DNA from: Parabacteroides merdae ATCC 43184 | GTDB lineage: Bacteria > Bacteroidota > Bacteroidia > Bacteroidales > Tannerellaceae | Length of the DNA stretch: 64,000 nt | Assembly: GCF_025151215.1 (NCBI RefSeq) | Contig: NZ_CP102286.1 | Location: 1,178,001-1,242,000 of the forward strand | Reading direction: 5' to 3' | In this document: one piece after another, positions 1-64,000 of the stretch | How positions within the stretch are numbered: position 1 is the first letter of the stretch | How the letters are laid out: each line of letters begins with the position of its first letter | Position numbers and translations under genes: made by a program | The notes under the pieces: model-generated | Seen by the model: only the letters and a program-made list of their open reading frames with translations | What the model was told of the DNA's origin: nothing | The model's database searches: none

Positions 1-577
1 CAGCATTGATGATCGCTCCGGAAACGGCGATGCCTTCTATTCCTGTTTCCATCAATGGTGCAATATCTTCAAACTCGATCCCTCCGATGGCAAAGATAGG
101 AATTTCAAGGCCAGCTTCTCTGCATTGTTCCATGATTTTTCGATACCCTTCCAACCCCAACACCGGACTCAGGTTCTTTTTGGTCTCGGTGTAGCGGTAG
201 GGGCCCAAGCCTATGTAAGAAGCTCCTTCCCGATCTGCTTTCAGGATATCTTCGAACGTGTTGGCTGTTGCCCCCACCAGGAAAAGATCCTCTTTCCCTT
301 TTTCGATAATACGGTGCCAGGCTTCGGAGACCGGTATGTCGTTTTTACCTAAATGGACACAGTGAATACCGGCTTTGAAAGCCATTTCCAGATCGTCGTC
401 CAGACAGCAGGCGCAATCCGTATCGCAGTCAAACAGGGTAAAATGGGCGATTGCTTTGGCAACTTCCAGGTTCAAATTCTCTTTCATGCGGAGCTGTACC
501 CAAGTACAACCGCCTTTGGTCACCATCTTGACCTCATCCAGTTCTGTGTATTTATTCGTACGGTGTGTGATGAACAT
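1..577 (-). CDS. thiE: Thiamine-phosphate synthase, C-terminus cut by window edge
   Basis: Joins HMP pyrophosphate and the thiazole phosphate to give thiamine phosphate in the cytoplasm. The reverse-strand reading gives MFITHRTNKY, then GGCTWVQLRMKE (pyrophosphate/HMP site), a CVHLGKND segment, GATANT, GLGPYRYTETK and AIGGI, the ordered motifs of the ThiE TIM barrel. The ORF is open to base 1, so the last part lies outside the window. ATG 577 is chosen because it begins the family-like N-terminus. An in-frame ATG at 652 would add 25 residues that do not look like ThiE and would overlap the upstream stop. It is the last visible gene of the riboswitch-controlled thiD-tenI-thiE operon. Confidence 0.9.
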   Translation of the reverse strand, partial: MFITHRTNKYTELDEVKMVTKGGCTWVQLRMKENLNLEVAKAIAHFTLFDCDTDCACCLDDDLEMAFKAGIHCVHLGKNDIPVSEAWHRIIEKGKEDLFLVGATANTFEDILKADREGASYIGLGPYRYTETKKNLSPVLGLEGYRKIMEQCREAGLEIPIFAIGGIEFEDIAPLMETGIEGIAVSGAIINA

Positions 578-642
578 CAACCGATTAGTACCGGTAAAAC
601 AGGCATACCTTCCTCTACCTGCACTTGTATATAAAAAATCGT

Positions 643-1242
643 CTAATTCCATGCTTGTAGCTTTTTATATTGTGTGATAATAGAATCCTCTTTATCTGCC
701 GAAGGGGAGTTTCCCCAAACTGCTCCCAACACGGCAGCTCCCCCGAAGCGGAAAGGGCGTAGAAGGGGAAGGGTCGTCAGGTCTATGCCTCCTAAGGCTA
801 TGACTTTATCATTGATGATCCCGGCATTGGAAGCCTGTCTGAGTGTTTCCGGCTTGAAACCGTTCCCATAACCTTCTTTGGATATGCTTTGAAAAATCGG
901 GCTAAGAAACAGATAGTCGAGTTTCCCGAACTGTTCGAGTTCCTCGATCGAATGGCATGAACAGCTGATTGTGCCTGTAAAACCGTCTGGCGACTGGTTG
1001 TTGCGTCTGTTCAGGTGTATGCCGCCTAGGCCATATTCTACTGCCAGGTTGAAACAGTCATGAAGCACGACTTTCGGATAGTAGATATCCGGAATCCGAT
1101 CCAGCAACTTGCGCAATTCATTTGCTTCGCTATCCGGTTTACGCAGGTGAAGATGTTGCATCCCTTCATCAAACAGATGTGAAAGGATGCAATCCTCTCC
1201 CTTGAAAAAATAGGGCGAAGTAATAACGATCAGCTTTTTCAT
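643..1242 (-). CDS. TenI-like ThiE paralogue (thiamine phosphate synthase superfamily)
   Basis: A 199-residue TIM-barrel protein of the ThiE/TenI superfamily. Visible motifs are an N-terminal KLIVITSP strand, HLHLRKPD near residue 30, GGIHLNRRN, SCSCHS, FLSPIFQSISKEGYG and ALGGID near residue 150. The strict ThiE motifs GATxHS and GPxxxTxTK are altered, so it may act like TenI (thiazole aromatisation in Bacillus) or be a divergent synthase; this is inference. Its start overlaps the thiD stop by four bases (ATGA), so the two are translationally coupled. Confidence 0.8.
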   Translation of the reverse strand: MKKLIVITSPYFFKGEDCILSHLFDEGMQHLHLRKPDSEANELRKLLDRIPDIYYPKVVLHDCFNLAVEYGLGGIHLNRRNNQSPDGFTGTISCSCHSIEELEQFGKLDYLFLSPIFQSISKEGYGNGFKPETLRQASNAGIINDKVIALGGIDLTTLPLLRPFRFGGAAVLGAVWGNSPSADKEDSIITQYKKLQAWN

Positions 1243-2078
1243 ACTTCTATTTTTATGAGGGGAACCGGATCGAAAAAATGATTGAGAGGTCCGTGTCCAT
1301 GTCCAGTCTCAACATTGGCCCCGGCATGAAGGGCTGCCGTTATGTAATCTTTTGCCGCACGTACAGCATCTGGCAGTTCTTTTCCTAAAGCCATATAGGC
1401 GGCGATGGCGGACGAGAGTGTGCAACCTGTACCGTGTGTATTTTGAGTCTGAATGGTCGGCACAGCCAGTCGGAGCGGAGCTTCATCGTGTGTAAACAAA
1501 ATATCGGCCATTTCTTTACCTTCCAAGTGGCCGCCTTTCATCAATACGGCACGGCATCCCAAGACCAACAGCTTTTGTGCGGCTATTTCCATTTCTTCCT
1601 CGTTGCGTATCTGCATACCGGAGAGAAAGGCTGCTTCGTCAATATTTGGGGTGATCAGTGTGACGCGGTGGAAAAGTTCTTTCACGATGACTTCGATGGT
1701 TTCATCTTCTATCAGCTTGCTGCCGCTTGTCGAAATCATAACTGGGTCGAGAATGATTTTCGACGGGCAGAAATGATCGATTGAGCAGGCAACGATCCGG
1801 GCTGCTTCCCAGTTATGCAACATCCCGATCTTAACGGCATCGACGGTTAAGTCTTCGAATACGGCATGAATTTGCCCTTCGACGATTTCTGGAGAAACTG
1901 CGTGTATGCCTCTTACTCCCTGTGTGTTTTGGGCTGTGATCGATGTGATGGCAGAGGTTCCGAAGACTCCTAAAGCCGAAAATGTTTTCAGATCCGCTTG
2001 TATTCCGGCACCACCACTACTGTCTGAACCAGCAATAGTAAGTGCCACCGGATAGCGAAACGTCGTGTTTATTTTCAT
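1239..2078 (-). CDS. thiD: Hydroxymethylpyrimidine/phosphomethylpyrimidine kinase
   Basis: Phosphorylates HMP to HMP-P and then HMP-PP for thiamin synthesis. The ribokinase-like fold is clear: [20 protein letters not shown] at the N-terminus, [16 protein letters not shown], a DPVM substrate segment, [15 protein letters not shown] and the anion-hole [15 protein letters not shown] near residue 220. ATG 2078 (MKINTT) is preferred over an ATG four codons upstream. First gene of the operon, directly behind the TPP riboswitch. The length of about 279 residues is usual for the family. Confidence 0.95.
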
Positions 2079-2111
2079 TTCTATATACAAAAGGAGGGAA
2101 AAAGCCTAATC

Positions 2112-2197
2112 TGTTCTTTCCTACGGCGGCATTACCCGCATCAGGTTCATGAGGGTATAATCTCAGCCCGTTAACAGTATGGCACCCCTTTCGGGAG
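2112..2197 (-). promoter_or_regulatory. TPP riboswitch (THI element)
   Basis: Read on the minus strand, the segment contains GGGGTGCC, CTGAGATTATACCC, GAACCTGATGCGGGTAATGCCG and the closing GTAGGAAAGAA in order, which is the conserved core of the thiamin pyrophosphate riboswitch. It sits about 35 bases ahead of thiD. By family knowledge TPP binding should lower expression of thiD-tenI-thiE. Confidence 0.95.
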
Positions 2198-2198
2198 A

Positions 2199-2206
2199 CA
2201 AAGGTA
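2199..2206 (-). promoter_or_regulatory. -7 box for the thi operon
   Basis: The minus strand reads TACCTTTG, matching the Bacteroidetes TAnnTTTG consensus, and places a transcription start a few bases before the riboswitch. No clear -33 TTTG was found. Confidence 0.55.
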
Positions 2207-2294
2207 GGAAGATTTTTTGTAATTGGAATATAATGTGCGTGTTTTGGAACACTCTGTAAAAAGAATCTGTTATACTTTTGCAGCGGTTTATTTA

Positions 2295-2476
2295 GAAACT
2301 GTTTTGATTTTTTACCAACAGCTTATTTTGCTGTTGGTTTTGTCTATGCTTTGAGTATCTTTTGGTCATATCCGTCCTGCTCCTTCGCTAGATAGCCCGC
2401 TATCTTTCTCATTAGGGTGACGAATATGTTCCAAAAAGCTATCTCGAATCATGAGGTAAAAAATAAAAACAGTTTC
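2295..2476. repeat. 182-bp nested inverted-repeat structure
   Basis: Outer arms 2295-2316 and 2455-2476 are 22 bases each and reverse-complementary with one mismatch. A second pair lies inside (2357-2376 with 2419-2438, several mismatches), and side hairpins occur at about 2314-2337 (AACAGC...GCTGTT) and 2390-2404 (GATAGC...GCTATC). The whole block could fold into one branched cruciform or RNA. It fills the space between the thi operon and the DUF5686 gene. A -7-like TACTTTTG lies just upstream at 2273-2280, so it may be a 5' leader. A MITE-like element is equally possible. Confidence 0.7.
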
Positions 2477-2514
2477 TTGGGAATAAAGTAAAAATAAAAG
2501 GATAAAAAATCGTG

Positions 2515-5070
2515 ATGGGGAAGAAGATTGTTTTTTTGCTGGCATCCTTGTTTACGGTATGGATAGCAAACGGACAGAATACTATTATAAAGGGAGTTGT
2601 AACCGATTCAATTACAGGAGAAAGATTACCTTATGTTTCTCTTATATTTAAAGGAACGACAATTGGAACAGCAACTGACGGGGATGGCAACTTTTCATTC
2701 TCCGCTTTGACCGATGTCAAGAATTTGGAGGTATCTTATTTAGGGTATGACACGAAAGAAGTGAAGGTCATTCCGGGTAAAACGAATAATCTGAAAATAA
2801 AATTGGCTCCGAACGGGATCACGTTGAATGAGGTCGTCGTAAAGCCCAAGAAGGAGAAATACAGCAAGAAAGAGAATCCGGCCGTTAAGTTTGTAAAGCA
2901 AGTGATTGCTTCACGGGAAAGCAATGATCCGCGTAACCACGATTATTTCCAATACGATCAATATGAGAAGATGGTCTTTGCGATGAATGACTATCATCCC
3001 AAACCCAAAAAGAACGGAAAACCGGGCAAATTCGATTTTCTGATCGATTTTGTCGATACGCTTGATGTCGGTACGACTATTCTTCCGGTGTCGGAAAAGG
3101 AAAAGGTGGAATCTGTCTATTACCGTAAAGAGCCGAAGTCGGAAAAGCGTATTGTGAAAGGAAACAAGTCATCAGGTGTGGATGAGATATTCTCGCGTGA
3201 TGGTATCCAGCAGTTTTTGAATGAGGTTTTCCGGGAAGTCGATATTTTCAAGAATGATATTCCTCTGTTTTTACAGAGATTTGTCAGTCCGCTGTCTACT
3301 ATCGGACCGAATTATTACAAATATTATCTGCTCGATACGTTAAATGTGAACGGACAGAAATGTGTGGATTTGGGGTTTGTTCCTTTCAACTCGGAAACAT
3401 TTGGTTTCACCGGCCATCTGTTTGTTACACTTGATTCTACGTTCTTTGTACAGAAGGCAATTTTGAATGTCCCCAAAGACATCAACCTGAACTTCGTTTC
3501 CGGAATGACGATCGAACAGACATTCGAACGCACGCCCGACAGTACCCGGATCATTACGAAGGACGACATCAACGTCAACTTCAAATTGAGCGAGAAATCG
3601 AAAGGTATGTATGCGCGGCGATTGAATATCTACAGCAACCATTCTTTTGATGAACCCGATGCCGAACGGGCGCTTGTGTTTAAGGAGAGTGCACCCGTCA
3701 TTACGCTAAAAGACGCTTATCAGCAATCGGAGGATTTTTGGACAAGTAACCGTCCGGAGGAGGCAATAAAGAAGAATCCGAACTCGGTCGAAAAGCTGAT
3801 GGCTAAATTCCGTTCTGTTCCGATCTTTTATATAACGGAGAAAGTAGTTTCAGTCCTCGTGTCCGGCTATATCCCGACGAATAAGGACCCGCTGAAAAGT
3901 AAATTTGAGTTCGGGCCCATGAACACGGCAATCAGTGGCAATGCAATCGAAGGAGCCCGTTTCCGTGTGGGAGGAACAACAACGACGGCATTTAGCAGGA
4001 ACCTGTTTTTTGACGGATATATGGCGTATGGAACAAAAGATGAAAAGCTGAAATATGATGCTCTTGTCGAGTATTCGTTCAATGATCGTAAAGAATACCG
4101 TAAGGAATTTCCGCTGAACTCGATCCGCCTGGAATATATGTACGATATCAACCAGTTGGGACAGCAATACATGTATGCCAGCAAGGATAATATGTTCTTG
4201 GCCTGGAAACGCCAGAAAGATACACGGGCCACTTATCTGCGGCAAGCTGAACTGACCTACTACCACGAACATTATAATGGTCTGGCTTATGGGGCTGTCA
4301 TCCGTAACCGTCGCGAATATGCAACCGAATATGCGGTGTTTGACCGGATCGGACCGGATGGAGCCATTAGCCCGGTCAAGAGCTATGATATGACGGAACT
4401 GGAGTTGAAATTCCGTTATGCCAAGGATGAAAAGTTCTACCAGACACGTAACCTTCGCTATCCGATTACTTTCGATGCGCTGATCTTCAATTTCAGCCAT
4501 GTAATGGCAAAGAAAGATTTGCTGGGTTCATCGTACGATTATCACCGTACGGATATCGGTATTCAGAAGCGTTTCTGGTTCTCGGCTTTCGGTTATGTCG
4601 ATCTTATCACGAAAGCGGGAAAAGTATGGAACAAGGTTCCATATCCTTTGTTGATCCTGCCGAATGCAAATCTTTCGTATACGATCCAGCCGGAATCTTA
4701 TACGAACATGAATGCGATGGAGTTCATCAGCGACGAATATGCCTCCTGGGATTTGACATATTACATGAACGGAAACTTGTTGAACCGCCTGCCGCTTGTC
4801 AAGAAGTTGAAATGGAGAGAAGTATTCTGTTTCCGCGGCCTATGGGGACATCTGACCGACAAGAACAATCCGATGAATGGGGGAGAGGGGCTGTATCTTT
4901 TCCCTAACGGTTCGTACACCTTGGGCAAAGCTCCTTATATGGAAGCCAGTATCGGCATTGAAAACATCTTTAAGTTCCTTCGCCTTGATTACGTATGGCG
5001 TTTGAACTATCGCGACCATCCGGGTATCCAGACGAAAGGGGTTCGGTTCATGATGCGAATGTCATTCTGA
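2515..5070 (+). CDS. DUF5686-type outer-membrane protein with carboxypeptidase-regulatory-like domain
   Basis: An 851-residue exported protein. It starts with a signal peptide (MGKKIVFLLASLFTVW...NGQ), followed at about residues 22-110 by the beta-sandwich seen in Bacteroidetes envelope proteins (IKGVVTDSITGERLPYVS, GTATDGDGNFSF, LNEVVV). The rest is a long region ending in aromatic-rich strands and a terminal RMSF, as in outer-membrane barrels. It matches the architecture annotated as DUF5686 in Bacteroidales; the role is not known. The first codon chosen is ATG 2515 rather than the adjacent GTG 2512. It stands alone and converges on the barrel gene at 5177. Confidence 0.8.
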   Translation: MGKKIVFLLASLFTVWIANGQNTIIKGVVTDSITGERLPYVSLIFKGTTIGTATDGDGNFSFSALTDVKNLEVSYLGYDTKEVKVIPGKTNNLKIKLAPNGITLNEVVVKPKKEKYSKKENPAVKFVKQVIASRESNDPRNHDYFQYDQYEKMVFAMNDYHPKPKKNGKPGKFDFLIDFVDTLDVGTTILPVSEKEKVESVYYRKEPKSEKRIVKGNKSSGVDEIFSRDGIQQFLNEVFREVDIFKNDIPLFLQRFVSPLSTIGPNYYKYYLLDTLNVNGQKCVDLGFVPFNSETFGFTGHLFVTLDSTFFVQKAILNVPKDINLNFVSGMTIEQTFERTPDSTRIITKDDINVNFKLSEKSKGMYARRLNIYSNHSFDEPDAERALVFKESAPVITLKDAYQQSEDFWTSNRPEEAIKKNPNSVEKLMAKFRSVPIFYITEKVVSVLVSGYIPTNKDPLKSKFEFGPMNTAISGNAIEGARFRVGGTTTTAFSRNLFFDGYMAYGTKDEKLKYDALVEYSFNDRKEYRKEFPLNSIRLEYMYDINQLGQQYMYASKDNMFLAWKRQKDTRATYLRQAELTYYHEHYNGLAYGAVIRNRREYATEYAVFDRIGPDGAISPVKSYDMTELELKFRYAKDEKFYQTRNLRYPITFDALIFNFSHVMAKKDLLGSSYDYHRTDIGIQKRFWFSAFGYVDLITKAGKVWNKVPYPLLILPNANLSYTIQPESYTNMNAMEFISDEYASWDLTYYMNGNLLNRLPLVKKLKWREVFCFRGLWGHLTDKNNPMNGGEGLYLFPNGSYTLGKAPYMEASIGIENIFKFLRLDYVWRLNYRDHPGIQTKGVRFMMRMSF

Positions 5071-5085
5071 TATTATGTTTTTTCA

Positions 5086-5144
5086 GGCACGGATTTCACG
5101 GACAACTGTTTTCTTTTCGTGGTGGTTTCCGTGTAATCCATGCC
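5086..5144. terminator. Inverted repeat between convergent genes
   Basis: Arms GGCACGGATTTCACGGA (5086-5102) and its near complement at 5128-5144 match at 15 of 17 positions with a 25-base loop. The position between two convergent stops suggests a bidirectional terminator. The motif resembles a dispersed Bacteroidales repeat, but that is from memory only. Confidence 0.55.
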
Positions 5145-5176
5145 TAAATTATAGAAAGTTGGATTTATTTCCCTTC

Positions 5177-6451
5177 TTAGAAAGCCTCTGTCATATTCAT
5201 ATAGACCTGCATGCCCGGCTGCCCGGGTTCTTTCCCTACGTCCAGTCTGAAGTTTTTTCCCGGTTGCATCTGAAAGCGGAGGCCGGCTCCGAAATTTAGT
5301 TTCCATTTATTCCAGTCAAAAGGAGTTTCCCCGATCGTTCCGGTTCCGACCCATGCCACAAAACCGCATTTTGCCCAAAAATTCCCGCTTTTGTATTTGG
5401 CCGGAGAGCCGAACATATGACGGTATTCAACGATTCCGTAAGCCATCGACTTGTCCCGGTACTTGCCCATATAGTAACCACGAAGGTCGAAAGGAGAACC
5501 GAAAGTCGGGAGTTCCGTAAAAGGAATGTCCCCTAAGCCGATCTGGCTTTTGGCAATCCAGGCAAGCGTACTGCGTGGACGAAATACGTTTTTAAACTGT
5601 CGGTATTCAAGCTCGATGATCTCGTAGTTATAAGCGCCTCCCCAATATTTACCGAACAATTTGAAATTAGCTCCTAACAACATACCGCGCGTAGGTGTCG
5701 CCACATCATCACGAGTGTCATATTGGATAAGTCCGCCGATACCGACGTTGAAGTATTTCCTTTTGAACTGTTGGAAATAGGGATCTTCCTCCATCACCGG
5801 ATTAACATCCGAAACCTTTGTGTAGTTCAAGTCAAACAAGCCGCCTAAATAAAAATGTGGGCGGACTTCCCATACGAATCGGGGGTACAATTGAAAATAG
5901 CTTCGATGAAACCGAGTAGTGGAATCACCCCTTTCGAGATTCTCCGCCTTTTCAAATCCTTTCCCGTAATAGTGTGAAGGCTCGTTCCGATAACCATAAT
6001 TCATATAGATACGGAAACGGTTTTCATTGAAGAAAAACGTTCCAGCGCCAGCTACAACAATGGTCCCATTTATAGACAGGTTCAAACCGGCAGGCAGGAA
6101 AGAACGTTGGGAAATAGTGTCTTGTTTATTCATTCGGAAGCTGGCAAGGACGGCACCACCCACACCGAACGAAGCTTCTGGTGTATATGAAGGACCGCCC
6201 AGTACAGACCACCATATGTTTTTGTGGGCCCGGATGGAATCTTTACGCAATTGACGATAGTAACGTTTCAACTGCTTTTCGTTCAATTCCACTCCGTCTA
6301 CGATGACAGTCTTCTTTCGAGGCACGGTATCTGAAGGAGTCATTATTTCTTCAGAGGAGAGCGCAACGATATCGCGTTGTTCCTGAGCCTTTGCTGGCAA
6401 AGAAATCGCAAGTAAAGAGGCTCCCGCAAATACAACAATATATTTAAGCAT
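5177..6451 (-). CDS. BamA/TamA-family outer-membrane barrel protein
   Basis: 424 residues with a signal peptide (MLKYIVVFAGASLLAISLPAKAQ). After a short basic linker the protein is a run of alternating amphipathic strands, with family-like segments such as YDTRDDVATPTRGM, SPFDLRGYYMGKYRDKSM, YRHMF and a terminal GAGLRFQMQPGKNFRLDVGK. This is the C-terminal 16-strand bacterial surface antigen (D15) barrel without POTRA domains. By family it inserts in the outer membrane; a transport or assembly role is inferred only. No operon partner is seen. Confidence 0.82.
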   Translation of the reverse strand: MLKYIVVFAGASLLAISLPAKAQEQRDIVALSSEEIMTPSDTVPRKKTVIVDGVELNEKQLKRYYRQLRKDSIRAHKNIWWSVLGGPSYTPEASFGVGGAVLASFRMNKQDTISQRSFLPAGLNLSINGTIVVAGAGTFFFNENRFRIYMNYGYRNEPSHYYGKGFEKAENLERGDSTTRFHRSYFQLYPRFVWEVRPHFYLGGLFDLNYTKVSDVNPVMEEDPYFQQFKRKYFNVGIGGLIQYDTRDDVATPTRGMLLGANFKLFGKYWGGAYNYEIIELEYRQFKNVFRPRSTLAWIAKSQIGLGDIPFTELPTFGSPFDLRGYYMGKYRDKSMAYGIVEYRHMFGSPAKYKSGNFWAKCGFVAWVGTGTIGETPFDWNKWKLNFGAGLRFQMQPGKNFRLDVGKEPGQPGMQVYMNMTEAF

Positions 6452-6501
6452 TGACTAATCCTATTAATGAGGGCAAATGTAGAAAAAAAATCGGATTTAT
6501 T

Positions 6502-6645
6502 TCAGAGGGGCAAACGGAACCAAAAGGTCAGCCTTTCATCTTGCTGTAGATCTACATCTATTATTCCCCCGAATTTGTCGGTAATCATGGCAATATAGCA
6601 TGGGCTGTACAAAAAACGATTGTTTGTGTAAACAAACCATGTGTA
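6502..6645 (-). pseudogene. C-terminal remnant, possibly a histidine kinase ATPase domain
   Basis: An open minus-strand reading without a usable start ends at TGA 6502. It reads YIAMITDKFGGIIDVDL, then about a dozen residues later FWFRLPL and the stop. This resembles the end of a HATPase domain (G-G-x-I, then FxFxLP). A stop codon lies just upstream in frame, so only about 48 codons remain. The kinase origin is an inference from a short stretch. Confidence 0.4.
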
Positions 6646-6726
6646 TTAATTGTTATTAATTTAGAGATATTGTTTAATAACAGAACCTGGCAACCTTAAG
6701 AAGTCCTGACTGGCAGGCACACGAAG

Positions 6727-7263
6727 ATGAAAATTCAGTTTGAAATTAAGGAAAAATTGCCTGAGATTATTGCAGAAATAATGCATTCAGACAAGTGGCA
6801 AACGAAAATTCTTGAAAAAATGCATGGACTGGAGCGGATAACGATCAAGGATCCGAACTATAAGTCAGAAGCTTGTATCGAAATCTGGCAACATGAAATC
6901 CATATCCGGACAGCATGGTCCAATTATACTTATCGTATTTTTACGCGTGGAAATGCCGTCTGGTGTGAATACATCGGAGCCTATCGCGGTTTACTCGAAC
7001 AGAAGCTCTTGCCGTCTCTTACCCCCAAAATGAATATTTTGGATTCGGAAGTAGTGGAAAGTTCATTAACTGGGAATAAGAGGCAGACCTTGCGTACTTA
7101 TAGTTCGGAGAACTTGAAATTGAAGAACTTCCGTCGCGATAATTTCAAAGAAGAATATAATGTCACATCTCCGCAGGATCATCCGACTGTTGTATATGAC
7201 GAATATATAAAGGAAGGGATGCCAATGCCTTCTCCCTATGGGGACAGTCAGCAAAGTAAATAA
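6727..7263 (+). CDS. Hypothetical protein, 178 residues
   Basis: I do not recognise the family. The protein has no signal peptide or membrane segment, and is charged, with aromatic strands in the middle (IEIWQHEIHIRTAWSNYTYRIFTRGN, split here only as a region near residues 57-82) and a basic, proline-rich tail. The ATG is followed by strong coding character, and the stop is fused to a long terminator hairpin, so it appears to be a monocistronic gene. The preceding 80 bases are AT-rich and could hold its promoter. Confidence 0.65.
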   Translation: MKIQFEIKEKLPEIIAEIMHSDKWQTKILEKMHGLERITIKDPNYKSEACIEIWQHEIHIRTAWSNYTYRIFTRGNAVWCEYIGAYRGLLEQKLLPSLTPKMNILDSEVVESSLTGNKRQTLRTYSSENLKLKNFRRDNFKEEYNVTSPQDHPTVVYDEYIKEGMPMPSPYGDSQQSK

Positions 7264-7315
7264 CTACAAAAAGAAAGCACTTGGCTTCAGAACCAAATGC
7301 TTTCTTTTTGTAGTT
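7262..7315 (+). terminator. Long perfect terminator hairpin
   Basis: Arms 7262-7279 and 7298-7315 are perfectly complementary over 18 bases (AACTACAAAAAGAAAGCA), with a run of T in the distal arm. The stem begins inside the stop codon of the 178-residue gene. Confidence 0.85.
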
Positions 7316-7431
7316 ATTTGTCACTTTCGACAATATCTGTGTCGGTCGGTATCTAAAGTTCCAGCGATGAAATTGTCCCATTGCCATAAGTTCTGGTTTA
7401 TCGACAGACAGGTATATGTGAAATAAGATTA

Positions 7432-7455
7432 ATGATATGTTGCAAAACATATCAT
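7432..7455. repeat. Perfect 10-bp palindrome with 4-bp loop
   Basis: ATGATATGTT-GCAA-AACATATCAT followed by TTTT. It lies 70-90 bases upstream of the promoter of the thioredoxin-like gene. It could be an operator or a weak terminator. Confidence 0.6.
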
Positions 7456-7521
7456 TTTTGATCTGTTTATGCGATAAAACATATAAAAAACCTTGCTTTT
7501 CGGCTGAAAAGTGTTATATCA

Positions 7522-7554
7522 TTTGGCTAAATAGGGCTTTTGCCTGTATATTTG
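7522..7554 (+). promoter_or_regulatory. Promoter of the thioredoxin-like gene
   Basis: TTTG at 7522-7525 and TATATTTG at 7547-7554 are spaced as expected for a Bacteroidetes sigma-ABfr promoter. It implies a leader of roughly 120 bases (about 7560-7682) with complementary segments such as TCGGAG...CTCCGA; no known riboswitch was recognised there. Confidence 0.75.
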
Positions 7555-7682
7555 CAGCCGTTAAAAATAAGAAAGCGATCCTTTAGCGAAGGTGAAGCCC
7601 TTGTTTATTTCCTGAAAATCAGGAGTCGGAGAAAAAGGCAATTAAAGGATGCTCCGATTAAGTTTAACATAAAAATGATGAT

Positions 7683-8183
7683 ATGAAAGTAAGAGCTTAT
7701 GTTCTCTTTGTTGCGGTTGCATTGCTTGCTGTGTCTGCCGGAACTAAAAACGCAAAGCCGACAGTCGGCATTAACCCTGGCGACTTTGCTCCGAGAATAG
7801 AGTCTTTAGGAACCGAGAGCAATTTCAGTTTTCAAAATCATTCAGGACGTTACACATTGCTGAATTTCTGGGCAACTTACGATGCTGAATCGCGGGCTCG
7901 TAACGTTCAATTATGGAATGAAGTCAACAAGTTGAGTTCAGACAAGATTGCAATGTATTCGATCTCTTTAGACGAGAAAGAATCCATTTTTACTGAAACG
8001 GTAAAAGCCGACAAATTGGAAGGTACAAAGCAATTTCATGAAGAACTTGGCAGAAAGTCAGAATTGTTTGGGAAGTATAACCTGCAAAAGGGATTCTGTA
8101 ACTTCCTGATTGACGACAAGGGGGTTATTATTGCTGCCAATGTAGCCCCGGAAGATCTGACGAAGGTATTGAAGAAGGGTTAA
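7683..8183 (+). CDS. Exported thioredoxin-fold protein lacking CXXC
   Basis: 166 residues with a short signal peptide (MKVRAYVLFVAVALLAVSAG). The TlpA/AhpC-like fold is shown by GDFAPRIESLG, then TLLNFWATYDAESRARN where an active protein would have WATWCxxC, and later FLIDDKGVIIAANV. Both active-site cysteines are absent, so redox chemistry is unlikely and a binding role is inferred. Expression is from the promoter at 7522 with a long leader, and the gene ends in its own terminator. Confidence 0.8.
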   Translation: MKVRAYVLFVAVALLAVSAGTKNAKPTVGINPGDFAPRIESLGTESNFSFQNHSGRYTLLNFWATYDAESRARNVQLWNEVNKLSSDKIAMYSISLDEKESIFTETVKADKLEGTKQFHEELGRKSELFGKYNLQKGFCNFLIDDKGVIIAANVAPEDLTKVLKKG

Positions 8184-8200
8184 TCAGCAGATTATTAGCA

Positions 8201-8240
8201 AAAAAGAGTTGTCCTTATCAAAAGGGGCAGCTCTTTTTTT
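8201..8240 (+). terminator. Terminator of the thioredoxin-like gene
   Basis: AAAAAGAGTTGTCC and GGGGCAGCTCTTTTTTT form a stem followed by a T run. Confidence 0.8.
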
Positions 8241-8317
8241 ATTATATTAGTCTATTTTGTTGATTCTTCTTAGTAAGTAGTGCGGTGCGTATGCACTGTT
8301 TAATGGTGCCTTTGTCA

Positions 8318-8774
8318 TCATATCCTCGGCAACTGTTCATCACTGAGCATATCGACGATCCTGTAATTGCCATACAACGTTTTCATTTTAACCAGTGCAT
8401 AGCCTTTTTCCTGAATACAGCCGATAACAGCTGCGTTCTTTCCTTCCGGATAATTCTGCATGACGGCAAGAGCCTGCTCCGTCTTTTCATCCGGTAAGAT
8501 CACCAGCACCAGTCCTTCGTTGGCGATATGAAGCGGATCAAGTCCTAAAATCTCTGAAGCGCCGCGCACGGCATCGGGAATCGGGAGCAATGTGGACACC
8601 TTTGGGAACGACGCCGATTACGCATCCGCCATGATCTTGTTCCAACAAGGATTTGCGGAAAGCAGGATAGAAGATGCTGCTTATCAGTTGGTGCGTCATT
8701 CGTCCGCCGCCACCGTGTGCCAATAACACACAGTCGGAATCGGAGAAAGGAATGGGACAATTTGTCGTTATCAT
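8318..8774 (-). pseudogene. hypE: hypE remnant with large internal deletion
   Basis: HypE dehydrates the carbamoyl group on its own C-terminus to make the cyanide ligand of [NiFe] hydrogenase. The first part (from ATG 8774) shows the N-terminus, VLLAHGGGGRMTHQLISSIF, to about residue 50. In another frame the C-terminal domain follows: IPDAVRGASEILGLDPLHIANEG, then AAVIG and the end QLPRI. A normal HypE has about 340 residues; here the total is about 150, so roughly 190 residues of the ATP-binding core are gone and the frame is broken at the join near 8590. The usual terminal cysteine is also missing. Non-functional. Confidence 0.88.
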
Positions 8775-8783
8775 ATTCTGTAT

Positions 8784-8927
8784 CTATTTATATCTATAGT
8801 AAGCAGCACAAACCCCTTCCGAAGAAACCATCGGTGCACCGATCGGATGCTCGGGTGTGCAAATCGTTCCAAAGAAAGGGCAGTCTTTCGTTTGTTTTGT
8901 TCCTCGCATAATATCACCAGCGATGCA
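8784..8927 (-). pseudogene. hypD: hypD C-terminal remnant
   Basis: Upstream of hypE on the same strand the reading CIAGDIMRGTKQTKDCPFFG, CTPEHPIG, MVSSEGVCAAYYRYK and stop is the end of HypD, the Fe-S scaffold for the Fe(CN)2CO cofactor. The rest of hypD is absent. Two conserved positions differ from the family: the second cysteine of the first motif, and the cysteine before MVSSEG, which is proline here. The reading stays open beyond 8927 toward hypF, but that part does not resemble HypD. Confidence 0.8.
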
Positions 8928-9047
8928 CTGTCTCTTTTCCACGCTCGACGCAAGATCGTCAAAGCACTTTTTATACGCCTCCGTGTCTGCCGAGAGAAGA
9001 AGGTATGAGGCATCCTTGTGAAAGGGATTACATTTGTCAAAACATAA

Positions 9048-10916
9048 ATGAAGAAGATGAAAGAGGAGGAAGTTGTCATATCAGTCCTGACCATTCAAGG
9101 TTTGGTACAAAGTGTCGGTTTCCGTCCGTTTATCTATCGGATCGCCAGTGAAATGAATATCTGTGGAGAAGTGGACAACCGGAATAATGGGGTCTGTATC
9201 CGTACGGCCCTTACTCCCGTGCAACGGGAACTCTTCATCGAACGCATACGTCGCGAACATCCGAAGGTGGCTTCCATACATAGGATAACCGTTTCGGAAA
9301 GGATAGAAGTTAGGAATCCATATATGGGTTTTCGTATTACTCCCAGTCGGTCGGAATCGGACGAGGTGACGCAGGTTGCTCCCGATATTGCCGTCTGTCC
9401 CGAATGCTTACGTGACCGGAAGACACAAGCGCAGCGCTTGCAATACCCTTTTGTCAACTGTGCGCATTGCGGACCTCGTTTTTCTATCATCCGTGATCTG
9501 CCTTATGATAGGAGCCGAACAACCATGTCAGCTTTCTCGATGTGTCCGTCCTGCCGAAAAGAATATATAACGGTCAGCGACCGGCGTTTTCATGCTGAGC
9601 CTGTTGCCTGTAACCATTGCGGTCCGTCTTATTACGCCTTATATAATAAGGTAAAGGTAACAGACTATTCGGAACTGCTCAACCTTTCATCCCGTTTGCT
9701 TCGTGAGGGTGAAGTGATTGCCGCGAAAGGGATAGGAGGCTATCACCTGATTTGTGATGCGAGGAGTGAAAAGGCAGTTTCCCGGCTACGGGATATCAAG
9801 CAGCGGGATGGCATGCCTTTTGCCGTACTGTTTCGGGATATAGAGAATATCCGCCGATACGTTTTCTCGAATGGGGTGGAAGAAAAGGCTTTGCTTTCCT
9901 GGCGTCGCCCGATCGTTCTGTTGAAGCAACTCCGGCTGTTGGCTTCGTCCGTCAATCCGGGAATGGAGACATTAGGATGTATGCTTCCTTATATGCCGCT
10001 CCATTCCGATTGGTTTGAACGGTTGGATACACCCGCATTGGTGATGACGAGTGGCAATATCAGCGAATGTCCGATAACCATTACCCCCGAAGAGGCAGAA
10101 AAGCAATTGGCCGGTAAAATACCCCTCTTGCTCCACCATAACCGGGTGGATGACTCTGTGTTACAGGTCTGTGGCGGTCAGTCCTGCTTGATACGTCGTT
10201 CGCGAGGATATGTGCCGGAACCGTTCTTTGCTGACGTTCCGGTTGAAGGAATCTTGGCTTTCAGAGCCGAAAAGGTAAATACGTTTGCTTTAGGGGAGGG
10301 AGAAACGATTCTGCAAAGCCAGTATATCGGTGACCTAAAGAATTGGGAGACCTTTCGATTCTATAAGGAATCACTTGAACGTTTTCAACATCTTTTTCGT
10401 TTCCGGCCATCCCTTTTGGTCTGCGATCTGCACCCTGACTATCTTTCCAGTGCGGGCCGGTTATTCGATGCCGTTTCATCTTTACTGGGCGTCTGCGATG
10501 TCTCCACGCATCAGGCGGAAGCACCTGTTAAGCTGGAACAACTGGCTTCCGATGAATATCAAAGTCGTTATTCTGTTTTAATAGAAAAGGAGTCTATCTC
10601 CATGCGTCCCGTATTGGAAGGAATATTGGAAGATCTGGCAGCCGGAGTTCCGGTAACCTGGTTATCCGCCCGTTTTCATAATACGTTGGCATGGCTTTTG
10701 GTAGAGATGGCGAAACAGTACAGGATGCAGACCGGAACGGACAAAGTCGTGATCTCAGGTGGCTGTTTTCAGAATAAACGTCTGACGGAACAGTTGCAGC
10801 GCATGTTTGCCGAAGCTGGTATCCCGCTGTTCGTACCGGGACATATACCCTGTAATGACGGAGGTGTGGCGGTCGGGCAACTGGCAATAGCGGCTTCCCG
10901 GAAGAGGCAGTTATAG
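9048..10916 (+). CDS. hypF: HypF with in-frame deletion of the carbamoyltransferase core
   Basis: HypF makes thiocarbamate on HypE from carbamoyl phosphate. Recognisable in order are an acylphosphatase domain (GLVQSVGFRPFIYRIA, residues about 14-30), two zinc fingers (CPEC...CAHC and CPSC...CNHC, about 112-192), a YrdC-like domain (KGIGGYHLICDA, VMTSGN, LIRRSRGY) and the last part of the Kae1-like domain (GRLFDAVSSLLG, VVISGGCFQNK, CNDGGVAVGQ). Between DLHPDYLS and SAGRLFDAV the stretch carrying the HHHAH metal site and the DGTGYG loop is missing. The length is 622 residues against roughly 750-780, so about 130-140 are lost without breaking the frame. Almost certainly inactive in cofactor synthesis. 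Confidence 0.88.
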   Translation: MKKMKEEEVVISVLTIQGLVQSVGFRPFIYRIASEMNICGEVDNRNNGVCIRTALTPVQRELFIERIRREHPKVASIHRITVSERIEVRNPYMGFRITPSRSESDEVTQVAPDIAVCPECLRDRKTQAQRLQYPFVNCAHCGPRFSIIRDLPYDRSRTTMSAFSMCPSCRKEYITVSDRRFHAEPVACNHCGPSYYALYNKVKVTDYSELLNLSSRLLREGEVIAAKGIGGYHLICDARSEKAVSRLRDIKQRDGMPFAVLFRDIENIRRYVFSNGVEEKALLSWRRPIVLLKQLRLLASSVNPGMETLGCMLPYMPLHSDWFERLDTPALVMTSGNISECPITITPEEAEKQLAGKIPLLLHHNRVDDSVLQVCGGQSCLIRRSRGYVPEPFFADVPVEGILAFRAEKVNTFALGEGETILQSQYIGDLKNWETFRFYKESLERFQHLFRFRPSLLVCDLHPDYLSSAGRLFDAVSSLLGVCDVSTHQAEAPVKLEQLASDEYQSRYSVLIEKESISMRPVLEGILEDLAAGVPVTWLSARFHNTLAWLLVEMAKQYRMQTGTDKVVISGGCFQNKRLTEQLQRMFAEAGIPLFVPGHIPCNDGGVAVGQLAIAASRKRQL

Positions 10917-10923
10917 TATGAAT

Positions 10924-10976
10924 GCAAAACATATATGTTTTGAAAACGAATCATATATGTTTTGATTGCAAAACAC
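10924..10976. repeat. Triple palindromic repeat upstream of hypA
   Basis: Three related copies occur within 53 bases: GCAAAACATATATGTTTTG, TCATATATGTTTTG and GCAAAACACCTATGTTTTA. Each has an AAAACA...TGTTTT dyad. The layout resembles tandem operator sites in front of hypA, or an unstable hairpin array. Confidence 0.5.
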
Positions 10977-11012
10977 CTATGTTTTAAATGAAGTAGTTAT
11001 ATCGTTAAAGTT

Positions 11013-11354
11013 ATGCATGAATTGTCGATCGCTCAAAGTATCGTTCAGCTATCCGAACAGCAGGCTCGCGAACATCATTCTTCGCAGATAGAAGAAGTGG
11101 AGCTTGAGATAGGGTGTCTTGCCGGAGTATAGCTGCAAACATTGGAGTTTGCGATGGAAAGTGCAGTTAAAGGCACTTTGCTTGAAAAAGCGAAGATAAT
11201 CCGCCGCTATGTAGACGGAGAAGGGCAGTGCTGCGATTGCGAAACGGTCTTTCCTATCGGGAATTTGTTTTCTCCCTGTCCTAATTGTGGTTCTTATTTG
11301 ATAAATATAACAAAAGGGCGGGAACTTCGGATTAAATCAATTGTTATAAAATAA
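11013..11354 (+). pseudogene. hypA: hypA interrupted by one amber codon
   Basis: HypA delivers nickel to [NiFe] hydrogenase together with HypB. The reading begins MHELSIAQSIVQ (the family N-terminus with the nickel ligand His2), reaches a TAG at codon 40 (11130-11132), and continues in the same frame with LQTLEFAMESAVKGTLL and a zinc site made by CCDC and CPNC. The total length of 113 codons plus stop is the normal length for HypA, so only the single nonsense change breaks it. Confidence 0.88.
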
Positions 11355-11368
11355 AAAGACAAACGCTT

Positions 11369-11941
11369 ATGTGTGGAACTTGCGGATGCGGAGAGCATCA
11401 TCATCACGATCACCTTCATGACCATGAATACTGGCACGGACATGAACATCACCACCGTCATCACGGTGAAGGGAAAGTAATAACGCTGGAACAGGATATT
11501 CTCCAGCGCAATAATCTGTTGGCTGAACGTAACAGAGGCTATTTTGAGGCGAAATATATTTTTTGTCTGAATCTGATGAGTTCTCCAGGTTCCGGCAAAA
11601 CGACATTATTGGAAGAAACGATACGCCAGTTGAATTCTGATGCCACTCTCGTTTGTCCTGCCATGTTCGATTTGGGAGAAGCGAAGAAAGTCGTTATCGT
11701 CAGTACCACCGAAGGGGATGACAAGCCGTTGAAATATCCTCATATCTTCTTGGAGGCAGATATCTGTGTGATCAACAAAATCGATTTGGCGCCTTATCTG
11801 GATACGGATGTGGAGACGTTGCGGAATAATGCCTTGAAAGTAAACCACCACTTGCAACTATTCGAAGTGTCTGCGACAAAAGGCACAGGAATGGATGCCT
11901 GGTGTGATTGGTTGGTGAAAGAGTGTGCAAAATGTAAATAA
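11369..11941 (+). CDS. hypB: HypB with in-frame deletion of the GTPase centre
   Basis: HypB is the GTPase that loads nickel. The N-terminal CGxCGCG motif (MCGTCGCG), a histidine-rich tail, the P-loop (SSPGSGKTT, about residues 70-78), TEGDDKPLKYP, and the guanine motif NKID are present. Between TIRQLN and LVCPAMFDLGE about 75 residues are missing relative to the family, including the EGDxxT segment, the NTGGxCHLDA metal-binding loop and the start of IENVGNLVCPA. The remaining 190 codons stay in frame. GTP hydrolysis and metal exchange should be lost. The leader before the ATG shares 17 bases with 32663-32679. Confidence 0.87.
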   Translation: MCGTCGCGEHHHHDHLHDHEYWHGHEHHHRHHGEGKVITLEQDILQRNNLLAERNRGYFEAKYIFCLNLMSSPGSGKTTLLEETIRQLNSDATLVCPAMFDLGEAKKVVIVSTTEGDDKPLKYPHIFLEADICVINKIDLAPYLDTDVETLRNNALKVNHHLQLFEVSATKGTGMDAWCDWLVKECAKCK

Positions 11942-11952
11942 TTTACCCCAGA

Positions 11953-11986
11953 TTTGATAGATAAACGGAGAAATAGACTATATTTG
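11953..11986 (+). promoter_or_regulatory. Promoter of the acyl-CoA synthetase gene
   Basis: TTTG (11953-11956) and TATATTTG (11979-11986) with 22-base spacing fit the Bacteroidetes consensus and predict a leader of about 28 bases to ATG 12021. Confidence 0.7.
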
Positions 11987-12020
11987 TTCCCGTTCATTGA
12001 ATCAATTTAATCAAAATGTC

Positions 12021-14081
12021 ATGATTAACCGAGAATTAATTAATCCTCAGAGCATCGTAGTGGTGGGAGGATCCAATAATGTACATAAACCGGGTGGCCG
12101 TTTGGTTCGCAATCTACTAGACGGGAAGTATAAAGGCGAACTATATGTCGTAAATGCTAAAGAAGACGATGTGCAGGGCCTGAAATCCTATCATTCAGTG
12201 CATGATATCCCAGAGACGGAACTGGCAATCATTTCTATTCCCGGTCCGGCCTGTCCGGAAGCTGTGGATGTGCTTGCCAAACAGAAAAACGTAAAGGCGT
12301 TCATTGTCATTTCGGCTGGTTTCGGAGAGGAAACGCATGAAGGGGCGATTCTGGAAGAACAGATGCTGAAAAGTATTAACGAAGCCGGTGCTTCATTGAT
12401 CGGTCCGAATTGCATCGGTCTGATGAATATGCATTATCATGGTGTTTTTACTCAGCCGATTCCCGAATTTCATGCAGACGGGGTCGATTTTATTTCCAGT
12501 TCTGGCGGTACGGCACTTTTCATTATTGAATCGGCTCTGACAAAAGGACTCCGTTTTTCTTCGGTTTGGTCTGTCGGTAACTCCAAGCAGATCGGAGTGG
12601 AAGAAGTGATCGAATATATGGATCGCAACTTTGACCCGGTCCTTGACTCCAAAATAAAGATGCTCTATATCGAGCAGATCAAAAATCCGGATAAGCTCTT
12701 GTATCATGCTTCTTCCCTGATTCGCAAGGGTTGTCATATCGCAGCTATAAAAGCGGGTAGTACGGATGTCGGTAAGCGTGCCGCATCTTCCCACACAGGA
12801 GCGATTGCCAACTCGGACTCGGCGGTGGAAGCCCTGTTTCGCAAAGCGGGTATTGTGCGTTGTTTCAGCCGTGAAGAATTAACAACCGTTGCCAGTATCT
12901 TTACCTTGAAAGAAGTGAAGGGTAAAAACTGTGCGATTATCACGCATGCCGGAGGTCCGGCAGTAATGTTGGCGGATGCACTGGAAAAGGGACGGCTGAA
13001 CGTTCCTAAGCTGGACGGTCCGCTTGCCGCAGAATTGAAATCCAAACTATATCCGGGAGCTGCTGTCGGCAATCCGATAGATATTATCGGTACAGGTACT
13101 CCCGAACATTTGGCCACCGCTATCGATTTCTGTGAGAACTGTTTCGAAGATATTGACCTGATGATGGTTATCTTTGGCAGTCCGGGTTTGGTAAAATTAT
13201 ACGATACTTATGAAGTGCTTCATAAGAAAATGGAGGAGTGCAAGAAGCCGATTTTTCCGGTATTGCCATCCATCGTAACAGCGGGTCCGGAAGTGAAAAG
13301 TTTCGTGAAGAAAGGTCATGTGAACTTTTCGGATGAAGTGACGTTGGGTACAGCCCTCTCGCGTGTGCTCAACACGCCGAAGCCCATGAGTACGGATATA
13401 CAGTTGTATGGTGTTGACGTGCCCGAAGTTCGCCGTATTATCGACCGGTTGCCGGGCAGCGGTTATTTGAATCCTGAAGAAGTCCGTACTTTGCTGAAAG
13501 CGGCCCAGATACCGTTGGTAGAAGAGTTCACGTCGACTGACCGCGACGAACTGGTCGCTTTCGCCAAGAGAGTTAAGTTCCCGGTTGTAGCCAAGGTAGT
13601 CGGTCCTATACATAAGAGCGATATGGGGGGCGTTGCCTTGAATATCCGAAGTGAGGAGCATCTGATATTCGAATATGAACGGATGATGCGTCTGCCTGAT
13701 GTGACGGCCGTTATGGTACAACCGATGTTGAAAGGGCAGGAGTTGTTCTTAGGAGCTAAGTATGAAGACCGGTTCGGTCATGTCGTGCTTTGCGGTCTGG
13801 GAGGCATTTTTGTCGAAGTGCTGAAAGACGTCTCTTATGGTCTATCACCTCTGTCGTATGACGAAACTTATTCCATGATCCGTTCCCTGCGCGGTTATCC
13901 TATTATAAAGGGAACACGCGGCCAGCGGGGAGTGGATGAACAGCAGTATGCGGATATCATAGTCCGCCTGTCCACATTGCTCCGTTTTGCATCCGAAATC
14001 AAGGAAATGGACATCAATCCTCTTGTTGCGACTGAGCGGGGGTTGTTTGCCGTAGATGCACGTATACGAATTGAGAAGTGA
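12021..14081 (+). CDS. Acetate-CoA ligase (ADP-forming), fused alpha-beta type
   Basis: Converts acyl-CoA, ADP and phosphate to the acid, ATP and CoA, giving substrate-level ATP in fermentation. The domains are in fused order: a CoA-binding Rossmann domain (INPQSIVVVGGSNNVHKPGG, residues about 7-130), a succinyl-CoA ligase-like middle with SHTGAIANSD and GNPIDIIGTG, and an ATP-grasp domain in the last 220 residues (KFPVVAKVVGPIHKSDMGGV, MVQPMLKGQELFLGAKYE, MDINPL). ATG 12021 (MINREL) is chosen; a TTG eight codons upstream lies only four bases after the predicted transcription start. It pairs functionally with ppdK and the hydrogenase in anaerobic energy metabolism. Confidence 0.9.
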   Translation: MINRELINPQSIVVVGGSNNVHKPGGRLVRNLLDGKYKGELYVVNAKEDDVQGLKSYHSVHDIPETELAIISIPGPACPEAVDVLAKQKNVKAFIVISAGFGEETHEGAILEEQMLKSINEAGASLIGPNCIGLMNMHYHGVFTQPIPEFHADGVDFISSSGGTALFIIESALTKGLRFSSVWSVGNSKQIGVEEVIEYMDRNFDPVLDSKIKMLYIEQIKNPDKLLYHASSLIRKGCHIAAIKAGSTDVGKRAASSHTGAIANSDSAVEALFRKAGIVRCFSREELTTVASIFTLKEVKGKNCAIITHAGGPAVMLADALEKGRLNVPKLDGPLAAELKSKLYPGAAVGNPIDIIGTGTPEHLATAIDFCENCFEDIDLMMVIFGSPGLVKLYDTYEVLHKKMEECKKPIFPVLPSIVTAGPEVKSFVKKGHVNFSDEVTLGTALSRVLNTPKPMSTDIQLYGVDVPEVRRIIDRLPGSGYLNPEEVRTLLKAAQIPLVEEFTSTDRDELVAFAKRVKFPVVAKVVGPIHKSDMGGVALNIRSEEHLIFEYERMMRLPDVTAVMVQPMLKGQELFLGAKYEDRFGHVVLCGLGGIFVEVLKDVSYGLSPLSYDETYSMIRSLRGYPIIKGTRGQRGVDEQQYADIIVRLSTLLRFASEIKEMDINPLVATERGLFAVDARIRIEK

Positions 14082-14107
14082 TTGATCTTGGATAAATTTC
14101 TGATACT

Positions 14108-14161
14108 AAATGTCCTGTATTCCGAAAGTCTTATAAAAAACTTTTGGAATACAGGACATTT
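14108..14161 (+). terminator. Terminator hairpin after the acyl-CoA synthetase
   Basis: AAATGTCCTGTATTCC at 14108 pairs with GGAATACAGGACATTT ending at 14161, with further pairing of GAAAG and CTTTT, and is followed by TCTTTT. Confidence 0.9.
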
Positions 14162-14284
14162 CTTTTAGGCTTTAAAAATTCCCGCACGCAAATGTAGTTA
14201 TTTACCGAATATGGATGGTAAAAAATAGTTGTAAAACATCTAAAATTATTTAACCATACATGCGAATGCGATCTTTAAATAGCA

Positions 14285-14292
14285 TATATTTG
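14285..14292 (+). promoter_or_regulatory. -7 box of ppdK
   Basis: TATATTTG followed by GCAGCA, about 57 bases before the ppdK ATG. A clear -33 element was not found. Confidence 0.6.
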
Positions 14293-14348
14293 CAGCATTG
14301 CAATCTGGAGATAGCAAAACTAAAATCTAAAATTAAATACTGTCGAAT

Positions 14349-17069
14349 ATGGAAAGAAAAAGAGTTTACACATTCGGAAATGGAAAAGCCGAAGGTAAAG
14401 CAGATATGAGAAATCTGCTGGGTGGTAAAGGTGCTAACCTTGCCGAAATGAATCTGATTGGTGTTCCGGTTCCTCCGGGTTTTACTATTACCACAGAAGT
14501 ATGTTCCGAATATTATGATTTAGGAAAAGACAAAGTGGTTGAATTGTTGAAATCAGACGTTGAAAAGGCAATCGCCAATATTGAGACGTTGATGAATTCA
14601 AAGTTTGGAGATGTTGCCAATCCGTTGTTGGTATCCGTTCGTTCCGGTGCACGTGCATCTATGCCGGGTATGATGGACACAATCCTGAATTTAGGTTTGA
14701 ACGATGAAGTGGTGGAAGGACTAAGCCGTAAGACGAACAATCCTCGGTTTGCATGGGATTCATATCGCCGTTTCGTACAAATGTACGGAGACGTCGTGTT
14801 GGGTATGAAACCGACCAACAAGGAAGATATCGATCCATTTGAAGCAATTATCGAAGAAGTCAAGGAAGCGAAAGGAGTGAAGCTTGACAATGAACTGGAT
14901 GTGGAGGATCTGAAAGCACTGGTCGCTAAATTCAAAATGGCTGTCAAGGCTCAGACTGGTAAGGATTTCCCGACTTCCGCCTATGAACAACTTTGGGGCG
15001 CCATTTGTGCTGTGTTTGACAGCTGGATGAACGAACGCGCTATCCTCTATCGTAAGATGGAAGGGATTCCTGCCGAATGGGGCACGGCTGTCAGCGTACA
15101 GGCTATGGTGTTCGGCAATATGGGCGATACTTCCGCTACCGGTGTATGTTTCTCTCGTGATGCCGGTAACGGAGAAGACCTCTTCAATGGTGAATACTTG
15201 ATCAACGCACAAGGCGAAGACGTGGTGGCTGGTATCCGTACACCGCAACAGATCACGAAGATTGGTTCGCAGCGTTGGGCGGAACGTGCTGGTATTTCAG
15301 AAGAAGACCGCGTCGCCAAATATCCTTCAATGGAAGAAGCCATGCCGGAAATCTATAGGCAACTGGACGAACTGCAAACAAAGCTGGAAAACCATTATCA
15401 TGATATGCAGGATATGGAATTCACCGTGCAGGAAGGAAAACTGTGGTTCCTGCAAACCCGTAACGGAAAACGTACCGGTGCTGCAATGGTTAAAATCGCA
15501 ATCGACTTGTTGCATCAAGGTATGATTGACGAGAAGACAGCATTGAAACGTATCGAACCGAATAAACTGGATGAACTGCTTCACCCGGTATTCGACAAGG
15601 TGGCCGAGAAACAGGCGAAAGTTTGGGTGAAAGGCTTGCCGGCATCTCCGGGAGCGGCAACAGGGCAGATCGTGTTCTTCGCCGATGATGCGGCAAAATG
15701 GCATGCTGACGGAAAGAAGATCGTAATGGTCCGTATCGAAACATCCCCTGAGGACCTGGCTGGTATGGCTGTTGCTGAAGGTATTCTGACTGCTCGTGGT
15801 GGTATGACTTCGCATGCTGCCGTTGTTGCACGCGGTATGGGTAAATGCTGCGTATCCGGTGCCGGAGCTTTGGAAATCGATTATAAGAATAAGACCGTAG
15901 AAGTCGATGGTATTAAGCTGAAAGAAGGCGACTATATTTCTATAAACGGTACGACCGGTACGGTTTATGTCGGAAAGGTAGAGACGAAGGCTGCCGAACT
16001 GTCCGGTGATTTTGCCGAATTGATGACTTTGGCAGATAAATATACGAAGTTACAGGTTCGCACGAATGCCGATACTCCGCACGATGCTACGATCGCACGC
16101 AATTTCGGTGCTGTAGGTATTGGTTTGTGCCGCACGGAACATATGTTCTTCGAAGGTGAAAAAATCAAAGCCATGCGTGAAATGATCCTGGCGGAAGATG
16201 CGGAAGGGCGTAAGAATGCACTGGCAAAGATCCTGCCTTACCAGAAGGAGGACTTCAAAGGTATTTTCAAGGCAATGGCAGGTTGTCCGGTAACCGTGCG
16301 TCTGCTCGATCCTCCTTTGCATGAATTCGTTCCTCATGATCTGAAAGGTCAGGAAGAAATGGCTGAAGCAATGGGCGTATCGGTAAAAGAGATCCAGAAA
16401 CGAGTTGAATCATTATGTGAACATAACCCGATGTTAGGACATCGGGGTTGCCGTTTGGGTAATACATATCCCGAAATCACAGAAATGCAGACACGTGCCA
16501 TTTTGGGAGCCGCTCTTGAACTGAAGAAGGAAGGTATTGAAGCTAAACCTGAAATCATGGTTCCGCTGACGGGTATCTTATACGAATTCAAGGAACAAGA
16601 AAAAGTGATCCGTAAAGCTGCCGCACAGTTGTTTGAAGAAATGGGAGACAGCATCGACTTCAAGGTCGGTACGATGATCGAAATTCCGCGTGCGGCATTG
16701 ACTGCCGACCGTATTGCTTCTTCTGCCGAGTTCTTCTCGTTCGGTACAAACGACTTGACACAGATGACCTTCGGTTACTCTCGCGACGATATCGCTTCCT
16801 TCCTGCCTGTTTATTTGGAAAAGAAGATTCTGAAAGTCGATCCGTTCCAAGTTCTCGATCAGAATGGAGTGGGACAGTTGGTGCGTATGGCTACAGAAAA
16901 GGGACGTGCTATCCGCCCGGATCTGAAATGTGGTATCTGTGGCGAACATGGCGGTGAACCTTCTTCTGTGAAGTTCTGCCACAAAGTAGGACTGAACTAT
17001 GTATCCTGTTCACCCTTCCGCGTTCCAATTGCACGTATCGCAGCGGCGCAGGCTGCTATAGAAGACTGA
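14349..17069 (+). CDS. ppdK: Pyruvate, phosphate dikinase
   Basis: Interconverts PEP, AMP and pyrophosphate with pyruvate, ATP and phosphate, a common glycolytic step in anaerobes. The 906 residues show the nucleotide-binding domain (LLGGKGANLAEM near residue 24, SVRSGARASMPGMMDTILNLG near 98), the phosphohistidine domain (LTARGGMTSHAAVVARGMGK, His about residue 490) and the PEP-binding barrel (LCRTEHMFF, MVPLTG, FSFGTNDLTQMTFGYSRDD, CGICGEHGG with the catalytic Cys). It is complete, with a good start and its own promoter, and is not disrupted, unlike many accessory genes nearby. Confidence 0.97.
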   Translation: MERKRVYTFGNGKAEGKADMRNLLGGKGANLAEMNLIGVPVPPGFTITTEVCSEYYDLGKDKVVELLKSDVEKAIANIETLMNSKFGDVANPLLVSVRSGARASMPGMMDTILNLGLNDEVVEGLSRKTNNPRFAWDSYRRFVQMYGDVVLGMKPTNKEDIDPFEAIIEEVKEAKGVKLDNELDVEDLKALVAKFKMAVKAQTGKDFPTSAYEQLWGAICAVFDSWMNERAILYRKMEGIPAEWGTAVSVQAMVFGNMGDTSATGVCFSRDAGNGEDLFNGEYLINAQGEDVVAGIRTPQQITKIGSQRWAERAGISEEDRVAKYPSMEEAMPEIYRQLDELQTKLENHYHDMQDMEFTVQEGKLWFLQTRNGKRTGAAMVKIAIDLLHQGMIDEKTALKRIEPNKLDELLHPVFDKVAEKQAKVWVKGLPASPGAATGQIVFFADDAAKWHADGKKIVMVRIETSPEDLAGMAVAEGILTARGGMTSHAAVVARGMGKCCVSGAGALEIDYKNKTVEVDGIKLKEGDYISINGTTGTVYVGKVETKAAELSGDFAELMTLADKYTKLQVRTNADTPHDATIARNFGAVGIGLCRTEHMFFEGEKIKAMREMILAEDAEGRKNALAKILPYQKEDFKGIFKAMAGCPVTVRLLDPPLHEFVPHDLKGQEEMAEAMGVSVKEIQKRVESLCEHNPMLGHRGCRLGNTYPEITEMQTRAILGAALELKKEGIEAKPEIMVPLTGILYEFKEQEKVIRKAAAQLFEEMGDSIDFKVGTMIEIPRAALTADRIASSAEFFSFGTNDLTQMTFGYSRDDIASFLPVYLEKKILKVDPFQVLDQNGVGQLVRMATEKGRAIRPDLKCGICGEHGGEPSSVKFCHKVGLNYVSCSPFRVPIARIAAAQAAIED

Positions 17070-17132
17070 TCCGGTTATGAATGTTCGATTTCATAATAGT
17101 GAAATTGGAGTTCCATGACTATGAAAATAAAG

Positions 17133-17170
17133 TTCCATGCCTGTGAAACAAAAGTTTCATGGGTATGGAA
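17133..17170 (+). terminator. Hairpin downstream of ppdK
   Basis: TTCCATGCCTGTGAAAC and GTTTCATGGGTATGGAA pair around an AAAA loop and are followed by TTCTTATTTT. A partial direct copy of the left arm (TTCCATGACTATGAAA) precedes it at 17111. Confidence 0.7.
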
Positions 17171-17248
17171 TTCTTATTTTATCGTAGTATCCGATGATTT
17201 TCGAGAATAATTTATGAAAAAAAGTACCGAAGAAATCACAAAATAATG

Positions 17249-17256
17249 TACATTTG
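17249..17256 (+). promoter_or_regulatory. -7 box of the LytTR/FHA cluster
   Basis: TACATTTG lies 35 bases before the LytTR gene. It would drive the first two overlapping genes and perhaps the whole cluster. Confidence 0.5.
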
Positions 17257-17291
17257 TTTTTTGATGATGAACGAATAAACAATATCTACGT

Positions 17292-17684
17292 ATGGAGCGA
17301 TATTTAATAATTAAGACGAGAGATGAATTATTGCGTATCAAAATAGGGCAGATCCTCTATTTTGAAGCAGATAGAAATTACACTAAACTACTTTTATCTA
17401 ACGGAATTCAATTCACATTTGCAATCAACATAGGAAAAATTGAAGAAATATTGGAGAAACAAGTCGCAGGTTGTAACACAATCCTGATGCGTGTAGGTAA
17501 AAGCCATATCATTAATAAAAATCACATCTTGCAGATAAATTTACCCAAGCAGAAGCTATTATTGCTAACGCAGGATGGAAAACCGAGGGAGTTGGTGATA
17601 TCCAAGGATCCCTTGAAGGTATTGAAAGATACGCTCGAAAAGGAAATGGGAAAACCTGAAGAACCAAAAGTTGTTACAGAATGA
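17292..17684 (+). CDS. LytTR-domain DNA-binding protein
   Basis: 130 residues that are essentially a single LytTR domain: TRDELLRIKIGQILYFEADRN, YTKLLLSNG, INIGKIEEIL, MRVGKSHIINKNHI and a C-terminal strand. There is no receiver domain, so it is a stand-alone regulator that may respond to a partner. The stop overlaps the next ATG by four bases (ATGA), coupling it to the FHA protein. In this cluster it is the likely transcriptional output. Confidence 0.85.
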   Translation: MERYLIIKTRDELLRIKIGQILYFEADRNYTKLLLSNGIQFTFAINIGKIEEILEKQVAGCNTILMRVGKSHIINKNHILQINLPKQKLLLLTQDGKPRELVISKDPLKVLKDTLEKEMGKPEEPKVVTE

Positions 17685-18334
17685 TCATCAGAATTGGAAA
17701 AGCTAGCGATAATGATTTTGTAGTAAACGACCCTCATGTAAGCCGGTATCATGCAAAGCTGATCCGTGAAGAGGGGGGATGTTGGCTACTTGAAGATTTG
17801 GGATCGACAAACGGAACATTTGTCAATGGTGCCCAGATCGTTAAGAAGCATGTTACTCCCAGCGATACGATCAAGCTGGGAGATAATTATGTGTTAAACA
17901 TTTCCGAAGCCTTGAAGTCCAACAACGATTACAGCGAAGAGTTTGCTGCGCTGAAGCAAGTTTACGATAATTACATTCAAGCAAAGGTTAAGATACAATC
18001 TTCTAATCAATTTAAGACCAGATTATTCCAGTCTCTTCCATTTGCTCTTCCCGGTGTAGTGGGGGTTGTGATCGGTTTCCTAGGGAAAGGAAGTCCGGAA
18101 CTGTTCGGATTGAGTCTGTTTATTACGATCTGTGCTCCGACCGTCGGTATCTACCTGGGTGCGAAACAGTCGGCCAAGATCCCACAGTTGCTGCAAGATC
18201 TGACCAATCAATTCAAAATCGATTATGTTTGCCCCAAATGCGGAACGTTTTTGGGTGAAATACCCTGGGAATCATTGCGCAATAGAAAACAATGCCCGAT
18301 GCCTTCTTGTAAAGCTAAATGGGTGAGCGAATAA
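17681..18334 (+). CDS. FHA domain protein with membrane segments and zinc ribbon
   Basis: 217 residues. The N-terminal FHA domain (residues 1-80) shows IRIGKASDNDFVVNDPHVSRYHAKL and GSTNGTFVNG, so it should bind phosphothreonine. A coiled linker is followed by two hydrophobic stretches (about 117-160, with LPFALPGVVGVVIGFLG and LFITICAPTVGIYLGA) and a C-terminal zinc ribbon (CPKCGTFLGE...CPMPSCKAKW). The order implies a membrane-anchored phosphopeptide receptor with both ends cytoplasmic. Ligand and function are inferred from context. Confidence 0.85.
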   Translation: MIIRIGKASDNDFVVNDPHVSRYHAKLIREEGGCWLLEDLGSTNGTFVNGAQIVKKHVTPSDTIKLGDNYVLNISEALKSNNDYSEEFAALKQVYDNYIQAKVKIQSSNQFKTRLFQSLPFALPGVVGVVIGFLGKGSPELFGLSLFITICAPTVGIYLGAKQSAKIPQLLQDLTNQFKIDYVCPKCGTFLGEIPWESLRNRKQCPMPSCKAKWVSE

Positions 18335-18411
18335 GAATCTGTTTCATATACTAAAAGTAATACTTTCGTACAGTAAACCCAAACATTTGATTATAAGGAA
18401 CTATTTTGTGC

Positions 18412-18440
18412 TTGGATGTCAGCTCGTTTCCCTACTTTTG
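18412..18440 (+). promoter_or_regulatory. Internal promoter before the acidic protein gene
   Basis: TTGG at 18412 and TACTTTTG at 18433-18440 are spaced near the consensus, 29 bases before the ATG at 18469. No Shine-Dalgarno is visible. Confidence 0.5.
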
Positions 18441-18468
18441 TTTCCAGAAAATTTAATTATAACATTTT

Positions 18469-18708
18469 ATGCAAGAAGAGGATTACACATTCGTGACTTT
18501 AGACAGCGACGATGCTATACTGACCGACGCTGTTATTGTGGGTGTGGACGGGGAAAACGACTTGTCGGATGTTGTAATGATTGACGAAAGTATTGATGTT
18601 TCTGATTTTATTACATTATCCGATGACACTATTATGTTGTCCGACGCAGATATGCTGGATACATATTCAACCGATATTGACGGATCTGATATATCGTTCA
18701 TTTTATGA
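18469..18708 (+). CDS. All-acidic 79-residue protein
   Basis: Not recognised as a family member. By my count it has 19 Asp and 4 Glu and no Lys, Arg or His, with many Ser and Thr spaced between acidic residues (for example LDSDD, LSDDT, LSDAD). The opposite strand is also open, but this frame is supported by the ATGA overlap of its stop with the next FHA gene and by its position between two FHA genes. It could be a multisite substrate of the nearby kinase or a charged scaffold; both are inference. Confidence 0.7.
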   Translation: MQEEDYTFVTLDSDDAILTDAVIVGVDGENDLSDVVMIDESIDVSDFITLSDDTIMLSDADMLDTYSTDIDGSDISFIL

Positions 18709-19220
18709 TTTCCGTTAAATGTCCACATTGCCATGTTGGGTTAAAGGTAGACGAGGGGAAAATTCCCCTCGATATCACCTCTTTCAAATGCCCGAAGTGC
18801 AGACAACCGATTCCAGTCTCTTTGCTATCTATGGAGAAAGGAAGTGTCGCATCTGAATCGGAAACGGTTCTGATACAGCCTTTTCGTATGACGACCGGAC
18901 ATCTCTCTGTAATTGCAAATGCTGATACGCCGGAGCAAACTTTCCCTCTTCAGGAAGGTGTCTATATCATCGGACGAAAATCCAAGGCATCTACTGCTAC
19001 GATCGGTATTGTGACGGCTGATAAATCAATGAGCCGAGAACATATCCGGATCGAGGTAAAAAAAGATGCCAAAGGAGGCTATAAACATTATCTTTCTGAC
19101 AATAATAGTAAAAATCATACGTTATATAATAGCAATTACTTAGAGAATGGAGAGATTGTCGTACTCAATAATAATGATGAAATTATTATTGGTCGCACAG
19201 TTCTCCGATTTAATGAATAA
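18705..19220 (+). CDS. Zinc-ribbon plus FHA domain protein
   Basis: 171 residues. The N-terminal zinc ribbon has CPHCHVGLKV and CPKCRQPIPV (residues 5-38). A linker carries SESETVLIQPF, which looks like a phosphothreonine site of the ETxxL/I type found ahead of FHA domains. The FHA domain follows (about 62-171): YIIGRKSKASTATIGI, SMSREHIRIEV, LSDNNSKNHTLYNSNYL. Soluble. An intramolecular switch, where the phosphorylated linker binds its own FHA, is a plausible inference known from other FHA proteins such as GarA/OdhI. Confidence 0.85.
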   Translation: MISVKCPHCHVGLKVDEGKIPLDITSFKCPKCRQPIPVSLLSMEKGSVASESETVLIQPFRMTTGHLSVIANADTPEQTFPLQEGVYIIGRKSKASTATIGIVTADKSMSREHIRIEVKKDAKGGYKHYLSDNNSKNHTLYNSNYLENGEIVVLNNNDEIIIGRTVLRFNE

Positions 19221-19234
19221 AAATAGTCTATGCT

Positions 19235-20038
19235 ATGAATATAACGATCGGCAACCCCTGGGCAGTCAGTGAAAAAGGAGGCAGATTGAATAATGAAGAT
19301 TCTATCTTTCCTTTGCCGGAAACGGCAAATTCCAATCAAAACTTATTTTTGGTATGTGATGGTGTCGGGGGGGCTGAAAAAGGGGAGATTGCAAGTTCAT
19401 TGGCTTGCGAGTCTTTCCAGACTTTTTTCTCAACTTTTCGTGAAGGTGAGCCGAACGCAGATTTTATAAATAAAGCGATTCGTTATACCGAAGCACGTTT
19501 TGATGACTATGTAGCAATTCATCCGGAAGCCAAAGGAATGGCAACCACCTTGACCATGACCTTTGTAGGTACGACCGGCATAACCTTGGCGCATGTGGGG
19601 GACAGTCGGATTTACCATTTCCGGAAAGGAGAAATCTTGTTCCAGACTGAAGATCATTCATTGGTTAATTCGTTAGTGAAATTAGGAAAAATCACCCATG
19701 AAGAGGTTGCACATCACCCACAGCGGAATGTGATCATACGGGCTATCCAAGGGACGGACCGTCCGACAGAGGCTGATGTCGTACTTTTGGATGATATCAA
19801 GGCTGGTGATTTTTTGTTCATGTGTTCGGATGGTGTACTCGAACGTCTTAACAATGATGAGCTTTCGGATATATTCAAGCATTTAGGTGGTCCGGAAGAG
19901 ATTAAAAACGCAATCATGTCCGCTTGTAGCGGGAAAACACACGATAACTTTTCTTTTTATATCATACCTATACAAAATGTGTTAGATTCCGTAGGAATTA
20001 AACAAAATATTCTTTCATTCCTTTATTCTTTTATATAA
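19235..20038 (+). CDS. PP2C-family Ser/Thr phosphatase
   Basis: 267 residues with all PP2C metal motifs: NNEDS near residue 20, VCDGVGGAEKGEIAS near 41, GMATTLTMTF, HVGDSRIYHFR, TEDHSLV, FMCSDGVLE and DNFSFY. It should remove phosphate from Ser/Thr in the cytoplasm. It lies 14 bases after the zinc-ribbon FHA gene and 45 before the kinase gene, the usual phosphatase-kinase pairing. The last 20 residues are hydrophobic and may contact the membrane. Confidence 0.92.
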   Translation: MNITIGNPWAVSEKGGRLNNEDSIFPLPETANSNQNLFLVCDGVGGAEKGEIASSLACESFQTFFSTFREGEPNADFINKAIRYTEARFDDYVAIHPEAKGMATTLTMTFVGTTGITLAHVGDSRIYHFRKGEILFQTEDHSLVNSLVKLGKITHEEVAHHPQRNVIIRAIQGTDRPTEADVVLLDDIKAGDFLFMCSDGVLERLNNDELSDIFKHLGGPEEIKNAIMSACSGKTHDNFSFYIIPIQNVLDSVGIKQNILSFLYSFI

Positions 20039-20044
20039 ATAACG

Positions 20045-20052
20045 TAATTTTG
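20045..20052 (+). promoter_or_regulatory. -7 box before the kinase gene
   Basis: TAATTTTG followed by GCAGACTA, 32 bases before the kinase ATG. This could give separate kinase transcription. Confidence 0.45.
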
Positions 20053-20083
20053 GCAGACTAATAGAATTGCGCATAGTATAGTT

Positions 20084-21910
20084 ATGAATTTGCCAAACGG
20101 ACATGTTCTTCAGAATGGAAAATATCGGATCACTCATGTAATCGGTCAGGGCGGCTTTGGTATAACATACAAAGGCGTCTGGTATACGGAGGTGAAGGGA
20201 TCGTTAGGAACCGTACAGACAGAGGTGCCTATTTGCATAAAAGAATACTTCTTTAAAGACTATTGTTACAGGGAAGCAGAATCATTTGCTGTCAAGGTGC
20301 ATTCCGAGACAGGAAGGGTTCTTTTCGATAAATTCAAAGAGAAACTTATCAAGGAAGCCAAAATTCTTTCTGAAGTTCACCATCCTCATATAGTGAATGT
20401 GCTGGAAGTTTTCGAAGAAAACGGCACGGCTTATATTGCCATGGAATATATTCCCGGTTGTTCACTCAAATATATGATGGACAGGGAAGGCATATTGCCG
20501 GAACCGAAAGTCCTCAGATATGTTCGCCAGATAGGAGAAGCACTCCAGTTTGTACATGAAAAGAACATTCTTCACTTGGATATCAAACCCAGCAATATCC
20601 TGATTGACTCGTCAGGGAAAGCACGTCTGATTGATTTCGGTGTGAGCAAGCGATATGACATCGAGCAACAGGAAACAAGTACGACCATGCTTACCTTATC
20701 AAAAGGATTTGCCTCGATCGAACAATACGATAACGAAGGAACACAAAGTTTTTCACCCTGTCCGGATATCTATTCGCTCGGTGCTACCATGTATAACCTT
20801 TTGACAGGGAAGATTCCGACCGAATCTATTTTGCGGGCAACACGTCCTTTGCAGAATCCGTCGGAACTGAACAGGAATATATCTCCTAAGACAGAAGCCG
20901 CTATAATCAAGGCAATGCAAATCATTCCGGCCGATCGTTTCCAAACGGTGGATGAAATGATGGCTGCATTAGATTTTCCTGCGGAAGAAGAAATACCTGC
21001 AAATGAGTTGCAAAATACAGACGGGCAGGAGGCGGATGGTGAGACAACGGTCATACATCCGAATGAGCAATCGCCTCTGAATGAGGAGGACGAAGATCGT
21101 ACGATTATAAATAGCGAAGAAATTATTTCTCAGCCCTCTAAGAAAAAAAGAAAAGGGATGCTGATATCCGTGCTTATTGCTATATTTGCCAGTGCAGGAT
21201 CTGTTGTCGCTTTTCTGGTGCTGGGGAACAAAACCTCTACGAAACCGGATGTAACGGAGTTGATTAGCCCGGTCGAAGAGGAAAAAGATTCAATAGGCAT
21301 CTTTCAAGACACAACTGTTTCGGAGGTGAAAGAAGCATCTATGCTTAGCGAGAAGGATAAGAAAACAGAGGCAGCAATGGCCCGACAGCCGGAAAAGGTG
21401 ACGCCCGTTGTTGTTGATGAACCCCGGAAGCAACCGGATACAAAGCAGGTTCCGGCTGAAGGAAATAAAATAACAATACAGCCAGTACAGCCTACTGCTG
21501 AAGAAATTGAGGCGAAATATGTCGCTTTAATAGCTTCTGGCAAGGAGAAGATGGGAAAAGCGGACTTTACGAACGCAAAGAAAGATTTCACGAAAGCGAA
21601 AGAAACCAAGTTGACGGAAGAGGTCGTACGTCTTTTGATTTCTTGTGATGAAAAGGAAGCAGCCAAACTTTTGGCCGACAGGAAAGCTCAATATGAGATG
21701 AAGAAAACTTTCGGGAACTTTACAATTGTACGAAAGAAATCGACCATGTTATATGGGGCGATCGATTCGGATGCGAACGAGCGTATACCATGTAAATATC
21801 GTAATGTCGGGATTGCCGAAAATGGCCGTGCTTTCGAACGTAAAGATGGTTTGTTCGATATCTATAATGCTGATGGCGTGTTGGTAAATGAAGGATCAAC
21901 GTATTATTAA
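20084..21910 (+). CDS. Membrane Ser/Thr protein kinase with WG-like C-terminus
   Basis: 608 residues. The Hanks-type kinase domain (about 14-297) is complete: glycine loop GQGGFG at 21-26, Lys53, catalytic HLDIKPSN with Asp166, DFG at 184-186, and DIYSLGATMYNLLTG. An acidic linker holds GETTVIHP and EDRTIINS, which look like phosphothreonine sites. One membrane segment follows (359-381, after PSKKKRKG), then a Lys/Glu-rich helical region and a WG-repeat-like end (TMLYGAIDSDANERIPCKYRN and FERKDGLFDIYNADG, in separate stretches) outside the cytoplasm. It should sense envelope state and phosphorylate the FHA partners. Confidence 0.92.
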   Translation: MNLPNGHVLQNGKYRITHVIGQGGFGITYKGVWYTEVKGSLGTVQTEVPICIKEYFFKDYCYREAESFAVKVHSETGRVLFDKFKEKLIKEAKILSEVHHPHIVNVLEVFEENGTAYIAMEYIPGCSLKYMMDREGILPEPKVLRYVRQIGEALQFVHEKNILHLDIKPSNILIDSSGKARLIDFGVSKRYDIEQQETSTTMLTLSKGFASIEQYDNEGTQSFSPCPDIYSLGATMYNLLTGKIPTESILRATRPLQNPSELNRNISPKTEAAIIKAMQIIPADRFQTVDEMMAALDFPAEEEIPANELQNTDGQEADGETTVIHPNEQSPLNEEDEDRTIINSEEIISQPSKKKRKGMLISVLIAIFASAGSVVAFLVLGNKTSTKPDVTELISPVEEEKDSIGIFQDTTVSEVKEASMLSEKDKKTEAAMARQPEKVTPVVVDEPRKQPDTKQVPAEGNKITIQPVQPTAEEIEAKYVALIASGKEKMGKADFTNAKKDFTKAKETKLTEEVVRLLISCDEKEAAKLLADRKAQYEMKKTFGNFTIVRKKSTMLYGAIDSDANERIPCKYRNVGIAENGRAFERKDGLFDIYNADGVLVNEGSTYY

Positions 21911-21917
21911 CGTGTTT

Positions 21918-22865
21918 ATGAAAAGACTTTGGATTTTAACTCTTTTTGTTGCGTTGCCGATGTGTTTGCTGGCTCAACAAAAAACAGAATATAACAGAAA
22001 AGGTGACGAGGCGATGAAACGCTTGGACTATAGCGATGCAAGGATGTGGTATGAAGAAGGTGTCGTGCAATGTGATCCTTACAGTATCGAGCAGCTCACA
22101 TCGATTTGGTTAGCCAACCAGAGAATGCGTCCATCAATGCACAGTCTGATGAACAAGTGTCGGGCTTGTCTGGGACTGATGGCCAATAATGAGGATACAA
22201 CAGCCATTTCGCAGCTGATAATCTATTATACCGAGGGGATAGGAACTTCCAAAAACGAAACTTTGGCCCAATCCTGGCAAGATCGTCTGGAAACACTTCG
22301 CAAACCGGTAGAGCCCGTTTTCTATCCTTCTGCCAACCCAATAAAGCCAGATACCCCCAAAGAACCGATGAAGTTCTTTATTGGTTATGCCTACTCCATA
22401 GAAGCACCTTATGGCTTGACAGTGGGAGGGGTGAAATCTCGTTTGGGTTGGTTCCTGCGTTTTAAGACCAATCTAGGTTTTAAGGAGTACGACGGGGAAT
22501 GCCGGGGAACAGATGAGTTTGTCGGTCCTACTCCCGATAATCCGTTTTATTTCACGAATAAGAAAAAGGTGAATAACTATGCCGGTACAGCTGGTTTGGT
22601 TGTAAAATGTACATCCTGGTTATATACGTCCGTAGGTTTAGGATATGGCAGTCGGGAATTATTATGCGAATATATCACAATCGATAATTCGGATTATAGA
22701 ATAGAAAAATCCTATTGGGTGAAGAATTTGGATTATTCTTATAGCGGGTTAGCTGCCGATCTGGATGTAATGGTTAAGTTCGGTCCTGTGTTTGTAAGTG
22801 CAGGGTGCAATACGTTGAATTTTAAATATGTTGATTTGAATGCCGGTGTCGGTCTGTTTTTCTAA
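21918..22865 (+). CDS. Exported protein with helical N-domain and small barrel
   Basis: About 315 residues. ATG 21918 gives a signal peptide (MKRLWILTLFVALPMCLLAQQ); an upstream ATG overlapping the kinase end is less likely. Residues about 20-140 look like Sel1/TPR helices (GDEAMKRLDYSDARMWYEEG). The second half has strands typical of a small outer-membrane barrel (VGGVKSRLGWFLRFKTNLGF, TSVGLGYGSRELL, ending VGLFF). It follows the kinase closely, so it may be the envelope element that the kinase's outer domain reads; that is inference. Confidence 0.72.
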   Translation: MKRLWILTLFVALPMCLLAQQKTEYNRKGDEAMKRLDYSDARMWYEEGVVQCDPYSIEQLTSIWLANQRMRPSMHSLMNKCRACLGLMANNEDTTAISQLIIYYTEGIGTSKNETLAQSWQDRLETLRKPVEPVFYPSANPIKPDTPKEPMKFFIGYAYSIEAPYGLTVGGVKSRLGWFLRFKTNLGFKEYDGECRGTDEFVGPTPDNPFYFTNKKKVNNYAGTAGLVVKCTSWLYTSVGLGYGSRELLCEYITIDNSDYRIEKSYWVKNLDYSYSGLAADLDVMVKFGPVFVSAGCNTLNFKYVDLNAGVGLFF

Positions 22866-22877
22866 TAAGAATTATTT

Positions 22878-25082
22878 ATGAAACACATATACTCAATCTT
22901 TTTATCAGCTGTTTCACTTTTATGGATGCTTTCCGGATGTGTGGAAGATCCGGATATGGATACGCGTTTGCAGAAAGCAAAGGCTCCGGAGGTTTCCGAG
23001 ACTTCAATGGAAGGAGAAGCATATGCTTCTTCGATCACTTTAAAGGCTCAAATAATGAAAGAGAACGGTTTGCCAGTAAAAGAATGTGGGGTTTGTTGGA
23101 GTACCCAAACAGGAACGGAGCCGCTTGAGAACATGCGTAACAAGCGATATACAAAAGCTGATAAAATAGAAAACCACAATTTTACAGCTACCATATCCAA
23201 TTTGGAAGATAGTACAAAATATTATGTATATGCTTATGCTATTAATGATATAGATACTGCATTTTCAAAAACAGAAGGAGCGTATACGACAATAAATGGT
23301 ATTGGAGAAGTTGCGACTTTGGATGTGGATAGTGCCACAGTAAAAGCAACTTCCACTTGGGTAAAAGGGAAAGTTAAGAATCGGGGAGTCGGCATTGAGA
23401 AATTAGGTTTCTACTATAAGAAAAAGAAACAAACCGGAGATATCGAACCTTCGGATCAAGATTCCGTTATCACATACGAAGGGAGTGACTTGGCAACTGT
23501 CGATACTTTCTCCTGCCAGATTACGAATCTGGAGCCGGAAACTTGGTATTATGTCCGTGCTTTTGCCAAAAATCAGTTTGGCGAGTTTGCTTTTAATGTG
23601 GACTCTTTTAGGACTACAGATGGCAAACCTTTTGTCGGTAAGTTGAGTCTGATAAAAGACAGTACGACTTTCACCACAGCCGATCTGTCTGCTTTCTTGA
23701 TCAACGAGGGAGATGCACCTGTCAGTGCCTATGGTTTCTGCTGGAGTGTAGAAGAAGAGCCAACGATAGAAGCCGATACAATCACTTGTACGAATCTTGC
23801 GGATAATGGCAAATTTACAGGAAGGATCCGGGGCTTGGAATCGGCCAAAAAATATTATGCAAGGGCCTATGCCATAAATGACTTCGGTACGGTATATAGT
23901 GAAGAAGAAATTACGATTTCGACAAAAAGCGAGAAGCCGAATATTATAACATTCCCCATCACCCTTGATTCGATCAAAAGTGATGGAACAGTTCACATTG
24001 GCGGGGAGTTGCAGAATGGCGGAAACAGTGCTGCTACAGAGTGGGGAATTTGTTGGTCTTCAAGCAATAAGGAGCCGAGTATCAAGGATAATCATGTTGC
24101 TGTAGAAGACTCGATTTTCACATATGCTTTATCGGCATTGAAAGGGGCTACAAATTATTATGTAAGAGCTTACGCTGTAAATGAACATAGCCTTGTCGGG
24201 TATGGCCAGACACAAACATTCAAGACACCTGACATCTTTACGGAAAAGAGCATATACATAGGTGAAGACCGTCAATATTCGGCAAGCTTTGTGCTAAACG
24301 GACAAGCCTATATCGTTGGTGGGGATTTAGGAGATAAACGCAGTAACGAACTTTTTAGTTATAATGTGGAAACAAATGAATGGAAATCCCAACAAGGATG
24401 CAGTGTCGCCTATTCGCACATGGCTGCTACCGTCTACAATAATAGAGCCTATGTCATTGGAGGACTTGACAAACAAGTGGGAATAGAATGTCAAGTGTAT
24501 ACATCTGAAAATAATAGTTGGTTATTCGAATTCCCTTCGTTGCCGAAGGGACGATTTAACTCTGTCTGTTTTGTGTATCGTGATTCCTTGTACGTTTTTG
24601 GTGGTACTGACAATAGTAGCAATATGAATGAAATAGTACGTTATGATCTTTCAACTCAAAATAGTGGAGAATGGACTACAATTGCCAAAGTGAACGAAGC
24701 AAACCAAAGAGGAGGCGTCGCATTTGTTGTAGAAGATAAAGTATATGCAGGTTTAGGAGAAAAGAGTAATGGTATTCGTAACGGCTTCTACGTCTCTTCG
24801 GATAGCTTGACAAAATGGGAGCTGATTCCCTCTATACCTGCACAGCTCGGTGTTATTTCTTCTGGTGTTTATGATGAACAGAAAAAGAGCTTCTTTATGA
24901 TTGACAACGACGGAAAAATTTGGGAATACAATTTGACTACAGAGCAATGGACTTCACGCTCGTTATGGATTCGTATGAAAAATTATCACATGTTCATGCT
25001 GGATGGATCGATCTATATTTTAGGGCAAGATATCTATCAAAAGAATAAATTCACTGTATACAATCCAATATGGGATAATTGA
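22878..25082 (+). CDS. Lipoprotein with FnIII-like repeats and kelch propeller
   Basis: 734 residues. The lipobox MLSGC places the lipid on Cys21. Residues about 35-455 hold four or five beta-sandwich repeats, each ending in a Y-Y-V/A-R-A-Y/F-A-x-N motif (KYYVYAYAINDIDTAFS, WYYVRAFAKNQFGEFA, KYYARAYAINDFGT, NYYVRAYAVNEHSL). From about 460 on there are kelch repeats (AYIVGGDLGDKRSNELFSYN, AYVIGGLDKQ, LYVFGGTDNSSNMNEIVRYD). It is probably exposed on the outer membrane as an adhesion or ligand-binding component. It ends the signalling cluster, 12 bases after the barrel gene. Confidence 0.85.
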   Translation: MKHIYSIFLSAVSLLWMLSGCVEDPDMDTRLQKAKAPEVSETSMEGEAYASSITLKAQIMKENGLPVKECGVCWSTQTGTEPLENMRNKRYTKADKIENHNFTATISNLEDSTKYYVYAYAINDIDTAFSKTEGAYTTINGIGEVATLDVDSATVKATSTWVKGKVKNRGVGIEKLGFYYKKKKQTGDIEPSDQDSVITYEGSDLATVDTFSCQITNLEPETWYYVRAFAKNQFGEFAFNVDSFRTTDGKPFVGKLSLIKDSTTFTTADLSAFLINEGDAPVSAYGFCWSVEEEPTIEADTITCTNLADNGKFTGRIRGLESAKKYYARAYAINDFGTVYSEEEITISTKSEKPNIITFPITLDSIKSDGTVHIGGELQNGGNSAATEWGICWSSSNKEPSIKDNHVAVEDSIFTYALSALKGATNYYVRAYAVNEHSLVGYGQTQTFKTPDIFTEKSIYIGEDRQYSASFVLNGQAYIVGGDLGDKRSNELFSYNVETNEWKSQQGCSVAYSHMAATVYNNRAYVIGGLDKQVGIECQVYTSENNSWLFEFPSLPKGRFNSVCFVYRDSLYVFGGTDNSSNMNEIVRYDLSTQNSGEWTTIAKVNEANQRGGVAFVVEDKVYAGLGEKSNGIRNGFYVSSDSLTKWELIPSIPAQLGVISSGVYDEQKKSFFMIDNDGKIWEYNLTTEQWTSRSLWIRMKNYHMFMLDGSIYILGQDIYQKNKFTVYNPIWDN

Positions 25083-25084
25083 AT

Positions 25085-25972
25085 ATGAACAGAGCAACTA
25101 TCTTAGAAGAAATCCGGAGAAATGTTGATTTGCTGTCAGTGACAGATCAGCCGGAATACCAATACATTCCGCTACACCAGAAACCTTCACCATCGGTGAC
25201 GGCACTCAGGGAGATCATGACCTTGCTCCGCAAGGTTATTTTTCCCGGTTTCTTCGGAACGGAACAGGAGGCACAGACGGATTCCATACAATATTATACG
25301 GGTGTATATCTGGAGCAGGCCTACGACCTGTTGCAGGAACAAATCTATAATGGCTTGTGCTTTGAAGTCGAACGTTGTTGTGATTCCAAAGATCGTGCTT
25401 CTGAAATAGCCATTGCTTTTATCAATAAGGTTCCACATATCAAGTATCTTCTATCGACAGACGTGAAAGCTATCTTGGATGGTGATCCGGCAGCCAAAAG
25501 CCCCAGTGAGATTATTTTCTGTTATCCGGCAATTCATGCCATTCTTTATCAGCGCGTAGCACATGAGTTACTGAAGCTCGGTGTGCCTGTGATTCCACGT
25601 ATTATAACGGAAATGGCCCATTCGGATACAGGAATAGACATTCATCCGGGAGCGCAAATCGGAGAATATTTCAGTATCGATCATGGTACGGGGGTTGTGA
25701 TCGGGCAGACGGCTATAATCGGTAATCATGTCCGCCTTTATCAAGGTGTGACATTGGGTGCAAAAAGCTTTACCTTGGACGAAGAAGGATTGCCTCTGGA
25801 CGTACCGCGCCATCCGATTATCGAAGATTATGTTACAATCTATTCCAATGCCTCCATTTTAGGGAGGATCACTATTGGTCACGGCTCCGTGATTGGTGGT
25901 AACATCTGGCTTACCCATAGCGTTCCACCTAATTCCAAAGTATTGCAGACTCGTGCTGTCGAAGATAAATAG
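25085..25972 (+). CDS. cysE: Serine O-acetyltransferase
   Basis: Transfers acetyl from acetyl-CoA to serine for cysteine synthesis. About 295 residues with an N-terminal helical region and a C-terminal left-handed beta helix: MAHSDTGIDIHPGAQIGEYFSIDHGTGVVIGQTA is the catalytic region (seen around residues 178-211) and VTLGAKS, HPIIEDYVTIYSNASILGRITIG and VIGGNIWLTHSVPPNSKV follow. ATG 25085 is chosen over the overlapping TTG at 25079. It directly follows the kelch gene but has a metabolic role. Confidence 0.95.
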   Translation: MNRATILEEIRRNVDLLSVTDQPEYQYIPLHQKPSPSVTALREIMTLLRKVIFPGFFGTEQEAQTDSIQYYTGVYLEQAYDLLQEQIYNGLCFEVERCCDSKDRASEIAIAFINKVPHIKYLLSTDVKAILDGDPAAKSPSEIIFCYPAIHAILYQRVAHELLKLGVPVIPRIITEMAHSDTGIDIHPGAQIGEYFSIDHGTGVVIGQTAIIGNHVRLYQGVTLGAKSFTLDEEGLPLDVPRHPIIEDYVTIYSNASILGRITIGHGSVIGGNIWLTHSVPPNSKVLQTRAVEDK

Positions 25973-26011
25973 CAGAGGGCGACATATTGTTTTCACTTTC
26001 ATTTCAAAACC

Positions 26012-26060
26012 CATAGCTTTAGGCTCCATAACCCATAGCATTAGATACCCTAAAGCTATG
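26012..26060. repeat. Inverted repeat between cysE and the hydrogenase operon
   Basis: CATAGCTTTAGG (26012-26023) pairs with CCTAAAGCTATG (26049-26060). Extra copies of CCATAGC and CCATAAC lie in the loop. It may be the cysE terminator. The style resembles the hairpin after ppdK. Confidence 0.6.
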
Positions 26061-26140
26061 CTTTATTAATCCCCTAACGATTTTTGCACAATAGCCTTGG
26101 GATTAAAGAGAAAAGGTAGGCTTTATTCCGGAAAAATATG

Positions 26141-26148
26141 TATGTTTG
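26141..26148 (+). promoter_or_regulatory. -7 box of the hydrogenase operon
   Basis: TATGTTTG followed by GCAGATA, 48 bases before the first gene. Confidence 0.6.
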
Positions 26149-26195
26149 CAGATATACCTTGTTTGAGCGAATTATACCTTAAAATAGTGTAGACC

Positions 26196-26594
26196 ATGAA
26201 TAAAGTGAAAACATTGGATGATCTTCGGAAGATGCGTGAAACCTTGCGCTCGACCTTGGATATTAGAGAAAAAAGTAATCATCCTGAACAAATGGTACAG
26301 ATCCGGATATCTATGGCAACTTGCGGGATCGCTGCCGGAGCCAAAGAGATCATGAATTATTTCATTGAAGCACTGGATCGTGAAAAAGTAGATGCATTGG
26401 TGACACAAACCGGATGCATGGGGTATTGCTATGCCGAACCGACTGTCGAGGTTACCCTGCCAGGTAAAGAACCTCTTGTTTTCGGACATGTGAAGAAAGC
26501 GAAAGTGGATGAAATCATTGATCGGTATATCCGAAATGGGGAACTGCTGGACGATATTATCCCGGTCACTTACACGGTTGTTAAACCGGAATAA
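26196..26594 (+). CDS. Thioredoxin-like [2Fe-2S] ferredoxin (HndB-like)
   Basis: 132 residues. The thioredoxin-like ferredoxin fold has four cysteines typical of a [2Fe-2S] site: ATCGIAAGA with only one Cys near residue 48, and QTGCMGYCYAEPTVEV with two near 84-88. It resembles the small subunit HndB of NADP-reducing [FeFe] hydrogenases. It is the first gene of the hydrogenase operon and likely passes electrons among its subunits. The first motif has Cys-x4-Ala rather than Cys-x4-Cys, so only three of the four ligands are seen. Confidence 0.8.
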   Translation: MNKVKTLDDLRKMRETLRSTLDIREKSNHPEQMVQIRISMATCGIAAGAKEIMNYFIEALDREKVDALVTQTGCMGYCYAEPTVEVTLPGKEPLVFGHVKKAKVDEIIDRYIRNGELLDDIIPVTYTVVKPE

Positions 26595-26626
26595 CAAAAC
26601 TTCCTTAAACACTTAATACTTACATA

Positions 26627-28420
26627 ATGGCACAGTACAATAGTTATATACTGGTGTGTGGCGGTACCGGCTGTCGTGCATCACAGAGTGAACTTATACT
26701 TTAAAATCTGAAAGAGGCCGTCGAACGACATAAGTTGCAGGATATTGTCCAAGTGATCCGTACCGGTTGCTTCGGTTTTTGTGAAAAAGGGCCGATAGTT
26801 AAAATGGTTCCGGACAATACGTTCTATGTTCAGGTAAAACCGACGGATGCCGAAGACATTGTCCGGGAGCATTTAGTGAAGGGACGTAAGGTAGAACGGC
26901 TTCTATATGTCAATCCCGAAACTAACGAGCAAGTACCGGATTCCAAGCATATCAATTTTTACAAGAAGCAACTCCGCATTGCTCTCAGGAATTGTGGTTT
27001 TATCAATCCCGAAAATATAGACGAATATATCGCCCGAGATGGTTATGTAGCTTTAGGTAGAGCCTTGACCGAGATGACGCCCGAATCGGTGATCAAAGAG
27101 ATCATGGACAGTGGTTTGCGTGGCAGGGGAGGAGGCGGTTTCCCGACTGGCTTGAAATGGCAGATAACCCGTAAAGTGAAAGCTCCCCAGAAATATGTCG
27201 TCTGTAATGCGGATGAAGGCGATCCGGGAGCATTCATGGATCGTTCCATCCTGGAAGGTGACCCGCATTCCATCGTTGAAGCGATGGCGATCAACGGATA
27301 TTGTACGGGAGCCACGAAAGGGCTGGTTTATATCCGGGCCGAATATCCATTGGCCGTAGAGAGGTTGAAGATTGCAATCCGGCAAGCCAAAGAATATGGT
27401 CTACTGGGTGAAAACATCTTCGGGACGGATTTCTCTTTCGATATCGAGATACGCTATGGGGCAGGAGCATTCGTTTGTGGTGAAGAAACGGCGTTGATTC
27501 ATAGTATGGAAGGGCTTCGCGGAGAAGCGACTGTTAAACCGCCTTTCCCAAGCGAACAGGGTTACAAAGGTTGCCCGACCAATGTGAATAATGTGGAAAC
27601 ATATGCCAACGTGCCGGTTATCCTGTTGAAGGGAGCTGAATGGTTCAGTAGTATAGGTACGGAGAAAAGTAAGGGGACGAAAGTCTTTGCCCTTGCGGGA
27701 AAAGTAAACAACGTCGGGCTGATAGAGGTTCCGATGGGGACGACGTTACGCGAAGTGATCTTCGGTATAGGAGGAGGCATCAAAGATGGAAAGAAATTTA
27801 AGGCTGTGCAGACAGGTGGTCCTTCAGGTGGCTGCCTGACTGAGAAGCATCTGGATTTGCCGATCGACTATGACAATCTTTTGGCTGCCGGTTCGATGAT
27901 GGGGTCGGGGGGGATGATTGTGATGGACGAAGACGATTGTATGGTCGCTATGGCCAAATTCTATCTGGATTTCACGGTCGAGGAGTCATGTGGCAAATGT
28001 GCTCCTTGCCGGATTGGCAACAAACGGTTGCACGAGATGCTGCAAAAGATTACGTCCGGCAACGGAACGATCGAGGATCTGGAACGGCTTCGTAACTTGG
28101 CTGGTGTGATCAAAGACACTGCCTTGTGCGGTTTGGGACAGACATCGCCCAATCCAGTTTTGTCTACGATGGATAACTTCTATGATGAATATCTGGCTCA
28201 CGTGAAGGAAAAACGTTGTCCGTCTCATCAATGTCGCGAACTGACGCAATATTTTATCAATCCAGAGAAATGCAAGGGATGTACGCTTTGTGCCCGGATG
28301 TGTCCGGTGAATGCGATCACGGGAGACAAGAAAGTTCCGCATGTGATTGATCCGCAGACTTGTATCCGGTGCGGTTCATGTATAGAGAGATGTAAGTTCG
28401 GTGCTATTTATGTGCACTAA
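26627..28420 (+). pseudogene. NuoF/HydB-like flavoprotein subunit with in-frame TAA
   Basis: NADH-binding FMN subunit of the bifurcating hydrogenase. From ATG 26627 the frame reads MAQYNSYILVCGGTGCRAS, hits TAA at codon 26 (26702-26704), and continues in the same frame with NLKEAVERHKLQD, VIRTGCFGFCEKGPIV and the full subunit. The rest is intact: FMN loop RGRGGGGFPTGLKW, NADH site GAGAFVCGEETALI, ESCGKCAPCRIG cluster and two [4Fe-4S] motifs at the end (CKGCTLCARMCP, CIRCGSCIERC). Re-initiation after the stop would lose two of the four N-terminal [2Fe-2S] cysteines. Inactive, or rescued by readthrough or sequencing error; undecided. Confidence 0.85.
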
Positions 28421-28453
28421 AGTAGTGAAGAATGGACAATGACAATTAAATGT

Positions 28454-30244
28454 ATGGAAACAGTAAAGCTTATTATAGATAGAAAACCAGTGGAAGTCCC
28501 CAAAGGAACCACGATCCTGGATGCTGCAAAAGGAATGGGTATCCGCATTCCGACTCTTTGCTATATGAAGTTGGAAGATTTGCACTATGAAAATAATCCG
28601 GGTGCTTGCCGTATCTGCGTAGTTGAAATAGAAGGTCGCCGTAATTTGGCTCCTTCCTGTAAAACGGAGTGTATGGAAGGGATGGTTGTGCAAACACACA
28701 GCCCACGCGTGATGAATGCCCGGAAAACCGTAATGGAACTGATCCTGTCCAACCATCCGGCAGAATGTCTGACTTGCAGTAGCAATGGACATTGTGAACT
28801 ACAAGCAATTGCTCACGACCTGGGGATACGTGAGATTCGCTATAAAGGCGAGATGTCCACATTCCAGATAGACCGTTCACCGTCTATCGTGCGCAACATG
28901 AACAAGTGCATCATGTGCCGCCGTTGCGAGACCATGTGTAATAATATCCAGACCGTTGGGGCTTTGACTGCTGTCAATCGAGGCTTTAATGCAGCCGTCT
29001 CTACGGCTTTCGAACGGGATATTGCCGGTAGTACGTGTTCCTATTGCGGCCAATGCGTATCGGTCTGCCCGGTAAACGCGTTGAGCGGACGGAATACACA
29101 ACAGCCGGTGTTGGATGCGCTGGCCGATCCGGACAAAATCGTGATAGCCCAGACAGCTCCGGCTGTCCGTACGGCTTTGGGACGCGATTTCGGATATGAA
29201 CCGGGGACATTGGTAACGGGTAAAATGGTTTCCGCCCTCCGCAGGTTGGGCTTCGATTATGTTTTCGATACGGATTTTGCCGCCGACCTGACTATTATGG
29301 AAGAAGGGACAGAACTGTTGCAGCGGATCGGGAAATACTTGAAAGGCGATCAGGAAGTAAAAATGCCGTTGATGACGAGTTGCTGTCCGGGGTGGGTCAG
29401 TTTCGTCGAACAGCATTTCCCGGAATTATTAGACAACCTGTCGACAGCTAAGAGCCCACAGCAGATGTTCGGTGCAATTGCCAAAAGTTATTTTGCCGAA
29501 AAATTGGGAGTAGACCGAAAGCGGATCGTTGTCGTGTCGATCATGCCCTGCCTGGCAAAGAAATATGAAGCCAGTCGTCCGGAATTTGCGGTCGATGGCA
29601 ATCCGGATGTCGATATTTCGATCTATACGCGCGAATTGGCCCGCCTGATCCGCTATGCAAACATAAACTTCGCGGAACTGCCAGATAGCGATTTCGATCG
29701 TCCGTTAGGCGAATCGACAGGAGCCGGAGTTATCTTCGGAACAACCGGTGGCGTGATAGAAGCTGCTTGCCGTACGGCGTACGAGCTATATACGAAAAAA
29801 ACTCTTCCTAAAATTGATTTTGAAGAACTCCGCGGGCTGGAAGGCATTCGCAGTGCAACAATAGACTTCGATGGGACACCGATAAAAATAGGAATTGCAC
29901 ATGGTTTGGGCAATGCCCGTAGATTGGTTGAAGAAGTCAAAAACGGCATGTCGCCCTATCATGCCATCGAAGTTATGGCATGTCCGGGCGGTTGTATCGG
30001 TGGTGGCGGCCAACCGTTCCACAGGGGCAGGATGGAGGTGCTGCGCAAACGTGCGGCGGCTCTCTATCAGGAGGATCGCAGCAAGACGCTTCGCAAGAGC
30101 CATGAGAATCCTTATATTCAAGCTCTTTATGCTGACTATCTGGGAGAACCGTGTGGACCGCGTGCCCACAAGCTGTTGCATACGCACTACTTCGACCGCA
30201 AGGAAGCCATTAACATGTTTACGCAAGAAAATCAGGAGGGATAA
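28454..30244 (+). CDS. hydA: [FeFe] hydrogenase catalytic subunit
   Basis: Reversible proton reduction. The order is a [2Fe-2S] plant-type domain (PTLCYMK, GACRICVVE, APSCKTE), a His/Cys3 cluster (HPAECLTCSSNGHCELQ), two [4Fe-4S] motifs (CIMCRRCETMC, CSYCGQCVSVCPVNA) and the H-cluster domain with TSCCPGW, MPCLAKKYEA and MACPGGCIGGGGQ. This matches the group A3, multimeric bifurcating type. ATG 28454 is preferred; ATG 28439 would add five residues. A complete gene, about 597 residues. The maturases HydE, HydF and HydG are not in the window. Confidence 0.95.
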   Translation: METVKLIIDRKPVEVPKGTTILDAAKGMGIRIPTLCYMKLEDLHYENNPGACRICVVEIEGRRNLAPSCKTECMEGMVVQTHSPRVMNARKTVMELILSNHPAECLTCSSNGHCELQAIAHDLGIREIRYKGEMSTFQIDRSPSIVRNMNKCIMCRRCETMCNNIQTVGALTAVNRGFNAAVSTAFERDIAGSTCSYCGQCVSVCPVNALSGRNTQQPVLDALADPDKIVIAQTAPAVRTALGRDFGYEPGTLVTGKMVSALRRLGFDYVFDTDFAADLTIMEEGTELLQRIGKYLKGDQEVKMPLMTSCCPGWVSFVEQHFPELLDNLSTAKSPQQMFGAIAKSYFAEKLGVDRKRIVVVSIMPCLAKKYEASRPEFAVDGNPDVDISIYTRELARLIRYANINFAELPDSDFDRPLGESTGAGVIFGTTGGVIEAACRTAYELYTKKTLPKIDFEELRGLEGIRSATIDFDGTPIKIGIAHGLGNARRLVEEVKNGMSPYHAIEVMACPGGCIGGGGQPFHRGRMEVLRKRAAALYQEDRSKTLRKSHENPYIQALYADYLGEPCGPRAHKLLHTHYFDRKEAINMFTQENQEG

Positions 30245-30247
30245 ACG

Positions 30248-30745
30248 ATGGATAAGATGAAGATACATTTGATTCAGATGAAGATCGATGAATTGTTGGC
30301 CGTCTGTGATGAACATAATAACGATCCGGGAGAACTGATCAACATATTGCATGCCGCCCAAGGCATATTCGGTTATCTGCCTCGCGAAGTGCAAGAGATC
30401 ATCGCCGGCCGGTTGTATATTCCGGTTTCCAAAGTATATGGAGTTGTGACGTTCTATTCGTTCTTTACCATGACTCCGAAGGGGAAATATCCTATTTCCG
30501 TCTGTCTGGGAACGGCCTGTTATGTACGTGGAGCCGAGAAAGTCTTGGAAGAGTTCCAGCGCCAGTTGGAGATCAAAGTTGGAGAGACTACATCCGACGG
30601 CCTGTTTTCATTGGACTGTCTACGTTGTGTGGGGGCTTGCGGACTGGCTCCGGTCGTCACGATTGCCGGAAAAGTTTATGGACGTCTGACACCAGAGAAA
30701 GTGCGGGATATCCTTTCCGAATACTACCTGTTGGAGCAAGTATAA
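30248..30745 (+). CDS. NuoE/HydC-like [2Fe-2S] subunit
   Basis: 165 residues of the 24-kDa NADH dehydrogenase family, third partner of the trimeric hydrogenase. It begins with a helical N-domain (LLAVCDEHNNDPGELINILHA, split around residues 17-38), then VYGVVTFYSFF, and the [2Fe-2S] ligands CLGTACYVRGA and CLRCVGACGLAPVV. It starts three bases after the hydA stop and ends against a strong terminator. Confidence 0.95.
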   Translation: MDKMKIHLIQMKIDELLAVCDEHNNDPGELINILHAAQGIFGYLPREVQEIIAGRLYIPVSKVYGVVTFYSFFTMTPKGKYPISVCLGTACYVRGAEKVLEEFQRQLEIKVGETTSDGLFSLDCLRCVGACGLAPVVTIAGKVYGRLTPEKVRDILSEYYLLEQV

Positions 30746-30791
30746 GCGACTCGTCTGTTGTGCCAATGCTGTGGCACAACAGACGAGTCGC
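30746..30791 (+). terminator. Strong hairpin ending the hydrogenase operon
   Basis: GCGACTCGTCTGTTGTGCC at 30746-30764 pairs perfectly with 30773-30791 around an eight-base loop. There is no T run on the plus strand. Confidence 0.85.
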
Positions 30792-30843
30792 ATTGGCACA
30801 ATTGTGTCGTAACGATGGCACGGCCATATAATAAAGGCGATCT

Positions 30844-32280
30844 TTATTCTTTGGTTTCTATATAAACGACATGCGTCTGTAAATATTCTTCAAGACCGTG
30901 TTTCCCATCTGCACCACCGATTCCAGACTTACGCCATCCGGCATGGAAACCTTGCATAGCTTCAAAGTTCTCACGATTGATATATGTTTCGCCAAATTTC
31001 AGCGAGCGCATGATCTTGAATGCATAGTCCAGATTTTGGGTATAGACGGAAGATGTCAGTCCGTACTCACAGTCATTTGCCCATGCAATCGCATCATCGA
31101 TATCCGTATATTCGACAATGGGCAGGATAGGGCCGAAGGTCTCTTCCCGTATGATATCCATTTCTTGTGTGGCGCAATCCAGCACTGTAGGTTCGAAGAA
31201 ATACCCTTTTGTTCCGATCCGATGACCGCCACATAGAAGTTTGGCTCCCTGCCGAACCGCCTTTTCAACTTTTTGCTCCATGGCAGCCAAAGCATTTGCT
31301 TCGATCAGTGGTCCCATATCCAAGTCTGCGATCTCGTTCGGATTGCCGACTTTCACCTGCTTCATACCGGCCACAAGCTTTTCCATAAAGATATCTTTGA
31401 TCTTTTTATCTACATAAACCCGCTCCGCACAATTACATACCTGTCCGGTATTGATAACGCGTGAAGCGATGATCGACTTCACCGCCAAGTCTATATCTGC
31501 GTCTTCCATCACGATTGCAGGAGCTTTTCCTCCTAATTCCAAAGATACTTTTGTTATATTAGGAGCTGCTGCTGCCATTGTCTGTTGTCCGGCACTTACA
31601 CTTCCCGTAAGGCTGACCATGCCAACTTTCGGATTTGCTGCCAACTCATGACCTATCACCGAGCCACGTCCGTTCACTAAGTTGAAAACTCCGGCTGGCA
31701 AACCGACTTCTTCTACAATTTGTGCAAAAACGTATGCATTTTCAGGTGTCAGCTGACTCGGTTTTACCACGATCGTATTACCGGTAATCAAAGCCGGGGC
31801 TGCTTTGCGTGCAACCAAGAAAAATGGAAAGTTCCAAGGAAGAATACCGGTTGTTACACCAATTGCTTTCTTGAACAGGAATATGCTTTCACGCGGACGG
31901 TCGCTGGGGATGATTTCACCTTCATACCGGCGGGCCCATCCAGCCATATAATCGATATAATCTGCCGTAAAAAGAACTTCCACATTAGCCAGGCCTTGCG
32001 TCTTTCCACCTTCACGAACAATTATATCAGTCAGTTCCTTTTCTCTTTTGCGGATACCGGCTGCAATTTTGGTCAGATAAGCGGCCCTTTCTATAGAAGG
32101 TGTCCTTTCCCATTGACCCTGAGCTTTTTCTGCTGCATCGATCGCTCTTTTAGCATCTTCGACCGTACCGTCCGGCATTAATGATATAACTTCTTCAGTA
32201 GAAGGATTTAATACCTTAATCCATTTTCCAGATTCATGTTCTATGAATCTGCCATCAATAAACATTTTCAATTCCTTCAT
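30844..32280 (-). CDS. aldA: Aldehyde dehydrogenase, AldA type
   Basis: Oxidises lactaldehyde or glycolaldehyde with NAD by family similarity. 478 residues, the length of E. coli AldA. Motifs: MFIDGRFIEHESGKWIKVLNP start, GILPWNFPFFLVARK (residues about 143-157), VSLTGSVSAGQ, catalytic base in VSLELGGKAP, catalytic Cys in NTGQVCNCAERVY, and EETFGPILPI. It stands alone and converges on the hydrogenase operon. Together with methylglyoxal synthase in the island it could complete a methylglyoxal-to-lactate route, but no reductase link is shown. Confidence 0.9.
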   Translation of the reverse strand: MKELKMFIDGRFIEHESGKWIKVLNPSTEEVISLMPDGTVEDAKRAIDAAEKAQGQWERTPSIERAAYLTKIAAGIRKREKELTDIIVREGGKTQGLANVEVLFTADYIDYMAGWARRYEGEIIPSDRPRESIFLFKKAIGVTTGILPWNFPFFLVARKAAPALITGNTIVVKPSQLTPENAYVFAQIVEEVGLPAGVFNLVNGRGSVIGHELAANPKVGMVSLTGSVSAGQQTMAAAAPNITKVSLELGGKAPAIVMEDADIDLAVKSIIASRVINTGQVCNCAERVYVDKKIKDIFMEKLVAGMKQVKVGNPNEIADLDMGPLIEANALAAMEQKVEKAVRQGAKLLCGGHRIGTKGYFFEPTVLDCATQEMDIIREETFGPILPIVEYTDIDDAIAWANDCEYGLTSSVYTQNLDYAFKIMRSLKFGETYINRENFEAMQGFHAGWRKSGIGGADGKHGLEEYLQTHVVYIETKE

Positions 32281-33453
32281 GGTAATATCTTTTTAGGTTG
32301 AATTTTGATTTTAAAAGTACAAGAAAGAAAAAATGATCATGTTTAAAAAATGATATTACTTATTACAGAAATGATATATTTCTGTAATACAGGATTATAA
32401 TGTATGGCTAAGCTGATCGGAAGATAGTTTTTTTCATTATTTCTGAACCAAACTGAATTATGTGCTGTTATATGATAAAATGAATTAGGAATTATATCCA
32501 AAGAAATTCCTAAGACGATTAAGTTAGTAGTATTTGTTTTTTCATATAAGTAGAGTTTGTTATTTGTTTGGTCCGTATGTAACTGTGAAGTTGGATACGG
32601 GCTTTTTTTGTGTTTCTTAATATGTTTACTTTAAATTCTTATCAATTTGATGGATTAATTTGAAAGACAAACGCTTATGGAAGTTCTGAAAAGTCTAAGG
32701 TAACGATTTGGAGATTGTGCTAATTTCAGTACTTTACAGTCTCATACTTATGAACAACTTTTATAGGACAAAGATACTATTTTTTTTGAATAAGAGAATA
32801 ATTTCACAGGAAAAATAGAAATTTTATGGGGAAGTGTTCTGATAGCATGTCGTTGTAGATTGTAGGGAGGGGATGTAAAACGGCAGGCACATAGAATTTC
32901 CGATATTCAGAAAGCCGTATTCCCAAAATAGAGATTATTTTTGAAAGAATCACATAATCCGCTAAGAATAAAAGTTTATGCGGATCATCAAAAAACGAGG
33001 TAACGAGTTGGCAACCGTTCTGGTTTCTACATACTTGCATCAATTGCGTTGATGTGCAACTCACTTTATGTAAAGGTACGATTTTTTACGGAACATGCAA
33101 AACACCTTTGATTTTTCTTTTTTAGCAACCGTCAAAAACAATCTTTCGGTTTCATATCCCGGTCACAAAGGCGGTACAGTCTCTTTATGAAAAGTAAACA
33201 AAGGTCAGGCAGGATTGAAACAGACTGTTACGAGAACAGTCAGAAAAGGATTGCATACAGGAATTACAGTCTGATACCGGGCAGGGGACGACTTTGTGCC
33301 AAAGTCCAAAAAGAGGTTCTTTTTCCAGACGGCAAACTCCCTCACCTCTAAAAAACAGTCTGTGGCTGGCGCACGCAAACGTCCAGCCTTTATGCGGACA
33401 GTCTTAATGCCCGCAGCCTGTACAAGTGCGTAAAAAACAGGTAAATGGAATCT
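32281..33453. other. 1.17-kb gene-poor stretch at the left edge of the island
   Basis: No convincing gene. It contains an imperfect hairpin TTACAGAAA...TTTCTGTAA near 32364-32388, a terminator at 32573, a 17-base copy (32663-32679) of the hypB leader followed by an eight-codon ORF, and AAAACGAGGTAACG at 32992-33005, which recurs exactly at 49322. A minus-strand ORF at 32804-33064 has no recognisable domain. The segment 33070-33450 lies downstream of the HTH gene and has hairpins but no long frame. Confidence 0.5.
32573..32609 (+). terminator. Orphan plus-strand terminator
   Basis: CCGTAT (32573-32578) and ATACGG (32595-32600) form a short stem followed by a seven-T run. There is no intact plus-strand gene before it, so it may belong to a deleted gene. 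Confidence 0.55.
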
Positions 33454-33765
33454 TCATCCGCTTCCCCGCGCCTTGCCGACACTCCTATATTCCCGTTCCA
33501 ACACCTGCTCGATCTCGCTCCTCTTGTACAAGACCTTGCCACCAAGTACATAGTAAGGCAGCGTGCCGTTGCTCCGATACTCGCCCAATGTCCTGCGGCT
33601 GACTTTCAGCATACACGCCACCTCACTGTCGCACAGGTACACGTCTTCTTTTGGCGGAACCGCGCCATCTCCGAAAATGCCGTCAATCATCGCCGACAGC
33701 CGGTCGATACGCTCGTGGATGGACTGCATCCACGCATCGTCTTTCGTTTTCAATTCATTAAACAT
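33454..33765 (-). CDS. Excisionase-type helix-turn-helix protein
   Basis: About 103 residues from ATG 33765 (MFNELKTKDDAW). The N-terminal half is helical (HERIDRLSAMIDGIFG). The C-terminal half is a MerR/excisionase-like HTH: VYLCDSEVACMLKVSRRTLGEYRSNGTLPYYVLGGKVLYKRSEIEQ (residues about 44-88). Such proteins accompany Bacteroidetes integrative elements. The start lies nine bases from the transposase remnant, so its original promoter may be lost or replaced. Confidence 0.8.
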   Translation of the reverse strand: MFNELKTKDDAWMQSIHERIDRLSAMIDGIFGDGAVPPKEDVYLCDSEVACMLKVSRRTLGEYRSNGTLPYYVLGGKVLYKRSEIEQVLEREYRSVGKARGSG

Positions 33766-33773
33766 TATATAGA

Positions 33774-34672
33774 TTAATTTGTTATATGACTCATTTTGTG
33801 ACTGATTCTGAAGTTGTGTAATCCACAAGCAATAAGAATCACCATATCTTCGAAACCGAATTTATGGCATCTGAATCGTTCTTTGACAATACGGCATTTT
33901 TTCATACCACCTATGGCATGCTCCACTTTAATCCTAACTCCGGAAATCCGCTTGTTCTCTTGTTTTTCAACACAAGTAAGCTCTTTCCCTTTAGGTTTCT
34001 TTTTGGGCATGCATATTTCAACTCCATCCGGTTTGTGTCCGATGAAACCTGTATCCTGCCAGAGCCTAATACCTTTGGGAAGTAGAAGAGGTTCTTCATC
34101 ACAAATCTTTTTGTCATGGACATGACCTTTGTATGTGGAGCTCAACCATACAATCCGAAGATTGTTAGTACATAACAGGTTATTCTTTATGCTATGAGTT
34201 TTTTTTACCACTATAGCATGCAGACTGCCAGTCTTCATCCAAAGGACGCTGAATAGGTCGCTCGGTTCCGTCCAACAAGACTTCTTCGCACCCTTGAAGA
34301 ATGTGTATCAGACGTTTGGAGTTACGGTCAGGCAATTCACCAAGCGTTTTCAATGTACGCCGGAGAATCTCAGAAAGAAGGTGAATCCATCTATTGGCCT
34401 GGGGCTGGGTCATCTCAAACTGAATAGCATGGAGTTCCTGAAGGGGATTGGTCTTCAGATATACCAATATGAAGAACATTTTGTCCTGAATCAGAGACAA
34501 CACTGTTGTAAGATATACGTTGGCGCACTTTACCTTCCAAGGTAAAATGGCTGTAATATTCATCCCAATGGTACTTGAAAGTTATTAGCAAAGCGTCAAA
34601 CTCTGCAGGAGTTAATCCTGTCGCAGCAAGCACTTGGCTATGACGGTGGCGAATCTTGTCGTAATACATCAA
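33774..34672 (-). pseudogene. IS5-type transposase broken by two frameshifts
   Basis: Three overlapping frames join into one transposase. The first part has an HTH (GLTPAEFDALLITFKYHW). The second has the first catalytic Asp in EEVLLDGTERPIQRP. The third has the second Asp in LWQDTGFIGHKPDG and the Glu in VEHAIGGMKK. This is the DDE_Tnp_4-like pattern of IS5-family members. Frameshifts near 34500 and near 34210 prevent full translation. I could not define the terminal inverted repeats by eye. Confidence 0.8.
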
Positions 34673-34787
34673 TTGAACTTTTTAGATCACAAAGATAAAT
34701 CAAAGAACGCTTTAATCAATTATTCGATATAAACTCTATTATACATACTGCTCATTTGTCTTTTGTTGATACTTCAGTTCAATTCCT

Positions 34788-35104
34788 TCAAATGGTGTGC
34801 CCCCTGTAGCGTGCATCCTTGCGTCTGTCCTCCACTTTCGTGACGATACGCTCCACGTCTTCCGGCAGGTAATAGGTACGGTTGCCTATCTTGGTATAGG
34901 CGAGCGTGCCGTTATCCCGCAAGGTCTGCAAGGTGCGCTTGCTGATTTTCAGCTTCAGGCAGACATCCTGGTGGTCGAGCCAGCCAGCCGTCCTCTTCAC
35001 GCCTTTCAAATCCAGATGGGGATTCCCTCCACCCTATGTATGAACCGTTCGATTTTCATGGCAAATTCCTCGAACGCCTTCCTTTCAAAACATACGGTTT
35101 CCAT
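34788..35104 (-). pseudogene. Second HTH (excisionase-like) gene, frameshifted
   Basis: From ATG 35104 the frame reads METVCFERKAFEEFAMKIERF and runs into a stop. One frame over it continues HLDLKGVKRTAGWLDHQDVC and the HTH KLKISKRTLQTLRDNGTLAY, ending in a basic tail. Together they form the usual 100-residue HTH protein of Bacteroidetes mobile elements. The shift lies near 35010-35020. Confidence 0.75.
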
Positions 35105-35177
35105 AACAATCCGATTTTATGTTGATACTTCAAATTCATACCATCCGGAGAAACGGTCACTCGTGGTGCCGGTATAA

Positions 35178-35354
35178 CAGCGCATGGAAGAATTTAATCT
35201 GAAAACTGACCGTGCAGATGTTATTGTTCCCGCCGCTGAGATATTTCTGATAATTGCAGGTATTGTCAAAGCTGAGTATATCCATGTTCCGGTCATTGGC
35301 TTAGCAGATGGTATTATTGACAATTTGTATGCCATATACCTGAAAACGGAATAA
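35178..35354 (+). pseudogene. Ppx/GppA phosphatase C-terminal fragment
   Basis: 58 codons remain: EEFNLKTDRADVIVPAAEIF, then VKAEYIHVPVIGLADGIIDN and a natural stop. The DRADVIVPA and GLADGI motifs are typical of exopolyphosphatase/GppA ends. An in-frame stop lies just upstream and no start context remains, so this is the tail of a gene cut by the island or by an IS. Confidence 0.75.
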
Positions 35355-35479
35355 AAGGAATTGTGCATAGCTGTTTTAACTAGGGGATATTCAGTAAATC
35401 CTATAAAATTAGCCAACTAATTCATACTAAAAGTATTGCGAATTAGTTGGCTTTTTGTATCTTTAGGTATTTCCCCTAA

Positions 35480-35611
35480 AATTTTGAAGAACGATTGACA
35501 AATGCTTCAGCGGAGTCGTTCAATGCTAAAATCAAAGCTCTTCGAAGCCAGTTTAGAGGGGTGGCTGATCTGAAATTCTTCATGTTCAGACTGGCTAGGC
35601 TATACGCTTAA
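35480..35611 (+). pseudogene. ISL3-type transposase C-terminal fragment
   Basis: The last 43 codons of a transposase: ERLTNASAESFNAKIKALRS, then FRGVADLKFFMFRLARLYA and stop. The NxxAExxNxxIK and FRG signature matches DDE_Tnp_ISL3 ends. The upstream frame is closed by a stop at 35477. Confidence 0.7.
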
Positions 35612-35701
35612 AGGAAAGCTTGCCAACCGGAAAAATCCGCTGCCCCTGGAAAAAGCAGCATAGCCAAAAGAAAATATAGCAGAACTGTAAAATATAAAAG
35701 A

Positions 35702-35727
35702 GTTTGTGCCAACGTTTTGACACAAAC
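35702..35727 (-). terminator. Possible terminator after mgsA
   Basis: GTTTGTGcc...CACAAAC forms a seven-base stem 95 bases past the mgsA stop. The T run on the minus strand is poor. Confidence 0.35.
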
Positions 35728-35821
35728 TTAGCAGATTACTATTCAGCTGATACCTATTCTGAAAGATGTAAACAACTTGTTTCTTAGATAGCCTTATAAA
35801 TATTCTACTACTTATTACAGT

Positions 35822-36358
35822 TCATTTAGAAATGTTATTCTCACTTTTATTCCTCCGCTTTTTCACTTGCTCCACTGCTTCAGATATGATTCCCTTGTTT
35901 TCAAAACGCTGCGTGTAATTGGTGTAATCCGGGTGAATACGTTCGTAAGTTGGGTCAGTGAATAAGGGACTCGTAATAATGTGGTCCGCAGTCGAACGGT
36001 TACAGCAGAAAACAATATTTTCAACTCCAGCCAGTCTGGTCAATGCTTTCACATCCGTATCATGCGGCTGTAGTGTCATCGGATCTGTAAAAAAGAACAG
36101 ATAGTCTATTTCTCCTTCTACGATCCGCGAACCAATTTGCTGGTCACCTCCTAAAGGACCAGATTTCAGGATTGTGATATCCCATTTGATTTCAGGATGT
36201 TTTTCTTCAAGGGCTTTTTTAATTAGTGTACCGGTTGTACCCGTACAATAGAATTTATGTCCTATCAGACGTTCCGAGTTCCAGAGAACCCACTCTATCA
36301 TGTCTTTTTTCATTGCATCGTGTGCAACAAGTCCAATTCTACGAACAATTGTTTCCAT
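35822..36358 (-). CDS. mgsA: Methylglyoxal synthase
   Basis: Converts dihydroxyacetone phosphate to methylglyoxal and phosphate. 178 residues: IGLVAHDAMKKDMIEWV at the start, FYCTGTTGTLI phosphate loop, then LKSGPLGGDQQIGSRIVEGEIDYLFFFTDPM with the catalytic Asp, and QPHDTDVKAL and CNRSTADHI. About 25 residues longer than the E. coli enzyme at the C-terminus. Last gene of the island operon, where it would relieve sugar-phosphate build-up caused by glycogen breakdown. Confidence 0.93.
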   Translation of the reverse strand: METIVRRIGLVAHDAMKKDMIEWVLWNSERLIGHKFYCTGTTGTLIKKALEEKHPEIKWDITILKSGPLGGDQQIGSRIVEGEIDYLFFFTDPMTLQPHDTDVKALTRLAGVENIVFCCNRSTADHIITSPLFTDPTYERIHPDYTNYTQRFENKGIISEAVEQVKKRRNKSENNISK

Positions 36359-36412
36359 AAAGCTAAATTATTTTATTTTTATATGATAATTATAATAACA
36401 AAAAAACTAATT

Positions 36413-37222
36413 CTATTGAAGGCCGGAGGATGACCGGATAAATCTGAGCAATTCTTTGTTTGCCTGGCTATCCATGACGGTTTCCCGTTTTTCTTCAAAA
36501 AGATTGAGTGTTGTGGAGCATTCCCCACAGATGTCAATGCCTACTACCTGTTCTTTCTGAAGAATAACAGCCAGCAGTTTCTCCAATTCCCATAAGCTGA
36601 GAGAACCTTGATCCCAGTTTGTTGCTGCCGAAGCCGGATTCAAGACATCCTTGTCTATGGAAATGTAAACCGGTCCGTTGATATGTCCGGAAGAAAAGTT
36701 CTGCCAACCCTCTTCGTGCATGAGCGTAGTTTCACTGTAAAACCGAACTTGTCTTTCATATCCTTTCGGCACAGCCTGTATCAGTTTGTCTGAAGAACCT
36801 ACGATAATTACTTTCTTGCAGTTGTTGTTATGGTCCAATATATCCTTTACCCAACTTCCGCAAGAAAGTATGTTGTCAAACAACGGTGGCTGCATATCGG
36901 GATGGTGGTCGAACACAATCAGCGAAAACGGAGTTTCAAGTTTGTCTGTCCAGAATTTAGTCAAATAATGATAATTGCCTGAATCGATGAAATGGACTCC
37001 CTCCGCCGGATAATCAGCAATCATCCCCTTCAAAGCCAAAGCCCCCTCCCTGTCACAGTAGCCATCTGTACCATAAAGATGACGACAATCCAGCCATATA
37101 AATTTATTGTTCCGGGCAAACGCCTCGTAGTCATACACTCCCGTGAAGTTCATGATGATGATCGGCCATGCTATCCGTTTATCTGTTTTTTGATTTTGCC
37201 CGCTCATACGTTGTTTTTGCAT
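36413..37222 (-). CDS. Arginase/ureohydrolase-fold protein
   Basis: 269 residues. Metal-binding signatures of the arginase fold are visible: FDHHPDM near residue 104 (D-x-H-x-D type) and SIDKDVLNP near residue 192. A histidine in IDSGNYHYLTK may be a further ligand. The sequence is otherwise far from arginase or agmatinase, so the substrate is not predicted. AAAGGA six bases before ATG 37222 supports the start. It sits between glgP and mgsA, where a ureohydrolase is unexpected. Confidence 0.78.
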   Translation of the reverse strand: MQKQRMSGQNQKTDKRIAWPIIIMNFTGVYDYEAFARNNKFIWLDCRHLYGTDGYCDREGALALKGMIADYPAEGVHFIDSGNYHYLTKFWTDKLETPFSLIVFDHHPDMQPPLFDNILSCGSWVKDILDHNNNCKKVIIVGSSDKLIQAVPKGYERQVRFYSETTLMHEEGWQNFSSGHINGPVYISIDKDVLNPASAATNWDQGSLSLWELEKLLAVILQKEQVVGIDICGECSTTLNLFEEKRETVMDSQANKELLRFIRSSSGLQ

Positions 37223-37238
37223 ATCCTTTTACTGTTCA

Positions 37239-39797
37239 TTAAAACCATCGTACATAACAGAAATCTTGTCGGTGAGGTAACAAAGCATTCTTGGGATACA
37301 TACGGAAGGCCTGCTTGAAGCTTCCAGCGTTGAAAATGCCGGATGTCGCCTTAAAGGTATATAAATTCCCATTCTTGGAAACCGGCAAAAGGGGAATAAC
37401 CTCATATATGTGATCCTGACCGTCTTCACGCCTGATAATGACCGATTCTATTCCGATTGCGTCATCCAGGCCTTTCTCATCAACGACAACCGTCACCTCA
37501 TATTCCTTTCCGGCTTCAACCGTGGCATTCAGCCCATTCCCTGCCTCTATGGATTTGATTTCTATGGCATCCCATCTGCTTCGGACGTTTGCTTTCCAGT
37601 CAGCCATCATTTTCGCCTTCGCAAAGTTGTCGGCTGCCAGAATGTGGAAATGCTCTGACAGTTTGTTATAGAACCTGTCATAGTAGTCGTCCAACTGTCT
37701 TTTCATGGTAAAATGGGGAGCGATTTGTGCGATTGAGTTCTTGATATACTTGACCCAGTCTTCCGAATAGTTCTTCCCCCCATGCTCGTAATACAGTGGC
37801 AGGATGTCATGCTCCAACAAATAATAGATGGCTTCGGCATCCAGCTGGTTTTGGTACTGTTCATTCTGATAAGTCCTTTTATCAGTCAGTGCCCATCCAG
37901 CATCCTTACGGTATCCTTCATACCACCAACCGTCCAGCACGGAGAAATTAAGCACACCGTTCATCAATGCCTTCTCGCCCGACGTACCCGAAGCTTCTGC
38001 CAACCGCGTAGGGGTGTTCATCCAAATATCCACCCCCGAGATAAGATGGCGTGCCAGGTCCATGTCGTAATTCTCCAAGAATATGATTTTACCTAAAAAT
38101 TCCGGACGCCGGGATATTTCCACGATTTGCTTGATCAGCCCCTGCCCGGCACCGTCATTGGGATGGGCTTTGCCTGCAAAGATGAACTGTACCGGATATT
38201 TCGGATTATTCACAATCCTGGCAAGTCGGTCTATATCCGTGAACAGAAGATGAGCCCTCTTATATGTAGCAAAACGGCGTCCGAAGCCTATTAGAAGAGC
38301 ATCGGGATTGAATCTCTCAAAAATGGAAACGCTCAATGCCGGATCAATCTGACTCCTGAGCCAGTCCTTGCTGCATTTGCTTTTGATATAGTCCAGCAAT
38401 TTTGCTTTCTGTTTTAACCGGGTATTCCATATCTCTTCATCCGGGATGCCATAGACGGCCTCCCAGATTTTCTGATTGGACTGGTCGCAGAAAAAATTCT
38501 CATCAAAATTGTCCTTGAAAAGCTTTTTCCATTCTGCCGCACACCAGGTAGGCAGATGTACCCCGTTGGTTACATAACCCACATGGTTCTCTTCCGGGAA
38601 GTATCCCTTCCAGATCGGCGCAAACATTTGCTGGGATACCGATTTATGCAACTTGCTGACACCGTTTACCTCCTGGCAGGTCTTGCAGGCGAAGACAGAC
38701 ATGCAGAAACGTTCCTCCTTGTCTCCCGGATTGTGACGCCCGAGATCCATCAGGTTATCCCAGGTTATACCCAACTTGCCAGGATATCCCTTCATATATT
38801 TATTGAAAAGCCCTTCGTCAAAATAATCATGACCAGCGGGTACGGGAGTATGTACGGTATAAAGTGAGGAAGCACGTACCAGCTCCATGGCCTGCCCGAA
38901 ATTCAAGCCGCCATTTATGTAATCACAAAGCCGCTGGATATTGATCAGTGCGGCATGCCCCTCATTACAGTGATATACATCTTTCGTTATACCTAAAGCT
39001 CTCAGCGTTATCATCCCGCCTATGCCAAGCAGTATTTCCTGTTTTAGCCGATTCTCCCAGTCGCCTCCATACAGATGGTGAGTGATAGGGCGGTCAAACT
39101 CGCTGTTGAGTTCATTGTCCGTATCCAGCAGATAAAGGGGAATACGCCCCACACTGGCTTTCCAGACATTGGCATGTACCACAAAACTGTCGGCATAGGG
39201 GACGTGGATTACCAGTTGTTTCCCATCCGGTTGCATTACCTTTTCAATCGGGAGCTGCCCGAAATTCTGCGCTTTATAATTGACTGTCTGCTGGCCGTCC
39301 ATGGAAAGCGACTGGTCAAAATAACCGTAACGGTACAAAAGTCCTATGGCACAAAGGTCCACATTGCTGTCCGACGCCTCTTTCAGGTAATCCCCCGCCA
39401 ACATTCCCAAACCGCCGGAATATATCTTAAGGACTTCATCCAAGCCGTATTCCATGCTGAAATAAGCTATTGACGGGCGCTGGTGATCCGGTTCCACATC
39501 TACGTATTTTTTGAAGGCGGAATAGACGGCATCCATTTTATAGACAAAGTTCTCATCATGTGCCAGCGCTACAAGCTTCTCATAATTTATCCGCTCCAGA
39601 AACAATACCGGATTCTGTTCCACCTCTTTCCAAAGTTCCGAATCCAAATCACAATACAGTTTCTTTGCGTCATCATTCCATGTCCACCAGAGATTATGTG
39701 CGATTTCTGCAAGTTTTCGCAGTTCTGCAGGAAGATGTGAACCTACTGTAATCTCCCTCCACTGAGGGGTATTTACATTATAACTTGAATATTCCAT
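37239..39797 (-). CDS. glgP: Alpha-glucan (glycogen) phosphorylase
   Basis: Phosphorolyses glycogen to glucose 1-phosphate. 852 residues of the shorter, bacterial GlgP type: [49 protein letters not shown], then [37 protein letters not shown] and the PLP lysine segment [16 protein letters not shown]-terminal beta domain follows ([20 protein letters not shown]). Intact. Its neighbours pfkA and fbaB would carry the product into glycolysis. Confidence 0.95.
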
Positions 39798-39818
39798 GAC
39801 ATTTTAATTAAATAAGTC

Positions 39819-42065
39819 CTAATCTTTATTCAGTCCTTTTATTATTTTTCGTTTACCGACAATCCATACCGTATCATTCTCCTTGAAAATTGTATCAGGG
39901 TCTGGATTCATAATATTCACGGTACTCCTCTCTATTCCGATAATGATGCTATCCGATATGTCTGCCTCCCGGATCGTCTTTCCGATCAATGGTGAACCTC
40001 CTTCGACAGGAAATTGCCCTATTTCCATCTCATCCTGCGAGGATGTTCCGTTCCCGTTCCTTTCTACCTTCTTTTGCTCCATGGATGTCCGGAAGCTTTC
40101 CAACTGTCGGTCCGTACCTACGACCGTAACCTTGTCATATGGATAGAGATGTTCTTCCCCTTGTGGTATATCTAGGCGTTTTTCTCCACGGGTGATTGAA
40201 ATCACATTTATCTGAAACAAGGTGCGCAAGCTGCTTTCTTTTAATGTTCTGCCCACATATATGGAATCAGGGGATACTGTGAAATCCGCCAAATGTAATT
40301 CCTTGAACGGGATATTGCTGCCAAGGGTGGAGCCTGTATCACTTTCTGTAGAAAGTCCATTCCCGTCCGTCCCCTGAAAGTTTGCCATAAATTGTCTCTC
40401 TATAGTCAGCGACCGTTTCTTGATCCGCTTGGAAAAATAAATGACGGCAATGATAATGGAAGAGACTACCAACCCGGCTCCCAAGGCAACATTGAAAAGA
40501 TGGGTAATGATACTCATCATGATAATCGTGCAGATCAGTATTTTGACAAGTACTATTGATACCAAAGGCCCTCTGTTGAACTTGTTGTCCGTCCAGAGTT
40601 TACGGAACTCGGTTGAATTGTTCCTTTTCATGATGATGGCCCATAGAAACGGGGATATGACAAGAAAGATGATGATGAAGCCCAACAAGTTCCCTTCCAT
40701 TCCCGGCAGACTTTTCCTAATCAAAGGATGCACATAGGAAAAATATAAAGTGATGAAAAAAACGCATACGACCAGATAGAGTGTGACAGACACCAGCATA
40801 GACCGGATCAGTTTATGCCAAGTACCCTGGTGTTTTACAGTCATTGCCCCGGACGTATAGTGTACGAGATAATCTTTCAGGGATTCAGGCATGTGGATGT
40901 CTATAAACCGGTATGCTGGTTCCGAAAGCCGTATCATATAGGGGGTAAGAAAAGTCGTTATGACAGATACTGCCACTATGACCGGATAGAGATACTTGTC
41001 CGTAACATTCAGACTGACGCCTAAAGATGCGATGATGAATGCGAATTCACCGACCTGTGTCAGTGAAAAGCCGGACTGTATGGCAATTTTCAACGGCTGG
41101 CCGGAAAGCAAGACACCAAAGCTCCCGAACAGTACCTGACCGGACAGTACCAGCAATGTCAGGATGAGAATAGGGACGGCATATTCCCACATCATGGCAG
41201 GATCGATCATCATTCCTACCGACACGAAAAATATGGAAGCGAACAGGTCTTTTACCGGCTGTACGATATGTACGATTTTTTCCGCTTCAACGGTCTCTGC
41301 CAGCAGGGACCCCATGACAAAGGCTCCCAATGCGGCAGAAAATCCCGCTTTTGTCGCAATCATCACCATTCCCAGGCAAAGTCCCAGAGAGGTTATCAAT
41401 AAAATCTCGTTGCTGGTGAAACGGCGTATCTTCTTCAGCAGGGTAGGTATCAGATAGATACCCAATGCCGACCAGAAAATCAGGAAAGCGGCCAGCTTCA
41501 ATATACTTTCCAGCATCTCCTTCCCTTCAAAATGTTTGCCTACCGCCAACGTGGAAAGAACAACCATCATCACTACAGCCACCAGATCTTCGATAACAAG
41601 AATCCCCAAGACAATGCCAGTGAATTTCTGTTGGAGAAGTCCCATGTCATTGAAGGCCTTGAATACGATGGCCGTGGACGACATGGACAACATTCCACCC
41701 AGAAAAATACTGCTCATGTGGGAGAACCCCATTGCATTCCCCGCTGTATAACCTATGAACATCATGCCACATACAATAGTGACAGTGGCAACGATAGCCG
41801 TAATGCCCACATTTATCAATTTCTTGAACGAAAAGTCCAGTCCCATCGCGAACAGCAGAAAAATGACACCGATGTCCGCCCATATTTTGATATTGGCAGG
41901 ATCGGAAACAGTCGGGACCAAAGAAACGGAAGGACCCGCCATAATACCGGCTACAATGTAGCCCAATATGACCGGTTGCTTCAGCCACTTGAAAATGACG
42001 GTTACAATACCGGCAATAATCAGAATTATGGCAAGATCCGATATTAAGGGAGCAACTTCTGACAT
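39819..42065 (-). CDS. KefB-type cation:proton antiporter with two RCK-C domains
   Basis: 748 residues. About twelve membrane segments fill residues 1-380 (start MSEVAPLISDLAIILIIAGI; VILGYIVAGIMAGP; SAALGAFVMGSLLAET; FFVSVGMMIDP), the CPA2 antiporter pattern. Further membrane segments follow near 415-545. The tail has two TrkA-C/RCK-C domains (VGRTLKESSLRTLFQINVIS near 610; LIGKTIREADISDSIIIGIE near 690) but no NAD-binding RCK-N. Likely potassium or sodium for proton exchange, useful against methylglyoxal or acid stress; that link is inferred from KefB. Confidence 0.88.
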   Translation of the reverse strand: MSEVAPLISDLAIILIIAGIVTVIFKWLKQPVILGYIVAGIMAGPSVSLVPTVSDPANIKIWADIGVIFLLFAMGLDFSFKKLINVGITAIVATVTIVCGMMFIGYTAGNAMGFSHMSSIFLGGMLSMSSTAIVFKAFNDMGLLQQKFTGIVLGILVIEDLVAVVMMVVLSTLAVGKHFEGKEMLESILKLAAFLIFWSALGIYLIPTLLKKIRRFTSNEILLITSLGLCLGMVMIATKAGFSAALGAFVMGSLLAETVEAEKIVHIVQPVKDLFASIFFVSVGMMIDPAMMWEYAVPILILTLLVLSGQVLFGSFGVLLSGQPLKIAIQSGFSLTQVGEFAFIIASLGVSLNVTDKYLYPVIVAVSVITTFLTPYMIRLSEPAYRFIDIHMPESLKDYLVHYTSGAMTVKHQGTWHKLIRSMLVSVTLYLVVCVFFITLYFSYVHPLIRKSLPGMEGNLLGFIIIFLVISPFLWAIIMKRNNSTEFRKLWTDNKFNRGPLVSIVLVKILICTIIMMSIITHLFNVALGAGLVVSSIIIAVIYFSKRIKKRSLTIERQFMANFQGTDGNGLSTESDTGSTLGSNIPFKELHLADFTVSPDSIYVGRTLKESSLRTLFQINVISITRGEKRLDIPQGEEHLYPYDKVTVVGTDRQLESFRTSMEQKKVERNGNGTSSQDEMEIGQFPVEGGSPLIGKTIREADISDSIIIGIERSTVNIMNPDPDTIFKENDTVWIVGKRKIIKGLNKD

Positions 42066-42078
42066 ATTAACGGTTATT

Positions 42079-43062
42079 TTAGATCGATAATTCGTTAAGG
42101 ACCCGGATCAGGCTTTTGTCAATAGGCTTGTCCTTTTTGATTGCCTGGACAAAAGGAACATAAACAATCTCGTTGTTCCGTATGCCTATCATAACATTTC
42201 GCTGGCCTTCCATTAAGGCCTGGATTGCGGCTTCACCCAGCCGGCTTGCCAGTATACGGTCATTGGCACTCGGAGCACCACCCCGTTGCAGATGGCCCAG
42301 GATAGAAACCCTGACATCATACCCGGGATATTCCTTCTTTACCCGGTCGGCGTAATATATGGCACCTCCATTCTTGTTTTCAGGACTTTCGGTCACAATT
42401 ACGATGCTGCTGTTTTTCGTCTTTCTGAATCCGCGCCCGATGAATGTTTCCAACTGGTCCACGTCCGTCCTGTCCTCCGGGATGATGGCCGCTTCAGCAC
42501 CGGAAGCTATTGCGCTGTTTTGTGCCAGGAAGCCCGCATCACGCCCCATCACTTCGACAAAGAAGATACGGTCATGGGAGGTTGCCGTGTCCCTGATTTT
42601 ATCCACGCATTCCACAATGGTGTTCAATGCCGTATCATATCCTATGGTAAAATCGGTACCATATAGGTCATTGTCAATGGTGCCGGGCAATCCTATGCAC
42701 GTCACATCATACTCCTCCGCAAAGATACGGGCTCCCGTCAGGGAACCGTCTCCACCGATAATTATCAAAGCATTGATGTTCTCTTTCTGTATGACCTTAT
42801 AAGCTTTCTTGCGTCCTTCGGGAGTGGTGAAAGTCTCGGAGCGAGCTGTTTTCAGTATGGTGCCTCCCCTCTGGATAATGCTACTTACATCTTCCGTCGT
42901 GAGTTCTTTCACTTCACCGGCAATCAGCCCCTCGTAACCTCTATAAATTCCTTTCACTTTAAATCCGTTAAAAATGGCGGCGCGGGTCACGGCACGGATA
43001 GCCGCGTTCATTCCTGAAGCATCCCCTCCGGAAGTCAGAATTCCAATATACTTGTTATCCAT
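42079..43062 (-). CDS. pfkA: 6-phosphofructokinase
   Basis: Phosphorylates fructose 6-phosphate. 327 residues with [63 protein letters not shown] (seen across residues 119-140, catalytic Asp in TIDND), [11 protein letters not shown] and [15 protein letters not shown]. The glycine at the GGDGS position suggests ATP rather than pyrophosphate as donor. Complete. Ends 13 bases before the antiporter gene. Confidence 0.95.
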
Positions 43063-43087
43063 AATTTGTTTTTTATATTTTAATTAA

Positions 43088-43583
43088 TCAGGCAAAATTA
43101 GAAAGCAACTGTTTTAGCCTTTTTCTGCTATAAAAGATACGGCTTTTTATCGTACTCAGTGACACTCCTATCTTTGCGGCTATTTCCCGATATTTGACTC
43201 CGGTACAACATAAAAACGACATAATGTGCTTTAGGCAATGTTTTAAGGGCTTCCCTTATCTCTTTTGCATCATGCCCGTTATCCACGAAAATGAAAGAGT
43301 CATCCCTTAACAGGAAATGATATTCAGGTTCTGATAATACATATAAATTCCCTCGTATTTTCTTTGTCCGGCAATTATTGATAAATGCATTGCGCATGAT
43401 GGTATACATCCAGCCTTTAAAATTCGTACCGGAATCAAACTTATCCTTATTATCCAACGTCCTCAACATTGTTTCCTGCAACAAGTTTTCTGCTTCATCC
43501 TTGTCAGCAGTCAGTTTATATGCAAAACAATGCAGTTCATTCTGAAGGGCTACCAGCGCTTTATCGAAATCAAATCCTCTCAT
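43088..43583 (-). pseudogene. ECF-like sigma factor, frameshifted in region 4
   Basis: From ATG 43583 (MRGFDFDKAL) the sigma region 2 is intact (LTADKDEAENLLQETMLRTL, FKGWMYTIMRNAFINNCR). In region 4, after ALKTLPKAHYVVFMLY, the frame diverges into a short unrelated tail ending at 43128. One base over, the expected sequence continues: GVKYREIAAKIGVSLSTIKS, then RIFYSRKRLKQLL and a stop at 43088. The shift is at TTGTACCGG near 43200. Without it this would be a normal 160-residue sigma that could control the island. Confidence 0.85.
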
Positions 43584-43668
43584 TATATTTATTTTGGAAT
43601 TCAAATATCCGGGTGAAGGCATTCCCTGATAATAAGAAATGCCTTCTGTAGAGTCTCATCAAGATATC

Positions 43669-44097
43669 TTATTTGACATCAATAGTTTTGGTGGTTTCCT
43701 GAACCTTCTTATCTACGACTTTGGGAATATCGATAAACAGGACCCCGTGTTCCACTTTGGCCGAAATTTTATCTTTTTCCACATTATCCGGCAGCAGGAT
43801 ACTCTGCTGGAATCGGGAATAGGAGAATTCACGGCGCAAGTATTTTCCGTCTTTCTTCTCCTCCTTTTTCTCGTCCTTTTTTTCCATGCAGATTACCAGA
43901 TTGTTGCTTTCATCCACACTTACCTTAAAATCATTCTTGGTCATTCCCGGAGCTGCCAGTTCTACCTTGTAGTCCTTTTCATTCTCAATCACATTGATGG
44001 CTGGAGCCGTAGCGTTTGCTCTTGCCATCCATTCATTGTCAAAGAAATCGTTAAAAATACTCGGTAACCAATTCTGGTTTGTTTTTACAGGTACCAT
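43669..44097 (-). CDS. Hsp20/alpha-crystallin small heat-shock protein
   Basis: 142 residues. The alpha-crystallin domain spans about 35-135: NVIENEKDYKVELAAPGMTKNDFKV, VICMEKKDEKK linker rich in Lys and Glu, LRREFSYSRFQQSILLPDNV, and EHGVLFIDIPK. N-terminal WLPSIFNDFFDNEW is typical of Bacteroidetes members. It should hold unfolded proteins without ATP. It lies inside the glycolysis run, between the sigma gene and gpmA. Confidence 0.95.
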   Translation of the reverse strand: MVPVKTNQNWLPSIFNDFFDNEWMARANATAPAINVIENEKDYKVELAAPGMTKNDFKVSVDESNNLVICMEKKDEKKEEKKDGKYLRREFSYSRFQQSILLPDNVEKDKISAKVEHGVLFIDIPKVVDKKVQETTKTIDVK

Positions 44098-44164
44098 TTT
44101 TACCTCCTCTTTAAAAGTTAATAATTAAAACTTAAAAAAAAGCATCTGCTTGATAGACAGATTT

Positions 44165-44914
44165 TTATTTTTTAGCCATCCCTTGTTTGGCCACAGCTTC
44201 TGCCCGTTTCCGTATCTCTTCCGGGTTTCCAAGGTAGTAGTCCTTGACAAGAACCAGCCTGTCGTCAAATTCAAAGACATAAGGAACTGCCGTAGGCAGG
44301 TTCAGGTTGGAAATATCCGTATCGGAAATTCCTTTGAGATGCTTGATGATTCCGCGCAGGCTGTTACCATGGGCGACTACCAGCAGGCTGTCCTTATACA
44401 TCAATGCGGGAAAGATGATGCATTTCCAGTAAGGCATGACACGCCCAATAGTATCTTTCAGGGATTCCGTACGGGGAAGTTCGCTATCTGGTACACCGGC
44501 ATAGCGGATATCCATGCCCGGATTACGGGGATCATCTTTGCCTACCGGAGCGGGAGCCACGTCATAGCTTCTTCGCCAGATGTGTACTTGTTCTTCACCA
44601 TATTGGACCGCTGTTTCACTCTTATTCAGTCCCTGAAGCATGCCGTAATGCTTCTCGTTCAGCCGCCAGGTCTTTTCAACCGGAATCCAGTCTTTATCCA
44701 GCCGGTCCAAGACACAGTTCAACGTTTTTACGGCACGTTTCAAGTAAGAAGTGTAAGCTGCCTCAAAAGAAAATCCAGCCTCCCGTAATGCATCGCCTGC
44801 CTTGCAGGCTTCTTCAACTCCTTTCTCGCTTAAATCCACGTCCGTCCATCCAGTAAAACGGTTTTCTTTGTTCCATAGACTTTCGCCATGACGTAATAAC
44901 ACTATTCTTTTCAT
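44165..44914 (-). CDS. gpmA: 2,3-bisphosphoglycerate-dependent phosphoglycerate mutase
   Basis: Interconverts 3- and 2-phosphoglycerate. 249 residues from ATG 44914 ([20 protein letters not shown] with the phosphohistidine), then [42 protein letters not shown] and VAHGNSLRG with the second histidine. An upstream ATG at 44935 would overlap the end of fbaB and adds seven unlike residues. Confidence 0.95.
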
Positions 44915-44927
44915 GGATACTTCTTCT

Positions 44928-45977
44928 TTATGCAATGGTTATTGAAGAATCCAGATATACGTCCTGAATGGTGTTCAGAAGTTGAATTCCGTCTTTCATC
45001 GGTTTCTGGAAAGCCTTACGACCGCTGATCAGCCCCATACCACCTGCACGCTTATTTACTACTGCCGTTACGACAGCATCATGCAGGTCGGATTCCCCAT
45101 GGGATTCACCGCCCGAGTTAATCAATCCGACACGTCCCATATAGCCATTCGCCACCTGATAACGGCAAAGGTCTATCGGATGGTCAGTGGTCAGTTCCGA
45201 ATACATACACTCGTTTGTCTTTCCGAATCCGATAGCCTTGAAACCGCCGTTATTGGATGGGAGCTTCTGCTTCACGATATCGGCTTTAATGGTAACCCCG
45301 ATATGGTTGGCTTGTCCTGTCAAGTCGGCAGCGGCATGATAGTCGGTACCATCCTTTTTGAAGCTGCTGTTTCTCAAATAGCACCACAGAATAGTAGCCA
45401 TTCCCAGTTCGTGGGCATATTCAAAAGCCTGTGACACTTCCACTATCTGGCGGCGGCTTTGTTCCGAACCGAAATAAATGGTAGCACCGACAGCTACGGC
45501 TCCCATGTTCCATGCCTCTTTCACCGTACCGAACATTACCTGGTCGTAGCTGTTCGGATAAGTCAGCAACTCATTATGGTTCAGCTTGACGATAAAAGGT
45601 ATCTTGTGTGCATATTTGCGTGCCACGGCGCCCAACACACCGAATGTGGATGCCACGGCATTACACCCTCCTTCAATGGCCAGCTTTATGATGTTTTCGG
45701 GATCGAAATAAAGCGGATTGGGGGCGAAAGACGCTCCTGCAGAATGTTCTATGCCCTGGTCTACAGGCAGAATGGATACATAGCCCGTATTGGCCAGACG
45801 TCCATGTCCGTATAAAGCCTGCAAACTTTCCAATGTACGGATATTCCTGTCGGAATTCATCCATACCTTATCTATCATATCCGGTCCCGGAATATGGATA
45901 AGTTGTTTGTCTATCGTCTTACATGTATGGTTCAGGTAGTACTCAGCCTTTCCTCCCAATAAATCTACTATTTTCAT
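44928..45977 (-). CDS. fbaB: Class I fructose-bisphosphate aldolase, DhnA/FbaB type
   Basis: Splits fructose 1,6-bisphosphate. 349 residues: [20 protein letters not shown] near residue 70, [52 protein letters not shown], and the C-terminal phosphate loop [19 protein letters not shown]. Lysines for the Schiff base lie in KLNHNE and in the later part of the barrel. It overlaps closely with gpmA (13-base gap), and feeds both gpmA and mgsA substrates. Confidence 0.93.
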
Positions 45978-46005
45978 TTTATTTATTTTTATTGATTATT
46001 CTGGT

Positions 46006-46488
46006 TTATGACTCCCGTTCACCCAGTTTTGCATCCATAAAAAGGATAGCACAGTCTCCGGCTTTCCTCAGATGACTAACAATATTGAGTACATTCGCTT
46101 CATCTTCTACTTGCTCACGAACAAATTGCCACAAGAAGTCCTGAGTGGCATTGTCTTTCTCTTCGGATGCTACCTGTACCAACTCATCAATCAGTTTGGA
46201 AACATGTTTTTCATGCTCCAAAGCATGCTCGAATACTTCAACAGGGTTACCCCAACCTTGTGGAACCACATCGACCTTGTCTACTTTCGGGGTTGCCTCA
46301 CGCTTAATCATGTACCCGGCAATGGCATATGCATGCCCGGTCTCTTCTGCAGACTGTTTCTGCATCCAGCGAGCCATTCCGGAAAAGCCCTCTCTTTCCA
46401 GATAAAAAGACATTGATAAATACAGGTTGGCAGACCATAATTCTGCTGTGATTTGCTCATTCAGAGCATTTTGCAATTTTTCAGTCAT
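46006..46488 (-). CDS. ftnA: Ferritin
   Basis: 160-residue ferritin subunit that stores iron. The four-helix bundle shows ITAELWSANLYLSMSFYLE (ferroxidase Glu), WMQKQSAEETGHAYAIAGYM (Glu and His ligands), FEHALEHEKHVSKLIDELV and FVREQVEDEANV. All ferroxidase positions look intact. It precedes fbaB by 28 bases in the same direction. Confidence 0.95.
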   Translation of the reverse strand: MTEKLQNALNEQITAELWSANLYLSMSFYLEREGFSGMARWMQKQSAEETGHAYAIAGYMIKREATPKVDKVDVVPQGWGNPVEVFEHALEHEKHVSKLIDELVQVASEEKDNATQDFLWQFVREQVEDEANVLNIVSHLRKAGDCAILFMDAKLGERES

Positions 46489-46538
46489 GATGAATCAAAC
46501 TTTTAATGTTAATAATAAATCCAAATTATCTCTCTTCT

Positions 46539-47186
46539 TTAAGAACAAGCATGGGCTTGTTTCAAGATTTCAATTAATACCGGACGTATCCCGCTGATAA
46601 AACATTCCACGGCGATCACCATTAGAATAAGTCCCATCAGTCTCATCATCACATTGTTTCCCGTCTCTCCCAAGATTTTTAAAAGCTGGGTGGACGCGCA
46701 CAGAATAAAGAAGGAAAGAATGCAGACCAAAGCGATTACGCCAAGCAATACTATTTTGAAAGTATATTCCGAAGCATCTTCCATCAATGTTATTCCACTG
46801 GAAATCGCTCCCGGACCGCATAACATCGGAATGGCAAGAGGTGTGATGGTTATATCTTTGGAATATTCTTTTCGTTCAGTTTCATTCAGTTTCACATGGG
46901 TAAAATGTGCCTGCAACATATCATATCCGATTTTAAAGATGATGATACCTCCCACAATCCGGAATCCGTTTGTTGAGATGCCGAAAAAATGAAACAGAAA
47001 CCTGCCCGATAATGTAAAAAGGACTAATATGATAAATGCAATGATACATGCTTTCAAGGCGATATATCTGCGTTCTTTCGTATCCATTCCATCAGTCATT
47101 TGCAGGAATACCGGCATTACTCCAAGAGGGTCCATCAAGGTGAATAGCGAAGTGAAACACAATGTTAAATATACAAATATATCCAT
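46539..47186 (-). CDS. MarC-family integral membrane protein
   Basis: About 215 residues from ATG 47186 (MDIFVYLTLCFTSLFTLMDP). Six membrane segments, with the family motifs FTLMDPLGVMPVFL near the start, GFRIVGGIIIFKIGYDML, and PLAIPMLCGPGAI. Function of the family is unknown. The longer reading from 47264 adds an unlikely 26-residue N-terminus. Confidence 0.9.
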   Translation of the reverse strand: MDIFVYLTLCFTSLFTLMDPLGVMPVFLQMTDGMDTKERRYIALKACIIAFIILVLFTLSGRFLFHFFGISTNGFRIVGGIIIFKIGYDMLQAHFTHVKLNETERKEYSKDITITPLAIPMLCGPGAISSGITLMEDASEYTFKIVLLGVIALVCILSFFILCASTQLLKILGETGNNVMMRLMGLILMVIAVECFISGIRPVLIEILKQAHACS

Positions 47187-47288
47187 GATGACATATAGTT
47201 TATTATCGATTATTATATCGCAAAAAACATACCAGATAGCATTCTGCAATATTAAATTTTGCATAACATCAATCTTAAATCCATACCG

Positions 47289-47741
47289 TCAAAAATAAGG
47301 TAGTTTCCGTTCGTTTTCCTTGGCGAGGATACGTAACAATTCCATAAATGCCGTACTTACATATATACGGTCTGCATACAGCCCGCTGATGAAAGAATGG
47401 AAGGACATGCTTACATTCCAGCATAATATGAGAAATGTGTTTACCTGACGTGATATGTACTGCTCATGTTCAAGCAATTCATTCAAGGCATTCAATGGCG
47501 TTGTCCATTCATGTGTATCCCGTTTCATTTCATTGATTACAACACATCCTCCATCATGGCATATCCGATTCATCATCTGATAAACCTTGTTCATATTGTC
47601 CTGTGCTTGGGAGTTCAGCCAGGAGCTAAGTATTGGAAGCCGTTCATCTTCAAAATAAACCTGCAATGACAGGTATAAACCGGTTGACCATATTTCTGTA
47701 TTGATCAACTCATTCATGGCGTTTTCTATTCGTTTATCCAT
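47289..47741 (-). CDS. Divergent ferritin-like paralogue without ferroxidase ligands
   Basis: 150 residues aligning by eye with the ferritin at 46006: INTEIWSTGLYLSLQVYFED matches ITAELWSANLYLSMSFYLE and NELLEHEQYISRQVN matches EHALEHEKHVSKLID. However the EETGH motif is replaced by QAQDNMN, and the last helix (REQVEDE) by an aromatic stretch (SGLYADRIYV). Iron oxidation is therefore unlikely. It could be a structural or regulatory subunit, or an early pseudogene. First gene of the long minus-strand run. Confidence 0.75.
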   Translation of the reverse strand: MDKRIENAMNELINTEIWSTGLYLSLQVYFEDERLPILSSWLNSQAQDNMNKVYQMMNRICHDGGCVVINEMKRDTHEWTTPLNALNELLEHEQYISRQVNTFLILCWNVSMSFHSFISGLYADRIYVSTAFMELLRILAKENERKLPYF

Positions 47742-47902
47742 TATCACTCTGAATATTGAAAATCCATTACTAATATCATGTGTTATTCTCAGTATATAAA
47801 AATTCCATTCGATTGTGGGTAACCCATAAAACGGAATTCTTAAACGAGGCTTAAATAATAGGATAACTTATCGGCGTAGACAAATTGTCATAAAAAATAG
47901 CA

Positions 47903-48112
47903 CTATGATGTCTTTTTGTCTTGCCTCCCTTGCAGAATATCCAATAAGACATCCAGTTCTCTTTCTATTCCTTCAATCTTATCGGAAATACAGTCCAAAG
48001 TATTATGGTGCAGACTAGCTTTACACTCCTGCAACTCTCTTGACAGAGAAAGTATCTGTAACCAAAGTTCTTCCTCTATGTGATAGGGGGAGTTACTATT
48101 ATCTAGTACCAT
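47903..48112 (-). CDS. Small helical hypothetical protein
   Basis: 69 residues from ATG 48112 (MVLDNSNSPYHIEEELWLQI). It consists of two predicted helices with heptad-like leucines (LSLSRELQECKASL, IEGIERELDVLLDIL) and a basic tail. No family recognised. It may form a coiled coil. Confidence 0.5.
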   Translation of the reverse strand: MVLDNSNSPYHIEEELWLQILSLSRELQECKASLHHNTLDCISDKIEGIERELDVLLDILQGRQDKKTS

Positions 48113-48792
48113 AGCAGGAGAAGGCAGAAAAGTGCTTTGGCATGTAATTTGTATGATAATGAACGGTATGTTCCGAAAGAGACAGGAATGGAAATGAAAG
48201 GATAGAATATTCCACAAAAGACAGTAACAAACAAAGGGGGAAAGTCGTTGGAGACAGTTGTCTCGCTTTTAAAACAAGTTGCTTTCATAATGTTTATTAT
48301 AAGCCAACCCTGTTCCCTGGAGTTGTGTTTATATAAAGTTAAGCGTGGGAACTTTGGTATTACCGTTCAGAAGTATCCCCATACTCAACAACATATAATA
48401 CACAAAGCCCCACGCCTATATATAACAAAAATCTATATAGATAGAACGTGGAGCGTCCAATGTATTATCCAATTGTTGTTTCGAAATTGGGGATTTCCTG
48501 AACTTGGATAATGCCTTAACGCTTTACTATAAATCTTCTATTTTCAAAAGACTAATACAAATGTAATAAAAGAAATGAATTCTTTGAAAGGAAATATCTC
48601 TTTTTTTTAAGGGGTGGCTTAATTTTTCTTTATTTAAAGTCTTAGAATTACTGCCCACCAAAGCCCGTCACGAATGTTTTGAAATCCTCAAGCTGTACAT
48701 TAAGCTCTATATAGTATAGCAGAATAGCAGAAAAACAGATCATGATACCGCAGGTATATAGGTCATAACCCACTCTTCCGTAAGTATCTTAT
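48113..48792. other. Gene-poor stretch of 680 bases
   Basis: No convincing gene. An imperfect dyad is present (AAGCGTGGGAACTTTG near 48341 with CAAAGCCCCACGC near 48404). The plus-strand ORF at 48248-48511 has no domain features. The region around 48640-48710 has a short open frame that I could not assign. Confidence 0.5.
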
Positions 48793-48927
48793 CTATTTGA
48801 CAATAATAAAAATGTAAAGGAGGATAATGACATGGACAATATTCGTATCCCAATACATATAGGTTAACATATAAGGGAGAATGGTCACGGAGTCCACAAA
48901 CCATAGAATGAAAAAATATATTTCCAT
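48793..48927 (-). CDS. Tiny putative membrane peptide
   Basis: 44 residues from ATG 48927 (MEIYFFILWFVDSV) ending with IILLYIFIIVK. Two hydrophobic stretches are visible. It starts ten bases after the stop of the next small membrane ORF upstream, so the two may be one operon or parts of a broken membrane protein gene. Confidence 0.35.
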   Translation of the reverse strand: MEIYFFILWFVDSVTILPYMLTYMYWDTNIVHVIILLYIFIIVK

Positions 48928-48937
48928 CGTGTACGGT

Positions 48938-49168
48938 TTATGTCTCTATCCGGATATTTGACCGGTGCCGCAAATGCGCAATGCATACTCCACAAAAAAA
49001 CACCAGGGAGGAAAAATAAGTCATACTGAATAACGCCTGTCTGTAATGGGCCATGGATACAAATGAACTACAGATAATAGCTGCAATAGATATAACGATA
49101 CAAGCACAAAATAATGTACGAACGTGTCCATCAGTTGCATTTGGATGAAACAGTACCACTTTATGCAA
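48938..49168 (-). CDS. Small putative membrane protein
   Basis: 76 residues with two hydrophobic segments (CACIVISIAAIICSSFV and ALFSMTYFSSLVFFCGVCIA) and a basic C-terminus (HLRHRSNIR). No family recognised. It lies just inside the right island edge next to the integrase remnant. Confidence 0.4.
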   Translation of the reverse strand: MHKVVLFHPNATDGHVRTLFCACIVISIAAIICSSFVSMAHYRQALFSMTYFSSLVFFCGVCIAHLRHRSNIRIET

Positions 49169-49491
49169 TGTTTGGTTAGATTGAGTCTGAACATAGGACC
49201 TTAAAAATTAGACGGATATAAATTTACTAAAAATCTGTGGAAAAGAGGAATAGAAAGGCGGAAATGTTTTTAAAACGGCTATGAATAAAGCGTTTGTGAG
49301 GACAAATGAGGACAAAGGCATAAAACGAGGTAACGCAAAAAAAAGTAAATTTATGAAGTAGAAAGGTTGCTAAATCATTACCCCGTGAAAGGTGGTTTTT
49401 GATACTCCGTGCTGAATTTTTCTCCGTATGGCTTCGGTTGGTTTACAAGGCATAACTCATTGATACTTAATTTTAAACTTAAAAAACGAGT
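49169..49491. other. Leader region of the integrase remnant with 14-base repeat
   Basis: No gene. It contains GAGGACAAATGAGGACAAA-type short repeats near 49299, and AAAACGAGGTAACG at 49322-49335, an exact copy of 32992-33005. The position immediately upstream of an integrase makes it a candidate attachment or integrase-control site. Confidence 0.45.
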
Positions 49492-50497
49492 ATGGCAAGA
49501 AGTACATTCAAAGTGCTGTTCTACGTGAACGGCAACAAGGAGAAAAACGATATTGTCCGCATCATAGGACGGGTAACGATTAACGGGATTGTGACGCAGT
49601 TCAGCTATAAGTAGAGTATCCCGAAAACGCTTTGGGACGTGAAAGGGAACAGGGCGAAAGGCAAGAGTGCGGAAGTACGTGATATCAACCTTGCCCTTGA
49701 CAACATCAAGGCTCAAATCATCAAGCACTACCTGCGTATATTCGACCGTGAAGCGTTCGTGACGGCTGAAATGGTGAGCAATGCTTATCAGGGTATCGGC
49801 AGTGAGTATGAGACACTGCTCAAAGCGTCCGGACGTGAGAACGAAGTATTCAAGAAGCGTGTCGGAAAAGACAGGGTAATGGCAACCACCGTTCACGGGT
49901 GGTGGCAAGAAACCATGTGGCAGCGTTCATCAAGTCTTTTTACAGACGGACGGATATGTTCATGCTGGAGATTAAGCCCGACTTCATCAAGGGGTTTGCA
50001 GCCTACCTATCAACGAAAGCGGGACTTCACAACGGGACGATATGGGAAAAATGCATGTGGCTGAAAGGCGTTGTCATGTGTGTGCACTTTAACGGACTAA
50101 TACCGAAAAAAACGTTTGCCCAATTCCACATCAGCCCTAATGTGACGGAACGTGAGTTCCTGACGGAAGATGAACTGAAAACGTTGATGACGCACGAGTT
50201 GGGGATGTCCAACTGTTCTATATTCGTGACATTTTTGTTTTCGCCAGCTTCACTGCCCTCTCTTTCGTGGACATCAAGGAACTAACCAATAGCAACATCG
50301 TAGAAGTGAATGGTGAGAAGTGGATATTGTCCAAACGGTACAAGACAAAAGTGCCGTTCCAAGTGAAACTGTTGGATACTCCTTTGCAGATTATCGAGCG
50401 TTACCGACCCTGTCAGGAAGACAATCTCATATTCCCTAATCTCAACTACTGGTCTATCTGCAAATCTCTGAAAAAGGGGATGAAAGAGTGCGGATAA
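49492..50497 (+). pseudogene. Tyrosine integrase (Bacteroidetes element type), broken
   Basis: Starts MARSTFKVLFYVNGNKEKND, the usual N-terminus of Bacteroidetes conjugative-element integrases, and hits TAG at codon 41 (49612). It then continues KTLWDVKGNRAKGKSAEVRD and YQGIGSEYETLLKA, changes frame near 49890-49910, continues FIKSFYRRTDMFMLEIKPDF and TEREFLTEDELKTLMTHE, and changes frame again near 50215-50270 before FTALSFVDIKELTNSNIVEV. It ends at 50497 before the C-terminal Arg-His-Tyr active-site part. One nonsense codon, at least two shifts and a 3' truncation make it dead. Confidence 0.88.
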
Positions 50498-50582
50498 CAA
50501 AGGATATTTCATTTCAGTATTAAAACTATTGAACGGGCGTAATTTAATTCGACAGAAAATCCGGCTTCTGACAGCCATTTTT

Positions 50583-51122
50583 TCACTTCATTCCGAGAGT
50601 TTGCAGTTTGACTGCCATAAACAGCAATATTTCAGCATGGGGACATAGTTTGCGGATATTATCCACACTTTGTGCTGTTCCGCTTCCTCCATGTGTACAG
50701 AATGGGAGTATCTTTTTCCCGGACAAATCATAACCGGACAGGAAACTTTTTACAGGAGAAGACAGAAGACCACCCCAAATAGGACTACCGATAATCAATG
50801 TATCATAATCATCCATATTCTCTACTTTTGTACGCAGAGCTGGAAGAATATGATTGTCTCTTTCATTTTTGAAACGGTCAACCACTTCATTATATTCATC
50901 AGAATAGGGTTCTTCCGGTTCAATCTCCACCATGTCGCATCCAATAAGTTCATGGATAATGTTGGCTACAGTTTGCGTATGTCCGCTCCATGAGAAATAG
51001 ACTATCAATGTTTTCCCCGGCTCTGAGTGAGGCAACGAATCTATCTTATCTTCAACAGCCGGAGTGTTGCTGCACGAAAGGAAGGTTAAGAGCAGCATTG
51101 CCAATAAGCACTTCAGTTTCAT
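50583..51122 (-). CDS. Flavodoxin-like lipoprotein with frameshifted end
   Basis: 179 residues. A lipoprotein signal (LLLTFLSCSN, lipidated Cys about 17) is followed by a flavodoxin fold: LIVYFSWSGHTQTVANIIHE (FMN phosphate loop), DTLIIGSPIWGGLLSSPVKSFL and ILPFCTHGGSGTAQSVDNI. The visible last 18 residues look wrong. In the neighbouring frame the expected final helix is found (SQTANSRNEVKKWLSEAGF), ending at 50509. A one- or two-base shift near 50620 therefore changes the C-terminus. Last gene of the AKR operon. Confidence 0.8.
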   Translation of the reverse strand: MKLKCLLAMLLLTFLSCSNTPAVEDKIDSLPHSEPGKTLIVYFSWSGHTQTVANIIHELIGCDMVEIEPEEPYSDEYNEVVDRFKNERDNHILPALRTKVENMDDYDTLIIGSPIWGGLLSSPVKSFLSGYDLSGKKILPFCTHGGSGTAQSVDNIRKLCPHAEILLFMAVKLQTLGMK

Positions 51123-51164
51123 AACTATTTTTATTTAGGTTTTGGGGTTATCCTCTGTTAATTT

Positions 51165-52196
51165 CTATCTGTCCAGCTGTTTCTCATACAGCCACTTCGA
51201 CAGCAGGTCAGCTACTTCCACATTGTTCAAATCCGACATCGGGAAGTGCGTATTCCCATGCAGACCGACATCGGGCAGATGAATGACCGTCACGTCACCG
51301 CCCAGCTTATTGAGCATTTCGGCCCACTTGCGCATGAGATGCAGACGGCGTGTCCATTCGTAAAGTTCCGGATGTTCGTCTGTTTCGGGCAGGTTATCCC
51401 CATAGTAAATGATGATGGGAATTTCCATGTATCTCTTGAAAACTGCCATAGGGACTTCTATTCCTTCTGTTTTTTTAGACCGTGTCAAGACTTTGCCTTC
51501 TTCGGGAACTTGACCGGTTGGGAAGGGTACACTTCCACCGGGTTCGTATGCTACAATGGCTTTGATGTTCTTCGTTTTGAGCAAAGTAAACCAACCCACC
51601 GGACCGCCTTGTGAATGAGTGACAAATATGGCCGGACCGATTTTGTCAAAAAGAGCAGCATAGGCATCGGAATAGACATCGAAGTCCAAAGGTCCGATGG
51701 TCGGCGTCATCTGCCGGAAGTACTGGTTTAAGGCTTCCCGGTCGCGACTGAACTGTACACCCTCGAAATAATCAGGATAGATTCCCACACGGAAACGGTT
51801 GAACCATTCTTCTTCATCGAATACCGGTTCCAGTGTGACAGCTTCCGTACTCCGTCCGGCATTTCCCCGGCGAGGCTGGTCGACAAGATAGGTGGAGAAA
51901 CCTTTGCGAAGAAATATATTCTGAAACCCTTCGCGTCCGTCAGGAGTGGTCTCCCATGTTTTGGAAAACTGGCCGACACCATGTGCAAAAACAAGCGGAT
52001 ATTTCCGTGCATCAACCGGTTTCTGATAAAATACATAAGCATGGTCGCCGTGGTATTTGTGTCCCAATGAATCGGTCAGTACGGTGCCACCTACGGCAAA
52101 ACTGCCTTGTTCCTCTATTTGCAGAATATTCCCTTTGTAACAATTACAGCCCGACAGTAAAGCGATGAACGTCATGTAAAATATCTGTTTCTTCAT
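51165..52196 (-). CDS. Alpha/beta-hydrolase lipoprotein
   Basis: 343 residues from ATG 52196 (MKKQIFYMTFIALLSGC with a lipobox). The fold shows PLVFAHGVGQFSKTWET (oxyanion loop), STYLVDQPRRGNAGRS, the nucleophile elbow THSQGGPVGW near residue 200, and a catalytic His probably in LPDVGLHGNTHFP near 315. Secreted esterase-like enzymes of this type occur in Bacteroidetes; the substrate is unknown. Seven bases after the AKR stop. Confidence 0.85.
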   Translation of the reverse strand: MKKQIFYMTFIALLSGCNCYKGNILQIEEQGSFAVGGTVLTDSLGHKYHGDHAYVFYQKPVDARKYPLVFAHGVGQFSKTWETTPDGREGFQNIFLRKGFSTYLVDQPRRGNAGRSTEAVTLEPVFDEEEWFNRFRVGIYPDYFEGVQFSRDREALNQYFRQMTPTIGPLDFDVYSDAYAALFDKIGPAIFVTHSQGGPVGWFTLLKTKNIKAIVAYEPGGSVPFPTGQVPEEGKVLTRSKKTEGIEVPMAVFKRYMEIPIIIYYGDNLPETDEHPELYEWTRRLHLMRKWAEMLNKLGGDVTVIHLPDVGLHGNTHFPMSDLNNVEVADLLSKWLYEKQLDR

Positions 52197-52203
52197 ACAC
52201 GGA

Positions 52204-53376
52204 TTATTTTGGGATTTTAGACTCCTGCAAGGCATCGTAGCGGCTACCCACCACAGGAATGGCAGCTACGGCTGTTTCCAGTTCTTCTATCTCTTCTGCC
52301 GTGAAACGGATGTCGCAGGCACGAAGGTTCTCTTCCAGATGAGAGAGTTTGGTGGTGCCCGGAATAGGCACGATAAAAGGCTTCTTGTTCATCAGCCAGG
52401 CCAAAGCTATCTGTGCCGGGGTAATGCCTCTTGTACGGCCGAAAGCGTTAAGAACTTCCACAATACGATAGTTGGCGCGTATGGCTTCGGGCTGGAAGCG
52501 TGGCAAGGTCTGCCGGTTGTCGTTGGTAACATCAAACTTGGTATATTCATTGATCATACCGCCCAAAAAACCACGGTTCAGCGGACTGTATGGAACGAAA
52601 CCGATGCCCAAATCCTCGCACAGCTCCAACACTCCGTTCGTCTCTACCATGCGGTGCATCAAGTGATATTCGCTTTGGATTGCCGTAACCGGACATATCT
52701 TGTGCGCACGGCGGATGGTATCAACGTTTACTTCACACATGCCCCAATGCAGGATTTTACCTTCCTTGATGAGTTTGCTGCATGTTTCAGCCACCGCTTC
52801 AATCGGTGTGTTCGGGTCTATGCGGTGCTGGTAGAACATGCCCAATGTTTCAACTCCGAGATTGCGCAACGAGTTTTCACAAACCCGGCGGATGTTGGCC
52901 GGAGTGCTGTCCTCTTCGGTTTTAATCTGCACACCGTTTACAAACTTATGTCCGAACTTCGATGACACAAATACCCGGTCGGTATATCCTTTCAAGGCTT
53001 CGCCGACCAATTTTTCATTGATGTGGTAGCCGTAGCTTTCGGCTGTATCGAAAAGGGTCACCCCACGTTCAACAGCTTCATGCACCAGGGCGATTTCTTT
53101 TTCCCTGCTCGGGTACTGGCTGCGGTTATGGTTCAAGCCCATACAGCCATATCCCATTGCAGAAACAGTGAATGCCGTATTTCCGTGTCCCAATGTTCGC
53201 CGAGTGCGCACCGCCGCCATGCCTGCAGGGATGTTGTTTGCAACTTGTTGTTTCCCCATCCATACCCGTTCTGCTGCCGTTACCTTGTTCAAGGTAGGCC
53301 CGACACACATGGCAGCTCCTGTCAATGCCGCCATTTTAAGGAATCTCCGGCGGCTCATATCCTTGTCTTTATCCAT
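52204..53376 (-). CDS. Aldo-keto reductase with twin-arginine-type leader
   Basis: 390 residues. The N-terminus MSRRRFLKMAALTGAAMC is a Tat-type signal with an RRRFLK motif. The (beta/alpha)8 AKR shows GYGCMGLNHNRSQY, the catalytic set in LFDTAESYG (Asp, Tyr), SSKFGHKF (Lys), HWGMCEVNVDT, IQSEYHLMHR and VPIPGTTKLSHLEENLRA. It likely reduces or oxidises a sugar or aldehyde outside the cytoplasm. First gene of the AKR-hydrolase-flavodoxin operon. Confidence 0.9.
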   Translation of the reverse strand: MDKDKDMSRRRFLKMAALTGAAMCVGPTLNKVTAAERVWMGKQQVANNIPAGMAAVRTRRTLGHGNTAFTVSAMGYGCMGLNHNRSQYPSREKEIALVHEAVERGVTLFDTAESYGYHINEKLVGEALKGYTDRVFVSSKFGHKFVNGVQIKTEEDSTPANIRRVCENSLRNLGVETLGMFYQHRIDPNTPIEAVAETCSKLIKEGKILHWGMCEVNVDTIRRAHKICPVTAIQSEYHLMHRMVETNGVLELCEDLGIGFVPYSPLNRGFLGGMINEYTKFDVTNDNRQTLPRFQPEAIRANYRIVEVLNAFGRTRGITPAQIALAWLMNKKPFIVPIPGTTKLSHLEENLRACDIRFTAEEIEELETAVAAIPVVGSRYDALQESKIPK

Positions 53377-53405
53377 ATTTGATAGTCTTTAAATTATTTC
53401 TGTTG

Positions 53406-53413
53406 CAAAGTTA
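53406..53413 (-). promoter_or_regulatory. -7 box of the AKR operon
   Basis: The minus strand reads TAACTTTGCAACAG, 30 bases before the AKR ATG. The surrounding 31 bases (53383-53413) are nearly repeated at 60412-60444. Confidence 0.65.
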
Positions 53414-53502
53414 ACGTGACAGAATTGATAAACTTTTTTTGATATATATCATCTAAGCTGAATGATGTATTATCCTGTATTCCAAGCGATATTTATAGGC
53501 AA

Positions 53503-54018
53503 CTATCTTTCAAAATCGTATATATTCAGTCCTAAATCCGGATTATATGTGCGACTTATCCGCTCGCTATAATCTTCCACCACGAACTCCCCTGCACCAT
53601 TCTGTATTGCGGAAAGTAGATGTCCGGCTAAAGCGGAATAGTCGCTCCTGCCGACGGTTATATGCAAATGAAGATATACCTGCTCATTCATAGATGATAT
53701 ATTCCCTGTAAGGTTGGATATTTCCATTTGCTCCCGGAATGTCTTATCATCATATGCTTTTGTCTTGGGATTGAAGAAACGGAGGGTCAGCTCTCCGATA
53801 GCACCAATCCCGTTGATAGAACCCGACAGAATTCCTTTCTCCTTGCAGAAAGCATTCAGGGCTTTCACAATTTCAGTATGATTGTTAATGCTGACAATAT
53901 ACTTGTTGCCAATTTTCTTGTACGAATACATATTCTTTTCGTTTTGTGCGTTTGCCGGAGCAATCAGTACCCCGACAAACAGCAAGATAAACAATAATTT
54001 CTTTATAAAATGCCCCAT
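53503..54018 (-). CDS. Exported PPC/DUF296-domain protein
   Basis: 171 residues from ATG 54018. The signal peptide is MGHFIKKLLFILLFVGVLIA...NAQ, unusual because PPC domains are normally cytoplasmic and DNA-associated. The domain shows EIVKALNAFCKEKGILSGSI, GIGAIGELTLRFFNP, and the HLHITVGR...AGHLLSA metal-binding core. It could instead be an enzyme in the periplasm. The 5' extension to 54060 lacks signal-like character. Confidence 0.8.
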   Translation of the reverse strand: MGHFIKKLLFILLFVGVLIAPANAQNEKNMYSYKKIGNKYIVSINNHTEIVKALNAFCKEKGILSGSINGIGAIGELTLRFFNPKTKAYDDKTFREQMEISNLTGNISSMNEQVYLHLHITVGRSDYSALAGHLLSAIQNGAGEFVVEDYSERISRTYNPDLGLNIYDFER

Positions 54019-54081
54019 CAGTACACTTATGACTGTCTCTGTTTTGATTAATCTTACCATAATAGATAAAATTATCCCACA

Positions 54082-54168
54082 TCAGTGCTTTCCACTTTTG
54101 TTTTTAATCTGCACACCGTTTACGAACGTTACCTTGTTCAAAGTTGGCTCTTCCTTCTTATTTTCCAT
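54082..54168 (-). pseudogene. Mini-remnant of an aldo-keto reductase gene
   Basis: A 28-codon frame, MENKKEEPTLNKVTFVNGVQ and a short basic end. The first half matches the AKR gene at 53280-53300 (TTGAACAAGGTAACG) and the second half matches it exactly at about 52920-52941 (GTAAACGGTGTGCAGATTAA), although these are about 360 bases apart in the intact gene. It looks like a copy collapsed by an internal deletion. Confidence 0.65.
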
Positions 54169-54170
54169 AT

Positions 54171-54296
54171 TCTAACAATAAAAAGAACTATCATTTTGAT
54201 TTAACAGGAGCTTTTAGTAACATTATTGAAGAAAGTGAAGCAATAGAATATGATGATGACGATGAGGATGAATTCGATGATGATGACGATGACTAA
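54171..54296 (+). pseudogene. Acidic C-terminal tail without a start
   Basis: An open frame without ATG that ends in IEESEAIEYDDDDEDEF and six more Asp before TAA. It looks like the end of an acidic-tailed protein. No family recognised; could be chance, but the Asp/Glu run is distinctive. Confidence 0.3.
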
Positions 54297-54332
54297 CATC
54301 TCATTAATCCATAGCTTTTAAGTTTATTAAAG

Positions 54333-54366
54333 AAACAGGTCAGGACGCTATATCCTGACCTGTTTT
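54333..54366. terminator. Terminator between the acidic tail and the Crp gene
   Basis: AAACAGGTCAGGA and TCCTGACCTGTTTTT form a 13-base stem. It can serve both strands, including the SusC-SusD-Crp operon. Confidence 0.85.
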
Positions 54367-54399
54367 TGATGTTAGTTAAGTCCTAATAGTTAGTTTGCT

Positions 54400-55002
54400 T
54401 TATTTGCTCTCAGCATTAGCTATTGATACACGTACTCTGCTTAATGTTTCCAATGTCATCTGAAGATATGAAGCAATCATTGTCAAAGGTGCTCTTCTAG
54501 TTATTTCAGGAAAATGTTGCTGTAATCTAGCGTATCTGTCATTTGCTGATTCGAAACGTAAAATGTCAGCCTTTAATTGTGATAACATTAAGGAATTTTC
54601 AAAAAAACTCCGATATAGATAAGCTATATCACCATTAGCATCAGAAAGTTCTTCCATTATATCACGCGGAATTTCCCATAAAACACTGTTTTCTACAGCA
54701 TCCATCATAAGATGTGTTGGCTCTCGGTTAAAATAGCTGTCAATACACCAGACAACATCTTTTTCACATGCTAAATGTTCTATCACATCCTTATCATGCT
54801 TTAGGTAGTGCTGTCTAATAAATCCCTTTTCTATATAAAATAGGCAATTACAGATATCACCTTCATTTAGAATTATATCACCTTTTTGATATTTCTTAGG
54901 CTGAATAATATCTGCAAAAAGGCGAATATTCTCCAACTTAAGTTTGCGATTAGGGCATGTTTCAGCTATAATCTGTTTTGCAATGTCAAATTGAATACTC
55001 AT
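54400..55002 (-). CDS. Crp/Fnr-family regulator
   Basis: 200 residues. The cyclic-nucleotide-binding-like jelly roll spans about 20-125 (YQKGDIILNEGDICNCLFYIEKGF, DVIEHLACEKDVVW). A C-terminal helical region ends with the recognition part ITRRAPLTMIASYLQMTLETLSRVR, typical of Bacteroidetes Crp-like proteins. No cysteine cluster for oxygen sensing is seen. Nine bases after susD, so it is co-transcribed with the nutrient receptor. Confidence 0.88.
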   Translation of the reverse strand: MSIQFDIAKQIIAETCPNRKLKLENIRLFADIIQPKKYQKGDIILNEGDICNCLFYIEKGFIRQHYLKHDKDVIEHLACEKDVVWCIDSYFNREPTHLMMDAVENSVLWEIPRDIMEELSDANGDIAYLYRSFFENSLMLSQLKADILRFESANDRYARLQQHFPEITRRAPLTMIASYLQMTLETLSRVRVSIANAESK

Positions 55003-55011
55003 AGGCTAAAG

Positions 55012-56628
55012 TTATTTATATCCAACATTTTGTTTCAATTTTGGGTTCAAGTCTATACTTTTTTGTGGAATAGGAAAAACTGTGGTATACCCATTTTTCT
55101 CATCAGCCAGTTGGACTCGCTGATCGTATGATTTGTGATAAACTCCAAAACGCACCATATCTTGTCGTCGCCAGCCTTCCCATACTAACTCCAACAAACG
55201 CTCTTTCAATATGTTCTCAAGCGTAGCTTCTCGATATGGCATACCAACACGACCTCGGACTTCGTTCAACTCCAACGAGCCATCCTCACCATTACGTACC
55301 TTTGCCTCGGACTTCATCAGGAGAGCATCGGCATAGCGGAATAGCACGATGTCGTTATCCGGTTGTCTACCGTCGGAATGTGAGGTCCTATCAACCTCAT
55401 ATTTTGCCATACGAGCACCAGCTGTCTTGACATAGGAGCTTCCCGTAAGATTCAACTTTAGCTCCAATGGGAAATACTCCAACTGCTGTCCATTGTCCAT
55501 CATTACAGGCTTTCCATCAACCTCTACGATGCCGGCATAGAAGTTCTTTTCAAAGCGAGCATCTACATCATCTGTGCCGTATCCGTTGGCTAAGACTGTT
55601 GAGATATTGGCACTGGTACCATTTTCCGATGAGCCACCCAACGCACCGCCATGGTTGTAGTGTCGTGATCGGAAGAGATACCAGAACTGCGCAGCATAGA
55701 GGTTCTTATCCAACGGAATGGTGAATATGTTTTCGTTGGAGTTCTCGTTATGCACAGAGAAATTATAGCTATAATCGTCCTCCAACCGATAACCTACCTC
55801 GGCAAGTTTATTGCAATATTTGATACAGGTCTGCCAAGCGTTGAGTTTCTCACCATCGACGGTGAAAAATATCTCTTTACCGTTCCGTGGAACGCCATCA
55901 GTCCAATTATCATCACAATATATCTCGGCATTAAGAGCCAACTTAGCCAAAAGGAAATTAGCTACAGGTGTTGTTATACGACCATAGTAGTTACCCATCT
56001 TATTACTACGCTCATTTGGCAACAACTCGGCAACCTCCTGCAACTCATTCACGATAAAACGGAAAACCTCGCTACGCTCGCTCTGCACAACTTCATCCTG
56101 CGGTTGTTCATAGGATGTTACGATGGGCACTCTGCCATACATATCCATAATGTAGTAGTAGAAAAGTGCTCTCAGAGCTCGCACCTCAGCTTCGTAGGCC
56201 ACTCTCTGCTCCTCAGATAGGTTATGGCTATACTTATCGATGATATGCAGAGATTTGTTCGATAACACAACAACCTTGTAGAGGTATTTCCAAGTATTGT
56301 AGAGTGGTAAATCATTAGGACTCCACTTATGCTGATACATATTCGTCCACAAACCTCCATCGTACCAGTCGCCACCACGAATAGGTATCATGGCTTCGTC
56401 TGTAGTAAGTGTGTTATAGTCATAAATCCCACGACAGGTCCCCTGTAAACCCTCACTGTCTGCACTGCCACCAATGTAATTGTAGAGCACAGCCACTGCA
56501 TTAATATATATGTTGTTGGCATTGTTGTAAATGTCTTCTTCATAAAGTTGATCTCTAGGGTCTTCAGTAAGACAAGAGGTCATCATCGTTGCCAAAGCAA
56601 CCATCAATATGTTTATATATCTTTTCAT
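55012..56628 (-). CDS. SusD/RagB-family nutrient-binding lipoprotein
   Basis: 538 residues. The lipobox MMTSC is at residues 15-19. N-terminal TPR-like helices (AVAVLYNYIGG, YNTWKYLYKVVVLSNKSLHI, YEAEVRALRALFYYYIMDMYGRVPIV seen in separate stretches) and the C-terminal helix pair (ALLMKSEAKVRNG, LLELVWEGWRRQDMVRFG) are typical. It caps the SusC channel and binds glycans or other oligomers. No linked glycoside hydrolase is in the window, so the substrate is unknown. Confidence 0.95.
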   Translation of the reverse strand: MKRYINILMVALATMMTSCLTEDPRDQLYEEDIYNNANNIYINAVAVLYNYIGGSADSEGLQGTCRGIYDYNTLTTDEAMIPIRGGDWYDGGLWTNMYQHKWSPNDLPLYNTWKYLYKVVVLSNKSLHIIDKYSHNLSEEQRVAYEAEVRALRALFYYYIMDMYGRVPIVTSYEQPQDEVVQSERSEVFRFIVNELQEVAELLPNERSNKMGNYYGRITTPVANFLLAKLALNAEIYCDDNWTDGVPRNGKEIFFTVDGEKLNAWQTCIKYCNKLAEVGYRLEDDYSYNFSVHNENSNENIFTIPLDKNLYAAQFWYLFRSRHYNHGGALGGSSENGTSANISTVLANGYGTDDVDARFEKNFYAGIVEVDGKPVMMDNGQQLEYFPLELKLNLTGSSYVKTAGARMAKYEVDRTSHSDGRQPDNDIVLFRYADALLMKSEAKVRNGEDGSLELNEVRGRVGMPYREATLENILKERLLELVWEGWRRQDMVRFGVYHKSYDQRVQLADEKNGYTTVFPIPQKSIDLNPKLKQNVGYK

Positions 56629-56640
56629 AACTGTAAGCGG

Positions 56641-59337
56641 TTAGAATTGAATACTAAGACCTAACGAATAGGTACGATATAAAGGATAGGTGCGTTTGTC
56701 GTCAATGCCCAAAGTGTTGCTTACTACATAACTGTTTATCATTGGAGTAAGACCGCTATAGCCTGTGATTGTTGCAAGGTTGCTAATGCCTGCCGAAAGA
56801 CGCAATGACTTCACAGCCTTGGATTTCATTGGAATATTGTAGCCTATGGTAATATGTTCAATATTTACATAGTCACCTTTTTCCAACCAATAGTCTGAAA
56901 CATTCTGATCAATAATATTTTTTTCAGGAGCACCCTTCAATACATTGTAGTCAGGGAATATAGACATATTGGTATAAGCCAAGCCCGTGCCATTGAATAT
57001 CTTATGACCGAAAGCACCATTTATCTGCATGGCAATATCAAAGGACTTGTAACGGAAACTGATGTTTGATCCAATAGTTACCTTGGGGGTTGCCTGACCT
57101 GCTATATACCTGTCTCCGCCATCGCTAAAATCAATCTCGCCATCATCATTCAAATCTTCAATATCGTAACTGTAGCCACCAAGTTCATTTTCTTTAAGCC
57201 CTTTGCAGTGAGGTAGATAGAATACCCCCAATGGCTGACCTACAATCTGATATACTACATTATTGTCTCCACCGTTCTGACCTGCACCATAAAGCGAGCC
57301 AATCGGAGTAATATCTGAAGCTGTCATATGCATACCATTATACTCTCCACTAAGCGAAAGTAACTTATTCTTCTGGTAGGACATATTGAAGTTGATATTC
57401 ATCTCCATATCCTTTCGTTGAATGGGAACTACCGAGATTCCTAGTTCGACACCCTGGTTAGACATCGAGCCGATATTTGCCATCAGTTTATCGAACGCAA
57501 AGGTCGGAACGGGAACATCATACTCATAGAGCATATCAGTTGTCTTTGAGTAATATAATTCCGAGGTAAGCATCAACCGATTATCCCATATACCTAAGTC
57601 AAAACCGATATTAAATGTTGAACGAGTCTCCCACTTAAGGTCCGGATTCGTGTTGCGTATACTTCCCATTGTTACGGTAGGTGCACCGTTGATGGATACG
57701 ATACCATTCTCCTTTACGGTATTAAGTGTTGTATAGGATGTTATACCTCCAAGATTTCCTGACCGACCATATCCGGTTCTTAGTTTCAACATTGTTATAA
57801 AGTCAGTATCAGAGAGGAAGCCTTCTTTTTTTACATCCCAACCCAGTGATACTGATGGGAAGAATCCGAAAGTATTGTTATCGCTTACCATTGAAGAGCC
57901 ATCTCCACGGAGTGCTGCCGCAATAGAATATCTATCCTTGTAACTATATGTGACACTACCCATTATTGAAGCAAGTGACGGGTCTTCATAGCTACTGCTC
58001 GTACCACCGAAAGGACGCGATGATGTTGCTCCGATGTTATTATAGGAGAAATCATTTGTTGTTATTCCTTTTGCCTGCACCCATAAACCAGTCCTTACCT
58101 GTTTAAGATATTCTGCGCCAACAACAGCATCAAGGTGTGAGTCTCCCCAAGCATTGTTATATGAGAGGGACACATTTGTAAAGTAGTCTTCACCCTTGAA
58201 CTCTCCACGATAAACATTGCCTTGCGCCCACACCCATGTAGGACAAAATTGAGCATTTCCCGTAGATGAATATGAATAAGAGCCGAAAGCCGACAATATC
58301 AAATTGTCAAGGATATTAAATTTCAGCCCCAAATGTGTATTGAAATTCCGTTCTTCGGAGTCATTTTTCTCATAGAGGAGTGCTCCGGGGTGGTTGATGT
58401 GTGATGCAGCCGAGTTCTTCACCCAGTTGCCATTAACATCAGTTCCTGCTGGATATGTAGGATTCTGTGCAGCTGTCGAGTAAAACAGCATTCGTGTATC
58501 GAAAATGTCGTGTATCTTTGAAGAGTAGCCATATACACCAAAATCGCCAACTAAGCGACCATCGAAAGCCTTTTGTGTAGCATCAAGTTTTACCACTAAA
58601 TTTCGGTAATCGTTAACTTTGACAATTGTATTATGATCCATAAAACCGAACGATGCTCGATAGTTTGAGTTTTCCGAACCACCGCTAAAAGCCAAGTGAT
58701 GCTGATGTATCAAGCCCGTACGAGTAATTACATCGTGAAAATTGGTGTTGTAGCCACCATTATTGTAATCTAATCCAAGTGCCTCTGCTGTAGCTATATA
58801 CTCCGGGCCGTTGAGCATTTGCAGATGTTTATACATTGACTCGAATCCGTAGTTGCCATCATATGATATTTCGAAACCTCGCCCCGTTCCTTTCTTGGTC
58901 TTAATCTCAATTACACCTGAAGCACCACGGGAACCGTACATTGCCGTTTCGGTAGCATTCTTCAAAATAGTGAAACTCTCGATGTCTGCGGGATATATGG
59001 TAGATAGCGTAGCGATGTCAGATGTCACTCCGTCAATAATTACTAACGGGTCATTGCCACCCATAATGGATGTGGTACCACGCACACGGATACTATTCAG
59101 CATAGCGAGCCTGTCAGTCCCATTAGTGGTGACGTTCACACCGGCAGACTGACCACTCAATACATCCAAAGCATTATTCAATGGTCCCTTCTTGATATTC
59201 TCGGGCCTGATATGCTCTAATGATTTAGTCGCCGAAATGGTATCTTGTTTCTCTCTGATATTCTGTACTTGTGCATCAATTTTTTGAGCACTACAGATGA
59301 AGAACATTATGACAAGACAAAGACTGACTCTTCCCAT
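56641..59337 (-). CDS. SusC/RagA-family TonB-dependent transporter
   Basis: 898 residues. After a signal peptide (MGRVSLCLVIMFFICSAQ) the plug domain starts almost at once (GPLNNALDVLSGQSAGVNVT, GNDPLVIIDGV, SFTILKNATETAMYGSRGAS), then the barrel ending in SLGLSIQF. The CarboxypepD_reg-like domain that normally precedes the plug is absent, and the protein is shorter than the usual 1000 or so residues. An upstream 19-codon ORF (59403-59462) is present. Operon with SusD and Crp. Confidence 0.93.
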   Translation of the reverse strand: MGRVSLCLVIMFFICSAQKIDAQVQNIREKQDTISATKSLEHIRPENIKKGPLNNALDVLSGQSAGVNVTTNGTDRLAMLNSIRVRGTTSIMGGNDPLVIIDGVTSDIATLSTIYPADIESFTILKNATETAMYGSRGASGVIEIKTKKGTGRGFEISYDGNYGFESMYKHLQMLNGPEYIATAEALGLDYNNGGYNTNFHDVITRTGLIHQHHLAFSGGSENSNYRASFGFMDHNTIVKVNDYRNLVVKLDATQKAFDGRLVGDFGVYGYSSKIHDIFDTRMLFYSTAAQNPTYPAGTDVNGNWVKNSAASHINHPGALLYEKNDSEERNFNTHLGLKFNILDNLILSAFGSYSYSSTGNAQFCPTWVWAQGNVYRGEFKGEDYFTNVSLSYNNAWGDSHLDAVVGAEYLKQVRTGLWVQAKGITTNDFSYNNIGATSSRPFGGTSSSYEDPSLASIMGSVTYSYKDRYSIAAALRGDGSSMVSDNNTFGFFPSVSLGWDVKKEGFLSDTDFITMLKLRTGYGRSGNLGGITSYTTLNTVKENGIVSINGAPTVTMGSIRNTNPDLKWETRSTFNIGFDLGIWDNRLMLTSELYYSKTTDMLYEYDVPVPTFAFDKLMANIGSMSNQGVELGISVVPIQRKDMEMNINFNMSYQKNKLLSLSGEYNGMHMTASDITPIGSLYGAGQNGGDNNVVYQIVGQPLGVFYLPHCKGLKENELGGYSYDIEDLNDDGEIDFSDGGDRYIAGQATPKVTIGSNISFRYKSFDIAMQINGAFGHKIFNGTGLAYTNMSIFPDYNVLKGAPEKNIIDQNVSDYWLEKGDYVNIEHITIGYNIPMKSKAVKSLRLSAGISNLATITGYSGLTPMINSYVVSNTLGIDDKRTYPLYRTYSLGLSIQF

Positions 59338-59595
59338 CTTGATTCGTTAAATCTCTGTAGATTCCCCAGACCAGACAGTTAATAAATCTTATACGCAATG
59401 TATTATAAAGAGGGGGATTGGGAATCTGTACTATTTCCCTGCCTGTCCGTCCGCTTAGCCATTGTATATTTTTTTTTGTTATTTCATATCAGTGATGCTG
59501 ATAATCCAAGCAAGAACAGAGTAAACATCTACCTCTTTTATACATAAATCCTTTCCAAGGACTTTATAAGCGCAACCATTAACTACATTACATTA

Positions 59596-59603
59596 CAAAG
59601 GTA
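59596..59603 (-). promoter_or_regulatory. Possible -7 box of the SusC operon
   Basis: Minus strand TACCTTTG, which would give a leader of about 250 bases. No -33 TTTG found. Confidence 0.45.
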
Positions 59604-60555
59604 ACAATAATTTGTCATTTGAAGAAATTTAGAAAAAAGAAAAAGTCATTATGCGTGATATTTTTTATTTAATTACGACATTTATCAAATACAAAAAATC
59701 ATAGAAGGACAAAAATCTTTAAATGATTTGATTATAAACAAACTTTAAATAGTTAAATTGCAATAATACTATACCATGGTTGTTCTTTACCTTAATGTAA
59801 TACTACTGTTATATATCTGGTCATTTATCTCCTTTTGTCGGATGCAAAGGTTGCCAAACCTCTTTTAGAAAACGAAAAGTTCAAGCGGTAAACCATTTGG
59901 AGCAGTTTCGTCCTCCGTTGGAGAGTAAACAGCTCCAAAACCTTTTCTTATTCATCGGCTTGGCTGAAAACTGCATCCGGCAACGGAGATAAACGACTGA
60001 CGAAATAATAGCATAAAACAGCATAGCCCCCCCTTAATAAGGCAATTTTATCAATGCTGTTTTCATTCTTTTCAGAGGACTATTATTTTCGACAGAGAGA
60101 AATTTGGCAAGCGGCAGATTTCACTCCCTCAAAAATAATAGATTTGAATTGCTGTCCTCTTGCCTTTATTGGAAATTGTAGTACCTTTGTAGTGGCTTGT
60201 GCGAACGAGCCAAGCAATGTGGAAAGATGGGAACATCGAACCATCAATAAAGTACCGAAAAGAGGGAAAATACCCTCTACCACCGCTCTTTGAGTGTTAA
60301 GAAATAATAAAAAGGTTAAATCTTCACCTTTTAGAATGTACCCCTAAAGGTTATGCCCATATTTCTGACTTATAACTCACAAAATATTGAGTAATAACTG
60401 GTTGCAAATACTATAATCTTTAAATTGTTTCTGTTGCAAAGTTACCCTCCTGCGTATTCGCTTTGCTGTATCATAATCACGGATAGCATTACCATTTTCA
60501 TCTGAATTACCGCAAAGCATACCAGAAGAATTCCGAAATTTTTTCGAACGGTATC
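59604..60555. other. 950-base intergenic region with orphan signals
   Basis: No convincing gene. Overlapping ORFs on both strands at 60054-60293 have no domain features. Present are a plus-strand promoter-like pair (60160-60189), a GAGGG...CCCTC hairpin near 60261-60277, an AAAAGGT...ACCTTTT hairpin near 60310-60335, the duplicated AKR-type leader (60412-60444), and the frameshifted tail of the hydrolase gene (60507-60555). Confidence 0.5.
60160..60189 (+). promoter_or_regulatory. Orphan promoter, possible small RNA
   Basis: TTG at 60160-60162 and TACCTTTG at 60182-60189 with 19-base spacing. The next about 100 bases contain the hairpins noted above but no clear ORF, so it could drive a small RNA or a lost gene. 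Confidence 0.45.
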
Positions 60556-62115
60556 TTATCCATCCGGGTCATACAAGTCTACATGATTGGCTCCGGGAAC
60601 GATATACAGTTCTTTCGGTTCGCTGGCTTCTTGATAGGCATCCTCACTGAAATAGCGCGAATGTGCATGCTCGCCTGCAATGAATAGCACGGGGCGTGGT
60701 GAAATCTCTTTAATCATGGCAAACGGATAGAAGTTCATCAATGCCGCCTGACTGGTAAAGCGTATACCTTGATAGCGCGGATGATAGCCACGCAAGGGGT
60801 TGCGATAGTAATCGAAAAACTCCTTCTGCACGGCATTGGCATTTCCCAGCAGTTTCTCCGGTGTGCCAAAGCGGATACGTGCTTCTCCCGTTTCTGCTTC
60901 CTTCCAACGTTGTTCGGCAACTTCATCCAACAGTTTGCGTCTTTGTTCATCCGTCATCGAATCCCCCAAACCGTTACGGGTGGCACGCCCCATATCATAC
61001 ATGCTCACGGTTGCCAATGCCTTGATGCGGGGGTCGAGAGAAGCCGCACAGACAGAGAACCCGCCGCTTCCGCAGATGCCAATCACACCGATACGGTTGC
61101 GGTCAATAAACGGTTGTAGTCCGAGCCAGTCTACAGAAGCACTGAAGTCTTCCACCAATGCGTCGGGCGATACCGTGTGACGCGGTTCTCCTCCACTTTC
61201 GCCTTGATAGGAAGCATCAAAAGCCAGAGTCACGTAGCCTCGCCGTGCCATTTCCTGTGCATAGAGTCCGCTACACTGTTCTTTCACAGCCCCGAACGGG
61301 TGTCCGATGATGAGGGCTGCATAGTGTTGCGCTTCATTGAAATCCTTCGGGAGGTACATTTCGGCGCAAAGCATGATATCATACCTGTTTTTATAAAAGA
61401 CCTTACGGACAGTAATTGTCGGATCTGTTTGAAAAGTCTTTGCCGGTTCATCGGATTCAGAAAGCACCATTCCGTTCCGACAGCGTGCCGCCATGATAAG
61501 TACTTCGTCTATCTGAGCCTGTGTCACGCCGTTGTGCTTGGCATGGGCAATGTGAGTATTCAACTCATTCTTCACGCCGTCCAACACCGACAAGGCAGCC
61601 ACAGTAGACAGTTCACGGGTACGCCAGTCGAGATTGTCACGGCTGAATATGTCACCGAACAGATGAGCTTTCAGAAATTGGTCCAATGCCGGAGCAAATG
61701 TCAGCACTTCTCCTAGTGCCGGACGACCGAACAGTTTCAGCTGGTTTTGTCCACCGACAACAAACATATCCGAACTCTTTACCGGAGAAGGCTCCCGTCC
61801 GGCTTCATCCTTTATGCCTTGTGCTGCACGCTCTTTGGTGAGATTCATCAGCGTAACCAATGCACCCATGCTGCGTGGAAAGCCGCAATAGGCATAGAGC
61901 TGGGTAAGTACTTCTTTTTCTTCGCTCACGGTCAGCCCACAGTCAAGTCCTCTGGCAAGGATCACTTTGAGGCTGTCCTGATTGCCACGTGCGGCATACA
62001 TACTGATGGCGGCAATACTTTGTTCTTTCTTGCTTAACATATTGTCCTTGTTTTGTGCCTGCGTATAAACGATACAGCATATCAGGCAGGCGATGGTTGT
62101 AATTAACTTGTTCAT
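60556..62115 (-). CDS. Carboxymuconolactone decarboxylase-alpha/beta hydrolase fusion
   Basis: 519 residues with a signal peptide (MNKLITTIACLICCIVYTQA). The first half (about 30-215) is a carboxymuconolactone decarboxylase-like all-helical domain with a repeat (SEEKEVLTQLYAYCGFPRSM; TRELSTVAALSVLDG...CRNGM). The second half (about 225-519) is an alpha/beta hydrolase: LIIGHPFGAVKEQ, AFDASYQGESGGEPR, nucleophile region GICGSGGFS and VPGANHVDLYD with the catalytic His. One extra C near 60560 breaks the last 15 residues; the neighbouring frame gives MDKIPFEKISEFFWYALR to 60507. Confidence 0.85.
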   Translation of the reverse strand: MNKLITTIACLICCIVYTQAQNKDNMLSKKEQSIAAISMYAARGNQDSLKVILARGLDCGLTVSEEKEVLTQLYAYCGFPRSMGALVTLMNLTKERAAQGIKDEAGREPSPVKSSDMFVVGGQNQLKLFGRPALGEVLTFAPALDQFLKAHLFGDIFSRDNLDWRTRELSTVAALSVLDGVKNELNTHIAHAKHNGVTQAQIDEVLIMAARCRNGMVLSESDEPAKTFQTDPTITVRKVFYKNRYDIMLCAEMYLPKDFNEAQHYAALIIGHPFGAVKEQCSGLYAQEMARRGYVTLAFDASYQGESGGEPRHTVSPDALVEDFSASVDWLGLQPFIDRNRIGVIGICGSGGFSVCAASLDPRIKALATVSMYDMGRATRNGLGDSMTDEQRRKLLDEVAEQRWKEAETGEARIRFGTPEKLLGNANAVQKEFFDYYRNPLRGYHPRYQGIRFTSQAALMNFYPFAMIKEISPRPVLFIAGEHAHSRYFSEDAYQEASEPKELYIVPGANHVDLYDPDG

Positions 62116-62139
62116 ATTGCTTTCTGTTTAGTGATGAAT

Positions 62140-63294
62140 TTATAAGAACTTGACAAACGCCGGTCTTTCCAGTCGGATATTTTTTCCCGTATTCTTCAGT
62201 AACCCCGTATTTCGGTTTCTTTCGAATATCTGTATGCAGTTGGCATCCCTGCAAACCACTGCCAAATAGCAACCATCCGGAGAGATGGCAAAACTTCGCG
62301 GATAAAGACCTGTTGGCTGAAATCCTATTTGAACCAATGTTCCTTTTTGGGAATCAATGGAATAAACAATTATGCCATCTTCTTTCAAGTGCTTGGAAGC
62401 ATAGAGGAATTTGCCATCGGATGAAACATGGATATCTGCATTTCCCTCTGCAACGAAAGGGTCGCAGACAATTGTTTGTAAACGTTCCAACTTGCCTTCA
62501 TTATAGGAGAATACAGTTATTTTACCCGAGAGTTCACTGATGAGATAAGCAAATCTGCCATTCGGGTGAAAACATATATGTCGAGGTCCTGAGCCGGAAT
62601 CCATCTGTATGCGGACTACTCTTGATTCATCCAACAGAGAATGAGCCTTACCTGCTTCCGGTCGTTTGCCTATCGGAAACAGATAGATACAATCTGTTCC
62701 CAAATCGGTAGCAAGAAGGAATTTGCCATCAGGTGTAAAGGTCACGCAATGCAGATGCGATTGTTCCTGCCTTTTTTTATTCGGCCCATTTCCAGCAAAA
62801 CGAATTATTTTTGTATCACGTTGCAACTTTCCTTTCTTATCCTGTGAGAATACCGTGATGCTGCCACCCTTATAATTTGCTGTCAGAACAAAGTATTCCT
62901 TTGGACTGAGAGTAATATAAATAGGAAGTTCACCGTCTGTAGATTGCGAGTTAAGCAGAGACAGCAGACCACTTTCCTTATCAAAAAGCAAAGCATTGGC
63001 AGTCGAACTTTTCCCTTCATCATCGCCTATGGCATAAATTCGATTACCAGTGCTATCAGATGTAAGGAAAGCAGGATTTGAAATCCCTCTCAGCCCACAC
63101 GGATAGTCGACATCGGCAGTTTGTCCGTCAAACCGGTACATTCTGACACCTTCTTCGTCTGGCTTCATATAACATCCTACCAACAGAAATTTTGCATAAG
63201 TTCCCTTATCCGGGACATCTTCGGTTGACCGCGCTTGAATCGTAGTGAAGCTAAGCCATAAGATTAACATGACAAATAAAGCTTTTGGTTTCAT
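62140..63294 (-). CDS. Exported lactonase (6-phosphogluconolactonase-like propeller)
   Basis: 384 residues with a signal peptide (MKPKALFVMLILWLSFTTIQA). A seven-bladed YbhE/Pgl-type propeller: NPAFLTSDSTGNRIYAIGDD, YFVLTANYKGGSITVFS, HLHCVTFTPDGKFLLATDLG, GSGPRHICFHPNGRFAYLIS and YPRSFAISPDGCYLAVVC. It would open sugar lactones, but being exported it is not the pentose-phosphate enzyme. It may act on the product of the exported AKR. 24 bases ahead of the fusion gene and divergent from araC. Confidence 0.88.
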   Translation of the reverse strand: MKPKALFVMLILWLSFTTIQARSTEDVPDKGTYAKFLLVGCYMKPDEEGVRMYRFDGQTADVDYPCGLRGISNPAFLTSDSTGNRIYAIGDDEGKSSTANALLFDKESGLLSLLNSQSTDGELPIYITLSPKEYFVLTANYKGGSITVFSQDKKGKLQRDTKIIRFAGNGPNKKRQEQSHLHCVTFTPDGKFLLATDLGTDCIYLFPIGKRPEAGKAHSLLDESRVVRIQMDSGSGPRHICFHPNGRFAYLISELSGKITVFSYNEGKLERLQTIVCDPFVAEGNADIHVSSDGKFLYASKHLKEDGIIVYSIDSQKGTLVQIGFQPTGLYPRSFAISPDGCYLAVVCRDANCIQIFERNRNTGLLKNTGKNIRLERPAFVKFL

Positions 63295-63320
63295 CTTATT
63301 TACCTTTTTGGTTTCACTTG

Positions 63321-63328
63321 CAAAATTA
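63321..63328 (-). promoter_or_regulatory. -7 box of the lactonase-fusion operon
   Basis: Minus strand TAATTTTG, 27 bases before the lactonase ATG. Confidence 0.5.
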
Positions 63329-63371
63329 CAGCATTCACATACTGAAGATTAGACCTCAATCACTGATAAAA

Positions 63372-63425
63372 TTACCACTTTCATCGGGCTTGGACCGGGT
63401 TAAATGTTATCTGTGAAAATGGTAA
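63372..63425. promoter_or_regulatory. Inverted repeat in the divergent control region
   Basis: TTACCACTTTCA (63372-63383) and TGAAAATGGTAA (63414-63425) are inverted copies with one mismatch, centred between the lactonase and araC promoters. A plausible operator for the adjacent AraC protein. Confidence 0.5.
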
Positions 63426-63551
63426 GACAGTCTGTGATTAGGGTTATATGTTCGTTGATTGAATGAACTAACTTTGTCGTCATGGAATAAAATAAATAAG
63501 GGATAGAAAAGAAACAGCTGTTCCTCAGACAGCAATGTCAATATAAATACT

Positions 63552-63559
63552 TATTTTTG
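63552..63559 (+). promoter_or_regulatory. -7 box of araC
   Basis: TATTTTTG, 21 bases before the ATG. Confidence 0.45.
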
Positions 63560-63579
63560 TAAAAAACAAAAGGATGGTT

Positions 63580-64000
63580 ATGGGAGATATAACAAGAATA
63601 GATACAGTTCAGCAGTACTGCGACCTTTTCGAAGTCGAAGCTCTGCACCCGTTGGTCAGCGTTGTGAATTGTTACGAGGTGCAGCCCATCAGACACTCAA
63701 AGAAACTGTACAACATTTATGCTGTGTTGCTGAAAGATACTGACTGCGGTACGATGAATTATGGACGGAGCCTCTATGACTATGAAAAAGGCTCCATGCT
63801 GTTTATCGCTCCGGGGCAGGTAATGGGTTCTGACGATGATGGCAGTCTGCACCAGCCGGCCGGATGGGCCCTGATGTTCCATCCCGAACTATTGCGCGGT
63901 ACTTCCCTTGCACATATAATAAAAGAGTATTCTTATTTCTCATATAATGCCAACGAAGCACTGCACCTGTCAGAACAGGAGCGCAAAGTAGTCATTGAAT
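63580..64000 (+). CDS. AraC-family regulator, N-terminal part
   Basis: 140 codons visible, open at the window end. The N-terminal sensing domain reads MGDITRIDTVQQYCDLFEVE, HPLVSVVNCYEV, LYNIYAVLLKD and SMLFIAPGQVMG, then WALMFHPELLRGTSL, typical of Bacteroidetes AraC proteins with a cupin-like sensor. The DNA-binding helices would lie beyond 64000. AAGGA seven bases upstream favours ATG 63580 over the in-frame ATG 63574. It likely controls the divergent lactonase-fusion operon and perhaps the AKR operon. Confidence 0.88.
   Translation, partial: MGDITRIDTVQQYCDLFEVEALHPLVSVVNCYEVQPIRHSKKLYNIYAVLLKDTDCGTMNYGRSLYDYEKGSMLFIAPGQVMGSDDDGSLHQPAGWALMFHPELLRGTSLAHIIKEYSYFSYNANEALHLSEQERKVVIE

Follow-up and report, generated by a model that had tools for sequence, protein, structure and literature searches.

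The closest described relatives of the locus considered here belong to several kinds of systems. In mycobacterial PknB/GarA and corynebacterial OdhI signaling, a Hanks-type kinase and a PP2C phosphatase act with a small FHA protein that carries a Thr motif ahead of its FHA domain, and GarA and OdhI regulate an enzyme post-translationally. The type VI secretion threonine phosphorylation pathway (PpkA/PppA/Fha) is likewise a kinase-phosphatase-FHA trio. The KKP of Pf prophages is described as a Ser/Thr kinase-kinase-phosphatase module (PMC11341870). LytTR regulatory systems (LRS), such as HdrRM and BrsRM of Streptococcus mutans, place a LytTR regulator gene beside a membrane protein gene, and their promoters are preceded by tandem direct repeats that are mostly 9 bp long with a 12-bp spacer, i.e., a 21-bp period (PMC6193735). 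In LRS, the membrane protein acts as an inhibitor of the regulator, and positive feedback follows its loss. The locus described here lies in a 64,000-nt stretch of the Parabacteroides merdae ATCC 43184 chromosome (hereafter, the window) and looks like an undescribed surface-to-gene signaling circuit. Among published phenotypes, the words kinase, LytTR and FHA had no occurrences in the main text of PMC12669032.

Gene content and predicted transcription units

A preliminary description of the window proposed a set of eight same-strand genes at 17292–25082 (+), and all eight proved to be open reading frames at those positions. It also read several ATGA overlaps between them, of which two are clear: acidic/FHA2, which is conserved (−4 nt in 33/33), and LytTR/FHA1, which is not (−4 in 6/31). 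A kinase/barrel overlap is doubtful because homolog alignments favor a later barrel start. The longest barrel (BAR) open reading frame begins at 21888, and most of the 120 listed among 288 BAR homologs align over ~97% of the query, beginning ~10 residues later, so that the start is probably 21918 rather than 21888.

Rather than forming one operon, the genes are predicted to be organized in three transcription units: LytTR-FHA1, acidic-FHA2-PP2C, and kinase-barrel-kelch. A predicted −7 promoter box with the pattern TAnnTTTG occurs within 70 nt upstream of LytTR in 29/29 cases (shuffle expectation, 1.0), within 70 nt upstream of the acidic gene in 32/32 (2.5), and within 52 nt upstream of the kinase gene (KIN) in 32/33 (1.9). 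Each of the other genes has 0–1 such occurrences, so that the box is conserved before these three genes only. In the window, the boxes are TACATTTG for unit 1 (17249–17256, +; pattern plus alignment), TACTTTTG for unit 2 (18433–18440, +), and TAATTTTG for unit 3 (20045–20052, +).

Unit 1 opens with the LytTR DNA-binding protein (17292–17684, +; 130 aa; Pfam LytTR, 6e-10), in which no receiver domain was found, and which is the most conserved of the eight proteins, with a median identity to the window of 88% across 30 orthologs. It is followed by FHA1 (17681–18334, +), which has an FHA domain (Pfam FHA, 2.4e-19), two hydrophobic segments (31/32 at a strict threshold and 32/32 at a threshold of 1.5), and a C-terminal Cys4 zinc-ribbon-like domain whose Cys pattern is common to distant loci. 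The FHA patterns SRxH and SxNGT[FY][VI]N are each conserved in 32/32, and FHA1 has Gly-Lys at a position where FHA domains usually have Gly-Arg. Two of the three FHA matches in the genome fall in this locus.

The predicted first gene of unit 2 encodes an acidic protein of 79 aa (18469–18708, +) that has 384 homologs at E ≤0.001, no match in Pfam, NCBIfam, PADLOC, or PHROG, and three motifs (TFVT, DFIT[LI], and D[IL][SAT]F) that are each retained in 34/34. FHA2 (18705–19220, +; FHA, 5.2e-12) comprises an N-terminal CxxC zinc ribbon (MJ0042_CXXC, over the cut-off), a linker with a Thr motif, and the FHA domain. The PP2C phosphatase (19235–20038, +; 267 aa; PP2C_2, 1.1e-15) conserves the patterns N[EQ]D (35/35), DGxGG (35/35), GDSR (34/35), DN[FY]SF (35/35), and C[ST]DG (32/35).

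Unit 3 begins with KIN (20084–21910, +; Pfam Pkinase, 6.6e-41), a predicted Hanks-type kinase followed by a disordered acidic linker with Thr motifs, one transmembrane helix (32/32), and an outer helical and WG-like beta domain. The patterns GQGGFG, Lys, HLD[IV]KPSN, and DFG are each present in 32/32, so that KIN has the Gly loop, Lys, catalytic Asp/Asn, and DFG expected in the sequence of an active Hanks-type kinase, with an HLD catalytic loop of the non-RD type. No other protein of its genome matches Pkinase at E ≤1e-10, and a single such match was found in 18 of 38 genus genomes. An AlphaFold2 model (pLDDT 71.3, pTM 0.48) depicts a kinase domain with a low-confidence activation segment (186–225), a disordered linker (314–354) holding both Thr motifs of the window protein, a membrane helix (356–381), a disordered stretch (382–467), and three helices plus a beta domain at residues 472–605. 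For the WG-like outer domain proposed in the preliminary description, the window protein gives a weak, below-cut-off match (E 0.016), but support is better among orthologs, 10/36 of which match at E ≤0.01 (best, 5.4e-07). The Thr motif was picked after the window had been seen, and it recurs in 32/32 KIN linkers (shuffle, 1.9) and 30/34 FHA2 linkers (1.6); in records not titled Parabacteroides, it is unchanged in 13/22 KIN linkers (1.1) and 20/29 FHA2 linkers (0.9).

The two remaining proteins of unit 3 are predicted to belong to the envelope. BAR (21918–22865, +) has a signal sequence, a helical solenoid, and a predicted outer-membrane beta-barrel; it has no Pfam match, a weak similarity to Sel1 repeats (E 0.01), and an AlphaFold2 model (pLDDT 90.0, pTM 0.52) with helices at residues 2–128 and strands at 152–314. 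KELCH (22878–25082, +) is a predicted lipoprotein with FN3-like repeats and a kelch propeller (Pfam kelch, 9.4e-27; fn3, 4.5e-09). Its N-terminal Cys is followed by x-[DEN]-[DE] in all 30 sequences (window plus 29 orthologs), a motif resembling the Bacteroidetes surface-export signal, and a stricter lipobox pattern is found in 17/30. KELCH is probably located on the cell surface, and it is the least conserved of the eight proteins (median identity, 37.5%). In a PHROGs scan of four proteins, only KELCH was matched, to families of unknown function.

A predicted LytTR operator upstream of the acidic gene

An imperfect tandem repeat (TTYGTACA../TTTGATTA.., 21-bp period) precedes the acidic gene at 18364–18397 (+) and is likely a LytTR target. 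In the named set, 45 repeat-unit pairs occur at an offset of 21 in 46 intergenic regions (shuffle, 0.02) and nine at an offset of 42, and the genus set has 30 repeat pairs at 20–22 bp in 32 regions upstream of the acidic gene. In the 29 regions that precede LytTR, the same repeat unit formed no pairs at 20–22 bp, and no pairs at this spacing were found before PP2C, KIN, or SAT (a serine-acetyltransferase-type gene). The distance from the operator to the −7 box, which in the window is 68 bp when measured from where the operator starts, is 67–69 bp in 31/32 genus-set rows, the other row being without an operator match. Among 29 rows not titled Parabacteroides, 12 have a spacing of 68–69, 11 of 79–80, and four of 100–101, and two are without. 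A −33 box was not visibly conserved.

The 34-base operator is unique in its own genome at ≤3 mismatches. A looser pattern matched 13 genomic places compared with three for a reversed control, 12 of the 13 lying at the 3-mismatch limit, and a crude 9-mer repeat search of distant loci gave no convincing operator. To the preliminary description, which assigned a DNA-binding output to LytTR, can be added that one phased predicted operator is visible, placed before acidic-FHA2-PP2C and not before the gene of LytTR itself.

Conservation in Parabacteroides and other Bacteroidota

The eight-gene block is kept in most sampled Parabacteroides species and many close relatives, more than expected by chance. 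All eight genes were found in the same order in 28 of 34 Parabacteroides loci by tblastn, among them L103, in which a contig end truncates the kelch gene. Of the remainder, five end at contig ends and one is divided into two parts, both of which are retained. In the split locus (G144), units 1 and 2 lie ~25 kb from unit 3, both persist, and TAnnTTTG also precedes the displaced KIN. Among named relatives (L190–L250), 35/61 pass a stricter script test with an acidic-gene limit of E 1e-5, and all 35 share the same order and strand. The 26 that fail include loci ending with the contig, 12 in which the acidic gene falls under the E limit, yet a short acidic open reading frame occupies the gap of each, and two (L222 and L233) in which the barrel was missed by this test and detected by tblastn. 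In four others (L230, L234, L244, and L246), the 3′ genes are absent though the contig continues. Co-occurrence in order across genomes, the check suggested in the preliminary description, indicates that the set is a conserved unit (28/34 genus loci), and the scattering of members that would have spoken against it is not seen in the genus, one split locus excepted. This conservation, together with the catalytic residues kept in nearly all orthologs and the retained FHA residues, lends the earlier phospho-signaling interpretation partial support, whereas the three predicted transcription units depart from it. Both PP2C and the kinase are missing from G145, a genus member with a 99%-complete genome.

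The core LytTR-FHA1-x-FHA2-PP2C-kinase extends beyond the genus: all or part of it recurs in other Bacteroidota, where slot x is filled by another acidic protein and the envelope genes also differ. LytTR lies directly 5′ of FHA1 in five distant loci (L120, L122, L251, L258, and L259), and a lipoprotein gene lies between the two in L175; LytTR was not seen in L123–L126, L176–L180, or L253, some of which are on short contigs. The Thr motif is missing in 2/7 distant kinases (L120 and L122) and 9/11 distant FHA2 linkers; of 13 acidic partners from distant loci, only three have it within their first 60 residues.

The distant acidic partner (AP) and the acidic protein occupy the same slot between FHA1 and FHA2, with undetectable homology. 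The possibility that the acidic protein is a shrunken AP was not supported by profile comparison (0.1% probability; score 10.6, below at least 10 of 40 column-shuffled controls). A role for AP as a partner throughout the genus was rejected; it matches 2/38 genus genomes (G135 and G139), both used in model building and both also carrying an acidic-type locus. Profile hits to the barrel and kelch proteins in distant loci (L177_9 and L179_1) were not counted, because their Pfam matches identify FGE-sulfatase and PKD/laminin-G proteins. FN3-like matches to KELCH were observed in L127.

A candidate signaling route and its relation to known systems

We tentatively regard the locus as a dedicated envelope-to-gene signaling module, in which a Hanks-type kinase is combined with a LytTR circuit across three transcription units, a reading that we place slightly short of an even chance. 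It builds on what can be read from the DNA, namely the gene set and order, the phased repeats, and the conservation of the active sites, of the three predicted promoter boxes, and of the Thr motifs. Under this model, unit 3 (kinase, barrel, and surface kelch lipoprotein) would serve as the sensor of an envelope signal, and the kinase would phosphorylate threonines in its own linker and on FHA2. Candidate stretches for such sites are GETTVI and DRTII in the kinase linker, SETVL in FHA2, and FVTL/FITL in the acidic protein. Unit 1 would be the switch: membrane-bound FHA1 may hold LytTR and release it, or the reverse, depending on the binding of its FHA domain to a phosphothreonine generated by the kinase. 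Once released, LytTR would bind the repeats with the 21-bp period and activate, rather than repress, unit 2, which would provide a putative effector pair (FHA2 and the acidic protein, a candidate multi-site target) along with the PP2C that resets the system. It is possible, at a lower level of confidence, that the locus represents a new Bacteroidota pathway class, running from a barrel/lipoprotein-gated Hanks kinase via phosphothreonine-FHA recognition and a membrane-held LytTR to a single phased operator, and from there to an acidic target, an FHA switch resembling GarA, and a phosphatase, with a phylum-wide core and exchangeable acidic partners and envelope sensors.

A rather unlikely alternative is that two adjacent circuits are present, with the kinase, phosphatase, and FHA proteins controlling an enzyme or envelope process post-translationally and LytTR-FHA1 only setting the dose of unit 2. 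The Thr-motif linker ahead of the FHA domain in FHA2 matches the GarA/OdhI layout, both FHA proteins are weakly similar to FhaB and OdhI (NCBIfam, all below cut-off), and unit 3 can be separated from units 1 and 2, as in G144. However, the predicted operator has no second copy in the genome at ≤3 mismatches and precedes the unit with the phosphatase and FHA2, and therefore the two circuits appear tied; moreover, LytTR is the most conserved protein and adjoins FHA1 in several distant loci.

Less probable still is that these genes are the control part of a phosphorylation-controlled conflict, defense, or secretion system. A caspase-family (Peptidase_C14) gene is found in six distant loci (L125, L253, L178, L179, L255, and L251), the acidic partners of the distant clusters are variable, conservation is lowest for the surface protein, and PADLOC matches the kinase to PD-T4-6 and MAD6 and the phosphatase to PDC-M21C. 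Yet these matches are limited to the kinase and phosphatase and centered on those domains, the kinase scores 124.2 bits for MAD6 against a cut-off of 460 (NCBIfam), and there is no recognized effector gene in the Parabacteroides locus. Defense systems are usually patchy in their spread, whereas PP2C is present in 35/38 genus genomes, and no near match to the locus was found in a plasmid collection. Finally, it is very doubtful that LytTR is a repressor, or that the repeats bind another protein and the genes are merely stable neighbors: the operator is a predicted one and SAT is also a frequent neighbor in the genus (27/34 fetched loci), but the repeat period, the fixed promoter spacing, and the fact that no −33 box is visibly conserved are as expected for an activator. 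Moreover, in most records not titled Parabacteroides, the eight genes remain together in the absence of SAT, and PPDK is found upstream in only 11/34 fetched stretches.

Several observations are counted against the envelope-to-gene model: the position of the repeats before unit 2, unlike in described LRS; the motif gaps, LytTR-FHA1 separation or absence, and lack of an operator in distant loci; the Gly-Lys of FHA1; the unrelatedness of the acidic protein and AP; and the four relatives without 3′ genes and G145. If true, the model would give Bacteroidota, in gut symbionts, a complete kinase pathway that starts at the cell surface and ends at a promoter, outside two-component and anti-sigma systems. 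As the only Pkinase match and two of the three FHA matches of the genome are located here, a few deletions would probe most of its Hanks-kinase signaling, and the circuit would be quickly testable since both the operator and the threonines are predicted exactly.

Compared with known systems, the locus shares a Hanks kinase, a PP2C, and an FHA protein (FHA2) with a Thr motif before its FHA domain with PknB/GarA and OdhI, and differs in its zinc ribbon and in having a transcription regulator in the set; NCBIfam equivalogs scored below their cut-offs (OdhI, 32.1 against 200 bits; FhaB, 59.8 against 125; PknB_PASTA_kin, 184.6 against 450). The kinase-phosphatase-FHA trio is also that of PpkA/PppA/Fha, from which the LytTR, barrel, and kelch genes set the locus apart, and FHA1 scored 36.7 bits against TagH (TIGR03354), below the cut-off of 120.25. 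As with KKP, a Ser/Thr kinase and phosphatase are encoded in one gene module, but in contrast to KKP (PMC11341870), the locus has one kinase, is chromosomal and genus-wide, and includes FHA, LytTR, and envelope genes. The closest known kind are the LRS: in both, a LytTR-family regulator (here, over the Pfam cut-off) adjoins a transmembrane protein (here, FHA1), and the repeats match the published ones (PMC6193735) in period, although not clearly in letters. In LRS, as described there, the repeats belong to the promoter of the regulator's own operon, whereas here they precede the next unit, an FHA domain and a zinc ribbon form part of the membrane protein, and a kinase, a phosphatase, a second FHA protein, and envelope genes complete the set, such that the locus most closely resembles an LRS joined to a Hanks kinase.

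Gene content and conservation of the block

The preliminary description had read eight genes at 17292..25082 (forward strand of the window), and inspection of reading frames and Pfam matches bore this out: LytTR, FHA1, an acidic protein, FHA2, PP2C, a kinase (KIN), a barrel gene (BAR) and KELCH. The window's genome is a single contig of 4.38 Mb. Conserved co-occurrence, which had been proposed as a check, was found within the genus set (38 genomes, apparently Parabacteroides; 34 loci besides the window's), where 28/34 loci carry the complete set in the same order and five others end at contig ends; the locus of highest identity to the window is L086 in genome G129. Most of the 61 named relatives (L190-L250) have Parabacteroides, Tannerella or Tannerellaceae in their record titles; a strict script test was passed by 35 of the 61, and gene order was the same in all 35. 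Some of the failing loci lie at contig ends, and in two relatives the barrel was missed by the script alone. The acidic gene fell below the limit in 12 named relatives, in all of which the gap contains a short acidic ORF, and four named loci (L230, L234, L244 and L246) lack the 3' genes. PP2C is present in 35 of the 38 genus genomes. The system can be lost, since G145, which at 99% completeness has no PP2C, has no Pkinase match either; the other two genomes without PP2C are at 82 and 86% completeness.

The kinase retains its Gly loop, Lys, HLD[IV]KPSN and DFG in 32/32 sequences, PP2C metal motifs are kept among orthologues, and SRxH is kept in every FHA sequence compared (FHA1, 32; FHA2, 34). 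Two membrane segments are predicted in FHA1 and one in KIN, whose model includes a disordered linker, a single membrane helix and an outer part of three helices plus a beta domain. The predicted fold of the barrel gene product is a helical solenoid with beta strands. Median identity to the window declines from LytTR (88) through FHA1 (77), FHA2 (71), PP2C (68), the acidic protein (67), KIN (65) and BAR (59) to KELCH (37.5), a gradient in which, judged from sequence, the inside is conserved and the outside is changing fast. In KELCH, Cys is followed by x-[DEN]-[DE] in 30/30 genus-set and 36/42 named-set sequences, and 17/30 match a stricter lipobox pattern. The Cys-x-[DEN]-[DE] arrangement resembles the surface-export signals described in PMC5080379, although the Lys or Ser of those signals is absent.

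Directly after the block, at 25079-25972, lies a hexapeptide-repeat transferase of the serine acetyltransferase type (SAT), found in 27/34 genus loci and in few of the records not titled Parabacteroides; it is perhaps co-transcribed with KIN-BAR-KELCH. An acidic-protein homolog with 86% identity (P0200) comes from an assembly of 447 contigs named Phocaeicola sartorii, which may reflect a mislabeled genome or a transfer. The third FHA match of the window's genome (L003, G000:C1:552907-553137) has CxxC pairs and an FHA domain in an FHA2-like layout; a His/Asp-rich ORF and a protein of 175 aa that looks exported lie near it. Genus member G152 carries a different cluster (L121) of a kinase, PP2C and a weak FHA1-profile match, adjoining large ORFs.

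Related clusters across Bacteroidota

In distant loci of other Bacteroidota, genes for FHA2, PP2C and kinases accompany an FHA1 that ends in the same zinc ribbon; the gene orders are related, and some of these loci also have LytTR. At one of these, L175, the order is LytTR, lipoprotein, FHA1, AP, FHA2, two genes for exported products (WG repeats in the one that was scanned), PP2C and kinase; by gene order, this is the window's arrangement plus inserted genes. The acidic protein AP, which is undescribed, combines a 'SFSEAFxxAR..GxGGxFEWxGxxYxT' segment with EF-hand-like stretches, and the members scanned reached no cut-off in Pfam (five) or NCBIfam (two). AP matches occur in 4/395 genomes of the phylum sample, adjoining FHA1 in each. 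FHA1 matches occur in 27/395 at E<=1e-10, mainly to the FHA domain alone, and in 12/119 Bacteroidales genomes, nearly all genera being represented by one (E<=1e-5; two belong to the window's genus and some cover the FHA domain only).

AP was seen in L120, L122, L123-L125, L127, L175-L180, L253, L256, L258 and L259, mostly adjoining FHA2 or between FHA1 and FHA2, and EF-hand-like repeats and the SFSEAF...GGxFEWxGxxY segment are shared by most members. At L256, several consecutive genes for acidic products of similar build occupy this position. In six distant loci (L125, L253, L178, L179, L255 and L251), a Peptidase_C14 (caspase-family) gene with a signal-like N-terminus lies inside or adjoining the FHA/kinase cluster. 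Searches of open-access journal papers returned none combining an FHA domain with LytTR, none bringing together three of five components (Parabacteroides, Ser/Thr kinase, PP2C phosphatase, FHA domain, LytTR), and none on this locus.

A threonine motif in the linkers

FHA domains are expected to prefer sites of the [DE].?T[ILVM][ILVM] kind. This motif, picked after inspecting the window and counted among orthologs that are not independent, is present in 32/32 KIN linkers (shuffle mean 1.9), mostly in two copies, compared with 6/32 KIN outer parts (5.4). It is also found in 30/34 FHA2 linkers (1.6) and 30/34 acidic proteins (10.2). Records not titled Parabacteroides gave 13/22 kinase linkers (1.1), 20/29 FHA2 linkers (0.9) and 5/22 kinase outer parts (3.9). 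Controls were under their shuffle means (FHA1, 0/32; LytTR, 0/31; PP2C, 6/35; BAR, 3/29), and KELCH (18/30) was inside the shuffle range (mean 14.0, maximum 20). The motif is weaker in distant clusters: 5/7 kinases (anywhere), 2/11 FHA2 linkers and 3/13 AP N-termini.

Promoter boxes, predicted units and a candidate operator

TAnnTTTG, the -7 box of the Bacteroidetes primary sigma factor according to PMC7366714, lies within 70 nt upstream of LytTR in 29/29 and of the acidic gene in 32/32 cases, a few LytTR boxes being at differing distances (29 to 62 nt), and within 52 nt of KIN in 32/33. Upstream of the other genes (<=52 nt), it is nearly absent (FHA1, 0/31; FHA2, 0/34; PP2C, 1/34; BAR, 0/29; KELCH, 1/30; SAT, 0/27; shuffle expectations throughout, 0.1 to 2.5). 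The block is thus predicted to form three units, LytTR-FHA1, acidic-FHA2-PP2C and KIN-BAR-KELCH, between which there may be read-through. In G144, LytTR-FHA1-acidic-FHA2-PP2C and KIN-BAR-KELCH-SAT are ~25 kb apart on one contig (L117/L260/L261); the break falls at the border of the second and third units, and the displaced KIN still has its box.

Alignment of the FHA1-acidic gap located a conserved element, the predicted LytTR operator (18364..18397). Using a repeat-unit pattern derived from these same sequences, of which neither the 21-bp period nor the spacing is part, we found 45 pairs exactly 21 bp apart (shuffles, 0.02) and 9 pairs 42 bp apart in the 46 named-set intergenic regions; the 32 genus-set regions gave 25 pairs at 21 bp and 30 at 20-22 bp. 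No such pairs were found upstream of LytTR, KIN, SAT or PP2C in the genus set. Counting rows by locus, with species overlap between the two sets, the operator starts 67-69 bp from the -7 box in 31/32 genus-set rows (the exception, L104, has no operator match; L090 has an additional, nearer box), and 29 rows not titled Parabacteroides gave 12 at 68-69, 11 at 79-80 and 4 at 100-101 bp, with L208 lacking a box and L246 an operator. Shifts in spacing of 11 and 21 bp would leave the operator on roughly the same helix face. No conservation of a -33 box was visible in the gap alignment, which fits an activator.

We regard as firm, at the sequence level, both the composition and order of the gene set and the presence of three promoter boxes and of spaced repeats. 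LytTR probably activates the acidic-FHA2-PP2C unit. That the kinase gates LytTR via FHA1 is a reasoned guess, which we put forward tentatively. The predicted operator may be set against described LytTR systems, where the repeats are mostly 9 bp long and 12 bp apart, close to the promoter (PMC6193735).
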